Shown piece after piece: positions 1-59,421 of a DNA stretch of 59,421 nt. A model generated the notes under the pieces. That model did no database searches and was not told the DNA's origin. It was given only the letters and a program-made list of their open reading frames with translations. The position numbers and the translations under genes are program-made. Every line of letters starts with the position of its first letter. The first letter of the stretch is position 1. Location of the stretch: contig PWDW01000160.1 in assembly GCA_003553225.1 (NCBI GenBank), positions 1 through 59,421 of the forward strand. The letters run 5' to 3'. Origin of the DNA: Halanaerobiaceae bacterium. GTDB taxonomy: Bacteria; Bacillota; Halanaerobiia; Halanaerobiales; Halarsenatibacteraceae.

Positions 1-552
1 ATTGTTACTTTTATAGTTTTTTGGGTTACAGTATATTTAAGTAATTTGGAGAATTCACTTAAAGAAAACGATTGTGAATTGAAAGTTATATCTTCTATAG
101 AGAAAATTAATGAAAAAATTGATACACAACATAAATTCATCATAAAAAATATTCTAGAAAAAAATATAGAGAAAAATCATATATTTTATGAAAACAAAAA
201 AGAAATATTAAAAATGTTAAGTACAATTGATAATAAAACTAATAATGAGGATGAACTTATTAAGTTAAAGGGAAATTATAAAACTTTTATTACAGAGGCT
301 GAAGAATTTTTAATAAAAGAAAACGAAAATCAAAATAAAAGTGATTATTTCCAGAAAATATATCAATCATATAATAATCTAAATGAAAGTATTAGTATAT
401 TTTCAGCCCAAAAAATTAATCAATTATATAAAAATCAAATAGATACCATTGATATATTGAAAGAGGCTAAATTAGTTATAATACTAATGTCAGTTTTATC
501 AGTTGTTTTAGGAATTCTATATATTATGTATATTACTAAGTTTATTAAATAA
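1..552 (+). CDS. Two-helix membrane protein resembling a chemoreceptor sensor module, 5' end cut by window
   Basis: The frame is open from base 1, so the gene begins upstream; the TTG at 46 is only an internal candidate start. The first visible residues (IVTFIVFWVTVYL) form a membrane helix. About 130 polar, Lys/Glu/Asn-rich residues predicted to be helical follow, then a second membrane helix near the C-terminus (LVIILMSVLSVVLGILYIMYI) and a short basic tail. Helix, roughly 130-residue helical ectodomain and helix is the plan of four-helix-bundle sensor modules of methyl-accepting chemotaxis proteins and some kinases. Here the protein stops straight after helix 2, with no HAMP or signalling domain. 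It ends 46 bases before the ClC-kinase fusion gene and probably shares its transcript. Family assignment rests on topology only; a plain two-helix membrane protein is possible. Confidence 0.6.
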   Translation: MVTFIVFWVTVYLSNLENSLKENDCELKVISSIEKINEKIDTQHKFIIKNILEKNIEKNHIFYENKKEILKMLSTIDNKTNNEDELIKLKGNYKTFITEAEEFLIKENENQNKSDYFQKIYQSYNNLNESISIFSAQKINQLYKNQIDTIDILKEAKLVIILMSVLSVVLGILYIMYITKFIK

Positions 553-598
553 TAATAAATTGTTTTTATAAGTTAATAAGGAGGATATTAATATTCTT

Positions 599-2887
599 AT
601 GAAAAATGATAACAACATTTTGTTTTTAAATATATTTTATCAATTGAAAAATAAAATATATAAATTACGACATTTTATAAAAAAATCAAATATGACTGGA
701 ATGATTGTTTTAGCAGCTTTAATTGGAGTGGTTGGGGGGCTGGGAGCAGTAGGATTTCACTATTTAATTTCAATATTGAAAAATATATTTTGGGGAGCAG
801 GCGCTGGTGAGAGTTTTCTCCCTGCAGTTAGAGCATTACCCTGGTATTATCGTATTGGAATTCCTGCTTTAGGTGGTTTAATTATAGGGCCGTTAATTTC
901 TTTTATTGTCCAAGAAGCAAAGGGGCATGGTGTACCAGAAGTTATGGAAGCAGTAGGTTTAAATTCTGGCATTATTAGAGTACGAGTAGCTCCTTTAAAA
1001 GCTTTGATTTCTGCAATCACTATCAGTTCTGGTGGTTCTGCTGGAAGAGAAGGGCCAATTGTACAAATAGGAGCTGGTTTTGGATCTGCTGTAGGACAAT
1101 TTTTTAAATTGAATTCTGAAAAAGTGGAAACTTTACTGGCTGCAGGAGCAGCTGCCGGTATTGGTGGTACTTTTAATGCGCCCCTGGCTGGTGTTATGTT
1201 TAGTCTGGAGGTTTTATTAAAAAATATTAAATTAACCAGTTTTTCTCCTATAGTAGTTGCTTCTGTAGCAGGAACCGGGGTGGCAAATTTATTTTTTACA
1301 GGAAGAACAGCTATTTTTGATATCCCTGTTTTCGAAATTGTGAGTATTTGGGAAATTATATTTTATTTAGGATTAGGTATTGCAGCAGCCTTAGTAGCCC
1401 TCTTATTTGAAAATTCGTTGTATTCAATGGAACATATTTTTGAAAAATTATATTTTCCTAAATTTTTGAAGCCGGCATTAGGAGGATTATTTTTAGGTTT
1501 ACTGGCGTTTTTAATACCTGAAATTCATTCTACCGGGTATCCAGTAATGGAAAGTGCTTTACATGGTAATTTGTCTCTGCAGATAGTTTTGATTTTAATG
1601 TTCGGGAAAATATTAGCTACAAATTTTACTTTAGGAAGTGGAGGTTCTGGTGGAATATTTGCTCCTTCTTTATTTATTGGTGCAATGATGGGGAGTAGTT
1701 TTGGAATGTTAGTCAATATAATATTTCCTAACATTAGTGCAGGGCCAAGTGCATATGGAATGGTAGGTATGGGGGCAGTGTTTGCCGGAGCTGCTCATGC
1801 TCCATTAACTTCTATTATAATATTATTTGAGATGACTCGAGATCCAAAAATATTTCTTCCATTAATGTTTGCCTGTGTTATTAGTACAGTATTAACTACA
1901 CTTATTCAAAAACGTAATATATATACTACAAAACTTTTAAACAGAGGTGTTGATATTGAAGCTATTGGAGAAGCGGGAATTTTAAAAAATATAAAGGTGA
2001 AGGATGTAATGAGTACTGAACTAATTGCTTTATTAGAAAAGGATACCATTGAAAAAGCAAATAGATTATTTAAAAAAGTATTTCATTCTTATTTACCAGT
2101 TGTTAAAAATGAAAATAATAAATTTATCAGTATGATTAGCTATAGAGAAGTCTTAAATTATTTAGAAGAAAAAAAAGGCAATCAGAAAATCGAAAATTTT
2201 ATTACTCCCTCTTCGATTTCATTAAATGAAGAAGATAATTTATTAAAGGCTATGGAATTAATGAATAATATAAAAATAAAAACAGTGCCTGTATTGGACA
2301 GTAAAGGAGAAAAACTTATTGGACTTATTAGTCGTAGTGATATATTAGAAGCTTATTACAGTAAAATTACTACTAATACTCAAAATGATACAATTCTTAA
2401 TTATTCTCAAAAAGTTTCTGTTGAAGTAGATGATTTAATCAATTTTGCGATTGATAATATAAAAAACCAGGCTGAAAAGGAAAAAATTAAAATAAAAAAA
2501 GAATTAGAAAATGATTTACCATCTGTTATTGCTAATGCCAGTAAAATCAGCTGGGTTTTAACAAATTTACTGGGAAATGCTCTTCGTTACAGTAATAAGG
2601 GAGATGAAATTATTATTTTTGCTAAAAGTAAAGAAGAAAAAGACCAGGTATTAATTGGAGTTAAAGATCATGGTCCGGGTATTCCAGAAAAATATCAAAA
2701 AAAGATATTTGAAAAATTTGTGCAGTTATCTGATAAATCAGAAGTGGGCGGTTTAGGGTTAGCTATTAGTAAAGAAATAATTGAAGCTCATGATGGTAAC
2801 ATCTGGGTAGAAAGTGAAGTAGGAGAAGGAGCAACATTTACAATTTCGTTAAATGCCTTTTATAATAGCAAACTAGAAGTAAATTAG
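599..2887 (+). CDS. ClC-family chloride channel fused to a CBS pair and a histidine-kinase-type ATPase domain
   Basis: The N-terminal ~450 residues are a ClC anion channel or transporter. Visible motifs are GHGVP (H110 where E. coli ClC has Ser107), GREGP with gating Glu151, FNAPLAG, the GSGGSGGIFAPS stretch, and a Tyr in IYTTKLL matching Tyr445. The proton-glutamate position (E. coli Glu203) is Val205, as in channel-type ClCs, so passive anion conduction is more likely than H+ exchange. Two CBS domains follow (about 465-522 and 534-590). Residues ~600-757 form a GHKL ATPase domain with N-box Asn660 (GNALRYS), G1 DHGPGIP from Asp690, F-box IFEKF and G2 GGLGLAI. No HisKA dimerisation helix or HExxTP phospho-acceptor motif is present. 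ClC-CBS architecture is common; the ATPase tail is not. AGGAGG lies at 579-584, a long spacing of 14. Confidence 0.93.
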   Translation: MKNDNNILFLNIFYQLKNKIYKLRHFIKKSNMTGMIVLAALIGVVGGLGAVGFHYLISILKNIFWGAGAGESFLPAVRALPWYYRIGIPALGGLIIGPLISFIVQEAKGHGVPEVMEAVGLNSGIIRVRVAPLKALISAITISSGGSAGREGPIVQIGAGFGSAVGQFFKLNSEKVETLLAAGAAAGIGGTFNAPLAGVMFSLEVLLKNIKLTSFSPIVVASVAGTGVANLFFTGRTAIFDIPVFEIVSIWEIIFYLGLGIAAALVALLFENSLYSMEHIFEKLYFPKFLKPALGGLFLGLLAFLIPEIHSTGYPVMESALHGNLSLQIVLILMFGKILATNFTLGSGGSGGIFAPSLFIGAMMGSSFGMLVNIIFPNISAGPSAYGMVGMGAVFAGAAHAPLTSIIILFEMTRDPKIFLPLMFACVISTVLTTLIQKRNIYTTKLLNRGVDIEAIGEAGILKNIKVKDVMSTELIALLEKDTIEKANRLFKKVFHSYLPVVKNENNKFISMISYREVLNYLEEKKGNQKIENFITPSSISLNEEDNLLKAMELMNNIKIKTVPVLDSKGEKLIGLISRSDILEAYYSKITTNTQNDTILNYSQKVSVEVDDLINFAIDNIKNQAEKEKIKIKKELENDLPSVIANASKISWVLTNLLGNALRYSNKGDEIIIFAKSKEEKDQVLIGVKDHGPGIPEKYQKKIFEKFVQLSDKSEVGGLGLAISKEIIEAHDGNIWVESEVGEGATFTISLNAFYNSKLEVN

Positions 2888-3046
2888 AAAAATAGATTGG
2901 CCTGACAGAAACCTAAAATTTAAATTATTGGCAAAATCATTTCAAATATATTATTATATTAATAGATGAATACAGAATTAATAAAGTCATTCTGTTTTTA
3001 AAGTATGGTTGAAAACAACAATATACTACATGAGGGGGATAAAAAA

Positions 3047-4051
3047 ATGAAAGCAATTAAACCTTTTGGACCCAGGAACCTAAAAATGGTGGAAGTTTCT
3101 GATCCTGAGCCTGCATCAGATGAGGTGCTGATAAAAATAAAAGCCAGCGGGATCTGTGGCTCTGATATGTGGGTCTGGCGGGTTGATGAAGCTGTAGATG
3201 AAATTGGAGGTCATGAAATAGGGGGTAAAATTATTGAAGTTGGTTCTGATGTAAAAAATCTGGAGGTCGGGGACCGGGTTGCCGTAAATAATGTAGTAGG
3301 CTGTGGCAGCTGCAAATACTGCCGCACGGGACGCTTTGTGCTCTGCAGCAGCAGGCCGGGTTCAGATGTGAATGGTGGTTTTGGAGAACTGGTAACCGCA
3401 CCGGCCAGAAATTGTTTGCCCTTAAAAGAGGGAGTGAGTTATGAGGATGGAGCTCTTATATTTGACAACTGGGGAACACCATATGCTGCTCTGGAGAGAG
3501 TAGGGGCTTCTGAGAAAGATGATATAATTGTGTTTGGCTGTGGTCCTATCGGCCTGGCCGCCGTGGCTCTTGCCAGAAGAAGGAATGCTTTTGTTATTGG
3601 TGTTGATCCTGTTCCGGAAAGAAGGCAGGAGGCTCTAAAGGCGGGAGCCGGTACAGTACTGGATCCCCGGGAAGTTGATATCGAAAAGCAGGTTAAAGAG
3701 ATCACCGGGGGCCGGGGAGCAGATATAGCAGTTGAATGTTCAGGTAAAGGAGTTTCTTACGAAAATGGATTTAAGGCCCTGCGGGTGAAAGGAACATTTA
3801 TTGCCGTTGGCGAAAATGCCCGGTATGAATTAAAACCCAGTCAGCTATTAATTCGTAAAAATTTAAATCTTATTGGGTCCTGGTATTCAACAATGCGGGA
3901 GGGGCTTGAAGTACAGGATTTAATCAAGGCCGAAAAGATTGATCCCACCCGTTTTGTGACTCACCGAATTGACCTGGAAGATGTCCCGGACCTGTTTGAA
4001 GATATATTTAATTACAATCAGGGTATAATCAAGGTTCTTATCAAAATGTAG
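3047..4051 (+). CDS. Zinc-dependent medium-chain alcohol/polyol dehydrogenase
   Basis: This 334-residue MDR-superfamily oxidoreductase probably oxidises an alcohol or polyol with NAD(P). The N-terminal GroES-like domain carries the catalytic zinc ligands (GICGSD, GGHEIGG) and a structural-zinc loop with Cys residues in VGCGSCKYCRTGRFVLC. The Rossmann domain has VFGCGPIGLAAVALA followed by an acidic residue (VIGVDP), favouring NAD over NADP. Substrate cannot be read from sequence; sorbitol/threonine dehydrogenase relatives are closest in plan. I place the start at 3047 because GAGGGGG lies just upstream; an in-frame ATG at 3005 would add 14 unconserved residues without a ribosome binding site. 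It stands alone between AT-rich spacers. Its GC content is higher than that of the ClC gene before it. Confidence 0.88.
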   Translation: MKAIKPFGPRNLKMVEVSDPEPASDEVLIKIKASGICGSDMWVWRVDEAVDEIGGHEIGGKIIEVGSDVKNLEVGDRVAVNNVVGCGSCKYCRTGRFVLCSSRPGSDVNGGFGELVTAPARNCLPLKEGVSYEDGALIFDNWGTPYAALERVGASEKDDIIVFGCGPIGLAAVALARRRNAFVIGVDPVPERRQEALKAGAGTVLDPREVDIEKQVKEITGGRGADIAVECSGKGVSYENGFKALRVKGTFIAVGENARYELKPSQLLIRKNLNLIGSWYSTMREGLEVQDLIKAEKIDPTRFVTHRIDLEDVPDLFEDIFNYNQGIIKVLIKM

Positions 4052-4363
4052 AAATATTGAAATCAGGATTTAATTAGTATGGAATTTGTATAAATGAATA
4101 TAATATACTGATATTAAAAAAATAAATTTATAAAATTATAAGCAAATGTAAGTAAAATTAAGCTGCAGTTATAATTACTTGTTGTAAGGCATTAAAAAAC
4201 CAGTAAGCTGTGCTGAAGAGATGCAAAGCTCTTAACAGAGCTTTAATTAGAGTTGATGTATAATAAGTAATAGTATAAAATATGGATTGCATTAAAGAAG
4301 AATCAGGCTTTACTTAACCAGATTTTAAATTACTATCACTTAATAAGAAGATAAGGGTGATTA
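4052..4363. other. AT-rich intergenic region with one hairpin
   Basis: No gene is supported here. A perfect 8-bp hairpin AAAGCTCT-TAAC-AGAGCTTT lies at 4225-4244 but lacks a T-run, so it is a weak terminator for the dehydrogenase or a leader element of the next gene. Downstream A/T-rich sequence contains TATAA-like motifs but no convincing -35/-10 pair. Confidence 0.4.
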
Positions 4364-4888
4364 ATGATGTGTGTAAATAAGAAAAAATCAGAAATTACGA
4401 TACTGGATCCTGAAAATGTGGAAATAAGGCTTAATGAAGATGTACAGGAAGTAAATCTAAGATTAAAAGAAGAAGATAAGACATATGAGAGAGTTGAAGT
4501 TAATCCTGCTTTTCCTCTCAGTCAGATTGGCCGTTATATTTCTTTCAAAGAAGATGAAGATGATGAAGATGAAATAGGTATGATCAAGGATATTTCTGAA
4601 CTGGATAACCAATCCCGGCAGGCACTGGAAAAGATCCTGGAAAAAATGTACTTTATGCCCCGGATCATTAAAATTCATGAGGTAGAGGAAGAATTCGGTG
4701 TTACCCGCTGGGAAGTTGAAACAGAAAAAGGTTCACGTTCTTTTGATATTAAAAGCAGGAGAAGAGATATCCGGCCCTATGAAAACGGAAGAGTTATTTT
4801 CCATGATGTTGATGGTAATCGATATGAGATAACGGATTTTAACAAACTGGACAAGAAGAGCCGTAAATTGTTAAGATCCGAAATATAA
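4364..4888 (+). CDS. DUF1854-family protein
   Basis: This acidic 174-residue soluble protein has no signal or membrane segment. An N-terminal strand-rich region (about 10-60, with DPENVEIRLNED and a PAFPLSQIGRYISF stretch) leads into a second half with GVTRWEVETEKGSRSFDIKSRRRDIRP, the characteristic block of DUF1854. That domain occurs free or at the C-terminus of ABC exporters, and database names for some members link it to cyanophycin metabolism. It fits the context: an ABC exporter with an extra N-terminal domain of the kind found beside DUF1854 proteins lies about 1 kb away on the other strand. No cyanophycin synthetase or cyanophycinase is in the window, so that link is inference. An Asp/Glu run (EDEDDEDE) near residue 64 is notable. 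The start could also be the ATG at 4367. Confidence 0.7.
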   Translation: MMCVNKKKSEITILDPENVEIRLNEDVQEVNLRLKEEDKTYERVEVNPAFPLSQIGRYISFKEDEDDEDEIGMIKDISELDNQSRQALEKILEKMYFMPRIIKIHEVEEEFGVTRWEVETEKGSRSFDIKSRRRDIRPYENGRVIFHDVDGNRYEITDFNKLDKKSRKLLRSEI

Positions 4889-4952
4889 AAGCAGCCCAGC
4901 AAATTATGTGACAGATAACCAAGTAAAGAAACTTTCTAAAGGAGTTTTCGTT

Positions 4953-5054
4953 TTGAAGCTGATGATCATAATTCCGGTCAGGAAAAGGGTATTTTTTCTG
5001 ATCGGTTTTTTAATTGTATCAAAACCGGGTTCCGGTCCAGTTATATCAAAATAG
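4953..5054 (+). CDS. Possible 33-residue membrane peptide
   Basis: A TTG start follows AAAGGAG (4938-4944) by 8 bases. It opens a 33-residue frame: a short basic N-terminus, a hydrophobic stretch (VFFLIGFLIV) and a Gly/Ser/Pro tail. This resembles a single-helix small membrane protein, but the length is within chance. Function is unknown. Confidence 0.3.
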   Translation: MKLMIIIPVRKRVFFLIGFLIVSKPGSGPVISK

Positions 5055-5169
5055 CTTAACTTATCTTTCCTTTATTAAAATTAAATATAATTTTCAGGAT
5101 CCGGCAGGTTACTTTTGGCAGGGGCAAAATGGCAAAGAGGAAGTAAAGTGAAAGGAGCGAAATACTGAG

Positions 5170-5640
5170 GTGGAACAGGATAAAGGGGAACATAAAAGAC
5201 ATAATGATATAATTATCAGAAAAATTGAATATGGTTCTGATGAATACCATCAGGAGCTGAAACTGAGAAATGAAATTTTAAGAAAACCGCTCAACTTAAA
5301 TATACATAATGAAGATCTTGCTTCAGAAAAAGAACAGATCCACTTTGGAGCTTTTCATGAAAAAAAGCTTATTGCGGTACTGGTTATCAAAAAGTTAAAT
5401 GATAAGGAGGTCAAAATACGTCAGGTGGTGGTCAGAAAGAAATATCAGGGTTCCAAAATAGGGACCAGAATTATGAACCGGGCTGAAGAATATGCCCTTC
5501 AGCAGGGTTTTGTCAGGATCAAGCTTAAGGCCCGCAGACGGTCGGCCGGCTTTTACATAAAGCTGGGTTACCAGCGGACCGGAGAAGAGACCTGGGAAGT
5601 TACTCTCCCTCACTGGCCGATGTTCAAAGAGCTTACCTGA
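5170..5640 (+). CDS. GNAT-family N-acetyltransferase
   Basis: This 156-residue protein has a single GNAT fold. The acetyl-CoA site (motif A) reads QVVVRKKYQGSKIGTRIM, the Q/RxxGxG/A form where the P-loop-like turn binds the CoA pyrophosphate. Motif B follows in AGFYIKLGYQRTGEE. The N-terminal part (ELKLRNEILRKPLN) resembles the ElaA/YjcF branch, which acts on small amines or is uncharacterised. The acceptor substrate is unknown. The start is GTG at 5170, with GGAG 12 bases upstream. It lies between the DUF1854 gene (same strand) and the ABC exporter (convergent). Confidence 0.85.
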   Translation: MEQDKGEHKRHNDIIIRKIEYGSDEYHQELKLRNEILRKPLNLNIHNEDLASEKEQIHFGAFHEKKLIAVLVIKKLNDKEVKIRQVVVRKKYQGSKIGTRIMNRAEEYALQQGFVRIKLKARRRSAGFYIKLGYQRTGEETWEVTLPHWPMFKELT

Positions 5641-5778
5641 AATATAAAATATGTTCATCAGTAAAATAACATTTTAAAAATCAAAAAGTTTATGATTATG
5701 CTGGCCCTCCACATTTATTTTAAAAATAGCAATTTTGAAAAAATAATAACAAATAATAATCGGGAGATATAATACTTT

Positions 5779-5818
5779 AAAGCAATACAAGTATCCAGAA
5801 AGCAATACAAGTATCCAG
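5779..5818. repeat. Exact tandem duplication of a 20-bp unit
   Basis: Two identical adjacent copies of AAAGCAATACAAGTATCCAG (5779-5798 and 5799-5818) lie in the spacer between the convergent GNAT and ABC genes. I found no further copies nearby. It probably arose by slippage. Confidence 0.9.
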
Positions 5819-5830
5819 CGAAAACAAGCA

Positions 5831-5865
5831 GGTTAAAAACAAAAGGCCCTGTATAAAACAGGGCC
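5831..5865 (-). terminator. Rho-independent terminator of the ABC exporter gene
   Basis: The stem GGCCCTGT (5845-5852) pairs with ACAGGGCC (5858-5865) across a 5-base loop. On the minus strand the hairpin is followed by TTTTGTTTTT, just beyond the stop codon of the exporter gene. Confidence 0.85.
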
Positions 5866-5887
5866 CTGACGGTTTTAAGCCTTAATT

Positions 5888-8182
5888 TTAAGCATCCAGT
5901 GTGGATACCGTAGTCTGCATATCCCACAGTTTCTTGAAAACACCATCTTCTTTTTCCAGCAGTTCATCATGAGTTCCGGTTTCTACTACTTTTCCTTCCT
6001 CAATAACAATTAATCTATCCGCATTTCTCAGTGTGGAAAGCCGGTGAGCAATTACAAAAGTAGTCCTTCCTTCAATTAAACGGTCGATAGCATTCTGGAT
6101 TTTATTTTCAGTCTCAGTATCTACAGAAGAGGTGGCCTCATCCAGGATCATTATCTGGGCATTTTTCAGTATGGCCCGGGCAATTGAAACTCGCTGTCTT
6201 TCTCCACCTGAAAGTCCGATACCCCTTTCTCCGACATGAGTGTCATAACCCATAGGGAAATCCATAATAAAGTCATGAGCATTGGCCATTTTTGCGGCCT
6301 GGATTATTTCTTCCCGGGAGGGGTTTTCAATACCATAGGCAATATTTTCAGCAATAGTCCCATAAAACAGGAAGGGATGCTGAGGGACAATACCAATCTG
6401 TTTTCTCAGCCACTCCAGGTCATAATCTCTAAGATCAATGCCATCCAGTTTGATAGCCCCGCGGGTTACTTCATAAAAACGGGGCAGCAGGTTAACAAAA
6501 GTTGTCTTCCCGGCTCCGGTGGGGCCAACAAGTCCGATGGTCTGTCCGGCTTTAACTTCGAGATTTATGTTTTCCAGCACATCTTCATCTTCACTTTCAT
6601 ACTGAAAGTAAACATTTTCAAAGGCCACATTTCCTTCCAGATCTTCTTTGCTTTTGGTGATGTTTTTCTGATCATATTCATCGGTTTCCGGTTCCATATC
6701 CAGAACATTGAAAACCCGTTCTGCGGAGGTGATGGCCTCTTCAAATTGTCCGGTTAGACGGGCCAGCTGCTGGACAGGGTTATAAAGCCCCCACATATAC
6801 TGGGTAAAAGCGACCAGGGTCCCCACGGTTATAACTTCTTCCATGGTTCTCAGGCCACCATACCACCAGATAATAATTGCTCCCAGTGAGGTGCTCATTG
6901 ACATAGCCGGATAAAAAATGCTTCTGGTTTTGGTAGCATTCATCTGTTCTGAAAAAAGTTCATCCAGCTGAGAATCAAATCTATTGATTTCTTCATTTTC
7001 TTTAGTAAAGGCTTTTACAACTTTAACCCCCGGTACAGTATCTCCGATAATCGCCTTCATATCACCCAGCCGCCGCCAGATTCTGTGATAAATAAGGTGA
7101 ATGGAATTTCTGAAAATGATGGTTATTATAATCACTACCGGTATTGGTGAAAGTGATATTAAAGATAAACGCCAGTTCATTCCAAACATAATACTCATAA
7201 TTACCATAACGGTAAAAATATTATTTAACAGCTGCTGTACACCTTCCACCATAAATCTGCGCAGCCGTCCGGTATCGGTTGAGACCCGGTTAATAATTTT
7301 ACCGGTCCTGTTGGTATCATAATAGTTCATACTTAATTTCTGAATATGTGAATATACTTCACTTCGCAGATCCATGGTAACCCTCTGGCCCACAAACTGC
7401 ATCAAATAGGTTCTAACCCCGATAAAAGCAGCTTTCATGACATAAATTGCAATCAGAAGGGCAATTACTACATAAAAAAGGCTGAAGTTTTGTTCGGTTA
7501 AAACATCATCGATCAGGACCCTGGTCAGGTAGGGTACGGCCTGATTAAGGGCACTTATGGACAGCAGCAAAAAGAGCGCAATCAAAGCCCGGCCCCAGTA
7601 TGGTTTAAGATAGCTAAACATTCTTTTAAATATTTTTTGTTTATCAATACATTTAGGGCAGACCTTCATTCCGGAGGGCAGTTTACGACCACATCCGGGA
7701 CAGCGGTCTTCATATTCCAGCCTTTCTTTGGTCATTTCCTTCATATCGGTGTTGCTGAATTCTTCTCTGGCTTCTTCGGGGTTGATCATATTTCTTATTC
7801 TCTGAGCCACCCACTCAAAACGCTGGGTATAGGATAGAGAGAAGCGCAGAAAATTTTTGCTCTGCTCTTCTGTTTCAATTTCCAGAAAGGCATTACCTAC
7901 AAATCGTTTAATGCGTATGTCTTTAATTTCGGACAGCAGCTGGTCATAATATTCAATTTCTCTTTTGTCCTGCTGCTGTATTACAGAAAACACAGCCAGC
8001 CTTTTGTCGGTTACCAGAAGCCAGTTTTCCTGGAAATTACCCGTCATGTCCAGATCACTTTTAACGGGAATCAAAGCTTCTTCATCTTCGGTAAATTTTT
8101 GATTTGCTATTTTAAAAATCTCATCCGGTATTTCACTTAATCTTTTTTTTGCCATTTCATCATGAATTGATGAAATATTCAT
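5888..8182 (-). CDS. ABC exporter (TMD-NBD half-transporter) with N-terminal regulatory domain and zinc ribbon
   Basis: This 764-residue protein starts with ~150 residues of strand-rich sequence (WLLVTDKRLAVFS, IKRFVGNAFLEIET) resembling a PH-like/bacterial YdbS-type domain. A CPGCGRKLPSGMKVCPKC zinc ribbon follows (about 160-178). Then come a six-helix exporter TMD (about 195-470) and an ATPase with Walker A GPTGAGKTT, signature LSGGERQR, Walker B IMILDEATSSVD and a switch His in AHRL. As a half-transporter it should homodimerise and export lipid, peptide or drug-like substrates. Typical exporters are ~580 residues; the extra ~180 at the N-terminus match the ABC family that travels with DUF1854 proteins, one of which lies at 4364. 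AAAGGAG lies upstream of the ATG. Downstream is its own terminator. Confidence 0.9.
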   Translation of the reverse strand: MNISSIHDEMAKKRLSEIPDEIFKIANQKFTEDEEALIPVKSDLDMTGNFQENWLLVTDKRLAVFSVIQQQDKREIEYYDQLLSEIKDIRIKRFVGNAFLEIETEEQSKNFLRFSLSYTQRFEWVAQRIRNMINPEEAREEFSNTDMKEMTKERLEYEDRCPGCGRKLPSGMKVCPKCIDKQKIFKRMFSYLKPYWGRALIALFLLLSISALNQAVPYLTRVLIDDVLTEQNFSLFYVVIALLIAIYVMKAAFIGVRTYLMQFVGQRVTMDLRSEVYSHIQKLSMNYYDTNRTGKIINRVSTDTGRLRRFMVEGVQQLLNNIFTVMVIMSIMFGMNWRLSLISLSPIPVVIIITIIFRNSIHLIYHRIWRRLGDMKAIIGDTVPGVKVVKAFTKENEEINRFDSQLDELFSEQMNATKTRSIFYPAMSMSTSLGAIIIWWYGGLRTMEEVITVGTLVAFTQYMWGLYNPVQQLARLTGQFEEAITSAERVFNVLDMEPETDEYDQKNITKSKEDLEGNVAFENVYFQYESEDEDVLENINLEVKAGQTIGLVGPTGAGKTTFVNLLPRFYEVTRGAIKLDGIDLRDYDLEWLRKQIGIVPQHPFLFYGTIAENIAYGIENPSREEIIQAAKMANAHDFIMDFPMGYDTHVGERGIGLSGGERQRVSIARAILKNAQIMILDEATSSVDTETENKIQNAIDRLIEGRTTFVIAHRLSTLRNADRLIVIEEGKVVETGTHDELLEKEDGVFKKLWDMQTTVSTLDA

Positions 8183-8730
8183 GGTAATTCAGGACTCCTT
8201 TCAACAGTTATAAATTTTAAAATAAAAATATCAGCTGTTATGAATTTCCCCACTGTTAAATTAGTTATATTTCTAAATTACAGCATAAGAGAAAAACATT
8301 ATAATGTCAAGTAATAAATAAATTTATTTTCATTTGATAGGTAAGCCCTAAAAAAGAAGTCAAAATATGACTTTAAGCTATTTAGTTTGTTTGGTTGAAC
8401 CATTACAGCCCTATGGGGTATTGGATGAGGAATAAGGAGGATTATTCCCTTAAAGCCAGCTTGTTTAATCCGGAAATACAGTTCTCTTAGAGATATTGAA
8501 CTATATTTGCAGGATTTTAAAGGGAAAAACAGAATAGATAGTATAAAGGATAGAATACAGGTCCGGGATTTATAGGACAAATATTCAGGTACATAATTTA
8601 TTTCGGTAAAATTTCTAAACTATACACAGAATTATATAATTAAGAACTATATAAAGAGGAAATGCAAAGAGGAAATGCAGAGGAAAAAATTAAAATATCA
8701 AAAAAATATTTACAGGAGGGTTGATAATAC
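8183..8730. other. Intergenic region between divergent genes, possible decayed coding sequence
   Basis: The spacer contains a 93-codon minus-strand frame (8299-8580) whose composition is not convincing, and short plus-strand frames that run out quickly. It holds the promoters of the ABC gene and the aldo/keto reductase, but no -35/-10 pair stands out. I cannot assign anything to the ~300 bp in its middle. Confidence 0.35.
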
Positions 8731-9549
8731 ATGGAGTATCGCAGTTTGAGTTCGGGAGATCAAATTCCGGCCCTGGGATTTGGGACCTGGCAGATCAAGG
8801 GTGATGATTGTGTGTGGGCGGTAAAAAAAGCTTTAGAAACCGGTTATCGTCATCTTGATACCGCCGATGCCTATAATAATCACAGGGAAGTGGGACAGGC
8901 CCTAAAAGAATCAGGTCTGGACCGGGAAGAGGTATTTATTACCTCCAAGGTATTTCGAAGCAGCTTAAAAAAAGAACAGGTGCTTTCTGCAGGTAAGAGA
9001 TTTCTGCAGGAACTGGAGATTGATTATCTTGATCTGCTGCTGATTCACTGGCCCAACAGCAGGGTTCCGATGGAGGAGACTCTTGCGGGCCTGAACCGCC
9101 TGCAGGAAGAGGGAATAACCAGAAATATTGGGGTCAGCAATTTTACCATAAATCATCTAAAAGAGGCCCGGGAAAAAAGTTCAGCCCCCATTACCTGCAA
9201 CCAGGTTGAATTTCATCCCTATTTATATCAAAAAGAACTCCTGGAGTACTGTAAACAGCATGATATTGTTTTAACTGCTTACAGTCCCCTGGCCCGGGGA
9301 GATGTTTTTTCTGATCCGGAAATTACCGATTTGAGCAGAGAATGTGAATGCAGTCCGGCTCAGCTGGTCCTGCGGTGGCTGCTGGATAAGGAAATAGTTG
9401 TGATTCCCAAGGCTTCTTCAAAAGCTCATATTAAAGATAATTTTCAGACCTTAAATCTGGATCTGCCAGCTGAAATAAAAGATACACTTGATGATAAAGA
9501 TGAACACCAGAGATTATTAGATCCACCTTTTGGTGAATTTGATAAATAA
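8731..9549 (+). CDS. Aldo/keto reductase (AKR family)
   Basis: This 272-residue NADPH-dependent carbonyl reductase has a TIM-barrel fold. The catalytic tetrad is complete: Asp43 and Tyr48 in HLDTADAYNN, Lys73 in FITSKV and His106 in LLIHWP. Cofactor-binding signatures NIGVSNF and IPKASSKAHIKDN are present near residues 130 and 227. Length and motifs fit the AKR5-type 2,5-diketo-gluconate reductase/glyoxal reductase group, but substrate is broad in this family and cannot be assigned. AGGAGGG is well placed before the ATG. It is probably monocistronic; clpB follows behind its own promoter. Confidence 0.9.
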   Translation: MEYRSLSSGDQIPALGFGTWQIKGDDCVWAVKKALETGYRHLDTADAYNNHREVGQALKESGLDREEVFITSKVFRSSLKKEQVLSAGKRFLQELEIDYLDLLLIHWPNSRVPMEETLAGLNRLQEEGITRNIGVSNFTINHLKEAREKSSAPITCNQVEFHPYLYQKELLEYCKQHDIVLTAYSPLARGDVFSDPEITDLSRECECSPAQLVLRWLLDKEIVVIPKASSKAHIKDNFQTLNLDLPAEIKDTLDDKDEHQRLLDPPFGEFDK

Positions 9550-9660
9550 AATCTGAGGACATCCTGATGGGGCAAGAATGGTATAAAATAATTATTTTTC
9601 TCCGGGGGCTAAAAGTGATGTTCATTTTAGGTCCCGGTATTTTTATCCGAAAAAATTAAC

Positions 9661-9690
9661 TTTGACTTTCTTTGACTTTTATATTATAAT
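9661..9690 (+). promoter_or_regulatory. Sigma-A promoter of clpB overlapped by a CtsR-type operator
   Basis: TTGACT (9662-9667), a 17-bp spacer and TATAAT (9685-9690) make a near-consensus housekeeping promoter. The -35 region and spacer hold a direct repeat TTTGACT-TTC-TTTGACT (9661-9677). Its complement is AGTCAAA-GAA-AGTCAAA, which fits the CtsR heptad operator (A/G)GTCAAA-NAN-(A/G)GTCAAA. Repressor binding here would block RNA polymerase, as in Bacillus clp genes. No ctsR gene is in the window. Confidence 0.85.
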
Positions 9691-9761
9691 ATAGCTGACG
9701 GTAATTAAGTATGAATTATAATTAAACATCAGGAAGCAAATTTTTTCGGAGGTAGATAGTT

Positions 9762-12362
9762 ATGAAAATGGATAACTTTACAAGACGGGCTCAGGAAAGT
9801 CTTGCTGAAGCACAGCATCTGGCCGAAGACAACAACAATCAGGAGATATATCCGGCTCATCTTTTTTCGAGTCTGGTGGCTCAGGATGAAGGTATTGTAA
9901 GGCCTATTCTCGAAAAGCTGGGTATAAATATCAAATCTTTTAAAAAAGACCTGCAGGGTATAATTGACAGCCTGCCCCAGGTTTATTCAGATGATGAGGG
10001 ACAGTTATATATGTCCCGGCAGTTAAGCAATGTTATTCGGCAGAGCAGAAAGCAGGCCCAGCAGATGGGGGATGATTATATCTCCAGTGAACATTTTCTT
10101 CTGGGACTTCTGGCCGATAATAAAAGTAAAACTGCCGAACTTTTTTCCGCCAAACAAATAACTCTGTCCCGGACCAAAGAGGTGATTGAGGAGATCAGAG
10201 ATGGGGCCCAGGTAACATCAGAACAGGCCGAGGACCAATATCAGGTTTTAGAAAAGTATACCATTGATATAACCGAAAGGGCCAGGGAGGGTGATCTGGA
10301 TCCGGTTATTGGCCGGGAAAACTCCATCCGTCGAATCATGCAGGTCCTGTCCCGGAGGAGAAAGAATAATCCGGTATTAATTGGAGAACCGGGAGTTGGT
10401 AAAACCGCTATTGTAGAAGGCCTGGCCCAGCGTGTGGTTCAGGGAGATGTTCCCGAAGCTCTACACAATAAGAGATTAATTTCTCTGGATATGGGTTCTT
10501 TGATTGCCGGCACCAAGTATCGTGGTGAATTTGAGGATCGTCTGAAATCTGTCATCAAAGAAATCAAAAAAGCGGAAGGTGAGATAATTCTGTTTATTGA
10601 TGAAATGCATACTCTGGTGGGCGCCGGAGCTACTGAAGGCTCAATGGATGCCGCAAATCTGTTAAAACCAGCACTGGCCCGCGGAGAGCTGCACTGTATT
10701 GGGGCCACCACCCTCCAGGAATTCAAAAAACACATTGAAAAGGATGCAGCTCTGGAGCGGCGTTTTCAGCCGGTTAAAATTGATGAACCTTCAGTGGAAG
10801 ATACAGTTTCCATACTGCGGGGGCTGAGAGAGAAATATGAAATTCATCATGGAGTAAGATTCAAAGATTCAGCTCTGGTAGCGGCCGCCGAACTTTCAGA
10901 GCGCTATCTTACGGAAAGGTTTCAGCCTGATAAGGCAATTGATTTGATCGATGAGGCGGCCTCAAAATTGAGAATTGATATGGATTCCATGCCCCTGGAG
11001 ATTGAAGAACTTAACCGCCGGATCAGTCGTCTGGAAATTGAAAAAGAAAACCTAAAACAGGAAGAAGACGAGCAGTCCCGGGAGCGGCTGGAAGATATTA
11101 AAAAAGAGATAAGTGAACTGAAGGAAAAGCGGGATCCCCTGATGGCTAAGTGGAACAGTGAAAAAGATTTAATTCAGCGCCGCCGGGAACTGCAGGAAGA
11201 AATGGATGACCTGAAGGTAAAAATCGAGAATGCCGAACGGGAGGCTGAATATGAAAAAGCGGCCCGTCTTAAGTATGGGCAGCTGAATGAACTTCAGCAG
11301 GAACTGGATGAGGTTGATGAGAAAATTAACAACCTGGAAGCCAGTCAGAATATTGTCCGGGAGGAGGTAACCGAGGAAGATATTGCGGAAATTGTTGCTT
11401 CCTGGACCGATATTCCGGTGCGCAAAGTTATGGAAGATGAAAAAGACAAACTTATACATCTGGAAGATGAGCTTGCAGAACGGGTGGTTGGTCAGAAAGA
11501 GGCAATTAATGCGGTAAGTAATGCTATTCGCCGTTCTCGCACCGGTTTGCAGGAAAGAGACCGGCCCCTTGGTTCCTTCATATTCATGGGACCTACCGGG
11601 GTGGGAAAAACTGAGCTGGCCAAGACTCTTGCCGCCTACATGTTTGATGATGAAAGGTCACTGGTCAGACTGGATATGTCTGAATATATGGAGCGTCATG
11701 CTGTAGCTAAACTGATTGGTTCACCCCCTGGTTATGTGGGTTTTGAAGAAGGGGGCCAGCTGACCGAAAAGATCAGGCGTCAGCCCTATTCTGTAATTTT
11801 ATTGGATGAAATTGAGAAGGCTCATCCCGATGTCTTTAACATCCTGCTGCAGATTCTGGATGATGGTCTGCTGACTGACAGTCAGGGCAATGAGGTTGAT
11901 TTTAGAAACACCATTATAATTATGACTTCCAATCTGGGTTCACAGTATATCAAAGATCTGGAGGATGAACAGGAGATTAGAAAACAGGTAACAGAAGCTC
12001 TGGAAAACAACTTCCGGCCCGAGTTTATAAACCGTATCGATGAACAGATAATCTTCCACTCTCTGAGCAGAGAACATCTGCTCAAGATTGTGGACCTAAA
12101 GCTGGAAGATCTCAGAGAACTGCTTGCTGACCGAAATCTGGATCTTAAGGTAACTGACCGGGCCAAAGAAGAAATTATGGAACTCGGTTATGATCCCACC
12201 TATGGAGCACGACCTCTGAACAGAGTAATTCAGAAGTATATAAAGGATAAGCTGGCTCTGGAGATGCTGGAAGATGAAGTAAAGGAAGAGTCTGTGGTTA
12301 ATGTGGATTATGATAAAGCCTCAGAGGAGTTTGTTTTTACGGTTAAAGCAAAAGCCGCTTAA
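9762..12362 (+). CDS. clpB: ATP-dependent disaggregase chaperone ClpB
   Basis: This 866-residue Hsp100 protein works as a hexamer with DnaK to pull proteins out of aggregates. The order is: Clp N-domain repeats (1-145), first AAA+ module with Walker A GEPGVGKT near 208 and Walker [10 protein letters not shown], a long coiled-coil middle domain (about 400-530, rich in Glu/Lys/Arg heptads) specific to ClpB/Hsp104, second AAA+ module with GPTGVGKT near 609 and [10 protein letters not shown], then the C-terminal small domain. Full family length. Transcription is predicted to be heat-induced through the CtsR-like site 70-100 bp upstream. GGAGG precedes the ATG at 9762; an in-frame ATG two codons later is the alternative. 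Confidence 0.98.
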
Positions 12363-12398
12363 TTTTATAAAACAGACCAAAAAGCCAAAAGAAAAGCC

Positions 12399-12443
12399 AA
12401 CCCCGGCCGGCCAGTTTTTATTCTGGAGAGGCCGGGTTTTTTT
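12399..12443 (+). terminator. Rho-independent terminator after clpB
   Basis: CCCGGCC and GGCCGGG pair around an inner CCAG/CTGG stem with a small asymmetric bulge. TTTTTTT follows. It lies about 40 bases past the clpB stop. Confidence 0.85.
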
Positions 12444-12856
12444 AATGGTAAACTATTTTTGTTTGTTCTCTATAAATATAAATAATGTGAATTCAGCCTG
12501 CTATTTAATTATTTTTAAATTTTTTTAAGTGTATTAAACCTGTTCTTAAATAAAGGTGGGGATAAATCGATATTTTTTTACACATCAGATTTGTTTTCAG
12601 CCCTATATAGTTATACAATAAGAGATACAATAAGAAATATAAAGAATCATGTATCTCTCAGTTTAAATAATGGTTTCCCGCTGCAGCTGGTATCTATTAA
12701 CCGTTAAGCAGCTGCCCTAATGTTGCCAGTGGTTTTGAAGAAGAATCAGATTCAAAAATATAAATCTCAGTTTATTAATAAAAATAGCTGTCTTTAGGTT
12801 CATAAAGATTGTTTTTCAAAAGAACAAAAAGGAACAAAAAAAGGAGCTGCAGTAGA
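12444..12856. other. AT-rich intergenic leader with a 9-bp hairpin
   Basis: No gene is supported. A perfect 9-bp inverted repeat AGAGATACA (12621-12629) / TGTATCTCT (12650-12658) spans a 20-base loop. A further GCAGCTG...CAGCTGC pair lies at about 12680-12715. These may structure the leader of the nucleotidase mRNA; no known riboswitch is recognised. Confidence 0.35.
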
Positions 12857-14896
12857 ATGAGAAAAATTTTTTTTATTACCGGGGGACAGGGAATGCTCCA
12901 GTCCGCTAAAAAAACAAAAGTAATTTCTGTTATGCTGTTTATACTGATAATTTTGTCTTTTTCTGTTACATTTAGCTCTTTTTGGGGAAGGGTGAATCAA
13001 GTTCGCTCAGAAGAAATTAACTTCACAATCTTACACACCAATGATGAACATTCGGCTCTTATCCCCCACTCTCCTGCTGTGGATCACGATCCTCTGACTG
13101 ATGATCCAGAAATGGATCCCACCCGGGGCGGGTTTGCCCGTTTGGGCTCTGCAGCAGCAGATATAAGGGCCCGCAAAGAGGAAAAGCAGGAACCGGTCTT
13201 TCTTTTAAATGCAGGTGATTTTATAGGAGGTTCTCTTTTTGGCTGGTTAAGTCTTCGAAATCAAGCTCCGGAACTGAAACTTCTGCAGGAAATAGGTTAT
13301 GATGTGGCGGTGATCGGAAACCATGAATTTGATTATGGACCGGATATCCTGGCCGATTATCTCCGGGAGGCAGGTTACCCGGAAGCTCATGATAGCACGG
13401 TGATCCTGGCTTCAAATGTGGAACCTCCGGTTGACCACCCCCTTTCGGCTGAAAATCTTATCCGGTATACTCAGATCATGGAAGTAGCGGATGAATTTAC
13501 TATGGGCCTGTTCTCGCTGGTGGGCAAAGATGCAGTTGAGGTTATGGCTGACAGTGGAGAAGTGAGCTTTACCGATCAGCATCAGACAGCACATCGGAAA
13601 GTAGATTTTCTGAAAGAACAGGGTGCTGATATCATTGTGGCTGTTACTCATTCCGGGGTCCAGGAAGACAAAGAACTGGCCCGGGAGGTTGAAAATATAG
13701 ATTTGATAGTGGGTGGTCATTCTCACACACCACTTTATGAACCACTTCAGGTGGATAACACTATCATAGTTCAGGCCGGAGCATATCTTGATTATCTGGG
13801 CCAGCTGGAGTTGGCCTATGATGTGGAGGAACAAAAACTGAGAATTCGTAATAATGATCATACACCTTTTTTAATTCCTCTGGATAGCACGGTACAGCCG
13901 GAACCTCAAATAGCTGAACTGATCGCGGAATACCAGCAGGAACTCAATAATCTGATTGCTGAAATGAGTGGGGGTCTTTATGAGGATGTTATGGATCCGG
14001 TTGCTCAGTCTGATTTTACAATTAGAAGTTATCCCTCGGCTGAAGAAACTCCGGGGGGTAATTTTGTCCCTGATGCCATGCGCCTGGTTACCGAAGAGAT
14101 AACCGGACAGCAGGTGGATATAGCAGTTCAGGCCAGTGGTAATATAAGAAAAAATATTATTCCGGGCCGGGAGGGATATATTGCACTTTATGATTTAGTG
14201 GAGGCTGTGGGCCTGGGTCTGGGCAGTGATGGTTATCCCGGTTATCCTGTGGTTTCTGTATATTTTACGGGTAGGGAAATAAGCTATATTCTGGAGGTTG
14301 CCGTCCTGCTGGAAGAGCTGATGGGTGATCATTACTTTCTGCAGTTTTCTGGACTCTATTATGACTATAATCCGGCTGATGCTGTTTTAATGCAGCTTCC
14401 ATTTCTTAATATTCCCCTGCCCACCACCCGGGCTGTTAAAAATGCAGGTATATACAGAGGGGCCGGAATACAGCCTGCAGCAAGAAATAATGAATTTGAA
14501 ATTCTAAAGGGAGATGAAAATAAGCTTTATCATCTGGTTACTGATTCCTATATTTTTTCTTTTTTACCTCTGGCCGAAGAAATGCTCCCTCAGGTGGAAT
14601 TTACCCCCCGATTTGAGGATGGAACTCCTCTTTCTATGTCAGAAATAGATAAATTGAAGGTGGAATTCCGGGACCGTGAGTTAAAGGTCTGGGAGACTGT
14701 GGTGATGTATGCAGATTCATTGAGCCGGGAGGATTCAGAAATGAATAACAGGACAGGGGTGATTCCGGATTATTATAGTGCTCAGGCCCAGCGGATTAAT
14801 AAGGTACAGACTTTTGGCTATCAAAACTGGCTTATTCTGACAGCTGTCCTCTTTGCAGCAGCCGGAGCTGTGGTTATCTGGAGACATAAAAGTTAG
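12857..14896 (+). CDS. Membrane-anchored 5'-nucleotidase / 2',3'-cyclic phosphodiesterase-like protein
   Basis: This 679-residue extracytoplasmic enzyme is expected to hydrolyse nucleotides or related phosphoesters for phosphate and nucleoside scavenging. A basic N-terminus and hydrophobic segment (ISVMLFILIILSFSVTF) form a signal sequence or anchor. The calcineurin-like metallophosphatase domain carries LHTNDEHS, NAGDFIGGS, GNHEFDYG, VTHSG and GGHSHTP. A 5'-nucleotidase C-terminal domain follows (about 350-600). A C-terminal helix (WLILTAVLFAAAGAVVIW) and RHK tail anchor it. The common LHTNDxHG has Ser for Gly here, but metal ligands appear intact. I chose 12857 because AAGGAG precedes it; the in-frame ATG at 12809 would add a 16-residue, strongly basic extension with no site. 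Confidence 0.88.
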   Translation: MRKIFFITGGQGMLQSAKKTKVISVMLFILIILSFSVTFSSFWGRVNQVRSEEINFTILHTNDEHSALIPHSPAVDHDPLTDDPEMDPTRGGFARLGSAAADIRARKEEKQEPVFLLNAGDFIGGSLFGWLSLRNQAPELKLLQEIGYDVAVIGNHEFDYGPDILADYLREAGYPEAHDSTVILASNVEPPVDHPLSAENLIRYTQIMEVADEFTMGLFSLVGKDAVEVMADSGEVSFTDQHQTAHRKVDFLKEQGADIIVAVTHSGVQEDKELAREVENIDLIVGGHSHTPLYEPLQVDNTIIVQAGAYLDYLGQLELAYDVEEQKLRIRNNDHTPFLIPLDSTVQPEPQIAELIAEYQQELNNLIAEMSGGLYEDVMDPVAQSDFTIRSYPSAEETPGGNFVPDAMRLVTEEITGQQVDIAVQASGNIRKNIIPGREGYIALYDLVEAVGLGLGSDGYPGYPVVSVYFTGREISYILEVAVLLEELMGDHYFLQFSGLYYDYNPADAVLMQLPFLNIPLPTTRAVKNAGIYRGAGIQPAARNNEFEILKGDENKLYHLVTDSYIFSFLPLAEEMLPQVEFTPRFEDGTPLSMSEIDKLKVEFRDRELKVWETVVMYADSLSREDSEMNNRTGVIPDYYSAQAQRINKVQTFGYQNWLILTAVLFAAAGAVVIWRHKS

Positions 14897-14958
14897 ACTC
14901 CTGAATTTTTTGAGAATGGATTTAAACCTTCTATGAAAAAGATTAAAAAAATAAAAAA

Positions 14959-15090
14959 TTGGCAGCTTATTTCCTGCAGGAATTAGCCAAACAGAAAGCA
15001 GGTTTATCAAAAGATTTGAGAGAAAGGGCAATAATTAATAAACTAACCCAAATAGCATTTGATATTCCAGTGTTTTCAAATAAGGTGTAA
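14959..15090 (+). other. Possible gene remnant of about 43 codons
   Basis: The frame AAYFLQELAKQKAGL...VFSNKV ends at a stop at 15090. It has protein-like composition (amphipathic helix, few rare residues) but no ribosome binding site at its TTG, and a stop codon sits 12 bases upstream. It may be the tail of a lost gene; I do not recognise the family. Confidence 0.25.
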
Positions 15091-15214
15091 AAAGCTGTAA
15101 TAATTCACAGATTAAAAAGAAAGAGTTGTATCTTGGAAAATTTGATGATAATCTAATAATAGAAAAGATAGTTATTATTTTTATTCTAACTAAAAAAACA
15201 GGGAGGAATTAATT

Positions 15215-16324
15215 GTGAATTTATTGGAAAATATTCAGGGAATTTTATTGATGGGACCAGGGCCCAGTAGTGTTCATCCAATGACCTATTATGCACTTAG
15301 CCGGCCGACACTTGGCCATCTTGATCCATATTTTATTAATATTATGGATGAGATAAAATCGTATCTCAAGGAAATAATGGGCACTGAAAACAATGTTACT
15401 ATTCCAGTATCCGGAACAGGTTCTGCGGCAATGGAAGCATCATTTGTCAATGTAATTGAACCCGGTGATAAAGTGTTAGTTCTTATTAATGGTGTTTTTG
15501 GTACTCGTATGGTAGATGTAGCGGAGCGTTTAGGTGCTGATGTAGATACAATTGAATTTAAATGGGGAACCAGTGTACAACCTGAAGAAGTGGAAAAAAA
15601 GTTAAACAATGAATCATACAAACTAGTGGCTGTAGTACATGCGGAAACTTCTACAGGTGTTTGTAATCCTGTAGAGCAGATTGGAGATATTGTGTCAAAA
15701 ACCGAGAGTATTTTTCTTGTTGATGCCGTAACAAGTCTTGGTGGTATGCCGGTTGAAGTAGATGAATGGGGAGTGGATATTTGTTATAGTGGAAGTCAAA
15801 AATGTTTATCCTGTCCTCCAGGAGTATCGCCGATTACTTTTTCTGATAAAGCTTTAGCTGCTTTAAATAATCGTAAAAATAAAGTACCGAACTGGTATCT
15901 TGATTTTAGTATGATTATAAAATATTGGGAAGGTGAAAAACGTTCCTATCATCATACTGCTCCCATAAATATGTTATATGGTCTTTATCAGGCCTTAAAA
16001 CTTATTTTAGATGAAGGGTTAAATAATGTATATAAAAGACATCAGGATAATCATGAAAAACTGGTTAAAGGTTTAGAGAGTTTAGGAATTGATATGCTTG
16101 TTGAACCAGATTTTAGATTGCCGATGTTAAATGCAGTTATAGTACCCGATGGTGCTGATGAAGCTGAAATTAGAAAAAAACTGCTTGAAGAATATCAGAT
16201 TGAAATTGGAGCAGGTCTTGGCCCCTTAGCGGGAAAAATTTTAAGAATTGGGCTTATGGGTCATACTGCCCGGAAACATAATGTTGAGCGTCTGCTGACA
16301 GCTTTAGAGAACATATTGAATTAA
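15215..16324 (+). CDS. Class V pyridoxal-phosphate aminotransferase (alanine-glyoxylate/serine-pyruvate type)
   Basis: This 369-residue fold-type I PLP enzyme belongs to the AGT/SPT branch. The N-terminal block LLMGPGPSSVHPMTYYALSRPTLGHLDP is the family signature for substrate entry. The ring-stacking and phosphate-binding SGTGSAAMEA lies near 67-76, Asp170 (FLVDAVTS) should bind the pyridine nitrogen, and Lys196 in SGSQKCL forms the Schiff base. Members exchange amino groups between Ala or Ser and glyoxylate or pyruvate; some act in purine catabolism (ureidoglycine) or phosphonate metabolism. No neighbour fixes the role. The start is GTG at 15215 after GGGAGG. Codon use is more AT-rich than in the genes on either side. 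Confidence 0.9.
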   Translation: MNLLENIQGILLMGPGPSSVHPMTYYALSRPTLGHLDPYFINIMDEIKSYLKEIMGTENNVTIPVSGTGSAAMEASFVNVIEPGDKVLVLINGVFGTRMVDVAERLGADVDTIEFKWGTSVQPEEVEKKLNNESYKLVAVVHAETSTGVCNPVEQIGDIVSKTESIFLVDAVTSLGGMPVEVDEWGVDICYSGSQKCLSCPPGVSPITFSDKALAALNNRKNKVPNWYLDFSMIIKYWEGEKRSYHHTAPINMLYGLYQALKLILDEGLNNVYKRHQDNHEKLVKGLESLGIDMLVEPDFRLPMLNAVIVPDGADEAEIRKKLLEEYQIEIGAGLGPLAGKILRIGLMGHTARKHNVERLLTALENILN

Positions 16325-16842
16325 AAGATAAATTAAGGTCATAATGTTCATCTAAGCTAATAGCAGCAGCTTAAATCTTATTGTGGATATAGAGGAGAAC
16401 CTTAAAATTAAATAATTTCCTGAAAATAAATTAACATGAATAACTTAAATAACATAAATAATTATAAAAAGTTACCGTAAATACGGGATGATAAAACAAT
16501 ATTATATGATCGGTTATATCTTTATTAACATAAAAAATCAACATAGAAAAATAACACAGAAAAAAGATAAAGGGCTTAAGATGGAAAGTTATGAATATTT
16601 AAAGCCCCAGACCCCCAAAATTTGGCATCATAATTGTCTGGCAAGTAATTGTGCTTTTCATATTATAATGTTATAATGTAAAATACAGTTATTAAGCCCG
16701 GTTATTGATAGATCAATATGAATTATGTTATACTTTACATGTAATTTATTATATCCACTTAATAGATGATATATTAGTATCTCTATAAAATTTAGAAATT
16801 TTCATAAAAGTTTATGATTATTTTATTCAGGAAGTGATGTAA
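16325..16842. other. AT-rich intergenic region, nothing assigned
   Basis: About 500 bp without a supported gene. A 62-codon frame at 16488-16676 lacks a ribosome binding site and a recognisable product. No terminator hairpin or clear promoter pair is evident to me. Confidence 0.4.
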
Positions 16843-17403
16843 TTGAATGAAGAAGAATTTATGGATAAGGTTTCTGATGAAGTAGAAGAAAAATATAAAG
16901 AAGCCGTAACAGCATACAGTAAAGGTGATTTTGAAAAAAGCAGGGAGCTGCTGGAAGAAATTATAGAAAACAATCAGGATTTTGCTCCGGCCTATAATAA
17001 AATTGGAGTTATGGCCGTCTATGATGAGGATTTAGAAGAAGCAGAGCAGTGGTTTTCAAAAGCACTGAGTATTGATGATCAATATCTGCCCTCACTTTTA
17101 AATCTGGGCAATTTACACCAGAAAAAAGAGCACCGGGAACAGGCCCGCCGGATCTACCGGGAGATTATAAAAATTGATGATGAATATGGTCCGGCCTACA
17201 ATAATCTGGCAGCCCTGCATAAAGAAAAAGGTAATTTTAGTAAATCGGTAAAATTCATGAAAAAAGCACGCAAGTTCGGTGGTTTGAGCTATAAGCATGA
17301 CCCCAATAAACCAATATACAAAGAACCGGGGGTTATAGGATGTCTGGGTCTGGGGATTATTTTGATATTAACCCTGCTTTTTTTGTTCAGGTTCGGAATC
17401 TAG
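16843..17403 (+). CDS. Tetratricopeptide-repeat protein with C-terminal membrane anchor
   Basis: This 186-residue protein carries three to four TPR units over about residues 13-149, with the repeating AYSKGDFEKSRELLEE, APAYNKIGVMAVYDEDLEEAEQWF, LPSLLNLGNLHQKKEHREQA and PAYNNLAALHKEKGNFSKSV pattern. A tail helix follows (GLGIILILTLLFLF) that should anchor it with the repeats in the cytoplasm. TPRs mediate protein-protein contacts; no partner is identified. The start is TTG at 16843 behind AGGAAGTGA; the ATG at 16861 is the alternative. The next gene begins 44 bases on, so the pair may form an operon in which this protein scaffolds the small membrane protein. Confidence 0.82.
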   Translation: MNEEEFMDKVSDEVEEKYKEAVTAYSKGDFEKSRELLEEIIENNQDFAPAYNKIGVMAVYDEDLEEAEQWFSKALSIDDQYLPSLLNLGNLHQKKEHREQARRIYREIIKIDDEYGPAYNNLAALHKEKGNFSKSVKFMKKARKFGGLSYKHDPNKPIYKEPGVIGCLGLGIILILTLLFLFRFGI

Positions 17404-17447
17404 AATTTATATGATTTTATTAAAAAATTTTCAGGAGGTAATGAAGA

Positions 17448-17858
17448 GTGTTTAAGCAAAGAGATATGTATCTTGTAAGAGCAGGAAGGAGGGCCTCGGC
17501 AGCTGGTTTCTCCGCTCTGCTGATAGGAGTTGGTCTCTCACAAATAATGGAGCTCAATATTATTCTGTCTATTTTTATACCACTTGTTCTGGGCTATGTT
17601 TTTTTATCTTCCTACTGGGGAGGATACAAAACCCACCTGTGGTTTAATAAGTATCGTTACCGGATGCCGACCCGTCTGTGGTGGGGATTGAGATATCCGG
17701 TTATATTTTGTGGTGGTGTGCTGGGTATTTTCCTCTGGGGTTTTATGGAGCATTTCTTTCTGCTGATGGCTATAATGACCAAAGCCGATAGAGGACTTTT
17801 TTTATCCCAGCTGATTCTTATGCCCTATGTTGGTTCCTGGGTGGCAGCTAAAATTTAA
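17448..17858 (+). CDS. Uncharacterised integral membrane protein
   Basis: This 136-residue protein has about four membrane segments: ASAAGFSALLIGVGL, ILSIFIPLVLGYVFL, YPVIFCGGVLGIFLWGF to FFLLMAIM, and SQLILMPYVGSWVA. A conserved-looking loop WGGYKTHLWFNKYRYRMPTRLWWGLRYP is rich in Trp, Tyr and Arg. I do not recognise the family. The GTG start at 17448 follows CAGGAGG by about 10 bases; the ATG at 17441 opens a frame that stops after four codons. It follows the TPR gene and is closed by a terminator at about 18000. Confidence 0.75.
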   Translation: MFKQRDMYLVRAGRRASAAGFSALLIGVGLSQIMELNIILSIFIPLVLGYVFLSSYWGGYKTHLWFNKYRYRMPTRLWWGLRYPVIFCGGVLGIFLWGFMEHFFLLMAIMTKADRGLFLSQLILMPYVGSWVAAKI

Positions 17859-17998
17859 AATTGGTCAGTTATTAGCTGCAGGTTTATTGTGCACCATAGA
17901 CCTGACGAATTATTATTTCCGGAAGTGGTTTAGGCAAGAGATATAATGGTGCTGAATATGAGAGCTATGTGTAAGTAAATTTAATTAATGAATTTTTT

Positions 17999-18030
17999 AC
18001 TGGAGATTTTTATCTCCGGTTTATTTTTAT
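17999..18030 (+). terminator. Rho-independent terminator
   Basis: ACTGGAGAT pairs with ATCTCCGGT (one G-T pair) around a short T-rich loop, followed by TTATTTTTAT. It ends the TPR/membrane-protein unit. Between here and 18219 no gene is visible. Confidence 0.75.
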
Positions 18031-18218
18031 AGGGAATTTTTTTATCCGTTTTTTAACTGTATTTTCAGATAGCCCTATCAAGCTTTATAATAAAGAGCAG
18101 AGGAGTATAAGCATTATCAGCTGAGCGCAATACTTACCGGATGGTTCCAATACAGGACTCGAACAGCAGCCTAAAATTTATATAATTTTTAATACAAGAA
18201 AGGAAGGGATAATCAATT

Positions 18219-19385
18219 ATGTTTCCCCAGATAGACAAACCCGAAAATATAAACCCAAAGGACTGGGAGGACTGGCAGTGGCAGGTAAAAAATTCTATTT
18301 CTTCTGTGGAAGAACTGGCCGACTACATTGAAGTTGATCAAAAACTGGCTTCTGAAATTGAAGAAACTGAAGCTAAATATCGCTGGAAGATAACCCCCTA
18401 TTTTGCCAATTTAATGAAGCGGGATAAAGACAGTGGTGGTATAAGAAAACAGGTAGTTCCGACCAACCGGGAACTTCACGATCCGGTGGGGGTGATTGAC
18501 CCTCTGGATGAGGAGAAACATTCTCCGGCTCCGGGAATCATTAAGGTTTATCCGGACCGTATTGCCTGGTGTATCTCGGATAACTGTGCTGCTCTGTGCC
18601 GGCATTGTCTGCGCAAGAGATTTATGACCGCCGGTGAGGAAGGTGATTTTTCCCGGGAGGGCCGTCAGCAGGCCCTGGAGTATATAAGTCAGACACCTGA
18701 GATTCGTGATGTACTGCTGACCGGTGGAGATCCTCTGTTATACCCGGACAGCTGGCTGGAGGATATATTAAAACAGCTGACCGCTATTGATCATGTGGAG
18801 ATTGTGCGTATTGGTTCCCGGGTACCCTCCACCCTGCCTCAGAGAATAACTCCCGGGCTGTGCACTATGCTGAAAAAATATCACCCCCTGTGGTTAAATA
18901 CTCAGTTCAACCATCCCCTGGAGCTGACGGCTGCTGCCAGAAAAGCCTGCAGCCGTCTGGCGGAAGCGGGTATTCCGCTGGGTAACCAGTCAGTTCTGCT
19001 CAAAGGAATCAATGATGATCCGGAGACCATGAAAGAGCTGGTTCAGGGTCTGGTGGCCATGAGGGTGCGTCCCTATTACATTTATCAGTGTCAGATTCTA
19101 GAAGGTACCGAACATTTTCGGACTCCAATAGAAGATGGAATTAATATTATTTACAACCTACGGGGTTTTACCACCGGCTTTTCTGTACCCACTTATGTGC
19201 TGGATACTCCCGTGGGAAAAGTGCCCATGAACCCGGAATATGTTAAATTGAGGGATAAGGAAGGGGTTGTTTTCAGCAATTTTCTGGGTAAGGATTGGCG
19301 GGAGCCAAATGCGGCCCCAAAACCGGGAACAAAGTATGAGATTGACAGCTGGCGTTTACCCTTTAATGAGGATTTAACTGATTAA
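18219..19385 (+). CDS. KamA-family radical-SAM 2,3-aminomutase, substrate uncertain
   Basis: This 388-residue enzyme should move an alpha-amino group to the beta position using a 4Fe-4S cluster, S-adenosylmethionine and PLP. The cluster ligands are Cys123, Cys127 and Cys130 (CAALCRHC), the GGDPLL SAM-binding motif is at 169-174, and the PLP lysine is Lys334. In Clostridium lysine 2,3-aminomutase, Asp293 and Asp330 grip the substrate side-chain amine; in glutamate 2,3-aminomutase these are Lys and Asn. Here the aligned residues are Gln292 and Asp329, and the loop to the PLP lysine is two residues shorter. Specificity is therefore open. Beta-lysine derivatives and beta-glutamate are known osmolytes in salt-adapted anaerobes. 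A Gfo/Idh/MocA gene follows within 27 bases. Confidence 0.88.
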   Translation: MFPQIDKPENINPKDWEDWQWQVKNSISSVEELADYIEVDQKLASEIEETEAKYRWKITPYFANLMKRDKDSGGIRKQVVPTNRELHDPVGVIDPLDEEKHSPAPGIIKVYPDRIAWCISDNCAALCRHCLRKRFMTAGEEGDFSREGRQQALEYISQTPEIRDVLLTGGDPLLYPDSWLEDILKQLTAIDHVEIVRIGSRVPSTLPQRITPGLCTMLKKYHPLWLNTQFNHPLELTAAARKACSRLAEAGIPLGNQSVLLKGINDDPETMKELVQGLVAMRVRPYYIYQCQILEGTEHFRTPIEDGINIIYNLRGFTTGFSVPTYVLDTPVGKVPMNPEYVKLRDKEGVVFSNFLGKDWREPNAAPKPGTKYEIDSWRLPFNEDLTD

Positions 19386-19411
19386 GCTCATCAAATATGA
19401 GGAGGGCCTAT

Positions 19412-20416
19412 ATGACTGACAGAAGTACTATAGATAATAAAGATCATAACCGGACAAAAATCAAACTGGGTATTATTGGTACGGGTAGAATGGCTCAGGC
19501 TCGTGCAAAAGCAGCCGCCGATCATGAACTGCTGGAGGTGGTGTGGGTCTGTTCTCGCTCCCGGGAGCGGGGGCAGGAATTTGCTGACAGCCATAACATT
19601 AATAAAGTGATCACAGACTGGGAGCAGGGATGTCAGACTGAAGAAACTTCGGGTATTGTAATTACCACCCCCAACAGTCTGCATAAAAAAATGGTGCTCC
19701 GGGCTCTAAAAAATGACAAACATGTACTGGTGGAGTATCCCCTGGCCCTGACAGAAAAAGGGGCCCGGGAAGCAATTACAGCTGCTCAAAAGAGTGCGGG
19801 TCAGCTGCATGTTGGTTTAACCCATCGTTTGAGTGGAGGACACCGCACAATAAAGAAGCTGCTGCCCGAACTGGGTGAACTGGGCAGCATTATCTCAATT
19901 CAGTGTTCGGGACGGCAGATCAGCAGATGGTATGATGATCAAAAGAGGATGGGAAATGTTTTTGTGGCTTCCAATTTACATTATATAGACCAGCTGATTG
20001 ACTGGCTGGGTGAGGTTAAATGGGTTAATGCCGATCTAAGAAAAAAAGTTGAAAAAGATCGTATCCTTCGGGATATTGGTTCTGTTATGCTCGGGCTGGC
20101 AGGTGGTGGGACCGCCTATCTGGTATATGCCCGCGGCTGGCCCCGGCCGGGACTGGGTTTTGACCGCAAGATAATTGGAGAAAAAGGATATATAGTTGAA
20201 AAAGGTGAGGAGATCAGATATTTAACTCCCGATAAAGAGGAGACTATAAATCCGGACCCGGTGGACAATATAGCTGAAGACTGCCGTGTGTTTGCTGATT
20301 TAATTACAGACCAAAAAGCTCCTCCCTATACTCCAGAAGATGATCTTTATTCCATTAAGATTGCCGGATTGGCTTATCGTTCAGCCCGGGAAGGTAAAAG
20401 AATAGAAGTAAAGTAA
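19412..20416 (+). CDS. Gfo/Idh/MocA-family oxidoreductase
   Basis: This 334-residue NAD(P)-dependent oxidoreductase has the Rossmann motif GIIGTGRMAQARA near its N-terminus, VITTPNSLHKKM, and a variant of the EKP motif (VLVEYPLALTEKGA: Tyr where most have Lys). The C-terminal alpha/beta domain contains SNLHYIDQLIDWLGEV, including the His-Asp pair typical of the catalytic region. Loss of the EKP lysine, normally in the active site, suggests altered chemistry or a binding role. AGGAGGG lies immediately before the ATG at 19412; the ATG at 19397 sits upstream of that site and should be disregarded. It is probably cotranscribed with the aminomutase, hinting at a shared amino-acid or osmolyte pathway, which is inference. 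Confidence 0.85.
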   Translation: MTDRSTIDNKDHNRTKIKLGIIGTGRMAQARAKAAADHELLEVVWVCSRSRERGQEFADSHNINKVITDWEQGCQTEETSGIVITTPNSLHKKMVLRALKNDKHVLVEYPLALTEKGAREAITAAQKSAGQLHVGLTHRLSGGHRTIKKLLPELGELGSIISIQCSGRQISRWYDDQKRMGNVFVASNLHYIDQLIDWLGEVKWVNADLRKKVEKDRILRDIGSVMLGLAGGGTAYLVYARGWPRPGLGFDRKIIGEKGYIVEKGEEIRYLTPDKEETINPDPVDNIAEDCRVFADLITDQKAPPYTPEDDLYSIKIAGLAYRSAREGKRIEVK

Positions 20417-20507
20417 AAAAGACAAAGGGCAGCTTTTTTATGGCAGCTGGAGGGTTGAAGTTGAGTGGTAATTTTTCAGAATTTTGAGCAGCCTGCGGGG
20501 AAGTTGG

Positions 20508-20696
20508 TCAGCTTTGATTAAAAAATTCATTTAATTTTTCCTGAAGTTCAGAATAGGGATAATCCTCGAAATTATCCAGGACTTTTGAAATTTTGTTCAG
20601 CTGTTCTTCTGTGATCTGGTCTTTTTCATATAATTCATGGTATTTGTTGACAAAATTTAATATAAGATCAATATTATCCCTGCTGAGGTGGGGCAT
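20508..20696 (-). CDS. 62-residue acidic protein overlapping the 3' end of dnaB
   Basis: The frame beginning MPHLSRDNIDLILNFV runs to EKLNEFFNQS, is helical and acidic, and has no known motif. Its ATG lies inside dnaB, 23 bases before and including the dnaB stop, in another frame; GGGAG is 7-8 bases upstream. This geometry indicates translational coupling and third position in the dnaD-dnaB operon. The longer upstream part of the same frame is just a shadow of dnaB. A helicase-associated role is suggested only by position. Confidence 0.6.
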   Translation of the reverse strand: MPHLSRDNIDLILNFVNKYHELYEKDQITEEQLNKISKVLDNFEDYPYSELQEKLNEFFNQS

Positions 20697-22080
20697 CGGG
20701 CATACTCCCTTCCAGAGAGGCATTTTCGGGATCCACAAACCGGATATAATCTTCCTCAAAGTAAAGATTAAGGGATCCGGTCTGACCGGTTCTCTGCTTG
20801 GCAACAATTATTTCAGTCTCACCTTCGGTACCTTCAGCCTCGGCTTTTTCCCGGGCCGCAGCACTGGTATGGGCATGACGATACAGGAAAATGACCGAGT
20901 CCGCTACTTCCTCGATGTTTCCGGAATCCCGCAGATCGGAGAGTACCGGCCTTTTGTCAGATCGGCTGGTGAAACTGCGGCTGATCTGGGAAATAAGCAT
21001 AATAGGTACTTCCAGTTCAGAAGCCAGATTGCGCAGCTGGAGCACAACTTCACCCACAGCCCGGGCAGTATTCTGGTGCTGTTTATCGGGCAGCTGTATC
21101 ATCTGCAGATAATCAATAACCACCAGCCCCAGGTCTCCCTGCTGGGCTTTGAATTTGCGCAGCCGGGCTCTGATCTGAGCAACATTTAGGCCTCTTTCAT
21201 CGGAGATGGTTAAGGGCAGCTCATGGAGGTTATCCAGGGCCCGGGAGATGCGCTGGTCTTCCTGTTCTGTGGTCTCACCCTGATTATATTTCCAGCCATT
21301 TACCTCTGCTTCCTGGATTATCATCCGGTCCACTATTTCCTGAGCTTCCATTTCCAGGCTCATTATGGCACAGGGAACATCTCGTTTTAAAATATTTTTA
21401 ACAATATTAATGGCAAAAGCAGTTTTCCCCATACTGGTTGAAGCAGCAATAACTATCAGATGACTTTTTTTGAACCCTCCGATCAGATTATCCAGAGAAA
21501 TAAAACCACTTCTCAGTCCGACATCAAGCTTGTTGTGCTTGCGGTCCAGGTAGGCTTCAAAAGACTCCATCAGGGCATCGTCCATATCATAAATATGTTT
21601 TTCCAGATCGGTGGTTTCGGTGGTGGCATTAAAGATTAATTCCTGAGCCCGGGACTGGTATTCCGAGATCTCCAGGTCGGTATTTTGCGTGATATCTTTT
21701 ATCTTACCGGCTGCTCTGTTTAACAGCTGACACTGATGATTTTTTTTGATAATTTTGATGGTGGGTTCCAGCTCTTCTACCGTATTGAAGCCGGAAGTAA
21801 GCTGTTTGATTGTTTCCTCGGGTGATTCTATAACCCCTTCCTGTTTTAACTGCATGAAGAGTTTGGTACGGGAAATTTGACTTTCTTTTTGAAACTGCTC
21901 CAGCAGCATTTCATAAATTAGCTGGGGGCGGGGATTATGAAAATGTTCTGTTTGTAAGGTATCGGCTACCTCGTCAATTTTTTCCGGGTACTGAAGTAAT
22001 ATTCCCAGCAGCTGATATTCAGTTTGTTTTATCTCCGGGCCACCTTTACTGTCTTCTATGTAATTTTCTTCTACAGCCAT
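20674..22080 (-). CDS. dnaB: Replicative DNA helicase DnaB
   Basis: This 468-residue hexameric helicase unwinds DNA ahead of the replisome. The N-terminal collar domain (1-~150, TEYQLLGILLQYPE) is followed by a linker and the RecA-like motor: Walker A ASTSMGKTAF near 215, Walker B LGLVVIDYLQMI, motif SQISRS and an arginine-finger region ending VAKQRTGQTGSLNLYF. The first residues of Walker A (AST for the common GRP/ARP) are mildly divergent. Its ATG overlaps the stop of the upstream dnaD-like gene in TGATG, so the two are translationally coupled. No DnaI/DnaC-type loader is adjacent. The usual Bacillota gene name for this helicase is dnaC; dnaB is used here in the E. coli sense. Confidence 0.95.
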   Translation of the reverse strand: MAVEENYIEDSKGGPEIKQTEYQLLGILLQYPEKIDEVADTLQTEHFHNPRPQLIYEMLLEQFQKESQISRTKLFMQLKQEGVIESPEETIKQLTSGFNTVEELEPTIKIIKKNHQCQLLNRAAGKIKDITQNTDLEISEYQSRAQELIFNATTETTDLEKHIYDMDDALMESFEAYLDRKHNKLDVGLRSGFISLDNLIGGFKKSHLIVIAASTSMGKTAFAINIVKNILKRDVPCAIMSLEMEAQEIVDRMIIQEAEVNGWKYNQGETTEQEDQRISRALDNLHELPLTISDERGLNVAQIRARLRKFKAQQGDLGLVVIDYLQMIQLPDKQHQNTARAVGEVVLQLRNLASELEVPIMLISQISRSFTSRSDKRPVLSDLRDSGNIEEVADSVIFLYRHAHTSAAAREKAEAEGTEGETEIIVAKQRTGQTGSLNLYFEEDYIRFVDPENASLEGSMPDAPPQQG

Positions 22081-23267
22081 CAGGGAGAACCTCCTTGCGT
22101 AATTTTATCCAGCTTCCAGGGAAAGTTATTCCAGCTGCTTTTTTTGCTTGCGGTCCGGGAAGAACTATTTTTCTGTGAGCTGCCGGATGACTTTTGTTTA
22201 TCCTGTGTATTCTGATTGTTTTTTGGATGAGTAAAATTTCGGTTATCCTGCCGGGCCAGATAATTTTTGGCCTCCTGAACACTCCTTATTTCTGCATTTT
22301 TCCAGGGTCTTATATAATTATCTTCTATATATTTCAAAGAAGGCTGACCATCACTTTTTCTAATAATAGCCTGCTTGACTGCATATTTGGCCACCTCCAG
22401 GCTGAGAGAAAAATCATCATCGGTAAGCCAGCTTTTAAAAGTTTTCATCTGTACGGTGTCTACATTTTTCCAGCTGTCAATACCATAAATTTCGGCCAGT
22501 TCTCTGGTTTCCCGGTACATTTGGTCAAAATGTTGAAGTTTTTCATAACTGAAACTTTCTTTTTCATACCAGTCTTCTATAATTGAGTTCATATAATAAT
22601 AGGCCTGTTCTGTATTTTTATTATTTTTTTTCTGCCATTTTTTCACCCGAAGAATTAGTTCCTTAATTACTTTTTTATCAAAATCATTGAGCCATTTTTT
22701 GATTTTCTGCATCTCGGCAGTTGTATCTTTATTTTCGGGAATAAATTTCTGTATTATTTTGAGATGTTTTAAATTTTCCGGATTCTGTCCCCCACTCTCC
22801 TGGAGATTATTTCCCGTCTTTATACTTTGCTCAGCATATTCTTTTTTTTCGGTTTTTGGTCTGCTGGCTGATTCTTTTTCAGCTGCGAATTGTTCCTTTT
22901 CATCATTATCTTTCTCAGAAATATGGGCTACTTTTTCAAAGTTGATATATATCTGAAACTTATCATTTTCATAGGCCTGATCATTGATCATTATCAAATC
23001 ATTGTTCTGCAGGCTGTCCAGTCCCTGCTGTACTTCATTTTTAGTATAGGGGATTTTGCTGCATATTTCATCAACCCGTGTGGTAATAAAATAATTATTT
23101 TTATCAAAATGAGTAACCAGATACATAAATATGGATAGAGTAGATCCGGGAAATTTTTTCAAAAAACCGGAATCAATGATACTGCCGTCAATTTCTACAG
23201 ACTGCCCCTTTTCTCCGGATATCATCCGCAGGGTAGACTGCTGATGAATATTCATTTTTACCATCAT
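22080..23267 (-). CDS. DnaD-type primosome/replication-initiation protein
   Basis: The 395-residue protein has an N-terminal winged-helix-like region (GFLKKFPGSTLSIFMYLVTHFDK, then SKIPYTKNEVQQGLDSLQNNDLI) and a charged linker (~130-190). Two DnaD C-terminal (DDBH2) repeats follow. The first ends in AYYYMNSIIEDW (YxxxIxxxW) near 235 and the second in SLKYIEDNYIRPW near 330. The tail is Ser/Asn/Lys-rich. DnaD and DnaB of Bacillus share these domains and remodel DNA while loading the replicative helicase. Its direct coupling to the helicase gene supports a helicase-loading role. The ATG at 23267 follows a G-rich site; a second ATG is adjacent. Confidence 0.85.
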   Translation of the reverse strand: MMVKMNIHQQSTLRMISGEKGQSVEIDGSIIDSGFLKKFPGSTLSIFMYLVTHFDKNNYFITTRVDEICSKIPYTKNEVQQGLDSLQNNDLIMINDQAYENDKFQIYINFEKVAHISEKDNDEKEQFAAEKESASRPKTEKKEYAEQSIKTGNNLQESGGQNPENLKHLKIIQKFIPENKDTTAEMQKIKKWLNDFDKKVIKELILRVKKWQKKNNKNTEQAYYYMNSIIEDWYEKESFSYEKLQHFDQMYRETRELAEIYGIDSWKNVDTVQMKTFKSWLTDDDFSLSLEVAKYAVKQAIIRKSDGQPSLKYIEDNYIRPWKNAEIRSVQEAKNYLARQDNRNFTHPKNNQNTQDKQKSSGSSQKNSSSRTASKKSSWNNFPWKLDKITQGGSP

Positions 23268-23637
23268 TATGCCCCCTGAAATATGTAGATAGTATTTTAT
23301 CAGACCGTGAAGTTTTTAACAGGACAACTATGTAAGTGCGGCAGGTTTATCTTTTCTGGAAAAGCAAAAATGCTTCTAACAGAGACAGGAAGAAGAAAAG
23401 AGGTTTAAATAATTTATAATTGGTAATTAAAGAGCACAAAAAAATTGCTTCTGTAAATAATATATTACTACAAAAAGAGAAAGATATCAATAATAAACAG
23501 CCGGTATATTTAAAAAGTTCTGTTCTGTTTTTAGAAGAAATTAAGAAGAATAAAATTATCTGAAATTGTCTGATTGTTAACATTTTATATATCAGGTTAT
23601 GTATACCCGTATACAGTCCTGCAGGAGGTAATATTAT

Positions 23638-23666
23638 TTGACACAATGATAAAGATTTGCTAATAT
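23638..23666 (+). promoter_or_regulatory. Putative sigma-A promoter of purA-purD-purE
   Basis: TTGACA (23638-23643), a 17-bp spacer and TAATAT (23661-23666). Initiation about seven bases on would give a leader of roughly 200 nucleotides before purA. Confidence 0.65.
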
Positions 23667-23828
23667 TAGAAAGGTGTTAAGTGTTTGTTAAATTATCTGT
23701 ACAGGAAAATCAGGTATTTTCATTAATTATAACTATAGTCATTATATATTATCATTAAACATCAAAATATACTAAATTTTCAGGAAGACGAACCGTCAAA
23801 GATCAAAATAAAATTCAAAAATGAAATT

Positions 23829-23873
23829 GGAAAGGGGGGCGAGTTTAGGCTGCAAAGAGCCTAAACCAATACT
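23829..23873 (+). promoter_or_regulatory. Hairpin-bridged ribosome binding site of purA
   Basis: A purine-rich site GGAAAGGGGGG (23829-23839) is separated from the purA ATG by 34 bases. Between them lies a perfect 9-bp hairpin: GTTTAGGCT (23843-23851), loop GCAAAG, AGCCTAAAC (23858-23866). Folding it leaves about 10 nucleotides between the site and the ATG, a normal distance. An in-frame TAA at 23862-23864 excludes an earlier start. Confidence 0.7.
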
Positions 23874-25142
23874 ATGACCCATAATATTGTAGTTGGTGCC
23901 CAGTGGGGTGATGAGGGTAAGGGAAAAATTACGGATATGATGGCCCGGGAAGCCGATGTGGTGGTGCGTTTCGGTGGAGGTAATAATGCCGGTCATACCG
24001 TGATTGTTGGTGATGAAAAATATGAACTGCATCAGGTACCTTCCGGGATCCTTTATCCGGAAAAAATGTGTGTACTGGGTAATGGTGTGGTTATTGATCC
24101 TGTTGAACTGGCTGCTGAGATGGAAGGCCTGGAGAAGCGGGGTGTGGATCTGGATAATTTTTATATAAGTAATACAGCCCATGTTATAATGCCCTACCAT
24201 AAAAAGCTGGATCGTCTGGAAGAGAAGAGAAAGGGTTCAGAAAAGATAGGGACCACCGGTAAAGGTATAGGCCCGGCCTATACAGATAAGGTGGCCCGCC
24301 GGGGTATCAGGGTCTGTGAGCTGCTCCCGGAAGAAATTTTCCAGGAAAAAATTGAACAGGCTCTTGATTACCAAAATCTTGTTTTAGAAAAAGTATATCA
24401 GGCAGAACCAATGACCGTAAAAGAAGTAAAAGCCGAATATCAGGCAAGTATTGATAAAATTTCTGACCATGTGACTGACACCTCAATTCTTCTGGATCAG
24501 GCTCATAGGGAAGGTAAAAGTGTTTTCTTTGAAGGTGCCCAGGGCACTCTGCTGGATATTGATTATGGTTCTTATCCTTTTGTTACCTCCTCCAATCCTA
24601 CAGCCGGGGGAGTATGTACCGGAGCTGCGGTGGGCCCTACCCTGATTGACAGGGTAATAGGAGTGGCCAAAGCCTACCTGACCCGGGTGGGAGAAGGCCC
24701 CTTTCCCACCGAGCTGCAGGATGAGATCGGTGAATTTCTGCGGGATAAAGGGCATGAATACGGGGTCACGACCGGCAGACCACGGCGCTGCGGCTGGCTG
24801 GATATTCCACTGCTCCGCCATGCGGTAAGGGTGAACGGTTTGACGGGACTGGCTTTGACCAAACTCGATGTGCTGAGTGGACTGGAGGAAATTAAAGTCT
24901 GTACCTCCTATCAGGTAAATGGCAAAAAAATAGCCGAGGTATCCGGGACTTCCGAAGAATATCAGCCTCAATATGAAACATTTGCCGGCTGGGATGAAGA
25001 TATAACCGGAATCAGGAAATTTGCTCAGCTTCCCGAAAATGCGAAAAAATATGTGGAAAGTATCGAAAAAATGGCTGAGACCCCTGTAGAGATCATCGGG
25101 GTTGGCCCGGACCGCAAAGAGGCGATTTACAGGCAGCAGTGA
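23874..25142 (+). CDS. purA: Adenylosuccinate synthetase
   Basis: This 422-residue enzyme converts IMP and Asp, with GTP, to adenylosuccinate, the first committed step to AMP. The P-loop GAQWGDEGKGK is at 8-18 and contains catalytic Asp13. RFGGGNNAGHT with the general-acid His follows, then GTTGKGIGPAYTDK, FEGAQGTLLDIDYGSYPFVTSSNP and the nucleotide-binding TTGRPRRCGWLD and LTKLDVL. Length is standard. No ribosome binding site lies at normal distance from the ATG; a G-rich one precedes a hairpin (see the separate entry). It heads a purA-purD-purE run: the purD ribosome binding site lies about a dozen bases beyond the purA stop. Confidence 0.98.
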   Translation: MTHNIVVGAQWGDEGKGKITDMMAREADVVVRFGGGNNAGHTVIVGDEKYELHQVPSGILYPEKMCVLGNGVVIDPVELAAEMEGLEKRGVDLDNFYISNTAHVIMPYHKKLDRLEEKRKGSEKIGTTGKGIGPAYTDKVARRGIRVCELLPEEIFQEKIEQALDYQNLVLEKVYQAEPMTVKEVKAEYQASIDKISDHVTDTSILLDQAHREGKSVFFEGAQGTLLDIDYGSYPFVTSSNPTAGGVCTGAAVGPTLIDRVIGVAKAYLTRVGEGPFPTELQDEIGEFLRDKGHEYGVTTGRPRRCGWLDIPLLRHAVRVNGLTGLALTKLDVLSGLEEIKVCTSYQVNGKKIAEVSGTSEEYQPQYETFAGWDEDITGIRKFAQLPENAKKYVESIEKMAETPVEIIGVGPDRKEAIYRQQ

Positions 25143-25168
25143 TGAGAATAGAACGGGGAGGAATGAAC

Positions 25169-26467
25169 ATGAAAATTCTTGTTGTCGGAAGTGGGGGCCG
25201 TGAACACACCCTGGTATGGAAGCTGTATCAGAGTGAGAAAGTGAAAAAAATATATGCCGCCCCCGGAAATGACGGAATGCAGGAGCTGGCCGAAATAGTC
25301 GATCTTGCCGCTGACAATATCCAGGGACTGGCCGATTGGGCTGCAGAACATAACATTGACCTAACAGTTGTAGGGCCAGAAAAGCCCCTGGTGGCCGGCA
25401 TTGTGGATGAGTTTGAAAAGAGAGATTTGCGTATTTTTGGACCCTCCCGGGAGGCCGCCCGCCTGGAGGGCAGTAAAGTGTTTTCCAAACAAATTCTTGA
25501 TGAATATGATATACCTACAGCTGAATATGAAGTATTCACAGAATTAGACAGGGCTCTAAACTATCTACAGCAGGTTGGTAATTATCCACATGTCATTAAA
25601 GCAGAGGGTCTGGCGGCCGGAAAAGGTGTGGAAATTGTCCAGAATTTTGAGCAGGCCAGTGAGGCTGTTAATAAGATAATGGGTAAAAAAGCATTTGGAG
25701 AAGCAGGAGACCGGATTGTGGTGGAAGATTTTCTGGAAGGAAGGGAAGTTTCTGTACTGGCCCTGACCGATGGAGAACAGGTCCTGCCTCTGGTTCCCTC
25801 CCAGGATCATAAACCCGTATTTGATGGGGATGAGGGACCAAACACCGGGGGCATGGGTGCTTATTCACCCCCACCGTTTGTAAATCAGAAACTGGAAGAA
25901 AAGATTCACCGGACCATTTTGCGGCCCACCATTGAGGCCCTTCAGGACCGGGGTATTAAATATAAAGGGATATTATATGCCGGGCTGATATTAACTGAAA
26001 GTGGTCCCCGGGTACTGGAATTTAATGTGCGTTTTGGTGATCCGGAAGCCCAGGTTGTAATACCCCGGCTGAAGAGTGATCTGGTGGAAGCCATGGAGCT
26101 TACCATTGATGAAAGGCTGGAAGAAGCTGAACTGGAGTGGAGTGCTCAATCCGCAGCCTGTGTAATGCTGGCTTCGGGTGGTTATCCTTTAACATATGAA
26201 ACTGGTTTTGAGATTAAGGGGCTTGAGGATCTGGAACAGTATGATGACCTGCTGGTATTTCATTCGGGAACCAGAAAAGAAGGAACCAAATTTGTCACTG
26301 ATGGAGGCCGGGTCCTGGGCCTTACCGTTCTGGGCAGCAGCCTGCTGTTTACTATTGATAAGGTGTATCAGTATCTGGAAGAAATAGAATTTGAGGATAT
26401 GCACTACCGCACTGATATTGGATTTCAGGCGGTTAACTATCTTGAGGGGAGTGGTGATGTTGAGTGA
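25169..26467 (+). CDS. purD: Phosphoribosylamine-glycine ligase (GAR synthetase)
   Basis: This 432-residue ATP-grasp enzyme joins glycine to 5-phosphoribosylamine, step 2 of purine synthesis. The N-terminal MKILVVGSGGREHTLVWKL, PGNDGM, VVGPEKPLVAGIVDEF, the ATP-grasp motifs VIKAEGLAAGKGV and VVEDFLEGREVSV, the GPNTGGMGAYSPPP loop and LEFNVRFGDPEAQV are all present. I place the start at 25169, eight bases after GGGGAGG; an in-frame ATG at 25139 overlaps the purA stop but adds ten residues that do not belong to the family. It overlaps purE by 11 bases. Confidence 0.97.
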   Translation: MKILVVGSGGREHTLVWKLYQSEKVKKIYAAPGNDGMQELAEIVDLAADNIQGLADWAAEHNIDLTVVGPEKPLVAGIVDEFEKRDLRIFGPSREAARLEGSKVFSKQILDEYDIPTAEYEVFTELDRALNYLQQVGNYPHVIKAEGLAAGKGVEIVQNFEQASEAVNKIMGKKAFGEAGDRIVVEDFLEGREVSVLALTDGEQVLPLVPSQDHKPVFDGDEGPNTGGMGAYSPPPFVNQKLEEKIHRTILRPTIEALQDRGIKYKGILYAGLILTESGPRVLEFNVRFGDPEAQVVIPRLKSDLVEAMELTIDERLEEAELEWSAQSAACVMLASGGYPLTYETGFEIKGLEDLEQYDDLLVFHSGTRKEGTKFVTDGGRVLGLTVLGSSLLFTIDKVYQYLEEIEFEDMHYRTDIGFQAVNYLEGSGDVE

Positions 26468-26972
26468 TAAAGAAATTAAAGTTGGGATTGTGATGGGCAG
26501 TGACTCTGATCTGCCGATTATGAAAGAGGCAGCAGATTTTTTGGATAAAATGGATATAGGTTATGAAATGAGGGTTATCTCCGCCCACCGGACACCTGAT
26601 CTGGCTCATGAATATGCCGCAGATGCTTTAGAGCAGGGCCTGGAAGTAATAATTGCCGGAGCCGGGAAGGCAGCCCACCTGCCGGGGGTTTTGGCCAGCT
26701 ATACTGTACTTCCTGTAATCGGGGTCCCGGTTAGAACTTCGACCCTGGGTGGGGCAGATTCACTTTATTCTATAGTTCAGATGCCTTCAGGAGTTCCTGT
26801 AGCAACGGTAGCCCTTAATGGAGCCCAGAATGCAGCTATTCTGGCCTTACAGATCATGGCCCGGGGTGATCAAAAGCTGCAGAAAAAACTGCAGGATTAC
26901 AAAGTTGAATTAAAGGATGCTTCTCTGAAAAAAGATGAGAATCTGGCCGATAAATTCGCTGAACTGGAATAG
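26457..26972 (+). CDS. purE: N5-carboxyaminoimidazole ribonucleotide mutase
   Basis: This class I PurE of 171 residues moves the carboxylate of N5-CAIR to give CAIR. GIVMGSDSDLPIM near 10-22, the catalytic His in SAHRTPD and IIAGAGKAAHLPGV are intact, as is GGADSLYSIVQMPSGVPVATV. The ATG at 26457 lies inside the purD 3' end with GAGGGGAGTGG upstream, giving translational coupling; an upstream in-frame extension is a purD shadow. No purK lies beside it. The order purA-purD-purE is unusual, because pur genes in Bacillota commonly sit in a long purEKBCSQLFMNHD-type cluster. Confidence 0.97.
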   Translation: MLSDKEIKVGIVMGSDSDLPIMKEAADFLDKMDIGYEMRVISAHRTPDLAHEYAADALEQGLEVIIAGAGKAAHLPGVLASYTVLPVIGVPVRTSTLGGADSLYSIVQMPSGVPVATVALNGAQNAAILALQIMARGDQKLQKKLQDYKVELKDASLKKDENLADKFAELE

Positions 26973-26998
26973 CGGGCAAAAGAGTTGATCAGAAAAAA

Positions 26999-27030
26999 TA
27001 GCCGGCTCTGGGCCGGCTAAATTTTTTTTA
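26999..27030 (+). terminator. Rho-independent terminator of the pur operon
   Basis: TAGCCGGC pairs with GCCGGCTA around TCTGG, followed by an A-A-T8 tract. Confidence 0.9.
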
Positions 27031-27121
27031 GCTGCTGTTTACTTTTTTAAAAATAGCACATATAATATACATAAACTAAAGTTGACTGCTTGACTTATGT
27101 TTGCAGAAGGAGTGAATTATT

Positions 27122-27787
27122 TTGATATCTCAAATAAGGTCTGATCTACAAGCTGTATTTGAGAGAGACCCCGCGGTAAACAATATACTGGAGGTCCTGC
27201 TGTCTTACTCAGGACTGCACGCGGTAATTGCCCACCGGTTTATTCATAAACTTTATTCCTGGGGACTGCGCACAGTACCCCGCTTTCTTTCCCAAATTGT
27301 CCGCTTTTTAACCGGAGGGGAGATTCATCCTGGAGCTGAGATCGGTCAGGGTTTTTTTATTGACCACGGTATGGGAGTGGTTATTGGAGAAACAGCCGAG
27401 ATTGGAGATGATGTCACCCTCTATCAGGGAGTTACCCTGGGAGGGACCGGGAAAGAAAAAGGAAAACGCCATCCGACAATAAGGGATGGAGTACTGGTGG
27501 GCTGTGGAGCAATTGTACTGGGTGCTATTGAAATTGGTGAAAATGCTAAAATAGGTGCCGGTTCGGTGGTTTTAGATTCGGTTCCGGAAAATTCAACGGT
27601 GGTCGGGGTTCCGGGCCGGGTGATTGTGCACAATGGTGAGAGAGTTGATGTGGATTGTGAGCTGGACCACTGCAATCTGCCCGATCCCCTGGGGGACAAT
27701 ATGCTGGATATGCAAAAAAGAATTAATGAGCTGGAAAAAAAGGTCTCCGAGCTTGAGGAGAGGACCCAGAAGTATCTGTCTTCCTGA
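27122..27787 (+). CDS. cysE: Serine O-acetyltransferase
   Basis: This 221-residue enzyme acetylates L-serine with acetyl-CoA to make O-acetylserine for cysteine synthesis. The N-terminal helical domain (DLQAVFERDPAVNN, LLSYSGLHAVIAHR) precedes a left-handed beta-helix built of hexapeptide repeats (IHPGAEIGQGFFIDHGMGVVIGETAEIG, GQGVTLGG-like YQGVTLGGTGKEKGKRHP). The active-site His-Asp pair lies in FIDHGMG. After the beta-helix comes a short coiled coil (MLDMQKRINELEKKVSELEER), more extended than the usual tail. The start is TTG at 27122, ten bases after AAGGAG. No cysK is next to it. It is bracketed by terminators, so probably monocistronic. Confidence 0.95.
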   Translation: MISQIRSDLQAVFERDPAVNNILEVLLSYSGLHAVIAHRFIHKLYSWGLRTVPRFLSQIVRFLTGGEIHPGAEIGQGFFIDHGMGVVIGETAEIGDDVTLYQGVTLGGTGKEKGKRHPTIRDGVLVGCGAIVLGAIEIGENAKIGAGSVVLDSVPENSTVVGVPGRVIVHNGERVDVDCELDHCNLPDPLGDNMLDMQKRINELEKKVSELEERTQKYLSS

Positions 27788-27839
27788 CCTCTGGATTATT
27801 ATTTTTATATGCTATTTTTGAAAACCTAAAACATAACAG

Positions 27840-27876
27840 GCCCCGTTATCTTATATAAGATAACGGGGCTTTTTTT
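27840..27876 (+). terminator. Strong Rho-independent terminator after cysE
   Basis: A 12-bp perfect stem CCCCGTTATCTT/AAGATAACGGGG with an ATAT loop is followed by CTTTTTTT. It also lies just past the stop of the convergent polyferredoxin gene. Confidence 0.93.
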
Positions 27877-27887
27877 GCAGGTGATAT

Positions 27888-28589
27888 TTAATTTTTAGAT
27901 GGAATATTCAGCAGCTCCAGGGGACACTCTTCAACACAGGCTCCACACTGTATACAATCCGGATCTGTGAACTGATTGTTTTGATCAAAGTTTTTATAGG
28001 GCTCCAAATCCAGAGGGCAGGCCCGGGCACAGAGACCACATTCCTCACATTTGTCGATATCAGAAATAGTAACATAATGATTTTTACTGTTTAAGCCGAA
28101 TTTTTGCCCGGCCTGATATAAAAGCTGGGTCAGGGTACCCATGGGACAAAAAGAACACCAGGTTCTGGGATTAATCAGTACTGCCAGACTTATTCCGAGA
28201 ATGGTAGGCATGATCAGATACTGCAGCACAAAGGTCATCCCCAGAGTGGTGGTGAATTCCTCTGTGCCCAGACTGCCTAAAGCTCTAATAATCCGCAGTA
28301 CAAACATACCCATAAATAAAACAAAAAAGCTCCATTTAAGTAAAGATGATTTAAAAAAGTCCGGTATCTGCCGATTAAAGGAAATCTTTTTCAAGATCAA
28401 ATCAAAGAGACTGCCGTGGGGGCAGATATTTCCACACCAGTATTTACCCCGCATAAGGCCGGTGACCATCAGTCCTATCATAACAGCTATGACCAGCAGT
28501 CCCAGTATTGGATAAAACAGCCCCCCAAAAGCCACCAGGGGAACCAAAAGCCAGCCATATTTTCTAATATTACTTCTCTTTTCCAGCAT
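27888..28589 (-). CDS. NapH/YccM-type membrane polyferredoxin
   Basis: This 233-residue protein has about four to five membrane helices and four cysteine clusters. Two membrane-associated ones read CGNICPHGSLFD and CSFCPMGTLTQ, the NapH/CcoG-like CxxxCP motif. Two C-terminal ferredoxin clusters read CEECGLCARACPLD and CIQCGACVEECPLE and bind two 4Fe-4S centres in the cytoplasm. Relatives pass electrons from quinone or ferredoxin to periplasmic reductases or carry out redox maintenance. Here no nap, mau or reductase gene is adjacent, so the partner is unknown. GGAGG precedes the ATG. It is convergent with cysE. Confidence 0.85.
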   Translation of the reverse strand: MLEKRSNIRKYGWLLVPLVAFGGLFYPILGLLVIAVMIGLMVTGLMRGKYWCGNICPHGSLFDLILKKISFNRQIPDFFKSSLLKWSFFVLFMGMFVLRIIRALGSLGTEEFTTTLGMTFVLQYLIMPTILGISLAVLINPRTWCSFCPMGTLTQLLYQAGQKFGLNSKNHYVTISDIDKCEECGLCARACPLDLEPYKNFDQNNQFTDPDCIQCGACVEECPLELLNIPSKN

Positions 28590-28781
28590 TTAAATATTCA
28601 ACCTCCATGATTTATGTTCAATTGTTCTGTATTGAAATATACTGAAGTGTAAATTGCAGTTTTTAAACTTTCTGCAAATTTTATATCATCACCCGGATCT
28701 TTTCTGTAAAACAGGTTACACATTCTGTTATCAAAGAAATTATACAGAATGGGGGGATACAAATTTTCAGGTGTATTTCAT

Positions 28782-28816
28782 AAAAAAAGGCCCCACCTCA
28801 GGTGGAGCCCTTTAAT
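28782..28816 (-). terminator. Rho-independent terminator of the baeRF-like gene
   Basis: On the minus strand GGGCTCCACC pairs with GGTGGGGCC around TGA, followed by TTTTTTT. Confidence 0.88.
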
Positions 28817-28881
28817 CATTTGGATATAAATTATTTATTCAGGTTGGGTTTAAGAGAATTTTTAATCTCTATTATAATCAA

Positions 28882-30033
28882 TCAAAACCGGTACAGGGCG
28901 GCAATTTCGGTATTCTCAGGCATCATCTCTTCTGATAGTACGTGAATCTCAGATCCGGTGTTCAAACAGCGAATAGCTGAAAAATTATAGAGATCATAAC
29001 AGTCCGCATTTAATTCATTACTGAGGAAAACTTCGTTTTTCTCCGAATCATATTTACCGGGCTGACCGGCGCCTTTTTTGATCAGCAGTTTATCGATTTT
29101 GCCAAAGACGGCGGCAGAAACAATATCCTTTATTTCCGAAGAAGTTTTTTCAGAATTGATGAGGTTATTATATTTCTCAATGATTGCTCTTGATTGTTCC
29201 TGAAAGAAGTCTTTCATTTTATTCCAGGAACCTGCATGAATTTCTTCCGGCTGGAGTTTGTCCGGATTTCCCTTAACAAATTCATCAATAAAATTAGGAT
29301 AGGTGTTTAAATCACGATAAAGCCCAAACAAATCCTGTACACACATTAATATAAGGGGACTCTGTTCTTTTTGTAAAAATTTGCTGATTGCATTGTTTAT
29401 CTGTTTGATATAACGAATTTTTTCCGGGTGGTCTACATCACCGGCACTTTCACCATGAAAAACTGCCTGCTGTCCTGAGCCACCACTGCTCTGGCTTCTG
29501 TATTTGGGATCATCTTCAATTTTAACTCCGGATTCTACAGCATCTATACTTTCGGGCAAATCATCAATTTCCAGAAGCTCTATGCTGTCCCGGGTGGCCT
29601 GGTAAAGCTGATTTTGTTTGCGGCTCAGGGCCAGCACATAATAGCGATCTTTGTTTTGAAATTCCGGTATAATGTCAATGATATTAAAATACCGGCTCAC
29701 ATAAGCTCCTTCATGCACAGAACGGGGTATACGATAATAGGTGAAGAAATCAGGACCTAAAAATACAGCCAGGCCCCGGTTCTGATGCTGCCAGAAGGTT
29801 CTTTCTCCGGTTAATGACTGGGCCTCTGATAGTATTTTATCTGTTTTACGCTCATCATAGTTCCACTTTTCTTTTAGAATTTTTTCGGCTTTAGAAAGTA
29901 GATTTTTATACTGAATCCTCATTTTTTCTACTTCTTTACCGGCATCTTTTCTGGTATTCATATAAAGTGAGATACAGGGCTGGTCCTCAAAATTAATAAG
30001 CTGCTGTATATCTTTTTCTGTAATCTCGTCCAT
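28882..30033 (-). CDS. Bacterial archaeo-eukaryotic release-factor-like protein (baeRF family)
   Basis: This 383-residue cytoplasmic protein has the layout of the baeRF superfamily: an N-terminal domain starting QPCISLYMNTRKDAGKEVEKMRIQYKNLL, a central strand-rich region (RYYVLALSRKQNQLYQ) and a C-terminal eRF1-domain-3/L7Ae-like part (KIDKLLIKKGAGQPGKYD). These proteins are homologous to eRF1/Pelota and proposed to act on stalled or hibernating ribosomes. A loop SSGGSGQQAVFHG occurs where a catalytic GGQ loop might be, but it is not a clean GGQ and I do not claim hydrolysis activity. Family number is uncertain. A good AAGGAGGG precedes the ATG. Monocistronic, with its own terminator. Confidence 0.72.
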   Translation of the reverse strand: MDEITEKDIQQLINFEDQPCISLYMNTRKDAGKEVEKMRIQYKNLLSKAEKILKEKWNYDERKTDKILSEAQSLTGERTFWQHQNRGLAVFLGPDFFTYYRIPRSVHEGAYVSRYFNIIDIIPEFQNKDRYYVLALSRKQNQLYQATRDSIELLEIDDLPESIDAVESGVKIEDDPKYRSQSSGGSGQQAVFHGESAGDVDHPEKIRYIKQINNAISKFLQKEQSPLILMCVQDLFGLYRDLNTYPNFIDEFVKGNPDKLQPEEIHAGSWNKMKDFFQEQSRAIIEKYNNLINSEKTSSEIKDIVSAAVFGKIDKLLIKKGAGQPGKYDSEKNEVFLSNELNADCYDLYNFSAIRCLNTGSEIHVLSEEMMPENTEIAALYRF

Positions 30034-30392
30034 ACTTATCCCTCCTTAAGTATATAAAAATTGCAGCCACAAAAAATAATTAGGATACTTATTATATACT
30101 TTCAACAAAAAAATAATAAAACCTTCTTAAAATAAAATTATAAATCAATAGTTTTAGGTATTAATTTTTTTAACAGATTTTTTAAAGATTTTTGACCCTG
30201 TTTAATCCATACCTGTGGAAGGAATTTATAATATTTCCTTGAATAATAAACAATAGCCTGAATATTATAAGCTGTATAATTACACAGGTGGTTTTGCCCT
30301 GCCGGAGGCCGGGAATCTTTTTTGATAAAAAGCAGGCTTCATTTATATTATATAGTAATATTCAAAGTTTATTAAAAAACCGGGTGGTGTTA
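30034..30392. other. Intergenic region upstream of trkH
   Basis: Divergent spacer with no gene. I looked for a c-di-AMP (ydaO) riboswitch core ahead of the potassium transporter and did not recognise one. The in-frame GTG at 30288 would add 35 unconserved residues to TrkH and has no ribosome binding site. Confidence 0.45.
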
Positions 30393-31877
30393 ATGATTAA
30401 TAAAAAGGTAAGGCAGATTTTACACATATTGAGTTCAATATTTATGCTGTTCGGGGTGCTGCTTGTGGTTCCCCTGGTAATGAGTATTGTTCTGGGAGAG
30501 GGCCGGGCTGTATATCAGGGGTATATACTGCCGATTTTTATTTCACTTATACTGGGTTATATTTTTCATAAAATGGAGGATGAAAATCAAAAAATTGATA
30601 TTTCTACAGGTATGATGATCTGCAGTTTGGGCTGGTTTTTTATTTCTCTTCTGGGGGCCCTGCCTTTTTATATAATTTTAGATAAATCTTTTTTGGATGC
30701 TTTTTTTGAAGCTGTGAGTGGTTTTACTACGACGGGGATAACTGTTATCACAGAGATTTCTCTGATGCCGCTGTCTGTAATTTTCTGGCGGAGTTTCATT
30801 CAGTGGCTGGGTGGTCTGGGTATTTTGACTTTTTTCCTGTTTATTACATTCCGCAGTGAAAGTGAAATCTGGCAGCTTTTTTCTGCCGAAACCCATAAAT
30901 TTGATACCTCTCGTCCGGTTCCCAATTTTAACCGCTCAATTCAGATTTTATGGAGCATCTACATTTTCTTTACCCTGCTGCAGACTACTTTACTATCTTT
31001 TCTGGGGGTTAGTTTTTTTGACTCACTTACCCATAGTTTTACAACAGTATCTACAGGTGGGTTTTCCCGTTATGATAGTTCAATCGCTCATTTTGCCGAA
31101 GCGGGTTATGCCAGTTATATATATATTGAATATGTAGTAATCTTTTTTATGCTGATGGGTGGTCTAAATTTTTTAGTTCATTATAAAGTTTTTCAGGGCA
31201 GTATCAAAGAGATGTTTTTTGATGAAGAAACAAGAGAATACTGGAAAATATTCCTGGGGGCAGTTATAATCATATTTCTGGCCGGAATTTTTATGCAGGA
31301 GCAGATAAATTTACCCCTGATTGAAGAACGAATTCGGAGCACCCTATTTCAGGTGGCCTCTATAATAACTACCACAGGATATCAGACTGAACATATTGGT
31401 TCACAGTACTTTCCCGAAATATCCCGTATAATTTTTCTTCTATTAATGCTGATTGGGGGCTGTGTGGGCTCAACTTCAGGAGGAGTAAAAGTTATCCGGG
31501 TTAAAATTTTAAAAAAACTTTTTTATAAAGAATTGAAGCGCCCTTACCTGCCCCACAGGGCTGTGTTCCCTCTGACAATTAACAGGGAGCAGGTGGCTTC
31601 AAAAGAGGTTCTGAGAACTGCCGGAATGTTTTTCGGCTGGCTGAGCTTAATACTGCTGGGAGGGATGATAACAGCCCTTTTTTCCCACCTGGATGCCCTG
31701 CAGTCACTGTCAGGTATGTTTTCTGCGGTAAGCAATATTGGTCCATTTTATTTCAGTGTTAGTGAAATGCAGGAACTGTCTCCTGTAATAAAAATAACCT
31801 ATATTATTGGCATGCTGGCCGGACGGCTGGAGATAATTCCGGTCTTAATTTTGTTTAGAAAAGCTACCTGGAAATAA
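30393..31877 (+). CDS. trkH: TrkH-family potassium uptake membrane subunit
   Basis: This 494-residue K+ channel-like subunit has four M1-P-M2 repeats. The pore loops can be read: SGFTTTGITV, HSFTTVSTGGFSRY, ASIITTTGYQTEH and SAVSNIGPFYF, each with the filter glycine. Segments between them are hydrophobic helices, about 10-12 in total. TrkH needs a cytoplasmic RCK partner (TrkA) for gating; none is adjacent, but three RCK proteins are encoded 9-12 kb downstream. The start is the ATG at 30393 with GGTGG upstream; it gives the usual N-terminus. K+ accumulation is the main salt response in salt-in anaerobes. Confidence 0.92.
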   Translation: MINKKVRQILHILSSIFMLFGVLLVVPLVMSIVLGEGRAVYQGYILPIFISLILGYIFHKMEDENQKIDISTGMMICSLGWFFISLLGALPFYIILDKSFLDAFFEAVSGFTTTGITVITEISLMPLSVIFWRSFIQWLGGLGILTFFLFITFRSESEIWQLFSAETHKFDTSRPVPNFNRSIQILWSIYIFFTLLQTTLLSFLGVSFFDSLTHSFTTVSTGGFSRYDSSIAHFAEAGYASYIYIEYVVIFFMLMGGLNFLVHYKVFQGSIKEMFFDEETREYWKIFLGAVIIIFLAGIFMQEQINLPLIEERIRSTLFQVASIITTTGYQTEHIGSQYFPEISRIIFLLLMLIGGCVGSTSGGVKVIRVKILKKLFYKELKRPYLPHRAVFPLTINREQVASKEVLRTAGMFFGWLSLILLGGMITALFSHLDALQSLSGMFSAVSNIGPFYFSVSEMQELSPVIKITYIIGMLAGRLEIIPVLILFRKATWK

Positions 31878-31919
31878 TTAATATTTTAGCTCTGGTTAAT
31901 ATTTATTTTTTTTCTGGAC

Positions 31920-31966
31920 TTGACAGTCAATATAAAATAACCTATAATATGAATGAGCATTCATTC
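31920..31966 (+). promoter_or_regulatory. Consensus promoter and palindromic operator of the tetR-family gene
   Basis: TTGACA (31920-31925), 17 bp, TATAAT (31943-31948). Directly downstream, over the start site, is the inverted repeat GAATGA-GCAT-TCATTC (31951-31966). The same half-sites recur at 32618-32637, pointing to autorepression by the encoded TetR protein. Confidence 0.85.
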
Positions 31967-31980
31967 AGAAGGTGGTAAAA

Positions 31981-32553
31981 ATGATAAATGATAAAAAAGA
32001 ACAAATTCGCAGATCAGCAGTAGAAGTCATCTCTGAACACGGCTATTATAATACCAGCATATCTCAGATAGCAAAACAGGCTGGAGTAGCGGTGGGAACT
32101 ATCTATAATTATTTTGATTGTAAGGAAGAAATTCTGGAGTACATCTTTGCCGTAGAGCTGGAAAAGAGAATCAATTTTTTAGAAAAATTACAGCAAAAGA
32201 ATTTAGATATCTGGGATAAAGTGGATAATTTTTTAAAAATGCATTTTTCTGAAGTACAGAAAAACATAGCTGCTGCAAAAATTTCTATTAGAGAAAAGGA
32301 ATTTCCCCGGTCAGCTTATTCGAGCTCTATTGCTGAATACAGGTCTTTGATTCCCGAGCATATTGAAGAGCTAGTTAGTGATGCTGTTGAAAGAGGGGAG
32401 ATAAAGGATTTTAATCCGGAAATTGTTTCTAATCTAATTTTTGGAGCATTACAGGGAATTGTAGAGCGAGCCATAAAAGACAATAATATTTCTTTACTAA
32501 AAGAAGCTCCTGAGGTAATAATATCTATTTTAAGAGAGGGTCTATCCAGGTGA
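31981..32553 (+). CDS. TetR/AcrR-family transcriptional repressor
   Basis: This 190-residue dimeric repressor has an N-terminal helix-turn-helix: IRRSAVEVISEHGYYNTSISQIAKQAGVAVGTIYNYFDCKEEI is the classical TetR_N pattern, split here by the recognition helix GVAVGTIYNYF. The helical C-terminal ligand domain is unspecific. AAGGTGG precedes the ATG at 31981; the GTG at 31972 overlaps that site. Two operators with the same TGAATGA half-sites, one over its own promoter and one before the cupin/permease cassette, suggest it controls both. The inducer is unknown; a fatty-acid, quinone or metal ligand are all possible for this family. Confidence 0.92.
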   Translation: MINDKKEQIRRSAVEVISEHGYYNTSISQIAKQAGVAVGTIYNYFDCKEEILEYIFAVELEKRINFLEKLQQKNLDIWDKVDNFLKMHFSEVQKNIAAAKISIREKEFPRSAYSSSIAEYRSLIPEHIEELVSDAVERGEIKDFNPEIVSNLIFGALQGIVERAIKDNNISLLKEAPEVIISILREGLSR

Positions 32554-32589
32554 TTATTTTAGGCTGACACTTATTAGGAAAGGGAGTAA

Positions 32590-32637
32590 CTGACAGGAAA
32601 TATATGATTACCATATAATGAATGAATGTTCATTCAT
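32590..32637 (+). promoter_or_regulatory. Second TetR operator, overlapping the promoter of the cupin/permease cassette
   Basis: CTGACA (32590-32595), 18 bp, TATAAT (32614-32619). The 8-bp inverted repeat ATGAATGA-ATGT-TCATTCAT (32618-32637) starts within the -10. Its core GAATGA-N4-TCATTC equals the site before the tetR gene. Confidence 0.82.
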
Positions 32638-32782
32638 AAAGTTTGGTTTTTGTATATCTTAAATTAATTAATAAAAATAATTATCAGGATGTGATAAAAC
32701 TCAATGAATTTTTAATTATAAAGTAATATTGTGATTACTGTATATGAGAGCAGCAAATAAACTAAATAAGGAGGAAATAAAA

Positions 32783-33100
32783 ATGAAGATTATTAAAATG
32801 GAAGAAATTGCAGGCCAGGAAAATAAAAGAGGAGTTATTGCAAAACAATTGCTGAAAAATGATGATGTACAGGTGATGAATCTGGTTTTAAGCCCCGGGG
32901 ATGTTGTACCCGAACACTCGGTACCGGTAAATGTTTTCTTTTATATTGTTGAAGGAAAAGGGACTTTGAAAATAGGAGAGGAAAAGAAAGTTGTGGAGGC
33001 CAAAGACATAGTTCCCTGTCCTCCCAGCACTGAAATGTCTTTATCAGCTGACCAGGGAGAAGATTTTAAAGTATTGAATGTAAAAACTCCCAGTTTATAA
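32783..33100 (+). CDS. Small single-domain cupin protein
   Basis: This 105-residue protein has one conserved beta-barrel. The first cupin motif reads LSPGDVVPEHSVPVNVFFYIVEGKGTLKIG: one His and no HxH pair, so a metal site is incomplete. The second motif region is AKDIVPCPPSTEMSLSAD, with a Cys-Pro-Pro in place of the usual histidine. Such small cupins often bind metals, sugars or act as redox sensors; the Cys may matter. AAGGAGG lies before the ATG at 32783; a 13-residue in-frame extension upstream lacks a site. First gene of the TetR-controlled cassette. Confidence 0.82.
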   Translation: MKIIKMEEIAGQENKRGVIAKQLLKNDDVQVMNLVLSPGDVVPEHSVPVNVFFYIVEGKGTLKIGEEKKVVEAKDIVPCPPSTEMSLSADQGEDFKVLNVKTPSL

Positions 33101-33209
33101 TAATCCTGAAAACCTGGAAAAATTTTTTAAATTAAACTTGTTTTATATTTTTGTAGCGCTGTTTCCTTCAGTACTGGAGGAGACAGAAATTAAAAGGAGG
33201 TAATATAAT

Positions 33210-33509
33210 ATGAATGTTTTTGACTTAAAACAAATAGAAACCGGCTCAAAAAAAGCAGAAGTGTTTTTTGAAGCACAAGAATTTACTTCAAGATTAATTA
33301 AATTAAATAAAGAGGAAAAAATTCCGCCCTGTGAAATGGAGGCTTATGTTATATTTGTGGTAATTTCCGGTGAAGTCAGTGTTAAAGCTGATGAAGAGTC
33401 AAATATACTTAAAGAAGGTCAATCTTTAATTTCTGAACCAGCTGTGATGAGTATGAAGGCTGTAAGACAGGCCCGAATACTGGGAATTCAGATAAAGACA
33501 GGAGGTTGA
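33210..33509 (+). CDS. Cupin-like small protein
   Basis: This 99-residue protein has a single predicted beta-barrel: FEAQEFTSRLIKLNKEEKIPPCEMEAYVIFVVISGEVSVKADEES then LKEGQSLISEPAVMSMKAV. It has the spacing of a cupin but the metal-binding histidines are missing; Cys and Glu (PPCEME) sit at the first motif. It probably pairs with the cupin at 32783, possibly as a heterodimer. AAAGGAGG precedes the ATG. Its stop overlaps the ribosome binding region of the next gene, so translation is coupled. Confidence 0.7.
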   Translation: MNVFDLKQIETGSKKAEVFFEAQEFTSRLIKLNKEEKIPPCEMEAYVIFVVISGEVSVKADEESNILKEGQSLISEPAVMSMKAVRQARILGIQIKTGG

Positions 33510-33514
33510 AGCAA

Positions 33515-33994
33515 TTGGCAGCGGCCTTAATAATAAATTTACTTGCTCTGGGTTTTTTTGGATATTCTCTCAGTAAAAGTAAGGAGAAATCATATCAAAC
33601 ATTAAAAATTGCATTTTCTAAAGGAATTTCTTTAGCTCCCTGGATGATTGCTATTATAGTATTTATTGGAGTCTTGCTGAGCTTTGTACCTCCGGAAGTA
33701 ATTCAGGAATATTTGGGAGGGGAAATGAGTTTAGTCCAGGTAACCCTGGCGGCACTTGTGGGAACAGTCAGTATGATACCTAATCTGGTTTCTATTCCTC
33801 TGGCTGGTTCTTTATTAGAATCCGGGGCTTCATATACTCCAATTGCAGCATTTTTGACTACTTTGACCATGGTGGGATTTGTGACACTTCCTCTGGAAAT
33901 CAAAGAATTGGGGAAAAAAATTACTTTGTGGCGTAATTTACTGGCTTTCATGTTTGCCATTATAATAGCTTTGCTTATGGGAGTTTTAATGTAG
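33515..33994 (+). CDS. Half-size permease, N-terminal type (ArsP/COG0701-like)
   Basis: This 159-residue membrane protein has about four to five helices: ALIINLLALGFFGYSL, APWMIAIIVFIGVLLSFV, VTLAALVGTVSMIPNLVSIPLAGSLL, AAFLTTLTMVGFVTL and NLLAFMFAIIIALLMGVLM. The motif GTVSMIPNLVSIPLAGSL matches one half of the COG0701/DUF318 permeases that include the methylarsenite exporter ArsP and predicted anion exporters. The second half is encoded separately by the next gene. TTG at 33515 has GGAGG 9 bases upstream; the TTG at 33506 touches that site. Confidence 0.75.
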   Translation: MAAALIINLLALGFFGYSLSKSKEKSYQTLKIAFSKGISLAPWMIAIIVFIGVLLSFVPPEVIQEYLGGEMSLVQVTLAALVGTVSMIPNLVSIPLAGSLLESGASYTPIAAFLTTLTMVGFVTLPLEIKELGKKITLWRNLLAFMFAIIIALLMGVLM

Positions 33995-34007
33995 GAGGAG
34001 AAAGAAA

Positions 34008-34574
34008 TTGAAAAAAAATATGCTGCAGAATGAAAAAACAAATGTGAAAAATAATATAAAAAATAAATTTAAAACTTTGATTTTATTTTTAATTATTACC
34101 ACAGGTGTTTTATTTATTTTACAATCTATCTTTCCTGAACGAAGTCAGATCGGACACAGAGCAATGCTGGATTATGGACTGGAAGTTATTTATATTTTTC
34201 CCGCAGTTTTGGTTTTAATGGGCCTGGCTGAAGTCTGGATCCCGGCTGACAGGGTAAAGGATTATTTAGGTAAAGAGTCAGGCTTTAAAGGTGTTTTGTT
34301 GTCTTTGTTTTTGGGTACTTTGCCTACTGGTCCGCTGTTTATCGCTTTTCCAATTGCTGGAGAAATGCTTCGTAAAAAGGCCAGTATAGCAAATGTAGTT
34401 GTTTTTTTAGGTGCCTGGGCCTCTCTTAAAATGCCTCAGATAGGAGTGGAGATTCAATTTTTGGGAATTGATTTTACTTTTTATAGAGTTATTCTGACTT
34501 TTGTTTCAGTAATATTTATCGCTTTTTTGACCCAGAATATGGTGGAAAGAAAAGATAACAAAATTCTTATCTGA
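34008..34574 (+). CDS. Half-size permease, C-terminal type (ArsP/COG0701-like)
   Basis: This 188-residue membrane protein has about five helices after a basic Asn/Lys-rich N-terminus. LSLFLGTLPTGPLFIAFPIAGEMLRKKASIANVVVFLGAWASLKMPQIGVE is the counterpart of the motif in the preceding half-permease (GT-x-x-x-P-x-x-x-x-x-P-x-A-G). Together the two should form a heterodimer equivalent to one full permease. The TTG start at 34008 follows AGGAGGAG, 13 bases after the previous stop. The cysteines used by ArsP for trivalent arsenic are not visible in either half, so the substrate may be different. It ends the cassette, since a 190-bp gap follows. Confidence 0.75.
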   Translation: MKKNMLQNEKTNVKNNIKNKFKTLILFLIITTGVLFILQSIFPERSQIGHRAMLDYGLEVIYIFPAVLVLMGLAEVWIPADRVKDYLGKESGFKGVLLSLFLGTLPTGPLFIAFPIAGEMLRKKASIANVVVFLGAWASLKMPQIGVEIQFLGIDFTFYRVILTFVSVIFIAFLTQNMVERKDNKILI

Positions 34575-34762
34575 AAATGGCTTTAAATTTGGAAAAATAG
34601 CCAAAACAGGAAAAGAAGCTTTATATTCTGAGCTCTAAAAAGTGATAATTAACTGATATAATAAATAATTTAAGCAATAATTGCCAAACAAAAGTAAACG
34701 TTAACTTACCAAAACTATTTTTATTTATTTGTTAAAAAAAGAAGTTCAGAAAGGGGATCAAA

Positions 34763-36991
34763 TTGAAAAAACTGGCTCATTTTTCAGTTCAACATCCAGT
34801 GTTTATTATTGTTTTTGTAATTTTAATAACAATTCTAGCGGGTTTTTTAGCTCGAGAAGTAACAATGACCACTGATATAAAAGATTTTTTCCCTGAAGAT
34901 GACCCCCGGGTTGTGACCTATGACCGGGTTGAAGAAACTTACGGCAGTGCCGAATACATTATGGTTGCCCTTAAAACAGAGGAAATTTTCAATGAACACA
35001 CACTAAAAAATATTGAAAATTTAAGCAGGGAATTCGAGAAACTATCCGGGGTCAGTTCAGTGCAGAGTTTGACTGTGGTGGATGATATTAAGGGAGTCAA
35101 CGGAGATTTGACCATTCAACCACTGGTGCCCGAGATTCCGGATAATAAAGCTGAGCTGGAACTACTAAAAAAGGATATTATCCAGGATGATATGTATGGT
35201 GATTTTCTTGTATCCCGGGACAGTGAAGCAGCACTTATCATAAGTGAGGTTGATCCCGAATATGATTCCCTTGCCACTGCAGATGAAATAGGAAAAATTG
35301 TAGATAATTATCCGGGACCGGAAGAAATATATTTAACAGGTACTCCGGTTCTAAACAATGTGCTGGCCGAGGCGATGCAGGGTGACCTGCAGTTCTTGAT
35401 ACCGCTGGTCCTGGTCATGATTGCTCTGATTCTCTGGTTTGTTTTTCGCAGCTGGCGTGGTGTGCTGCTGCCCTTTGCTTCTGTGGGCTTCAGTGTGGTC
35501 TGGACAATTGGTTTTATGGGACTTTTAAACAGGGAGTTTTCACCTGTCAATGCCGTGATGCCTGTAATATTAATTAGTCTGGGCAGTGCCTTTGGAATAT
35601 TTATTCTCAAGAGATATTACGAAGAATTGGGTGAGGGTGAAGAAAATGAAAGTGCTGTAAAGATCTCCATTGTCTCAGTGGGAACTGCAGTATTGATGGC
35701 CGGTGGTACTACGGCTGCCGGATTTGCCTCCAACCTGCTGAGTGATATTACACTTATTCAGGAGTTTGGATTGTTTACCGCATTTGGAGTTTTGGCCGCC
35801 CTGTTTATTTCCCTGACGTTTATACCGGCTGTTCTTTCTCTGCTGGGCAGAGAAAAGGGAAGAAATTTTGAGGAAAAGTCCCGTTTAAGATCATATTTGG
35901 TTAGAGCTACAAAACATTCAAAGCTGATTTTGGTCATAACAGCTTTGGTCATAATTATTTCTACTGCCGGACTACCCCGTATCCAGGTTGACAGCAATTT
36001 TATAAACTTCTTTGCTGAAGATTCTGAGCCCCGGATAGCCTATGATTTGGTCCGGGATAAGTTCAGCGGTTCGGAAAGTATAGAAATTATTGTTGAGGCC
36101 GAGGATGTGACTGAACCTGAAATACTGCAGGCCATGGAGGATTTTAAGGAAGATCTTTACGATACGGGACTGGTGGGTAATCCCAATTCCCTGGCTGATA
36201 TAGTGGCCCGGACTGATGGGGCCCTTAATGAAGGTGAAACAGGGCGTATCCCCGATAATTACAATTTAATTTCCCAGTATTTGCTGTTAATTGAGATGGA
36301 TGACAGCGAATACCTGGAAAGATTCCTGACCTTTGAGGAAGATGGAGCACGGATTCAGGCTATGGTTACTGATACTTCAAATGAAGGTATAGAAAGACTG
36401 AGATCAGAGGTTGATCGGCTGGGTGAAAAGCATTTTGGGGATCTGGAGGTGAATATGACTTCGACCGGAATTATTGTCCTGATTGACGCTTTAGCCGAGA
36501 TGATTATTGAAGGGCAGTTGAACAGTATTTTCACGGCCCTTATTGCGGTGTTTTTTATAGTTTATCTTCTGCTGCGCTCCTGGCAGGGCAGTATTTTATC
36601 CGTTCTTTTGGTTGGTCTTTTGACTCTGTTGAACTTCGGGATCATGGGCTGGGCCGGAATTGAGCTGGATGTAGTTACTGTTCTGATATCCAGTATTGGA
36701 ATCGGGGTGGGAGTGGACTATTCGATTATGGTTTATGCACGCTATCTGGAGGAAAAAGAAAAAGAAGATAATACGAGAACGGCTGTGGAAAAAACTGTTT
36801 CTACAATTGGTTCAGCAATCGTCAGTAATGCTGTAGCAGTGGTTAGTGGATTTATCATCCTTGTTTTTTCTTCATTTCCACCTTTCAATTATTTTGGGAT
36901 ACTGGTCACAACACTAATGCTGGCTGCTGCCGTCGGAGCTATTTTTTGGATGCCAGCTTTAATTCTAGAATTAGAAAAAATTAGGAGGTAA
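34763..36991 (+). CDS. RND-superfamily (MMPL-type) exporter
   Basis: This 742-residue transporter has the two-fold RND plan: helix 1 (about 12-30), a large extracytoplasmic loop to ~205, helices 2-6 (~210-360), helix 7 (~390), a second loop, and helices 8-12 (~590-735). Proton-relay-type motifs are ISLGSAFGIFILKRYYEEL in the first half and SIGIGVGVDYSIMVYARYLEE in the second. MMPL/HpnN relatives move lipids or hopanoids across the envelope. The two genes after it (a LolA-like periplasmic protein and an outer-membrane barrel) form the rest of an envelope export or lipid-transport module. The start is TTG at 34763 behind AAAGGGG. Confidence 0.92.
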   Translation: MKKLAHFSVQHPVFIIVFVILITILAGFLAREVTMTTDIKDFFPEDDPRVVTYDRVEETYGSAEYIMVALKTEEIFNEHTLKNIENLSREFEKLSGVSSVQSLTVVDDIKGVNGDLTIQPLVPEIPDNKAELELLKKDIIQDDMYGDFLVSRDSEAALIISEVDPEYDSLATADEIGKIVDNYPGPEEIYLTGTPVLNNVLAEAMQGDLQFLIPLVLVMIALILWFVFRSWRGVLLPFASVGFSVVWTIGFMGLLNREFSPVNAVMPVILISLGSAFGIFILKRYYEELGEGEENESAVKISIVSVGTAVLMAGGTTAAGFASNLLSDITLIQEFGLFTAFGVLAALFISLTFIPAVLSLLGREKGRNFEEKSRLRSYLVRATKHSKLILVITALVIIISTAGLPRIQVDSNFINFFAEDSEPRIAYDLVRDKFSGSESIEIIVEAEDVTEPEILQAMEDFKEDLYDTGLVGNPNSLADIVARTDGALNEGETGRIPDNYNLISQYLLLIEMDDSEYLERFLTFEEDGARIQAMVTDTSNEGIERLRSEVDRLGEKHFGDLEVNMTSTGIIVLIDALAEMIIEGQLNSIFTALIAVFFIVYLLLRSWQGSILSVLLVGLLTLLNFGIMGWAGIELDVVTVLISSIGIGVGVDYSIMVYARYLEEKEKEDNTRTAVEKTVSTIGSAIVSNAVAVVSGFIILVFSSFPPFNYFGILVTTLMLAAAVGAIFWMPALILELEKIRR

Positions 36992-36996
36992 TTTAA

Positions 36997-37779
36997 ATGA
37001 AAAAAAAATTATTAATTAGCTGGATTGCTGCTGTACTGATTCTGTCTGTTGGAATTTTAGCAGGTGCGGAAATACAGGAGCTGACCGGAAGTGAAATTAT
37101 TGAAAATGTAGACCAGACGATGCGGGCCGAGAACAAGCACATTGAACAGGAAATGACTCTGATTTCAGAAAGGGGAAGTGAGAGAAGCAGGGATATGTCC
37201 ATGTGGAGCAGGGTGGTCAATGGTTCTGAGGATATGCTGGTCCGTTTTTTGGCCCCAGCTGATGTAGAAGGAACAGGGCTCCTGCTGGAAGACGATAATA
37301 TGTGGCTTTTTCTGCCTGAACTGGGCACCACCCGCCGGATTTCTGGTTCAGCCCGGGAAGGAGATTTCATGGGCAGTGACTTCACTTATGAGGATATGGA
37401 AGCTCTCGGCACAGTTGGATTTGGAGAAGATTTCAGAGCAGAGCTTTTGGCAGAGATAGAGCACAAAGAAAGAGAAGCCTATCATCTACTTCTGGAGCCC
37501 AGGGAGGAAGAGGAAACTGCCTACAGCAGTCTGGAGATGATAGTTGATAGAGAATACTGGTTGCCTCTTCAGATTGATTACTTTCAGGAGAATGAACTGC
37601 TGAAAACACTTCAAACTGCAGATCATGAGATGCTTGATGGACGCTGGACTGCCCGAAGAATGGAAATGGAAGATCACAAAGCAGGAACAAAAACTGTACT
37701 CACCGTAAAAGATGTTGATTACACCAGTGAGATTGATTCCCAGGTATTTACTGAACGAAATCTGGAAAGGGGGTATTAA
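36997..37779 (+). CDS. LolA-like outer-membrane lipoprotein-sorting protein
   Basis: This 260-residue periplasmic protein has a cleavable signal (KKKLLISWIAAVLILSVGILAGA, AxA-type end near 24). The core block SEDMLVRFLAPADVEGTGLLL, then MWLFLPELGTTRRISGSAREGDFMGSDFTYEDMEAL, is diagnostic of the PF17131 LolA_like family, which pairs with MMPL-type RND pumps. It is expected to carry a lipid or hydrophobic cargo between the RND pump and the outer membrane. It begins 6 bases after the RND stop, with AGGAGG overlapping that end, and is followed after 6 bases by the barrel gene: a tight three-gene operon. It is evidence for a diderm envelope. Confidence 0.9.
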   Translation: MKKKLLISWIAAVLILSVGILAGAEIQELTGSEIIENVDQTMRAENKHIEQEMTLISERGSERSRDMSMWSRVVNGSEDMLVRFLAPADVEGTGLLLEDDNMWLFLPELGTTRRISGSAREGDFMGSDFTYEDMEALGTVGFGEDFRAELLAEIEHKEREAYHLLLEPREEEETAYSSLEMIVDREYWLPLQIDYFQENELLKTLQTADHEMLDGRWTARRMEMEDHKAGTKTVLTVKDVDYTSEIDSQVFTERNLERGY

Positions 37780-37785
37780 TTAACA

Positions 37786-38979
37786 ATGAAAAAATTAGCA
37801 ATTATAATTGCCCTTCTGACATTTGTTTTGATTTTAAATCCGGGACCGATGGAAGCTTTGGACGTAAGTGGTGAGTTTACACTGGGGTCCAGCTATGATT
37901 TTGATGAGAACAATTATCTAAACAAGAGAAGTGAGCTGAAACTTAATTTTCGGAGTGGAACCTTCAGTGAGGCTTTTAACATTGATGTTATTCTGGAAAA
38001 TATCTGGCCAGAAGACGAATTAAAAGTTGGTTTAGATGAGGCTTACTTTAATTATTATGGTTCGAATTATGATCTTAGGGCTGGAAAACAGCTTGTAAGC
38101 TGGGGTACTGCTTCCGGCTATAATCCAACTGATAATATAAATTCTCCCAATCTGGAAGAACCCACAGGTGATAAGAATTCATTGTTAATGATTAGAGGGG
38201 ATTATTATTTTAATAGTGACTATCGCTTTACCGGAGTGCTGGTCCCCTATCACTCTCCTCCTATGACTGGAGAAAGGAAAGTATCAGCGGAGAATATGCC
38301 CGAAGATGAAGAAAGAGTTCCTGTTGAATATGTAACTGTTAATATAGAAGACCCGGATTATGATCTTTCTTCTATAGAAGCCGCTTTGAAATTATCGGGG
38401 CGTAATGTGGAAGGGTTTGACTTTTCAATGAGTGCCTATTATGGGCACGAAAAACTTCCTACTTTAATCAAAGAAGAAAGGACAATTGAAGGAACTCCCC
38501 CTGATGAAATAGAAAAAGTTTCTGTACCTGGCTATTATCAGCGTTTGACTGTTCTGGGTGCAGATATGGTTACTGATTATGAAGGAGTCGGTATCTGGAT
38601 GGAGGGAGCCTACATGATACCCGAAGAGAGTGCAGAGTACGGCAGTCTGGTACTGGGAGCAGACTATCATCTGGAAACAGGGCAGCTTCTTTTAGGCCAG
38701 GCAATTTACCGGCAGGATCGTATGACAGAGGATAATTATCTTATTCAATCAGCAATTGAAACCACGTTTGCTGATTATCACAGTGCTCAAGTGGCAGCTT
38801 TTTATAATTTTACTGCTGAAGAATATTTACTGCGGCCTGAAATTAGTTTTTCACTGGCAGATGCGGTAAATTTTGATATAGAATACATCTATCAGAGTGG
38901 TGATATTTTTTCTGCCGAACAGAACTTTAGGGCACCTGATAGAAATGAATTAACTACTACTTTAAGTTATTCTTTTTAA
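37786..38979 (+). CDS. Outer-membrane beta-barrel protein (DUF1302-like)
   Basis: This 397-residue protein has a signal peptide (MKKLAIIIALLTFVLILNP... cut near EAL) and alternating amphipathic strands throughout. The block YDLRAGKQLVSWGTASGYNPTDNIN resembles the conserved part of DUF1302/DUF1302-like barrels that accompany RND-LolA pairs. It ends in LSYSF; a C-terminal aromatic residue is the BAM recognition signal of diderm barrels. It should form the outer-membrane pore or receptor of the export module. AAAGGGGG lies just before the ATG. No terminator is evident; 240 bp of AT-rich sequence follows. Confidence 0.82.
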   Translation: MKKLAIIIALLTFVLILNPGPMEALDVSGEFTLGSSYDFDENNYLNKRSELKLNFRSGTFSEAFNIDVILENIWPEDELKVGLDEAYFNYYGSNYDLRAGKQLVSWGTASGYNPTDNINSPNLEEPTGDKNSLLMIRGDYYFNSDYRFTGVLVPYHSPPMTGERKVSAENMPEDEERVPVEYVTVNIEDPDYDLSSIEAALKLSGRNVEGFDFSMSAYYGHEKLPTLIKEERTIEGTPPDEIEKVSVPGYYQRLTVLGADMVTDYEGVGIWMEGAYMIPEESAEYGSLVLGADYHLETGQLLLGQAIYRQDRMTEDNYLIQSAIETTFADYHSAQVAAFYNFTAEEYLLRPEISFSLADAVNFDIEYIYQSGDIFSAEQNFRAPDRNELTTTLSYSF

Positions 38980-39221
38980 TTTTAGAAAAGATAAATTTGA
39001 ATGTTTTTCCAAAAAAATTTCAAATTGATGTATGAAAAATTATCACTATATAAAAAGAGTGTATATTTCTTCTCCGAAAATTGAAAAGCCCGGGGAAAAT
39101 CTATTTTTTTATATTTTGTGATTAAATCATAAATATGTTATTCTTATAGCGTATTGTAAAATTTTTTAGGGGTTTTTTATTGTGCTGTTTTTAATTGATT
39201 ATATAATCTGGAGGATTTTTT

Positions 39222-39875
39222 ATGAAACAATTCATTATTATTGGTTTGGGGCGTTTTGGAGAGAGTGTGGCTCGATATCTGTATAGAAAAAAACAAAACG
39301 TTCTGGTTATTGATAAAGATGAAACTAAGATTCATAACATAAAAGGGATGGTTACTCATGCTGTACAGACAGATGCTACTGATATAAATAATCTAAGAAA
39401 CTTAGGTGTTGAAGATTTTGATGTGGCAGTTGTCAGTATTGGTGGAGATATCCACGCCAATGTTCTGGCTACCTTAAATGTCAAGGAGCTGGGAGTTCCT
39501 TTTGTTGTTGCTAAAGCAAAAACTGAGTTAGACAGAAAACTTCTGGCCAAGATAGGGGCTGATAAAATTGTCAACCCTGAGGAAGATATGGGGCGGAAAA
39601 TTTCTTATGATATACTTTATTCAAATATATTTGATTATATTGAATTTGCCCCAAACTGCAGTCTAATTGAAATTGCTGCTTCTTCACAATTAGAGGGAAA
39701 AACTTTATCAGAATTATCGTGGGATAATGTAGAAATAAATATAATTGCGATTAAACGCGGGGGGGAACTTCATTTGAACCCTGGCCCTAAGGAAAAAATA
39801 AAAGAGGATGATATTCTAATAATCATTGGTGAAGATAAAGATTTAGAAAAAATACAGCAGAAGATGATTGATTAA
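39222..39875 (+). CDS. ktrA: Potassium-transport RCK regulatory subunit (KtrA/TrkA type), copy 1
   Basis: This 217-residue cytoplasmic gating ring protein has an RCK_N Rossmann domain (GLGRFGES at 8-15, VIDKDETK) and an RCK_C domain (~135-215, LEGKTLSEL... IKEDDILIIIGE), the site bound by c-di-AMP in relatives. It should form octamers under KtrB. CTGGAGG precedes the ATG. It lies 30 bases before the ktrB gene, so both are likely cotranscribed. No c-di-AMP riboswitch is evident in the upstream spacer. Confidence 0.92.
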   Translation: MKQFIIIGLGRFGESVARYLYRKKQNVLVIDKDETKIHNIKGMVTHAVQTDATDINNLRNLGVEDFDVAVVSIGGDIHANVLATLNVKELGVPFVVAKAKTELDRKLLAKIGADKIVNPEEDMGRKISYDILYSNIFDYIEFAPNCSLIEIAASSQLEGKTLSELSWDNVEINIIAIKRGGELHLNPGPKEKIKEDDILIIIGEDKDLEKIQQKMID

Positions 39876-39905
39876 TTTTCTTATACAGCCAAGGGGAATA
39901 ACAAG

Positions 39906-41252
39906 ATGAATAGAATAGAATTTAGAATAAGTGAATTAAATTCGGCTCAGATCCTTGCTTTAGGCTATTTTATTGTAATTATAACCGGTACTATTTTATT
40001 AATGCTGCCCATAGCTACACCCGGCAGTCAGAGCTTAAATTTTGTCGATGCTTTATTTACAGCCACTTCAGCCACCTGTGTTACAGGATTAATTGTGGTA
40101 AATACGGCTGCGGCTTTTAGTGTGTTTGGCCAGCTTGTAATTCTGGTTTTAATTCAAATTGGTGGTCTGGGTATAATGACCATGTCTACCATGGCGGGAC
40201 TGCTTATCGGCAGGCGAATCTCCTACAAAGAAAGATTAATTATTCAGGATGATCTGCAGGAATTTTCAATTTCCAATGTTGTGCACCTGGTTAAATATGT
40301 TATATCCTTTACCGCTATAATACAGGGCATCGGGGCCCTGCTGATTTTTTTGCGTTTAATTTTTAAATATGATTTTTTAAAATCATTTTATTTTTCCGTT
40401 TTCCATGCTGTTTCTGCTTTTAATAACGCCGGTTTTGATATTTTTGGCAACAGTCTGGAAAATTTCACAGATGATATATTGATAAATTTTGTGATAATGG
40501 GATTAATTATTCTGGGTGGTCTGGGTTTTGTGGTTCTCGTGGAAATGTACAATACTAAAAGCTTGAAAAAATTGCGGAATATTAGTCTTCAGACCAAAAT
40601 AGTGCTGGTTTTATCCTTTGTATTGCTGGTTAGCGGTTTTTTTATGATTTTATTGCTGGAATTTGATAATCCAGCAACCATGGGCGAATTATCTGCAGGC
40701 AATAAAATGCTTTCTTCATTATTCCTTTCGGTCACTCCGCGGACGGCAGGATTTAACACTGTACCTACTGGAGATTTAAAGATAGCAACTCTGTTTTTTG
40801 TTATAATTTTGATGTATATTGGAGCATCCCCCGGTTCAACCGGAGGGGGGATCAAAACTACTACCTTTGGAGTAATGGTAATGTCAACCTGGAATTTAGT
40901 TAAAGGGAAAAACAGGGTAGAAATTTATAAACGGGAAGTTGATCTGGAAATAATTGAAAAAGCTTTTGCTATTGCCTTATTGTCTATTTTTCTGGTTCTG
41001 ATTGTAACCATGATTCTGGTTGTAAATGAAGATATGCCTTTTATTGAAGTAATGTTTGAAACTGTTTCTGCTTTTGGTACAGTTGGTCTTTCAACAGGAG
41101 TAACCCCCAATCTGTCAAATCTGGGCCGGTTATTAATTACTGTTACCATGTTTGCCGGTCGGGTTGGTCCTTTAACTCTGGCTCTTGCTTTTGCCAAAAG
41201 AAGGCAGAAAGGGATATATCATTATCCCCGGGAAGATATAATGGTGGGCTAA
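39906..41252 (+). CDS. ktrB: Potassium channel-like uptake subunit KtrB
   Basis: This 448-residue membrane protein has four M1-P-M2 repeats, each with a filter Gly: TSATCVTGLIV, FNNAGFDIFG, RTAGFNTVPTG and SAFGTVGLSTG. The intramembrane loop region SPGSTGGGIKTTTFGV in the third repeat is the KtrB gate. KtrB takes up K+, often coupled to Na+, and is regulated by KtrA rings. It is shorter than the TrkH at 30393 and of the Na+-dependent Ktr type. GGGGAATAACAAG precedes the ATG. Two RCK proteins follow downstream and one precedes, so subunit choice may switch the regulation. Confidence 0.94.
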   Translation: MNRIEFRISELNSAQILALGYFIVIITGTILLMLPIATPGSQSLNFVDALFTATSATCVTGLIVVNTAAAFSVFGQLVILVLIQIGGLGIMTMSTMAGLLIGRRISYKERLIIQDDLQEFSISNVVHLVKYVISFTAIIQGIGALLIFLRLIFKYDFLKSFYFSVFHAVSAFNNAGFDIFGNSLENFTDDILINFVIMGLIILGGLGFVVLVEMYNTKSLKKLRNISLQTKIVLVLSFVLLVSGFFMILLLEFDNPATMGELSAGNKMLSSLFLSVTPRTAGFNTVPTGDLKIATLFFVIILMYIGASPGSTGGGIKTTTFGVMVMSTWNLVKGKNRVEIYKREVDLEIIEKAFAIALLSIFLVLIVTMILVVNEDMPFIEVMFETVSAFGTVGLSTGVTPNLSNLGRLLITVTMFAGRVGPLTLALAFAKRRQKGIYHYPREDIMVG

Positions 41253-41336
41253 CATTGGGGTTCATAGTAGATTAATAGTTGTTTTTAAATAATGCTTTCC
41301 CGAAACATCTTTATTTGTAGTAAAGGAGGAACCTGC

Positions 41337-41984
41337 ATGAGAAAATTTGTAATTGTTGGGCTGGGTAGATTTGGGTACAGTTTAGCCTGTAATATTGCCG
41401 AAAAGGGATTTCAGGTCCTGGCCATTGATAATAATGAAGAAAAGGTGGCCAAAATTTCTCAGGTAATATATAATGCAGTTCAGGCTGATGTATCAGAAAA
41501 AGAGACTCTGGCCAGTTTGGGGGTTTCCGAATATGATGTGGCGGTGGCCAGTATTGGATTGAATGTTCAGGATAATATCCTGGCTACTTTGTTTCTCAAA
41601 GAATTGGGTGTGCCCTATGTCATAGCTAAAGCTCAGGATGAACAGTTTGGAAAGGTATATTCCAAGATAGGAGCTGATAGAGTGGTTTATCCGGAACGGG
41701 ACATGGGACAGAGAGTGGGCCAGAACCTGTTATCATCCAATTTAATTGATTATATAAAATATGATTCTGACTACAGTGTTATTGAATTGAGTGCCCCCGA
41801 AAGTATGAAGGGTCGCAGCTTAAAAGAGCTGGATTTGAGGAGAAAATACAATATAAATGTTATAGCCATAAGAAAAGATGAAGATTTAAATTTGATTCCA
41901 GGAGCCAATGACCGGATAACTGAAGGTGATATTTTGATTTTAATGGGAAAGAACAAAGATATTGACAGGGTAAAAGCCATATAA
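41337..41984 (+). CDS. ktrA: Potassium-transport RCK regulatory subunit (KtrA/TrkA type), copy 2
   Basis: This 215-residue protein has the same two-domain plan as the product of 39222: GLGRFGYSLACNIAEKG (Rossmann), VLAIDNNEEKV, NILATLFLKELGVPYVIAKA, GADRVVYPERDMGQR, then RCK_C (MKGRSLKELDLRRKYNINVIAIRK). The two are clear paralogues along their length but diverged, so this is not a recent duplication. AAAGGAGG precedes the ATG at 41337; a 15-residue in-frame extension from 41292 has no site. It is 85 bases after ktrB. Confidence 0.92.
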   Translation: MRKFVIVGLGRFGYSLACNIAEKGFQVLAIDNNEEKVAKISQVIYNAVQADVSEKETLASLGVSEYDVAVASIGLNVQDNILATLFLKELGVPYVIAKAQDEQFGKVYSKIGADRVVYPERDMGQRVGQNLLSSNLIDYIKYDSDYSVIELSAPESMKGRSLKELDLRRKYNINVIAIRKDEDLNLIPGANDRITEGDILILMGKNKDIDRVKAI

Positions 41985-42007
41985 AAATTATACCGGGAGG
42001 GATGCAG

Positions 42008-42676
42008 TTGTATGTGATTATAGCCGGAGGTGGAGCCTTTGGAAGAAGACTGACCAAAAAGCTGGCTCCCAACCATGATGTAGTGGTAATTGATATTGAG
42101 CGGGAAGTATGTGAGAGAATATATTCAGAATATGGGGCGGTCAGTGTCCATGGTAATGCCACCCAGATTCATGTTTTAAGAGATGCGGGTATCGAAAAAT
42201 GTGATGTGGCTATCGGGGCCATGGATGAAGACACCAACAATCTCGCCCTTGCCATTCTTGCCAAAAACTTCGGGGTGGATAATATACTGGTCCGGATGCG
42301 CAATCCTGAATACCAGAATGCCTATGAACTGGCCGGAGCCACCCACATAGGTGCCGAAATTGATATCCTGGCCGATAAATTTATAACAGAGATTGAAGAA
42401 CCGATCATTAAAAAGGTGGCTTCAATAGGCCGGGGAAAGGCGGAAGTTTCTATTTTAGATATTCCTCAGGATTCTGAATGTGTGGGGTTAACGGTTTCGG
42501 AAATAGTAAACAGTGAGGGTTTTCCCGATGAATGTGTGATTGCCGGTATTTATGACCAGAATCAGGATAAACTGGTTATTCCCCGGGGCAGCAAAAAAAT
42601 AAATGCTCATAATCAAATATTTCTGGTTGCTACCAGAGAAAATATGGAACAGGCGGCAAAATTCTTTATGCGGTAA
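42008..42676 (+). CDS. TrkA-family RCK protein, divergent third copy
   Basis: This 222-residue protein is a third RCK_N-RCK_C protein: MYVIIAGGGAFGRRLTKKLAPNHDVVVIDIEREVCERIYSEYGA at the N-terminus, with GGGAFG instead of GLGRFG, then NNLALAILAKNFGVDNILVRMRNPEY and an RCK_C half. Its sequence is closer to classical TrkA than to KtrA, so it could serve the orphan TrkH at 30393 rather than KtrB. GGGAGG (41995-42000) is one base from the ATG at 42002 but 7 bases from the TTG at 42008; I therefore prefer the TTG, which also gives the conserved N-terminus. It ends the Ktr cluster. Confidence 0.88.
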   Translation: MYVIIAGGGAFGRRLTKKLAPNHDVVVIDIEREVCERIYSEYGAVSVHGNATQIHVLRDAGIEKCDVAIGAMDEDTNNLALAILAKNFGVDNILVRMRNPEYQNAYELAGATHIGAEIDILADKFITEIEEPIIKKVASIGRGKAEVSILDIPQDSECVGLTVSEIVNSEGFPDECVIAGIYDQNQDKLVIPRGSKKINAHNQIFLVATRENMEQAAKFFMR

Positions 42677-42817
42677 TAATTTTTTCATCCTGAGCCTTGA
42701 CTGAGGAGGATAATTGTTATAGAATATTTGATGAGAATGAATTTCAATATCAATCTTTTTATGCTGCTATTTTTTAAAAATATTTTTAGTAAAAATCTGT
42801 CCGGATAAGGAGAAAAC

Positions 42818-43366
42818 ATGGGTATAATACAGAAAACAACTTCCTTTTTTGAAAAAAGAGTTTTTAAAAATCCTCTGCTTTTTTATTTATATTCACTTCC
42901 CTATCGGTATATTCTGTATAATGAAATTAAGCTGGCCGAAATTTGTTCAGAAGATCGGATACTTAATATTGGCTGTGGAGCTATTCCCTTTTCAGCAGTT
43001 CATATAGCTCAGCTGGCGGGGGCCCGGGTTGAAGCGGTGGACATTGACCCTGAAGCCTGCCGGGAGGGCCAAAAAAATTTACAGCGCCTGGGGCTGGAAG
43101 AAAAAATTACGATTACTCAGGCTGATGGTACCTCCTGTGAGGTCGGAGGTTTTTCCGTGGTTCTGGTGGCTCTGCAGGCAGAACCTAAAAATGAGATTAT
43201 GCAAAATCTGCAGCTGAAAGCCGATTCGGGAACCAGAGTTGTTTTCAGAAAGCCCAGAGCTGGTTTTGAAAATCAATATCAGCCTTTACCTGAAAACCGG
43301 GAAGTGGAACGCAGAGTTTTTCAGCCGATGATTACATTTAATCAGTCGGTGCTTTACAGGATGTGA
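42818..43366 (+). CDS. Small SAM-binding enzyme, methyltransferase/nicotianamine-synthase-like fold
   Basis: This 182-residue protein has the class I S-adenosylmethionine fold. Motif I reads RILNIGCGAIPFSAVHIAQ (47-65) and motif II VEAVDIDPEACREGQ. The P-[FL]-[ST] after the glycine loop resembles nicotianamine-synthase-type enzymes, which transfer an aminocarboxypropyl group rather than methyl. Downstream motifs are weak and the protein is short for a methyltransferase. The N-terminus (FKNPLLFYLYSLPYRYILYNEIKLAE) contains a hydrophobic amphipathic region that may bind membranes. AAGGAG precedes the ATG. It is followed by a flippase-like protein and another SAM enzyme, so it is one half of a small cassette. 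Confidence 0.72.
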   Translation: MGIIQKTTSFFEKRVFKNPLLFYLYSLPYRYILYNEIKLAEICSEDRILNIGCGAIPFSAVHIAQLAGARVEAVDIDPEACREGQKNLQRLGLEEKITITQADGTSCEVGGFSVVLVALQAEPKNEIMQNLQLKADSGTRVVFRKPRAGFENQYQPLPENREVERRVFQPMITFNQSVLYRM

Positions 43367-43434
43367 AATAATTTTCAATATGATATATGGAGACCAGTTG
43401 AGATAAAATTGTGATATTAAAAATGGAGGAATTT

Positions 43435-44478
43435 ATGTTAAAATTTATTAATCGCAAAACCATAATGTGGCTTTCAGGCTTTTTGCTGGTGGTGGGATTA
43501 ACTGTATACCGGGGACAGGAAGAATTTTTGTCAGCTCTTTCCCACATAAACCCTGGATGGTTAATAATCCTGCTGGTTTTACAGTTCATTACTCTGTTAC
43601 TGCTTGTTTATCAGTGGTATTATATTTTAAATAAGAAAGGCAATATTAGCTTTCGTGAGGTTCTGGTTATATACCTGACCGGAAGTTTTGTGGAAAGTAC
43701 CACTCCTTCCACAAAATTCGGGGGAGAAACGGCCCGCTTTTGTCTTTTTAGAAAACATACCCGGCTCAATAATACGGAATTATCTGCCGTGATCTGTCTG
43801 CAGAAATACATTCTGATGGTACCGTTTATGTTAATCAGTTTTTTGACAGTATTTCTGGCATCGGGGAGGGGTCTGATTGTCCCCGAGGCCGTTCATTACA
43901 CTCTGATAATTACAGTACTGGCAGGTATCTTTTCATATCTATTTTTTCGGGTAATTAATCTTTTTAATTTAGGAAAACAGCTTAATTTTTCCCGGATCCT
44001 AAAAGATTATGTTCAGGTATATACTCCGGAATTTTTTTTTAATATGATAACCAAAACTGTCAGGTTTGGGCAGGAAGTGTTAAGTGATATAAAGATTAGT
44101 TTGAAGGAAAGTCCCGGCTATCATTTATATGTCATATCTTTGGCTGTATGGCTTTTATATCCCCTGAAAATGTATCTTGCCGCTTCTATGATTGGCCTGA
44201 ATACTGGTCCGGCTTTTATCATTCTGGCAACTTTTGTCTGCTATCTGGTCGGTATTTTGCCCTTAACTCCCGGAGGTTTAGGCACCTTTGAAGGAACAGC
44301 CGGTCTTATGTTTGCCCTGAATGGATTTTTGTTTGCAGAAGGTCTGGTGGTAGCTGTGGTGGTCCGACTTGCTACCTACTGGTTTCCCCTTTTTCTGTCT
44401 CTGCTGGCAGCTGTTTATCTGTTTGGTCTGCGAGGTCAACAGCTCACTTCCGGACAGCCCTTAGAAGAAGGTAATTGA
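43435..44478 (+). CDS. Flippase-like integral membrane protein (UPF0104 / lysylphosphatidylglycerol-synthase TM type)
   Basis: This 347-residue protein has about eight membrane helices. The signatures are ESTTPSTKFGGETARFCLFRKH and ILPLTPGGLGTFEGTAGLMF, both typical of the LPG_synthase_TM/UPF0104 family, which includes the flippase half of MprF and AglD-like proteins. It has no cytosolic synthase domain. Such proteins translocate modified lipids or glycolipids. GGAGG lies seven to eight bases before the ATG at 43435; the GTG at 43411 precedes that site. Its stop TGA is one base before the start of the next gene (44480), showing coupling to the second SAM enzyme. Confidence 0.87.
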   Translation: MLKFINRKTIMWLSGFLLVVGLTVYRGQEEFLSALSHINPGWLIILLVLQFITLLLLVYQWYYILNKKGNISFREVLVIYLTGSFVESTTPSTKFGGETARFCLFRKHTRLNNTELSAVICLQKYILMVPFMLISFLTVFLASGRGLIVPEAVHYTLIITVLAGIFSYLFFRVINLFNLGKQLNFSRILKDYVQVYTPEFFFNMITKTVRFGQEVLSDIKISLKESPGYHLYVISLAVWLLYPLKMYLAASMIGLNTGPAFIILATFVCYLVGILPLTPGGLGTFEGTAGLMFALNGFLFAEGLVVAVVVRLATYWFPLFLSLLAAVYLFGLRGQQLTSGQPLEEGN

Positions 44479-44479
44479 T

Positions 44480-45094
44480 ATGAGGTGGCCAGAAGCTTCT
44501 TTTGGGGATTATTTTCTGAGATTTTTACAGGGAGTTGAAAATACTGCGGCCCACAGCTTTAATATCAGCAAAGCATATAATTATCTTTTTTACCGGCATA
44601 TGGTGTTTCGTGAACTAAAGAAAAGTGATCTTCAAACCGGAGATCGGGTTCTGCATATCGGGAGTGGGGCCCTGCCTTTGACCGGAATTATTTTGGCCCA
44701 GCAGGGAATATTTGTACGGGGGGTGGACTACAGTGAACGGGCTATCAGGGCAGCCCGACAGCTGGTTAAAAAGTATGAGCTCCAGGAAATGATTGAATTT
44801 CAGCATCAGGAGGCCCGTAATATGCTTAAAAAAGCGGCCACCCGGAAGATTAATGCAGCAAATTATCTGGACAGCTGGGATGGGGTCTGGATTTCACTGC
44901 ATGTTTTTTCCAAAAAGGAAATAATTCAGAAACTGTGTCAGCTGCTTGCACCGGGTACAAAAATTATATATCGAAATCCCCGGGGCTGGCTGGAGAGATT
45001 TTATGTTCCGGTTGCAGCTAATGAGCTGGGATGTGTAAGATCCAAAAAGGTAAGCCACAATTTGAGCAAGGAATCGATTATATTTTCTGTGTAA
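44480..45094 (+). CDS. SAM-dependent enzyme with nicotianamine-synthase-like motif
   Basis: This 204-residue protein has motif I DRVLHIGSGALPLTGIILAQQG (55-76), a near match to the GSGxxPLTxIxLA pattern of nicotianamine synthases, followed by VRGVDYSERAIRAARQLVKKY. A segment DGVWISLHVFSKKEIIQKLCQLLAPGTKIIYRNPRGWLERF completes the fold. It could transfer a 3-amino-3-carboxypropyl or a methyl group. The N-terminus is related in plan to the product of 42818 (helical entry, then motif I). The acceptor might be a lipid, given the flippase-like gene between them; a metallophore is the alternative, given feoAB next door. Both ideas are inference. Confidence 0.7.
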   Translation: MRWPEASFGDYFLRFLQGVENTAAHSFNISKAYNYLFYRHMVFRELKKSDLQTGDRVLHIGSGALPLTGIILAQQGIFVRGVDYSERAIRAARQLVKKYELQEMIEFQHQEARNMLKKAATRKINAANYLDSWDGVWISLHVFSKKEIIQKLCQLLAPGTKIIYRNPRGWLERFYVPVAANELGCVRSKKVSHNLSKESIIFSV

Positions 45095-45203
45095 TACTTT
45101 ATATTTTATTTTTGAGGTGTTTTATTGTAAATGAATTATATTATAATATATAGCAATAATTTAAGATCCTTAATAGAGCAGATATTTTGTGAGGAGGAAT
45201 TTT

Positions 45204-45542
45204 ATGGCAGCCAGAAGAAAAATATATACTGCAAAAAATCATCAGCAGAGAAGTCAAAAAAGAAAAAAACACCGTAGAGGCCATAAAAAATCAGGCCGCC
45301 AGACTTCCCGGCAGCTGACTCTGGATGAACTTGAATGTAATAAAAAATGTAAAATAGCCTGTTTGCCGGATCATCCCCGGCTGGCACCACTGGGCTTAAG
45401 AAAAGGAAAGAGCATCCAGGTGAAAGCCAGACAGCCCTGGGGAGGACCGGTACTGGTTGAGGTTGATGGCCGGCGGGCCGCTCTGGACCGCCGTATTGCC
45501 CGCCTGATAGAACTGCAGGGTGACTCTGATGCCGAAAAGTAA
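45204..45542 (+). CDS. feoA: FeoA-domain protein with basic N-terminal extension
   Basis: This 112-residue protein has an SH3-like FeoA domain at about 38-107 (LTLDELECNKKCKIACLPDHPRLAPLGLRKGKSIQVKARQPWGGPVLVEVDGRRAALDRRIARLIEL). FeoA usually has about 75 residues. The first ~37 residues are extremely basic (ARRKIYTAKNHQQRSQKRKK, then HRRGHKK), unusual for FeoA and suggestive of binding nucleic acid or membrane lipid head groups. GAGGAGG lies just before the ATG at 45204. It overlaps feoB by 14 bases, so the two are translated in step. Confidence 0.85.
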   Translation: MAARRKIYTAKNHQQRSQKRKKHRRGHKKSGRQTSRQLTLDELECNKKCKIACLPDHPRLAPLGLRKGKSIQVKARQPWGGPVLVEVDGRRAALDRRIARLIELQGDSDAEK

Positions 45543-47277
45543 GAGCGAGAAAATTTTATTAATTGGACCTCCCAATGTGGGGAAAAGTGTATTTTTTGGA
45601 CAGCTGACCGGTCTGGAGGTCAGAGTTTCCAATTATGCCGGGACTACAGTGGACTACAGAGAAGGTCAATTAACCCTTTCGGGGCGTGATTTTACCCTTA
45701 TTGATGTCCCGGGAACCTACACCCTGGATGCCAGTAATGAGGCTGAAGAAATTGCCGTGGAAATGCTCAATCAAGAACCCGGAGCAGTAATCTGTGTTCT
45801 GGATGCTCTTAATCTGGAGAGCAGTCTTTATTTACTGCTGCAGATTCTGGAGTCCGGAGTTCCGGTAATCCCGGTGATAAATCGCATGGATCTTCTGGAT
45901 CAGAAAAATTACCAGCTTGATGTAAAATTGCTATCCCGGGAGCTTAAGCTGCCGGTTTTACCGGCAGTGGCCGTGGAGGGTCAGGGCCTGGGTGAGCTGA
46001 CCCAGAATTTGGAAAAGATACTGTTGTCCGAAAATAAGTCCGGCAGTGAAACTTACCGGCCCGATGATAACCTGCAGATTGATAATGAAGAGCAGAGATG
46101 GCGGCAGGCTGAAAACCTTTACCATAAAGTTATTAATAAAGAGGGGGAGCAAAAAGTATCTACCCGGGAGAAATGGGGTAATCTTCTCATACAGCCCTGG
46201 CCGGGCTTTCCTCTGGCGGCAGTGATCATGAGTATATTTTTTGGTCTGGTAGTGGGTGCAGGTATGGGGATCAGGAATTTTTTGCTGCTGCCTTTTTTTG
46301 AAAGATTAATTTTCCCTCCTATTATATATATTATAGAAGCGGCTGTTTCCCCGGGAGTTATTCGTAATATTTTGATTGGAGAATATGGGTTTTTGATCAA
46401 AGGTCTGGAATGGCCCCTGGCTCTGGTTTTTCCCTATATTATTTCCTTTTATTCTGGGCTCAGTCTGCTTGAGGACAGCGGCTATCTGCCCCGATTGGGT
46501 GTGCTGCTGGATAGTATATTTGCCCGTATTGGCCTGGGAGGCAGTGGAATTATTCCCCTGCTTTTGGGTTATGGCTGTGCTATACCGGGAATAACCGCTA
46601 CCCGGGCCCTGGATTCTTATCGGGAGCGGTTAATTGTATCCACAGTTATTTGTCTTTCTGTACCCTGTATAGCACAGACGGGAGCATTTATTTCTCTTCT
46701 GGCCGAACAATCAATTTTGGTTGTACTGGCTCTTTTTATTTTCTCTCTTTTGTTTTTGGGCCTGTCGGCCGGTTTAATGAGCCGTTTTCTGGAGGGCAGC
46801 AGACCGGAAACGGTGGTGGAAATACCCGAACTGCTGTGGCCCCGGATTCGGGTGGTGGGTAAGAAAATATGGCTCAGAATTAAAAATTTTCTGGTTGGTG
46901 GAGAATTGCATATGATTTATGCTATTGCCCTGGCGGCTGTGCTTTATGAGACCGGGGTTTTGCTGTATCTTGGCAGGTTAATTCAGCCGGTGGTTACCGG
47001 GTGGCTGCGCCTCCCGGCTGAGGCGGCTAACCCGCTGATACTGGGAATTGTCCGCCGTGAGCTGACCGTACTGCCCCTGCTGGAGATGAATTTAACCTCT
47101 CTTCAGCTTTTTGTGGCCGCTCTGGTAGGCCTGTTTTATGTACCCTGTATTGCTGTATTTGCTGTTTTAAATAGTGAATTTAACCTGAAGGTAACCGGTC
47201 TGGTGCTCTTTATTACAGTATTTACATCTTTTTTGTTGGGTGGTATAGTCTCCCGCTTGGGTGGCTTGTTTTTATAG
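45529..47277 (+). CDS. feoB: FeoB-family ferrous-iron transporter, divergent
   Basis: This 582-residue protein has an N-terminal G domain: G1 GPPNVGKS (usually GNPNxGKT/S), G2 Thr in YAGTTVDY, G3 DVPG, G4 NRMD. A helical spacer and about ten membrane helices follow in the Gate/FeoB_C arrangement. LEDSGYLPRLGVLLDSIF and IPLLLGYGCAIPGITATRAL match the first Gate block, but the usual CNVPAIMATR reads CAIPGITATR, and the second PCxARLP-type block reads PCIAQTGAF. Such changes at the predicted metal path may alter selectivity. Shorter than E. coli FeoB (773). A GTG at 45520 would add three residues; the ATG at 45529 has GGGTG upstream. Confidence 0.9.
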   Translation: MPKSKSEKILLIGPPNVGKSVFFGQLTGLEVRVSNYAGTTVDYREGQLTLSGRDFTLIDVPGTYTLDASNEAEEIAVEMLNQEPGAVICVLDALNLESSLYLLLQILESGVPVIPVINRMDLLDQKNYQLDVKLLSRELKLPVLPAVAVEGQGLGELTQNLEKILLSENKSGSETYRPDDNLQIDNEEQRWRQAENLYHKVINKEGEQKVSTREKWGNLLIQPWPGFPLAAVIMSIFFGLVVGAGMGIRNFLLLPFFERLIFPPIIYIIEAAVSPGVIRNILIGEYGFLIKGLEWPLALVFPYIISFYSGLSLLEDSGYLPRLGVLLDSIFARIGLGGSGIIPLLLGYGCAIPGITATRALDSYRERLIVSTVICLSVPCIAQTGAFISLLAEQSILVVLALFIFSLLFLGLSAGLMSRFLEGSRPETVVEIPELLWPRIRVVGKKIWLRIKNFLVGGELHMIYAIALAAVLYETGVLLYLGRLIQPVVTGWLRLPAEAANPLILGIVRRELTVLPLLEMNLTSLQLFVAALVGLFYVPCIAVFAVLNSEFNLKVTGLVLFITVFTSFLLGGIVSRLGGLFL

Positions 47278-47289
47278 GGTTCTTAAGTA

Positions 47290-47318
47290 TTGACAGGGGT
47301 GGTAGGATATAATAATAT
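47290..47318 (+). promoter_or_regulatory. Possible promoter of the AhpD-like gene
   Basis: TTGACA (47290-47295) and TAATAT (47313-47318) with 17 bp between. A better -10 (TATAAT at 47308) is too close to the -35. Confidence 0.5.
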
Positions 47319-47455
47319 TAAAGATAGAAAGATAAACAATAAATTTGATAATAAAATCCGGTAATTAATTAGAGGGACTGGATCAGAATATCAGAATGAT
47401 GGAGATTTCACAGGTGGAGTAATTACACAGAAGAAAAATCAAGGGGGTATAATTA

Positions 47456-47737
47456 ATGGCAGAACAGGAAAGCAAAAATGAACAGACAGAAAAAAAGCTT
47501 GATGAAAGGACCCGAGAACTTGTGGCCCTGGGGGCCAGTGTAGCGGCCAACTGTCTGCCCTGTTTTAAGTATCATTTTCGCAAACTCAATGGGCTGGAAG
47601 TAACGGCTTCAGAAATGGAAGAAGCCGTTAACATGGCCCGGAAGGTCAAAGCGAATCCACCCCGGCATATGGAGGAACTGGCCGATAAACTTTTATCCGG
47701 ATTATATGATAGGGAACAAAAGAAAGACAGCAATTAA
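47456..47737 (+). CDS. Carboxymuconolactone-decarboxylase/AhpD-like protein
   Basis: This 93-residue helical protein has the CMD/AhpD active-site segment LVALGASVAANCLPCFKYHFRKL: a CxxC (Cys-Leu-Pro-Cys) followed by a His in the expected helix. AhpD relatives reduce peroxiredoxin-type partners using this dithiol. The C-terminal helical part (PPRHMEELADKLL) is typical of small clostridial members. It lies after feoB, which fits protection from iron-derived peroxides, an inference. AAGGGGG precedes the ATG by 9-10 bases. Confidence 0.85.
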   Translation: MAEQESKNEQTEKKLDERTRELVALGASVAANCLPCFKYHFRKLNGLEVTASEMEEAVNMARKVKANPPRHMEELADKLLSGLYDREQKKDSN

Positions 47738-48225
47738 TGTCAATGAAAATCATTAGTTAAAAAGAGGTTTTCCATTTACAGTCTGCCGGAAAAGAAAAAA
47801 ACAGGTTATAAATAACATCTGGCTTCTGGCCCAGAGTTTCTGCATTCTCTTTAAGTCATCATCCGGAGGAGACATTTATCCGCTCAACACTACAGATATC
47901 ATCTCCTGGTTGCACTAAGCAGGTTCTGTTTTTTTATTATGGATTTTGCTGCTTCTACAGCTCTATCTTCAGCTCCTTGATCATAGGATAAATAAAAGAT
48001 CACGGATCCAGTCGGCGCTTTCCATTAGCCAAGTTTTTTAATTACCCGGCAGGATTAATTAATTTTTCATAATTTTATCAAAAATCATTCAATGTTTTTT
48101 CATACAAAAAATACATTTTTTTCACTTCTTCTTCAATTCTTTATGACATTTACATGCTAGTCTATATGTGTAAGAAACAAAACATCCTTTTTTAAAAAAT
48201 CAAAATTTGTAAAGGAGGGAATATC
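47738..48225. other. Intergenic region with a minus-strand coding remnant
   Basis: About 490 bp without an intact gene. A minus-strand stretch of 42 codons without a start, at 47899-48024, reads like protein (see the separate entry). The last 130 bases before 48226 are strongly AT-rich and should hold the promoter of the small lipoprotein gene. Confidence 0.4.
47899..48024 (-). pseudogene. Possible protein remnant
   Basis: The minus-strand frame contains VIFYLSYDQGAEDRAVEAA and KSIIKKQNLLSAT, an ordinary alternating helix-strand composition. It is bounded by stops and has no ATG, TTG or ribosome binding site at its beginning. It may be the leftover of a lost gene; the family is not recognised. 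Confidence 0.25.
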
Positions 48226-48420
48226 ATGAGATTAGGTAAAACTAAAAAAATAATAGCTTTATTCTGTATTGTATTTTTCTTTGCTGCTTTTGCAGTAGGC
48301 TGTGGTGAAGTTGATGATGATTGGGAAGAATTGGAAGACGAGTTTGAAATTGAAGAAGAAAATGATATTGATGAGGGTCTTAATGATGGTATGGATGACG
48401 GATTTGATGATGGCTTTTAG
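48226..48420 (+). CDS. Small acidic lipoprotein
   Basis: This 64-residue protein has a signal peptide (basic start, hydrophobic IIALFCIVFFFAAFAVGC) with a lipobox-like AVGC. The mature part of about 38 residues is almost wholly Asp/Glu (DDDWEELEDEFEIEEENDIDE) with a Gly-Asp repeat tail (DGMDDGFDDGF). It should be an acylated, very acidic envelope peptide. Roles could include divalent-cation binding or charge adaptation to salt; I do not recognise a family. AAAGGAGGG precedes the ATG. A structured intergenic element and uspA follow. Confidence 0.75.
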   Translation: MRLGKTKKIIALFCIVFFFAAFAVGCGEVDDDWEELEDEFEIEEENDIDEGLNDGMDDGFDDGF

Positions 48421-48436
48421 TTATTAAAAAAATATA

Positions 48437-48513
48437 GGTTGTCATCCACAACCGGTGTTATATTATCCTGAGGTTGCAGGGCTGAGGTTAAGGTAACCCA
48501 ACCAACATCAGGA
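48437..48513 (+). ncRNA. Structured RNA element or leader before uspA
   Basis: Three stems can be drawn by eye. Hairpin 1: GGTTGT-CATCC-ACAACC (48437-48453). Stem 2: TCCTGAGGTTG (48466-48476) pairs with CAACC-aaca-TCAGGA (48499-48513). Inside stem 2, hairpin 3: GGTTA-AGG-TAACC (48486-48498). No known riboswitch consensus is recognised. It may be a cis-regulatory leader of uspA or a small RNA. Confidence 0.4.
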
Positions 48514-48633
48514 CTAATCGAACAGGGCCATACAGGAAGCTGCTTTGCGTAATTTAAATCACACTTCTAGTAACAATTGTCAACCATAATATTTTTAGTT
48601 TCCTTAATTATTAAATTAAGGGGGAGAAGAAAA

Positions 48634-49089
48634 ATGGTAAAAATTTTACTGGCTGTTGATGGTTCTGAAAACAGTGATAAAGCGGTGTCAAAGGTGGCAG
48701 AAGTGGCTTCCTCCAAGGCAGCAGAGATTAATCTGATAACTGTTATTGAAGATATTAATATTTCCAAGAAAGACTCCACCACTACTCCTTCGCCCAGAAA
48801 AATTAAAAAAATCAGGAAACAAAGAGAAAAACAAAGAGAACTGGAAGCTGAAGGAGAAAGTATTTTAAATGAGGCAGAAAAAATTCTTAATGAAGAAAAT
48901 TTAGAGGCAAAAAAAGTTATGGTAAACGGCAATGCTCCAGACAAAATTTGTGAATATGCCGAAGAAAAGGAAATTGATCTTATTGCACTTGCTGACAAGG
49001 GCCGGGGAGGAATTAAAAAAATTCTTCTGGGAAGCACCAGTGAAAAGGTGCTTCGAAATGCTAATAGTCCCGTTCTTGTAATCAAATAG
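48634..49089 (+). CDS. Universal stress protein (UspA family)
   Basis: This 151-residue cytoplasmic protein has the Rossmann-like Usp fold: KILLAVDGSENSDKAVSKV at the start and, near the end, the ATP-binding pattern G-x2-G-x-GS in LADKGRGGIKKILLGSTSEKV with SPVLVIK. A long Lys/Arg/Glu-rich insertion (PRKIKKIRKQREKQRELEAEGE) lies between strand 2 and strand 3. ATP-binding Usps respond to starvation, oxygen and osmotic stress. I take ATG 48634 with GGGGGAG upstream; the in-frame ATG at 48577 would add 19 residues without a site and lies in the structured leader. Confidence 0.93.
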   Translation: MVKILLAVDGSENSDKAVSKVAEVASSKAAEINLITVIEDINISKKDSTTTPSPRKIKKIRKQREKQRELEAEGESILNEAEKILNEENLEAKKVMVNGNAPDKICEYAEEKEIDLIALADKGRGGIKKILLGSTSEKVLRNANSPVLVIK

Positions 49090-49147
49090 GATAGTTTTTA
49101 TGCCTCAATTCTACAGGAATAAACTTTAAAATATAAATTTATAAGGC

Positions 49148-49180
49148 CATCCCCCTTTAAAGGGGGATGTTTCATTTCTC
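49148..49180 (+). terminator. Rho-independent terminator after uspA
   Basis: An 11-bp perfect stem CATCCCCCTTT/AAAGGGGGATG with no unpaired loop bases is followed by TTTCATTTCT. Between here and 49388 no gene is visible. Confidence 0.8.
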
Positions 49181-49387
49181 TGATAAATATCTTCAAATGT
49201 AATTCAATAAGTTTTTTAAAATGTTTTAATTAGTCCTCTGTTGTATCACTAAATTTATTTTGATTAATTTATAAGGAATTATTATATTTTAACTTGCCAG
49301 ATAATAGTTGATAAAGAAGGAAAAATCAGCGGTTAATGGGCCTATGTTCTTATCTTTTTTGCGGCTATAACTTGAGACTATAGCCCC

Positions 49388-49579
49388 ATGACCCAAAAAG
49401 AGATTTACAGGACAGCTCAGGAGAGCATAAAGGCAGAATATTCAGCTAATTATTATTTGTTAGCTCTACATAAGATTGACAATGTATGCACAGAATGTTA
49501 TTATTATAGCACATTAAAGAAGTGCGACATTAAAGATAATAGAGGTGATAAACTGGTATGGAGCGTAAAAAACAATTAG
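49388..49579 (+). CDS. Small cysteine-containing ORF
   Basis: This 63-residue ORF contains VCTECYYYSTLKKCDI, a CxxC plus a third Cys that could bind a metal. The N-terminus is helical (KEIYRTAQESIKAEYSANYYLLALHK). There is no obvious ribosome binding site. It overlaps the next small gene by 22 bases. The sequence resembles short accessory genes of phage or plasmid origin, but I cannot name a family. Confidence 0.45.
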   Translation: MTQKEIYRTAQESIKAEYSANYYLLALHKIDNVCTECYYYSTLKKCDIKDNRGDKLVWSVKNN

Positions 49580-49743
49580 ATGACAGAGTTACTTTCAGGG
49601 TTAACCATGAGCAGTGGGTTGAGTTTAAGAAAGAATGTCAGAAGTATAATTTACCTGCCAGTATTGTTATACGTCAGTTCATGCAGGATTTTGACGACAT
49701 AATAACAATAAAAGACCTTTTTGAAGAACAAAATCCCGGATAA
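49558..49743 (+). CDS. Ribbon-helix-helix-like small DNA-binding protein
   Basis: This 61-residue protein begins KKQLDDRVTFRVNHEQWVEFKKECQKYNLPASIVIRQFMQDF: a basic strand (RVTFRV), helix, turn and helix as in RHH/CopG-like regulators. It probably dimerises and binds DNA. GAGGTGATA lies upstream of the ATG. It is the second of four tiny genes. It could be an antitoxin or a plasmid copy-control type regulator, but no toxin partner is identified. Confidence 0.6.
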   Translation: MERKKQLDDRVTFRVNHEQWVEFKKECQKYNLPASIVIRQFMQDFDDIITIKDLFEEQNPG

Positions 49744-49763
49744 TCATTTTTAGGGGGTATATT

Positions 49764-49976
49764 ATGAAAATCACTCGTAAAAAAGAAAGGGCTTATTTAT
49801 TTGAAGACTTAGACCCCGCACATGTACGTGAAATAGAACTGGGATTAAGAGCCAGAAAACATCATTTAGCTGATAAAGAAGATGACGGTAAACACGAAGT
49901 GCAAAAATCAGTTGATGCCCTTGAAGAACTACTAGAAGAGCTGGGAAAAGCCAAAGGAAAAGTTCCTAAATATTAA
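49764..49976 (+). CDS. Small charged protein of unknown function
   Basis: This 70-residue protein is mostly helical and highly charged: MKITRKKERAYLFEDL, then DPAHVREIELGLRARKHHLADKED and EVQKSVDALEELLEELGKAKGK. No motif is recognised. GGGGG precedes the ATG (49764). It follows the RHH-like gene after 20 bases, so the two may be cotranscribed, and it is closed by a terminator. Confidence 0.55.
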   Translation: MKITRKKERAYLFEDLDPAHVREIELGLRARKHHLADKEDDGKHEVQKSVDALEELLEELGKAKGKVPKY

Positions 49977-49987
49977 TTTGTACCCCT

Positions 49988-50009
49988 CTGCCTTAAGGCA
50001 GGCTTTTTT
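49988..50009 (+). terminator. Rho-independent terminator
   Basis: CTGCC-TTAA-GGCAG followed by GCTTTTTT. It closes the run of tiny genes. Confidence 0.8.
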
Positions 50010-50063
50010 ATCCATTTTCATGCAAAAAGAAAGCGGCCCCTGTCTTGGGGAGGTAAACAGGAG

Positions 50064-50267
50064 ATGAAAGCAGGTAAGTGGGCCCGGTGTGCAGGCATTT
50101 ATTTCTCTAATGAGTTAAAATTAGGCCGAGAAGTTAAGTGTATTCATTGTGGGCTGAGTTTATATTTAAAAAGAAACTGGCACTGTCAGTATCTCAGGCT
50201 GAAAAAGAGGCTAGAAACAGGAGAAAAGGGGGGGCGTTTTAATGGAAATAATATATGCAGCTTCTGA
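50064..50267 (+). CDS. Small CxxC (zinc-finger-like) protein overlapping glgA
   Basis: This 67-residue basic protein contains two Cys groups: ARCAGIYFSN, and VKCIHCGLSLYLKRNWHCQYL, where CxxC and a following HC could bind zinc. GGGGAGG lies upstream of the ATG. Its last 26 bases overlap the glycogen-synthase-like gene, whose ribosome binding site lies within it. Function unknown; it may belong to the accessory segment. Confidence 0.5.
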   Translation: MKAGKWARCAGIYFSNELKLGREVKCIHCGLSLYLKRNWHCQYLRLKKRLETGEKGGRFNGNNICSF

Positions 50268-51687
50268 ATGCTATCCTTTCATTAAGACCGGAGGGCTGGG
50301 CGATGTCGTGTTTTCTATTTCACAAGCTATGAATAATAGAGGAGTAAAAACTTCTGTAGTCTTACCCAAATATGAAGAAATACCCCTCAATTTTCAAAAC
50401 AAAATGACAGAAGTGGCCAGTTTTACAGTACCTGTAGGCTGGCGAGAAAAAAAGTGTCAGCTAGAAATGATGCCCTATGATGGTATAACTTTCTATTTTA
50501 TTTCCAATCAGCATTATTTTTCACGCCCGGGGCTTTATGGTCATCTAGATGATGCCGAACGTTTTACTTTTTTTAGCCGGGCCGTACTGGAGATGTTTTA
50601 TCATCTTGACTTTTTACCGGATATAATACACTGCCATGACTGGCAGACAGCCCCGATAAGTATTTTATTAAACACCGTTTATCAAAATGACCCGTCTTAT
50701 GAAAAACTGACCACCATTTTTACCTTCCACAACTTAGAATATCAGGGCCTTTTCCCCAAAGAAGTGCTTTCTGACGTTTTGGGACTGGAAGAGAAGTATT
50801 TTACTTTAGAGAAACTGGAATACTACGGTCAAATAAATTTTCTGAAAGGGGCCCTCAAGTATGCGGATGCTTTAGTTGCCACCAGTGGGGAGTATGCCCG
50901 GAAGGTTAAACAGCCTGAATTCGGGAAAGATTTAAGCACACTTTTTTCTCAAAGAGAAGAGGATTTATACGGTATACTGCAGGGGGTAGACAAAAAAGAA
51001 TATAACCCGGCAACAGACCCTCATATTTTCCAGAATTATCAGCGGAAATATGCTGATTTGCAACAAAAACACCTCAACAAAGTTAAGCTGCAGCAAAGTT
51101 TAGATCTGCCCAAAAACCGAAAGCGGCCTCTGTTGGTGATGGTTTCCAATCTGGAAGCACACAAAGGGATTGAATTATTGCTGGAAGTCCTTCCCTCTTT
51201 GTTGGAAAAAGAGGCCCTCCAGGTGATTATATTAGGTCGGGGCCACCAGGAGTATGAACAAAGTTTAAAAAATTTAGCCTGGCAGTATCCAGATAAATTT
51301 TCGGCCAATATCACCTTTAATGATAATTTAGCCCGCAAAATATATGCCGGGGGAGATTTTTATCTTCAGCCTTCCCGGTCTGTAACCGGTGGGACGGCCC
51401 CTCTGATTGCCCTAAGATATTTGACAATACCTATTATTCGAGATGTCGGTGGTCTCTGTACCAAGATTAAAGAGTTTAATGCAGATCATCCGGAGGGTTT
51501 TGGTTTCGTGTTTGATAGCTTTGTATTTCAGCAATTTTATGAGAAGATAACAGAAGCTCTAAGATGTTATGAGGATAAAAAGTGCTGGCCGACAATCATA
51601 AAAAATGCCTGCAGTTATTCTTACAGCTGGCAGGATGCGGCGGCTAAACATCTGGAAATCTATCAGCAGACTTTAAATAAAAGCTGA
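50242..51687 (+). CDS. Glycogen/starch synthase homologue lacking donor-site residues
   Basis: This 481-residue GT5-family protein is full length and starts ASECYPFIKTGGLGDV with the ADP-binding Lys15. His163 in TFHNLEYQG and the acceptor loops match E. coli GlgA. However, two positions central to the donor site are replaced: the VSRLxxQKG block reads VSNLEAHKG (Asn303 for Arg300; Lys308 kept), and the SRFEPCGL block of the E-x7-E motif reads SRSVTGGT (Val381 for Glu377). Loss of both argues for an inactive or repurposed enzyme. No glgC, glgB or glgP is adjacent. AGGGGGG precedes the ATG. It lies inside a region of tiny and broken genes. Confidence 0.85.
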   Translation: MEIIYAASECYPFIKTGGLGDVVFSISQAMNNRGVKTSVVLPKYEEIPLNFQNKMTEVASFTVPVGWREKKCQLEMMPYDGITFYFISNQHYFSRPGLYGHLDDAERFTFFSRAVLEMFYHLDFLPDIIHCHDWQTAPISILLNTVYQNDPSYEKLTTIFTFHNLEYQGLFPKEVLSDVLGLEEKYFTLEKLEYYGQINFLKGALKYADALVATSGEYARKVKQPEFGKDLSTLFSQREEDLYGILQGVDKKEYNPATDPHIFQNYQRKYADLQQKHLNKVKLQQSLDLPKNRKRPLLVMVSNLEAHKGIELLLEVLPSLLEKEALQVIILGRGHQEYEQSLKNLAWQYPDKFSANITFNDNLARKIYAGGDFYLQPSRSVTGGTAPLIALRYLTIPIIRDVGGLCTKIKEFNADHPEGFGFVFDSFVFQQFYEKITEALRCYEDKKCWPTIIKNACSYSYSWQDAAAKHLEIYQQTLNKS

Positions 51688-51714
51688 AAGAAAAAATTAC
51701 AGGAGGAGATTTTT

Positions 51715-51887
51715 ATGGCCAACATTAATATTAATCAGGCTGATAAAAATAAGCTTACCTAACTTCATCTTATCGGACCCAGCACAGCAGAAAACATTAT
51801 TGAGTATCGAAAACAGGTATGTATGACAGTGACAGCTGGGAGGAAGAGAAATTTCCTGGTGCTGAGGGTAAGAACCTGCAAATCTAA
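51715..51887 (+). pseudogene. Broken ComEA-type helix-hairpin-helix DNA-binding gene
   Basis: The frame opens after AGGAGGAG with ATG at 51715 as NININQADKNKLT, then meets a stop (TAA, 51760-51762) and continues LHLIGPSTAENIIEYRKQ, the first HhH of ComEA-type proteins. After a frameshift near 51820 the homology resumes YDSDSWEEEKFPGAEGKNLQI, the second hairpin. At least one stop and one frameshift are therefore present. ComEA binds DNA during competence. Expression of the intact product is excluded. Confidence 0.7.
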
Positions 51888-51948
51888 TTGCAGCCCTAAT
51901 AAGCAGCTAAAACCAGTAAAAAATTATCCCTGGTAAAAGATAAGGATC

Positions 51949-52173
51949 TTGCAGGGGGGGGAGTTATCAATATTTGAAGATTTAACCAGAGATGAAGTCT
52001 TTGTAACATATTATGCGGCAGAAGATGGAGTTAGAATTAAAAAAAAGAGTAAAACTGAAAATTTAGTTTTGCTCAAACATTTTGGTCCCGGACATCCCTC
52101 TGCCCCTAAGGAGATAAATCCCGACCACTTTGTTACTTTTGCATTACCTGGATACCCATATTCTTTCTTTTAG
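51949..52173 (+). pseudogene. Fragment of unknown gene carrying repeat copy 1
   Basis: The 74-codon frame contains LTRDEVFVTYYAAEDGVRIKK and ends GHPSAPKEINPDHFVTFALPGYPYSFF. It begins next to an eight-G run (51953-51960) without a proper ribosome binding site, and its 3' end overlaps the convergent YkgJ-type gene. The block PGHPSAPKEI recurs, degenerate, at 55.3 kb (PGHPTAPEEI). It is probably a gene remnant; the family is unknown to me. It may once have been joined to the HhH pseudogene before it. Confidence 0.5.
52082..52124 (+). repeat. Diverged direct repeat, copy 1
   Basis: 43 bp starting TTGGTCCCGGACATCC. By eye 37 of 43 positions equal the copy at 55322-55364, in the same orientation, and both copies encode a GPGHPxAPxEI block in frame. 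They bracket the YkgJ-type, chimeric, dehydrogenase and amidohydrolase genes. Confidence 0.75.
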
Positions 52174-52641
52174 TTCTTCAATTATACTATAAACAATAGG
52201 GCAAATAGAAACGTTATCAAAAATTGAAATTAATCTATGATTTATATTGTCTTTATGTAAATGTGGATATGAACGGCATACTTCAGGTCTATATTTATAT
52301 ATTGAACATTTATTGTCATGTAAAAAGGGACATTTTTGACCTTTTAAAATAAAACCTTCAGCTGTTTTTCTCTCAATATATTTTTTTTTCATTTTTTTAT
52401 AACTTATATTTAAATATTTAGCTATTTTTTCTACTTCTTCATGATATAAAGTGATGACAAGAATTTTACAACAATTACCACATGCAGTACAATCATACCT
52501 TGATAAATATTTCTGGTAAATTTTATGTACCATTTTATCAACTTGATGATGATTATAGCCCTTTAAAAAAATTCTAAATTCCTGGTTTTCTTTTTCTTTT
52601 TTTTGAGCTTTTTCTTTTATCGCATATATTTTATTTTCCAT
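52144..52641 (-). CDS. YkgJ-family cysteine-cluster protein
   Basis: This 165-residue protein has the CxxCxxCC pattern (CTACGNCC) followed by FLHDNKCSIYKYRPEVCRSYP, the signature of the YkgJ/CxxCxxCC family believed to bind a metal or an Fe-S centre; reported annotations include putative Fe-S oxidoreductase. A further conserved-looking Cys lies in SICPIVYSII near the end. The start is ATG at 52641 with AAAGGAG seven bases upstream; an upstream in-frame ATG at 52704 would add 21 residues. It is AT-rich compared with the rest of the window, suggesting transfer. Its 3' end overlaps a gene remnant on the other strand. Confidence 0.8.
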   Translation of the reverse strand: MENKIYAIKEKAQKKEKENQEFRIFLKGYNHHQVDKMVHKIYQKYLSRYDCTACGNCCKILVITLYHEEVEKIAKYLNISYKKMKKKYIERKTAEGFILKGQKCPFLHDNKCSIYKYRPEVCRSYPHLHKDNINHRLISIFDNVSICPIVYSIIEELKERIWVSR

Positions 52642-52853
52642 TTTAAAGCTCCTTTTCTTGCTCCTGCAAATTTGTAAGTAATTATACTGTGCGTGATTTT
52701 TCAAAATATAAATAAAATTTATTAAAAGCTAGATATCCATTTTTTTCTGCTGAACCAGTATTTATTTTAGTAATCAATGTTCTTTCAATATTAACATATT
52801 AAATATAATTTTTGTAGTAAAAATTCAATTTTTTTAGAATTTGCACATTTTCT

Positions 52854-53591
52854 ATGCATAATTATTTGACATTCACAACCTATAATGGAGATGATTATCC
52901 TGAAGGGCTAGCAGGTGAAGAAAGCCCTCTTTTAGCTCGGATTATTGACCTGGTTGGTGCTTATGATGTGATGACTACAGGCCGGCCATATCAAGTGGCC
53001 ATGAGTAAACAAGAGGCCTTACAAGAGATAAAAAGCTGTGCGGAACTCAGTTTGAACCCGCTTTGGCAGAGAAATGTTGTTAGTATTACGTTAATTTTAA
53101 TAATCTGGTTTATCTGGTATTCTATTATGGGTACCACTCCCAATACTAACAGATTTTTTATTGCTATTATTCTGGTTGTTTTAATCTGGAATAGTTTTAT
53201 AGGAATGAATGATGCTACCAGAAAAATCAGTACACTACCTGAGGGCAAAATTGAAATAGAAAATGATGACGGACAGTTTGAATTAAACGTTAAAATGGGT
53301 TCTTCTTCTACCAGTTTTACCCAGGTTAAACCCAAAGTCATACAACAAACAGTAGTCTATTATGTTACTGAATTTTTATCCTCAGCTACGAGAAAATTTA
53401 AAAATATAAACTCACCCATGGAGATTGCTTTATTTAATAAACAGGGAGAGCTAGTAAGAATAGAAAAAATTCCTGCCAAAACTGAAATAGAAATAAATGT
53501 CGGGAAGGAGATCAAACACGTGATCATGGTCTATGAAGGATTTTGTGCTCAAAAGAATATTTCAGTTGATAAAAATAGTAAAATCATTTAA
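52854..53591 (+). pseudogene. Chimeric ORF: HD-GYP C-terminal fragment joined to a membrane-protein tail
   Basis: The first ~65 residues are the end of an HD-GYP cyclic-di-GMP phosphodiesterase (DDYPEGLAGEESPLLARIIDLVGAYDVMTTGRPYQVAMSKQEALQEIK); the HD catalytic dyad and metal ligands lie in the missing part, and the GYP motif reads DYP. After LNP the sequence changes to two membrane helices (NVVSITLILIIWFIWYSIMG, FFIAIILVVLIW) and an ~130-residue strand-rich domain (IEIENDDGQFELNVKMGSSSTS). No ribosome binding site precedes the ATG. It appears to be a recombination product; whether it is expressed is unclear. Confidence 0.6.
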
Positions 53592-53677
53592 CGTTGTTAG
53601 CTTAGGAAGATTAAAGAATTAAATAATTACCTGCCATAAACTCAATGAAATACGTTAGTTAAGAAAGGAGCTTTAAC

Positions 53678-54454
53678 ATGAATACTTTAAACAAATTTAA
53701 ACTTGAAAACAAAACAGCGATTGTCACTGGAGCTGCCAGGGGACTTGGTAAAGCAATGGCAGCCGGACTAGCGGAGGCAGGGACAAATATTGTTATACCC
53801 GATATAAACTATAAAGGTGCCCAGGAGGCAGCAGCAGAAATTTCAGAACTGGGAGTTGATACCATGCCTCTGGAAACTGATGTTACTGATGAGCATTCTG
53901 TTAAAAAAATGGCAGAAAAAACTCTGAAAAAATTTGATAAGATTGATATATTAATTAATAATGCAGGAATAGTTGTTCATGAACCAGCTGAAGAGATGAG
54001 TAAGAAAGACTGGGAAGAGGTAATCAATGTCAATCTTACTGGTGTATTCTTATGTTCTCAAGCAGCTGCTAATAATATGAAAGAAAATGATGGAGGTTCA
54101 ATAATTAATATAGCTTCTATGTCAGGGTATATTGTTAATTTTCCTCAACCACAAATATCTTATAATACTTCTAAAGCAGGCGTTATCCAGATGACTAAAT
54201 CACAAGCAGCAGAATGGGCTAAATATAATATTAGGGTAAATGCTATTGCTCCTGGATATATGAAAACAGATATGACTAAAAAATATGTTGATAATAATCC
54301 AGAAGTTAAAGAACACTGGATAGATCCTATTCCTATGAAGAGGATGGGCAAACCCGAAGAACTGCAAGGAACTGTGGTTTATCTTGCTTCTCAATCATCA
54401 AGTTATATGACCGGCCATACTCTGGTGCTTGACGGGGGATATACTTTATATTAA
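53678..54454 (+). CDS. Short-chain dehydrogenase/reductase
   Basis: This 258-residue NAD(P)-dependent SDR has the TGAARGLG cofactor loop (17-24), NNAG at 94-97, and the catalytic Ser149-Tyr162-Lys166 set (SGYIVNFPQPQISYNTSK). Asp42 in IPDIN after strand 2 favours NAD. The end, MTGHTLVLDGGYTLY, is typical of the glucose/gluconate 5-dehydrogenase/3-oxoacyl-ACP reductase branch. The substrate may be a sugar acid or polyol. AAAGGAG precedes the ATG. It lies 57 bases before the amidohydrolase gene, so the two may form a catabolic unit within the repeat-bracketed segment. Confidence 0.9.
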   Translation: MNTLNKFKLENKTAIVTGAARGLGKAMAAGLAEAGTNIVIPDINYKGAQEAAAEISELGVDTMPLETDVTDEHSVKKMAEKTLKKFDKIDILINNAGIVVHEPAEEMSKKDWEEVINVNLTGVFLCSQAAANNMKENDGGSIINIASMSGYIVNFPQPQISYNTSKAGVIQMTKSQAAEWAKYNIRVNAIAPGYMKTDMTKKYVDNNPEVKEHWIDPIPMKRMGKPEELQGTVVYLASQSSSYMTGHTLVLDGGYTLY

Positions 54455-54511
54455 TATTAAGAACAGTGATTATAGATGAGATAAACAAAACTTAAAGCTG
54501 GAGATGATAAA

Positions 54512-55264
54512 ATGTTAATTGATGCAGATACTCATATTTCTCCTATTGAGGCTGATAATCGGATTTCTGCAGAAGAACTAGTTAGTATAATGGATAAAGC
54601 AGGTGTAGATAAAGCTATGGCCTGGCTTCAGCCTCCATGTGAGGTGTCAGAATCTAATAAATATGTATATGAATCTATGCAGAAATATCCAGACCAAATA
54701 TTAGGTTTTGGCTGGGCGGACCCACGAGAAGGAGTAGATGTTGCAATAGAAAATGTTAAAAAATGTGCTTATGAATATGATTTATATGGTATAAAACTTA
54801 ATGGAGCTCAAAATGAGTTCTATATTGATGATGAAAAGTTAGCTATGCCCCTTATTGAAGAAATTGCTAAAACAGGCAAGCTTTTAGCTTTTCATATTGG
54901 TGCGGATGCTCCAGAGAGAACGAATCCAAAGCGGGTAGCAAATATATGTGATAAATTTCCAGAGATTAAGGTATTAATGATCCATATGGGAGGTGCAGGT
55001 ACTCCCGATATAAGTGAACAGGTTATAGCAGTAGCACAAGAGTATGAGCAAACATATTTAATTGGAAGTCATGTTGGCTCACAACCTATATTAAATGCAG
55101 TGCAAACTTTAGGAGCAGATAGAGTTTGTTTTGGAAGTGATACTCCTTTTGTTGCTATGCCAGAAGTGATAGAAAAATATAGTACTTTATTAGAAGGAGA
55201 AGTTAACAAAAAAGAAAAAGACAAAATAATGGGCGGAAATATAGAAAAACTACTAGAATTATAA
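54512..55264 (+). CDS. Amidohydrolase family 2 (TIM-barrel metal-dependent hydrolase)
   Basis: This 250-residue protein is an ACMSD-like amidohydrolase. The metal-binding DxH is ADTHIS near residues 4-9, and the later His and Asp ligands are AFHIGAD, LMIHMGGAGTP and VCFGSDTPFVAMPEVIEKY. Members decarboxylate or hydrolyse aromatic or lactone substrates. Its tandem position after an SDR resembles catabolic cassettes in which a sugar or aromatic alcohol is oxidised and then hydrolysed; the actual substrate is unknown. CTGGAGATG lies before the ATG. Repeat copy 2 starts about 60 bases after the stop. Confidence 0.87.
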   Translation: MLIDADTHISPIEADNRISAEELVSIMDKAGVDKAMAWLQPPCEVSESNKYVYESMQKYPDQILGFGWADPREGVDVAIENVKKCAYEYDLYGIKLNGAQNEFYIDDEKLAMPLIEEIAKTGKLLAFHIGADAPERTNPKRVANICDKFPEIKVLMIHMGGAGTPDISEQVIAVAQEYEQTYLIGSHVGSQPILNAVQTLGADRVCFGSDTPFVAMPEVIEKYSTLLEGEVNKKEKDKIMGGNIEKLLEL

Positions 55265-55690
55265 TGATTGTCTTTGCTAAGGGAAGAATACATAATTTAG
55301 TAATTAAATAATCAATTCAAATTGGTCCCGGACATCCTACTGCTCCTGAAGAGATAAATTCCGAGCAGTAATTTATGTTGAAGTTGAGATAAAATGTAAA
55401 ACTAAGAATCATGAAGTATAACACTCACACTAAGTTTTTCTCCACTTTTAGGGGGTTAAACAGTATCTTGATTTCAGAGACTACAAAATTATTTTCTATA
55501 TTTATTTGATTTTTGAGAAACATTATATACTCCTCTCCAAAAAGGACATTGACAATTATATCACAATATAATAGTATGATAATAATAATGTATATCACTA
55601 TGGTATAGAGGAAATTGTAGTATAGAAATCATATACAGCAGTTTAAACTAAATTTTTTGACAATACGTAATCTGTCAGGGAGGAAGTTCT
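55265..55690. other. Intergenic region with repeat copy 2 and the sufC leader
   Basis: No intact gene. Repeat copy 2 lies at 55322-55364. A TTGACA at 55549 has TATAAT only 12 bp and TATGAT 20 bp downstream, so no promoter pair fits well. A second TTGACA lies near 55656. The region probably drives sufC-sufB, but the start site is not clear from sequence. Confidence 0.45.
55322..55364 (+). repeat. Diverged direct repeat, copy 2
   Basis: Partner of the copy at 52082-52124 (37 of 43 positions by eye). Here the frame reads GPGHPTAPEEINSEQ and then stops, so only the repeat and a few codons of the ancestral gene remain. Confidence 0.75.
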
Positions 55691-56473
55691 ATGAAAAATA
55701 TTTTAGAAATTGAAAATCTTGGTTTAAATCTGGGCTCTAATAAGGTGTTTTCCGATGTTTCTTTTACAATCAGTTCTGGAGAAGTAACAGCTGTTATCGG
55801 GCCCAATGGCTGTGGTAAAACTTCTCTGGCTTACAGTATCATGGGGCTTAAAGAATATAAACCGGAACAGGGCAGTATTTTTTATAAAGATGAAAATATA
55901 AACAAATACAGTATTGATGAAAGAGCCAGAAAAGGAATAACTCTGGCCTGGCAGGAACCTCCCCGTCTGGAAGGGGTAAGTGTCCGTAAATTTCTGGCCC
56001 TGGGACTGGAAAGTCAAAAAAAAGAAGTTACAGAAGAACAGCTGGAGTCGGTTTTAAAAGAGGTGGGTATGAGCCCCCATTTATATCTGGACCGTAATAT
56101 AGATGATACCTTAAGTGGGGGAGAGAGAAAAAGAATTGAACTGGCTTCAATTTTGATTATGGAACCCGAGCTGGTAATATTAGATGAACCTGATTCAGGT
56201 GTGGATATAGTGGCCTTAAACAATATTGGTACAGTTATTAACAAACTTAAGGAAAAAAACACGGGCATTTTAATGATAACTCATTCCGAAGAAATGCTGA
56301 AATATGCTGACAAAGCAGTCCTGTTGTGTCATGGAGAAATCCTGAAAAAGGGAGACCCCCAGGAGATCAGTGTGTTTTATCAAAAAGAATGCCGGGACTG
56401 TGAAGTGGATGATTATAAATCACATCGGGAGAAACGGCAGCAGATGCAGGCCGAGGTGAAAAACATTGGATGA
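55691..56473 (+). CDS. sufC: SufC-type Fe-S assembly ATPase
   Basis: This 260-residue soluble ABC ATPase powers the SufBC(D) scaffold. Walker A is GPNGCGKTS near 36-44, signature LSGGERKRIE, Walker B LVILDEPDSGVD, and the H-loop is MITHSEEM. The SufC-specific LAWQEPPRLEGVSVRKFL follows the Q-loop. AGGGAGG precedes the ATG. Its last 8 bases overlap the start of the sufB-like gene, so the two proteins are made in step. No sufS, sufU or sufD lies in the window, leaving a two-gene minimal set. Confidence 0.95.
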   Translation: MKNILEIENLGLNLGSNKVFSDVSFTISSGEVTAVIGPNGCGKTSLAYSIMGLKEYKPEQGSIFYKDENINKYSIDERARKGITLAWQEPPRLEGVSVRKFLALGLESQKKEVTEEQLESVLKEVGMSPHLYLDRNIDDTLSGGERKRIELASILIMEPELVILDEPDSGVDIVALNNIGTVINKLKEKNTGILMITHSEEMLKYADKAVLLCHGEILKKGDPQEISVFYQKECRDCEVDDYKSHREKRQQMQAEVKNIG

Positions 56474-57404
56474 TTATAAAATGATGGTTAATGCTTATAA
56501 AGAAGCCGGAGGAGAAGATGTTTTTTCCGACAGTGAGGTGGCTCATGTTGTCCTGGAAAGAGATAATGTGCTGGGCTCCCATGAAGTAGAGGGTCTTGAG
56601 GTAAATATTAAAAAAAGAGAAAAAGGCCGGGTCCAGGTGGAAATAGAAGTTGCAGCAGCAGCGGTTATTAAAAATCCCGTTCATATGTGTTTTGGGGTTC
56701 TGCCGGAAAAGGGTCTGCAGATAATAGATATGGAGGTTAATATAGGCCGGGGAGCTGAAATTGAAGTACTGGCCGACTGTATTTTCCCCAATGCCAGTGA
56801 GGTAAAGCATATTATGGAAGCTGAAATAAATTTAGCTGAAAACAGCAAATATACTTACCGAGAAAATCACTATCACGGAGAAGAGGGCGGAGTAGAAGTT
56901 CAGGCTGAAGCTGAAATAATGGCGGCCCCAAACAGCTATTTTTATTCTGTTTTCTCACTTCTCCAGGGCCGGGCCGGTAAAATTAGTTTTGATTATCAGG
57001 CTGACCTGGATGCACACTCTACTCTGGAGATGCTGGCCCGGATCCGGGGCAATAATGAAGATGAAATTACCATCAGAGAGGCCGGTGTGTTGCGGGGCAA
57101 AGGAGCCCGGGGCATTCTGGATTCCAAAATTGCCCTACAGGATAAAGCTTCAGGTGAAATCTTGAATGAATTGACGGCCTGTGCATCGAATGCTCAGGGC
57201 CATGTAGACTGTACTGAGGTAATAAAAGATGAGGCTACCGCCCGTGCGGTTCCCATTGTAAATGTGGAACATCCGGAGGCTAAAATTACTCATGAGGCCG
57301 CTATTGGCAGTGTGGATGACACCAAACTGCAGTCCCTAATGTCGCGGGGATTAAATGAAGAAGAAGCTACAGAAGTTATTGTTCAGGGTATGTTAAAGGG
57401 CTAA
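56466..57404 (+). CDS. sufB: SufB/SufD-family Fe-S scaffold, short form
   Basis: This 312-residue beta-helix protein is shorter than E. coli SufB (495). It keeps the C-terminal core: a Cys in GHVDCTEVIKDEATARAVP corresponding in place to the SufB Cys405 region, and HE in AKITHEAAIGSVDDTKLQSLMSRGLNEEEA, matching the His433-Glu434 pair of SufB. The N-terminal FAD- and substrate-related region of large SufB is missing. Such short SufB with SufC forms a minimal cluster-building system found mainly in anaerobes and archaea. The TTG at 56466 overlaps sufC by 8 bases and has GAGGTG upstream. Confidence 0.88.
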   Translation: MDDYKMMVNAYKEAGGEDVFSDSEVAHVVLERDNVLGSHEVEGLEVNIKKREKGRVQVEIEVAAAAVIKNPVHMCFGVLPEKGLQIIDMEVNIGRGAEIEVLADCIFPNASEVKHIMEAEINLAENSKYTYRENHYHGEEGGVEVQAEAEIMAAPNSYFYSVFSLLQGRAGKISFDYQADLDAHSTLEMLARIRGNNEDEITIREAGVLRGKGARGILDSKIALQDKASGEILNELTACASNAQGHVDCTEVIKDEATARAVPIVNVEHPEAKITHEAAIGSVDDTKLQSLMSRGLNEEEATEVIVQGMLKG

Positions 57405-57473
57405 GTTTTTAACTGACTTAATTTTGGCAAATGTGTGGGGAATTTTTACAGTTATCTAAAACTTTTAAAATAT

Positions 57474-57512
57474 ACAATCCTGAATCAACCTTAGGGAATG
57501 ATTCAGGATTGT
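57474..57512 (+). terminator. Long hairpin between convergent suf and oxidoreductase genes
   Basis: A perfect 14-bp stem ACAATCCTGAATCA/TGATTCAGGATTGT with an 11-base loop. T-rich tracts lie on both sides at a distance (GGTTTTTT on the plus strand, TATTTTAAAAG on the minus strand), so it may end transcripts from both directions. Its T-runs are weaker than usual. Confidence 0.65.
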
Positions 57513-57537
57513 GTACGTTATTGGTTTTTTCCTATTG

Positions 57538-58584
57538 TTATGTGTTAAGCTGCACCTGTTTGCCATCCTGAGCTCCGGATTCATAAATAGCATCAAATAT
57601 TTTATTCAAGATCATTCCTTTTTGGGGACTGGTATCCGGTTCTTTTCCGGTTTTACAGCATTCTAAAAAGTGCCGGCTCATTTTCATGCTGCCGCTTTCA
57701 CCTTCTGCCCTGAGGTTCAGGTCAATTTTGTTTTCATCCTGCATATATATTTTGGTGTCTCCTTCCTGGACAAATCCACCCCGGGTACCCATAACATTGA
57801 TCCATTCCTGATTGGGCCTGTTAAGTGCCCAGCTGGCTTCAAGAACGACTGTGGCTCCATTGGCAAATCGTATGTGGGCTGTGGCCAGGTCTTCGACATC
57901 AAAAAATCCGCTGTCATCTCTAAAACCCCAGCCTCCTTTACCTTTTCCTTCGGGACCAAATTTATCATAGGTTGCTGCGGTTACGGCTGCTGGTTGGGGA
58001 TAACCCATTACAAAAAGGCATCTGTCAAGAACATGAACTCCTATGTCAGCACAGGGTCCACCTCCGGCCTTGTTTTTTTGCGTAAACCAGCTGCCCCAGC
58101 CGGGGATTCCGCTTCGTCGCAGATATCCACATCGGCCATAGTAAATTTCACCAAAGTTTTTTTGAGCAAATTTACGGGCATACTGTATTTCCGGCTGATA
58201 GCGGGACTGGAGGGTGACCATGAGGGTTTGTCCGGTTTTTTTCTGTACTTTGACCATTTTTTCAGCTTCCGGGCCATCAATGGCCATTGGTTTTTCTGTC
58301 AGGACATGTTTGCCCGCTTCCATGGCCGCAATAGAGACCGTAGAGTGCAGATGATTGGGCAGACAGATAACCACCGCATCCAGCTCATCCAGCTTCAGCA
58401 GTTCCCGGTAATCCGTAAAGGACTGAGGAATATCATACCTTTCACAAAATCCTGTCACCCGCTGTTTGCGCTTATCAACCGCAGCCGTTATTTCGACCCC
58501 GGAAATCTGGCCAAAGTGTTCTGCATGAGTGGGTGCAATAGAACCGGTTCCAATAATACCAATTTTGAAACTGTCATTTTTCAT
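57538..58584 (-). CDS. Gfo/Idh/MocA-family oxidoreductase
   Basis: This 348-residue NAD(P)-dependent oxidoreductase has IGIIGTGSIAPTHAEHF at the N-terminus, the EKP motif in HVLTEKPMAID near 95, and the catalytic-region His in GGGPCADIGVHVLDRCLFVMG (Asp and His, then Asp). This is the intact family pattern, unlike the copy at 19412. Likely substrates are sugars, inositols or derived aldehydes. The start at 58584 follows AGGGAGGA. It is monocistronic. It is GC-richer than the SDR/amidohydrolase genes and resembles the 3-30 kb genes in composition. Confidence 0.92.
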   Translation of the reverse strand: MKNDSFKIGIIGTGSIAPTHAEHFGQISGVEITAAVDKRKQRVTGFCERYDIPQSFTDYRELLKLDELDAVVICLPNHLHSTVSIAAMEAGKHVLTEKPMAIDGPEAEKMVKVQKKTGQTLMVTLQSRYQPEIQYARKFAQKNFGEIYYGRCGYLRRSGIPGWGSWFTQKNKAGGGPCADIGVHVLDRCLFVMGYPQPAAVTAATYDKFGPEGKGKGGWGFRDDSGFFDVEDLATAHIRFANGATVVLEASWALNRPNQEWINVMGTRGGFVQEGDTKIYMQDENKIDLNLRAEGESGSMKMSRHFLECCKTGKEPDTSPQKGMILNKIFDAIYESGAQDGKQVQLNT

Positions 58585-59012
58585 TACAAAATCCTCCCTG
58601 AAATTAATATATATTTTTACAAGTGTTATAATAATATTATACTGTTAGCTGTAGAAATTCAACTTCAATACTGAAATAAAAAAATATTATTGACAGAATT
58701 TAGAACATAATATATGCTTAATAATGAAAATAATAAAATTACCAGGTTATTAAGCTGCTGCAGAGCAGGAGGCCGTAAGAAGAAGGCCGTTAAGGGCAAC
58801 TTAAACCAGGCTCCAATCTGATTTAAGTCGGTTATTTAATCCAGGGGGCAGAGCTATCAGGGGTTATCTAATGATGAATGTGATTTTAGAGAACAAGTTA
58901 TGTTGATGTGGGTATAATTTACAGAAAGATCAGCATATAATTTATAAAGTTAAATATAAAACAGGGAACAGCGGATATAAACTGCGGGATATCATGTTCA
59001 GGAGGGGATAAT
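58585..59012. other. Intergenic leader with two hairpins
   Basis: No gene is supported. A hairpin ACTTAAA-c-CAG...CTG-a-TTTAAGT lies at 58799-58828 and a smaller CTGC...GCAG one near 58755-58769. These may form the leader of the ABC gene at 59013. A TTGACA at 58690 has no well-spaced -10. Confidence 0.4.
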
Positions 59013-59421
59013 ATGGAACCTAACAATGGAGGGCAGCAGGATAATCAGCAAGTTGAAGATCAAACTGCCAGAGCACTGGAAGTACAGGGTCTAAAAAAGT
59101 ATTATGGTACTATTAAGGCGGTGGATGGTGTTTCTTTTTATGTCAAAGAGGGGCAGGTTTTTACCCTGCTGGGGCCCAATGGAGCCGGGAAAACAACCAT
59201 TGTTGAAATACTGGAGGGTCTAAAAGAGGCGGATGAAGGTCAACTTTTCTTTTTCGGTCAAAAATGTGCACAAATTGGGAAAAAAGAAAAAGAACAGATC
59301 GGAGTCCTGCTCCAGGAAAATAATTTTATTGATCGGATTAAAGTTAAGGAGATCGTAAATATGTTTGCTGCTTTTTTTAAAAAAGCAGTACCCACTAAAG
59401 AAATTCTGCAGCGGGTTGTGC
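59013..59421 (+). CDS. ABC transporter ATP-binding subunit, 3' end cut by window
   Basis: The gene opens after AGGAGGGG with ATG at 59013. About 23 Asn/Gln/Glu-rich residues precede the ATPase fold: LEVQGLKKYYGTIKAVDGVSF, Walker A LLGPNGAGKTT, and the Q-loop in IGVLLQENNF. Only the first 136 residues are visible; signature and Walker B lie beyond the window. The sequence is most like drug/antibiotic (CcmA/DRA-type) export ATPases that pair with an ABC-2 permease, which would be expected downstream. The N-terminal extension is not part of the standard fold. Confidence 0.85.
   Translation, partial: MEPNNGGQQDNQQVEDQTARALEVQGLKKYYGTIKAVDGVSFYVKEGQVFTLLGPNGAGKTTIVEILEGLKEADEGQLFFFGQKCAQIGKKEKEQIGVLLQENNFIDRIKVKEIVNMFAAFFKKAVPTKEILQRVV

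Follow-up and report, generated by a model that had tools for sequence, protein, structure and literature searches.

A ClC chloride protein carrying a histidine-kinase-derived tail in the Halanaerobiales and their allies

We describe a gene in which a ClC chloride protein with a tandem CBS pair continues, in one chain, into the ATP-binding catalytic (CA) domain of a histidine kinase. The gene lies near the start of the 59,421-nucleotide stretch of Halanaerobiaceae DNA that we analysed (the window), and its architecture is kept in nine sequences. The tail branches with the histidine kinases of Trk potassium operons, and in the window genome a protein resembling the sensor end of the same kinase is encoded just upstream, behind a c-di-AMP riboswitch. 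We propose, with a probability of roughly 0.55, that the ClC protein, be it channel or transporter, is regulated in cis by a CA domain that binds adenine nucleotides without acting as a kinase, and is co-regulated with potassium homeostasis by c-di-AMP. The initial annotation had offered three roles for the ATP-binding part, namely gating of the channel by nucleotide, phosphorylation of a partner, or anion and ionic-strength sensing; nucleotide-binding gating fits best.

Architecture and distribution of the fusion

The reading frame runs uninterrupted from end to end, and Pfam domains and their boundaries agree along it (Table 1), bearing out the annotated junction of ClC, two CBS domains and HATPase_c in a single 762-residue product. 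The Pfam HATPase_c match itself covers residues 648–751 (7.9e-25). The phospho-acceptor helix that had been reported missing is indeed absent: HisKA has no Pfam match in the 762-aa product, there is no H box, and the alignment keeps the CA domain alone. Within the ClC part the alignment confirms both the retained gating glutamate (Glu151, the Glu-ex of GREGP) and the replacement of the proton glutamate (Glu-in) by Val205, alongside Glu204, a GHGVPEV selectivity filter and Tyr442, and the CBS pair follows helix R, as is characteristic of the ClC-CBS subclass. Compared with solved structures, the N-terminal part resembles CLC-ec1 and the C-terminal part the CA domains of HisKA-type kinases (HK853 family; E 2e-21). 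An AF2 prediction (mean pLDDT 83.6), from whose alignment we left out kinase fragments that had aligned into the ClC part, recovers the CLC fold and the CBS pair, followed by a Bergerat-like alpha/beta domain that has the HATPase elements one would expect and a disordered lid (residues 708–718); Foldseek matches the model to CLC-ec1 structures (E 4e-22).

Table 1. Features of the ClC fusion, its operon and the potassium-uptake genes of the window (coordinates in the window unless a contig is named)
Feature	Position	Strand	Evidence or remark
ClC-CBS-CBS-HATPase fusion gene, 762 aa	599..2887	+	frame open throughout; Pfam; kept in nine sequences
Voltage_CLC domain, aa 92-432	872..1894	+	Pfam 8e-101, alignment, structure match
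Tandem CBS domains (Bateman pair), aa 458-590	1970..2368	+	Pfam, two stretches, 3.8e-23; AF2 model
HATPase_c (CA domain) tail, aa 604-752, no DHp/H box	2408..2854	+	Pfam, tree, structure matches, AF2
N-box Asn660, invariant in 9/9 fusions	2576..2578	+	
G1 box D-H-G-P-G, aa 690-694; D, G, G invariant in all fusions	2666..2680	+	
Gln709 where 20/20 parental kinases have the ATP-lid Arg	2723..2725	+	
Altered G2 box VGGLGL, aa 716-721, versus GTGLGL	2744..2761	+	
ORF1, 202 aa, first codons on contig C262	1..552	+	profile match; 121-bp overlap
c-di-AMP riboswitch RF00379, upstream of ORF1	C262 323-455	-	122.6 bits (gathering 38)
TrkH K+ uptake protein, context, outside the ClC operon	30288..31877	+	
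TrkA-like - TrkH - TrkA-like - TrkA-like cluster, context	39222..42676	+	TrkA-like by sequence

Channel-type function, which the initial annotation had assigned, is plausible for the ClC part but less distinctive than it appeared. Valine at Glu-in is the residue of all ClC channels, and some antiporters likewise have no dissociable residue there (PMC3519907). Because Glu-in is non-acidic in all 24 ClC-CBS relatives that we aligned, the feature belongs to the ClC-CBS class as a whole and is not special to the fusion.

The domain order Voltage_CLC, CBS, CBS, HATPase_c recurs in eight further sequences with 51–61% identity to the window protein, so that the fusion is present in nine genomes or contigs of four families and two orders (the Halanaerobiales and allies), including the isolate Halanaerobium polyolivorans Z-7514 (L042). 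A tblastn search of 101 relatives recovered full-length homologues in G016, G023, G028, G004 and G052 and contig-edge copies in G001 and G006; the G023 copy sits in a 2.6-Mb single-contig genome. The HATPase_c domain is found as well in L043, a MAG contig labelled Thermoflexales that is probably misbinned. The 398 phylum genomes searched contained no fusion beyond the class, and among the best 80 named matches none has a HATPase except L042 and L043. Because eight further sequences share the domain order, a joining artefact is excluded; the sequencing error that could have linked two genes, like any assembly or frameshift artefact, is rejected by the independent genomes, the isolate and the single-contig G023. 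The fusion is genuine. Close relatives (G003 and G002) encode ClC-CBS proteins that have no HATPase, and of 11 further ClC-CBS proteins whose tails measure some 100 aa, 10 carry TrkA_C at this position.

Origin of the tail

A tree of 62 rows groups the fusion tails in a single clade (support 96/85), sister to the kinases of Trk operons in a joint clade (100/98) that excludes all other histidine kinases of the same genomes; three rows that bear a histidine-kinase label inside the fusion clade are fragments of fusions from contig edges. At the level of sequence, this placement shows a single origin of the HATPase tail, from the Trk-operon histidine kinase family, and rejects a generic histidine-kinase origin.

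The parental kinase (A2) has about 610 aa arranged as sensor-HAMP-PAS-HisKA-HATPase. It adjoins TrkH/TrkA and response regulators in 18 of the 18 loci read (of 21), and a c-di-AMP riboswitch is present in 10 of 10 parental-kinase loci scanned and in L041; four more genomes (G023, G028, G003 and G052) have one immediately upstream of the kinase. Gene context suggests that the kinase serves the Trk potassium operon. Across loci L131–L150 and L041 that operon consists of the riboswitch (often with TrkH and TrkA), a sensor kinase, a CheY-like response regulator, a second response regulator (RR2) of about 231 aa and then the Trk genes, namely two TrkA-like proteins (about 135 and 220 aa) and TrkH; it is apparently an uncharacterised two-component potassium uptake system of the Halanaerobiales and allies.

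A full-length parental kinase is absent from the window genome (G000) and from G016, G004 and G001. Its response regulator RR2 has no orthologue in G000 or G016 and persists as an orphan in G004 and G001, elsewhere in those genomes and within a riboswitch operon. In that operon (L211, L212) a one-TM coiled protein of 106–111 aa stands in the kinase's place and APC-type transporters follow. The four genomes without an intact Trk kinase have only a longer, DisA-like DAC protein (about 365 aa); those with one (G023, G028 and G052) have an extra, shorter DAC protein of about 265 aa, the size of CdaA.

Loss of kinase features in the tail

The N-box asparagine, the G1 aspartate and both G1 glycines are kept in all nine fusions. 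By contrast, the arginine that follows the F box in the ATP lid occurs in none of the nine, against 20 of 20 parental kinases and, as R or K, 25 of 31 other histidine kinases; likewise no fusion has the complete set of G2 glycines, which is present in every parental (20/20) and other kinase (31/31) compared. The initial annotation had taken all four boxes to be intact; N, G1 and F stand, while in the window protein G2 has changed and the lid arginine has become glutamine (Table 1). Even so, the window copy is the most kinase-like, retaining Asn656, Asn660, Arg663, Tyr664 and the LGL of G2, and it may have some kinase chemistry left, directed at a partner. In CpxA, the ATP phosphates are held by G2 residues together with Asn360, Arg363 and Tyr364 (PMC3904827). 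The lid is most eroded in G023, G028 and L043, where ATP itself may no longer be bound. Homologues without ATP-binding residues had been named as a possible refutation, and they exist only in part, the lid being wrecked in these three sequences and N and G1 being intact in all.

Pairwise dN/dS for the tail is 0.06 between G001 and G006 (from few substitutions) and 0.19 between G023 and G028, and the tail is therefore maintained even where its lid is wrecked. Since residues needed for phosphorylation have been lost, it is probably a nucleotide-responsive regulator rather than a kinase. The loss of lid and G2 residues with N and G1 kept, the purifying selection, and the lack of a full-length parental kinase in four of the genomes and of RR2 in two lead us to predict an adenine-binding, non-phosphorylating role in cis. 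Phosphorylation of a partner is accordingly disfavoured among the roles first suggested, with lid arginine and complete G2 missing from 9/9 fusions and neither parental kinase nor RR2 present in the window genome or G016; the description of the protein as a channel plus a kinase finds no support.

A riboswitch operon with the two ends of a kinase

The fusion gene begins 46 bp downstream of ORF1, whose product comprises a transmembrane segment, a helical extracytoplasmic domain and a second transmembrane segment, right after which it ends. The start of the window contig overlaps contig C262 by 121 identical bases that occur nowhere else in the genome. Against a profile of the N-terminal sensor of the Trk-operon kinase, ORF1 scores 37.1 bits (E 4.6e-10) over its whole length; the best of 500 segment-wise shuffles reached 7.1 bits, and chance similarity is rejected. 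The score rises from 28.4 to 37.1 bits once the codons on C262 are added, an improvement across the join that supports it; the join rests on this better fit together with the overlap. ORF1 is thus homologous to the sensor of the Trk-operon kinase, as judged from the profile match, and is a probable partner or relic.

The riboswitch upstream of ORF1 is the only RF00379 match in the window genome, and its aptamer ends 144 bp before the ORF1 start codon. Between the two, folding reveals an intrinsic terminator (a hairpin of -18.2 kcal/mol, z -5.3, followed by a U tract), which a simple terminator scan missed because its loop has 11 nt. The order of the operon is hence riboswitch, kinase sensor end (ORF1), ClC-CBS, kinase catalytic end. 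With ORF1 on one side and the HATPase tail on the other, the two ends of the kinase flank ClC-CBS, and HAMP, PAS and the phospho-acceptor are gone; the arrangement resembles a kinase whose middle has been swapped for a chloride channel. Both ORF1 and the riboswitch linkage are seen in the window genome alone, a single MAG, which also encodes a DisA-type DAC-domain protein (c-di-AMP synthase). The ionic or osmotic role guessed in the initial annotation agrees with the riboswitch and the Trk context.

Proposed mechanism and its rivals

We suggest that the CA domain, freed from phosphotransfer, has been kept as an intracellular adenine-nucleotide-binding module, with ATP and ADP as first candidates, and that together with the CBS pair it would set chloride conductance in cis. 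A ClC dimer would present two CBS pairs and two CA domains, and nucleotide occupancy of the CA domains, the CBS pairs or both would change the conductance, while ORF1 may relay an extracytoplasmic signal. ATP and ADP are known to regulate ClC-3/4/5, an effect its authors credit to the CBS domains (PMC7271328). When c-di-AMP is low, as at low potassium, transcription would pass the terminator, and an OFF response would be expected at high c-di-AMP, as for potassium importers; c-di-AMP OFF riboswitches repress potassium transporters and importers (PMC6488665). Since the operon lies under such a riboswitch, chloride movement would be adjusted together with potassium, tuned with it during osmoadaptation by salt (KCl), and since Halanaerobium is described as chiefly a salt-in osmoadapter (PMC13340142), chloride as the partner ion of potassium would be a natural role. 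What we infer here is nucleotide binding, the direction of gating, the choice between channel and exchanger, and the physiological role.

The effector may differ from ATP: the CBS pair, the lid-less CA domain or both could bind c-di-AMP or another non-ATP adenine ligand, one messenger then setting expression as well as activity. The riboswitch and the DisA-type cyclase of the window genome would suit this reading, as would the TrkA_C domain at the same position in ClC-CBS relatives and an eroded lid with G1 and N kept, which is what a ligand without a gamma-phosphate might leave. We nevertheless regard it as doubtful, and to our knowledge no GHKL domain binds c-di-AMP. Published precedents point both ways, in that c-di-AMP is bound by the CBS domains of OpuCA and the RCK_C domains of Ktr/Trk, and a ClC with RCK_C (EriC) has been proposed as a target, but EriC's RCK_C on its own showed no binding (PMC5919688). 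A composite reading, in which the former kinase domain is a ligand-gating module (for ATP/ADP or c-di-AMP) of a chloride channel with ORF1 as its split-off sensor subunit, under a c-di-AMP riboswitch, is one that we advance tentatively, as a real possibility against which the odds still lie.

Two further readings keep closer to the kinase ancestry of the tail. It might be active, phosphorylating Ser/Thr or the DHp domain of a separate partner in the manner of RsbW/SpoIIAB or a split histidine kinase, so that anion binding or flow becomes a phosphorylation signal. The N, G1 and F boxes, the ATP contacts largely retained in the window protein and the orphan RR2 in the riboswitch operon of G004 and G001 are compatible with this, and KdpD, a potassium sensor, can phosphorylate transporters, albeit by another domain (PMC11018627). 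An active kinase is nonetheless unlikely, for the lid arginine and G2 glycines eroded in 9/9 fusions are never lost in parental kinases, the fusion has no H box, G000 and G016 have no RR2 orthologue, and we saw no DHp-only partner adjoining the fusion gene. A shade less likely again is a protein-interaction relic, a pseudokinase CA domain that would dock ORF1, TrkA, a response regulator or a remaining Trk kinase and would not need nucleotide. Erosion of G2 and lid would agree with it, ORF1 represents the former N-terminal half of that kinase, and DivL, a histidine kinase turned to another use, binds no ATP (PMC4211667); yet the N-box asparagine and the G1 aspartate and glycines are strictly kept in 9/9, which adenine binding explains best, and the DHp helices, where docking normally takes place, are missing. 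That the fusion is accidental and functionally neutral, or an assembly artefact, we consider very improbable: the window comes from a 269-contig MAG and the ClC gene begins 599 bp from the contig end, but nine sequences in four families, with an isolate and a single-contig genome among them, speak against an artefact, and the purifying selection on the tail (dN/dS 0.06–0.19) against neutrality.

Comparison with known systems and significance

The fusion belongs with the ClC-CBS proteins and adds a regulatory tail that is new among them. Bacterial ClC-CBS proteins (ClcB-like with a Bateman pair, and ClC-CBS-TrkA_C, to which the RCK_C-bearing EriC of Streptococcus agalactiae may be compared) share with it the GREGP Glu-ex, GHGVPEV, a non-acidic Glu-in and the CBS pair, but their tail is TrkA_C, a regulatory domain of potassium channels, or nothing, where the fusion has a histidine-kinase HATPase. 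The two ends of the Trk-operon kinase A2 correspond to the HATPase tail and ORF1; unlike A2, the fusion has no HAMP, PAS or HisKA, its lid arginine and G2 are eroded, and it is attached to a ClC. The transceptor kinases CbrA (SLC5-HK; PMC7096432) and Ks-Amt5 (Amt-HK; PMC5764959) also unite a transporter and a histidine-kinase module in one chain, but they keep the DHp domain and autophosphorylate, whereas the fusion lacks a phospho-acceptor and is probably inactive as a kinase; judged by its sequence it falls outside their class, whose defining DHp-CA feature is missing. Eukaryotic ClC-3/4/5 likewise have C-terminal CBS domains, thought to let adenine nucleotides tune the ClC (PMC7271328), but not the additional GHKL domain. 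DivL (PMC4211667) is a similar case of repurposed kinase catalytic machinery, although it keeps DHp and all boxes and the fusion keeps only CA, with an eroded lid. We found no report of a ClC-HATPase fusion in the literature searched.

How chloride is kept in step with potassium in salt-in halophiles is poorly understood, and here a ClC protein is connected with the potassium circuit of c-di-AMP and Trk through DNA linkage, a riboswitch and shared protein domains. A histidine-kinase catalytic domain has apparently been recycled as a regulatory domain of an ion channel, a path by which a signalling kinase could turn into a ligand-gated channel and of which we found no description in the literature searched. 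If the composite reading is right, a two-component potassium sensor was taken apart and its pieces reused to regulate a channel directly, which links potassium and chloride in a salt-in osmoadapter.

Neighbourhoods of the fusion and of related ClC genes

We looked for conserved response regulators near the homologues, as had been suggested for a signalling protein, and saw no cognate regulator beside the fusion in the neighbourhoods read; RR2 in G004 and G001 is an orphan located elsewhere. TrkH-TrkA adjoins the fusion in G023 and G028. In G016 a c-di-AMP riboswitch and APC-Usp transporters come after the fusion, with TrkH also nearby, and in G004 its neighbours are a TrkA-like gene and a second ClC. 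The G052 neighbourhood has no TrkH-TrkA, APC-Usp, TrkA-like gene or second ClC.

In G052 (L213, 1-4239), a ClC gene of modest length (436 aa) stands immediately before a c-di-AMP riboswitch and an APC transporter that resembles the APC-Usp proteins of G016, a further case of ClC next to c-di-AMP control. In G002 (L034, 5679-10007), the HATPase-free ClC-CBS gene comes right after genes for another response regulator and another histidine kinase (614 aa), an independent case of ClC and two-component genes as neighbours. ClC genes 52–57% identical to those of Halanaerobiales occur on MAG contigs assigned to Thermoflexales or Thermoplasmata (L043–L046), which are probably misbinned. In the window itself, a DUF1854 protein is encoded next to an ABC-transporter-like protein on the opposite strand (4364-4888 and 5888-8182).
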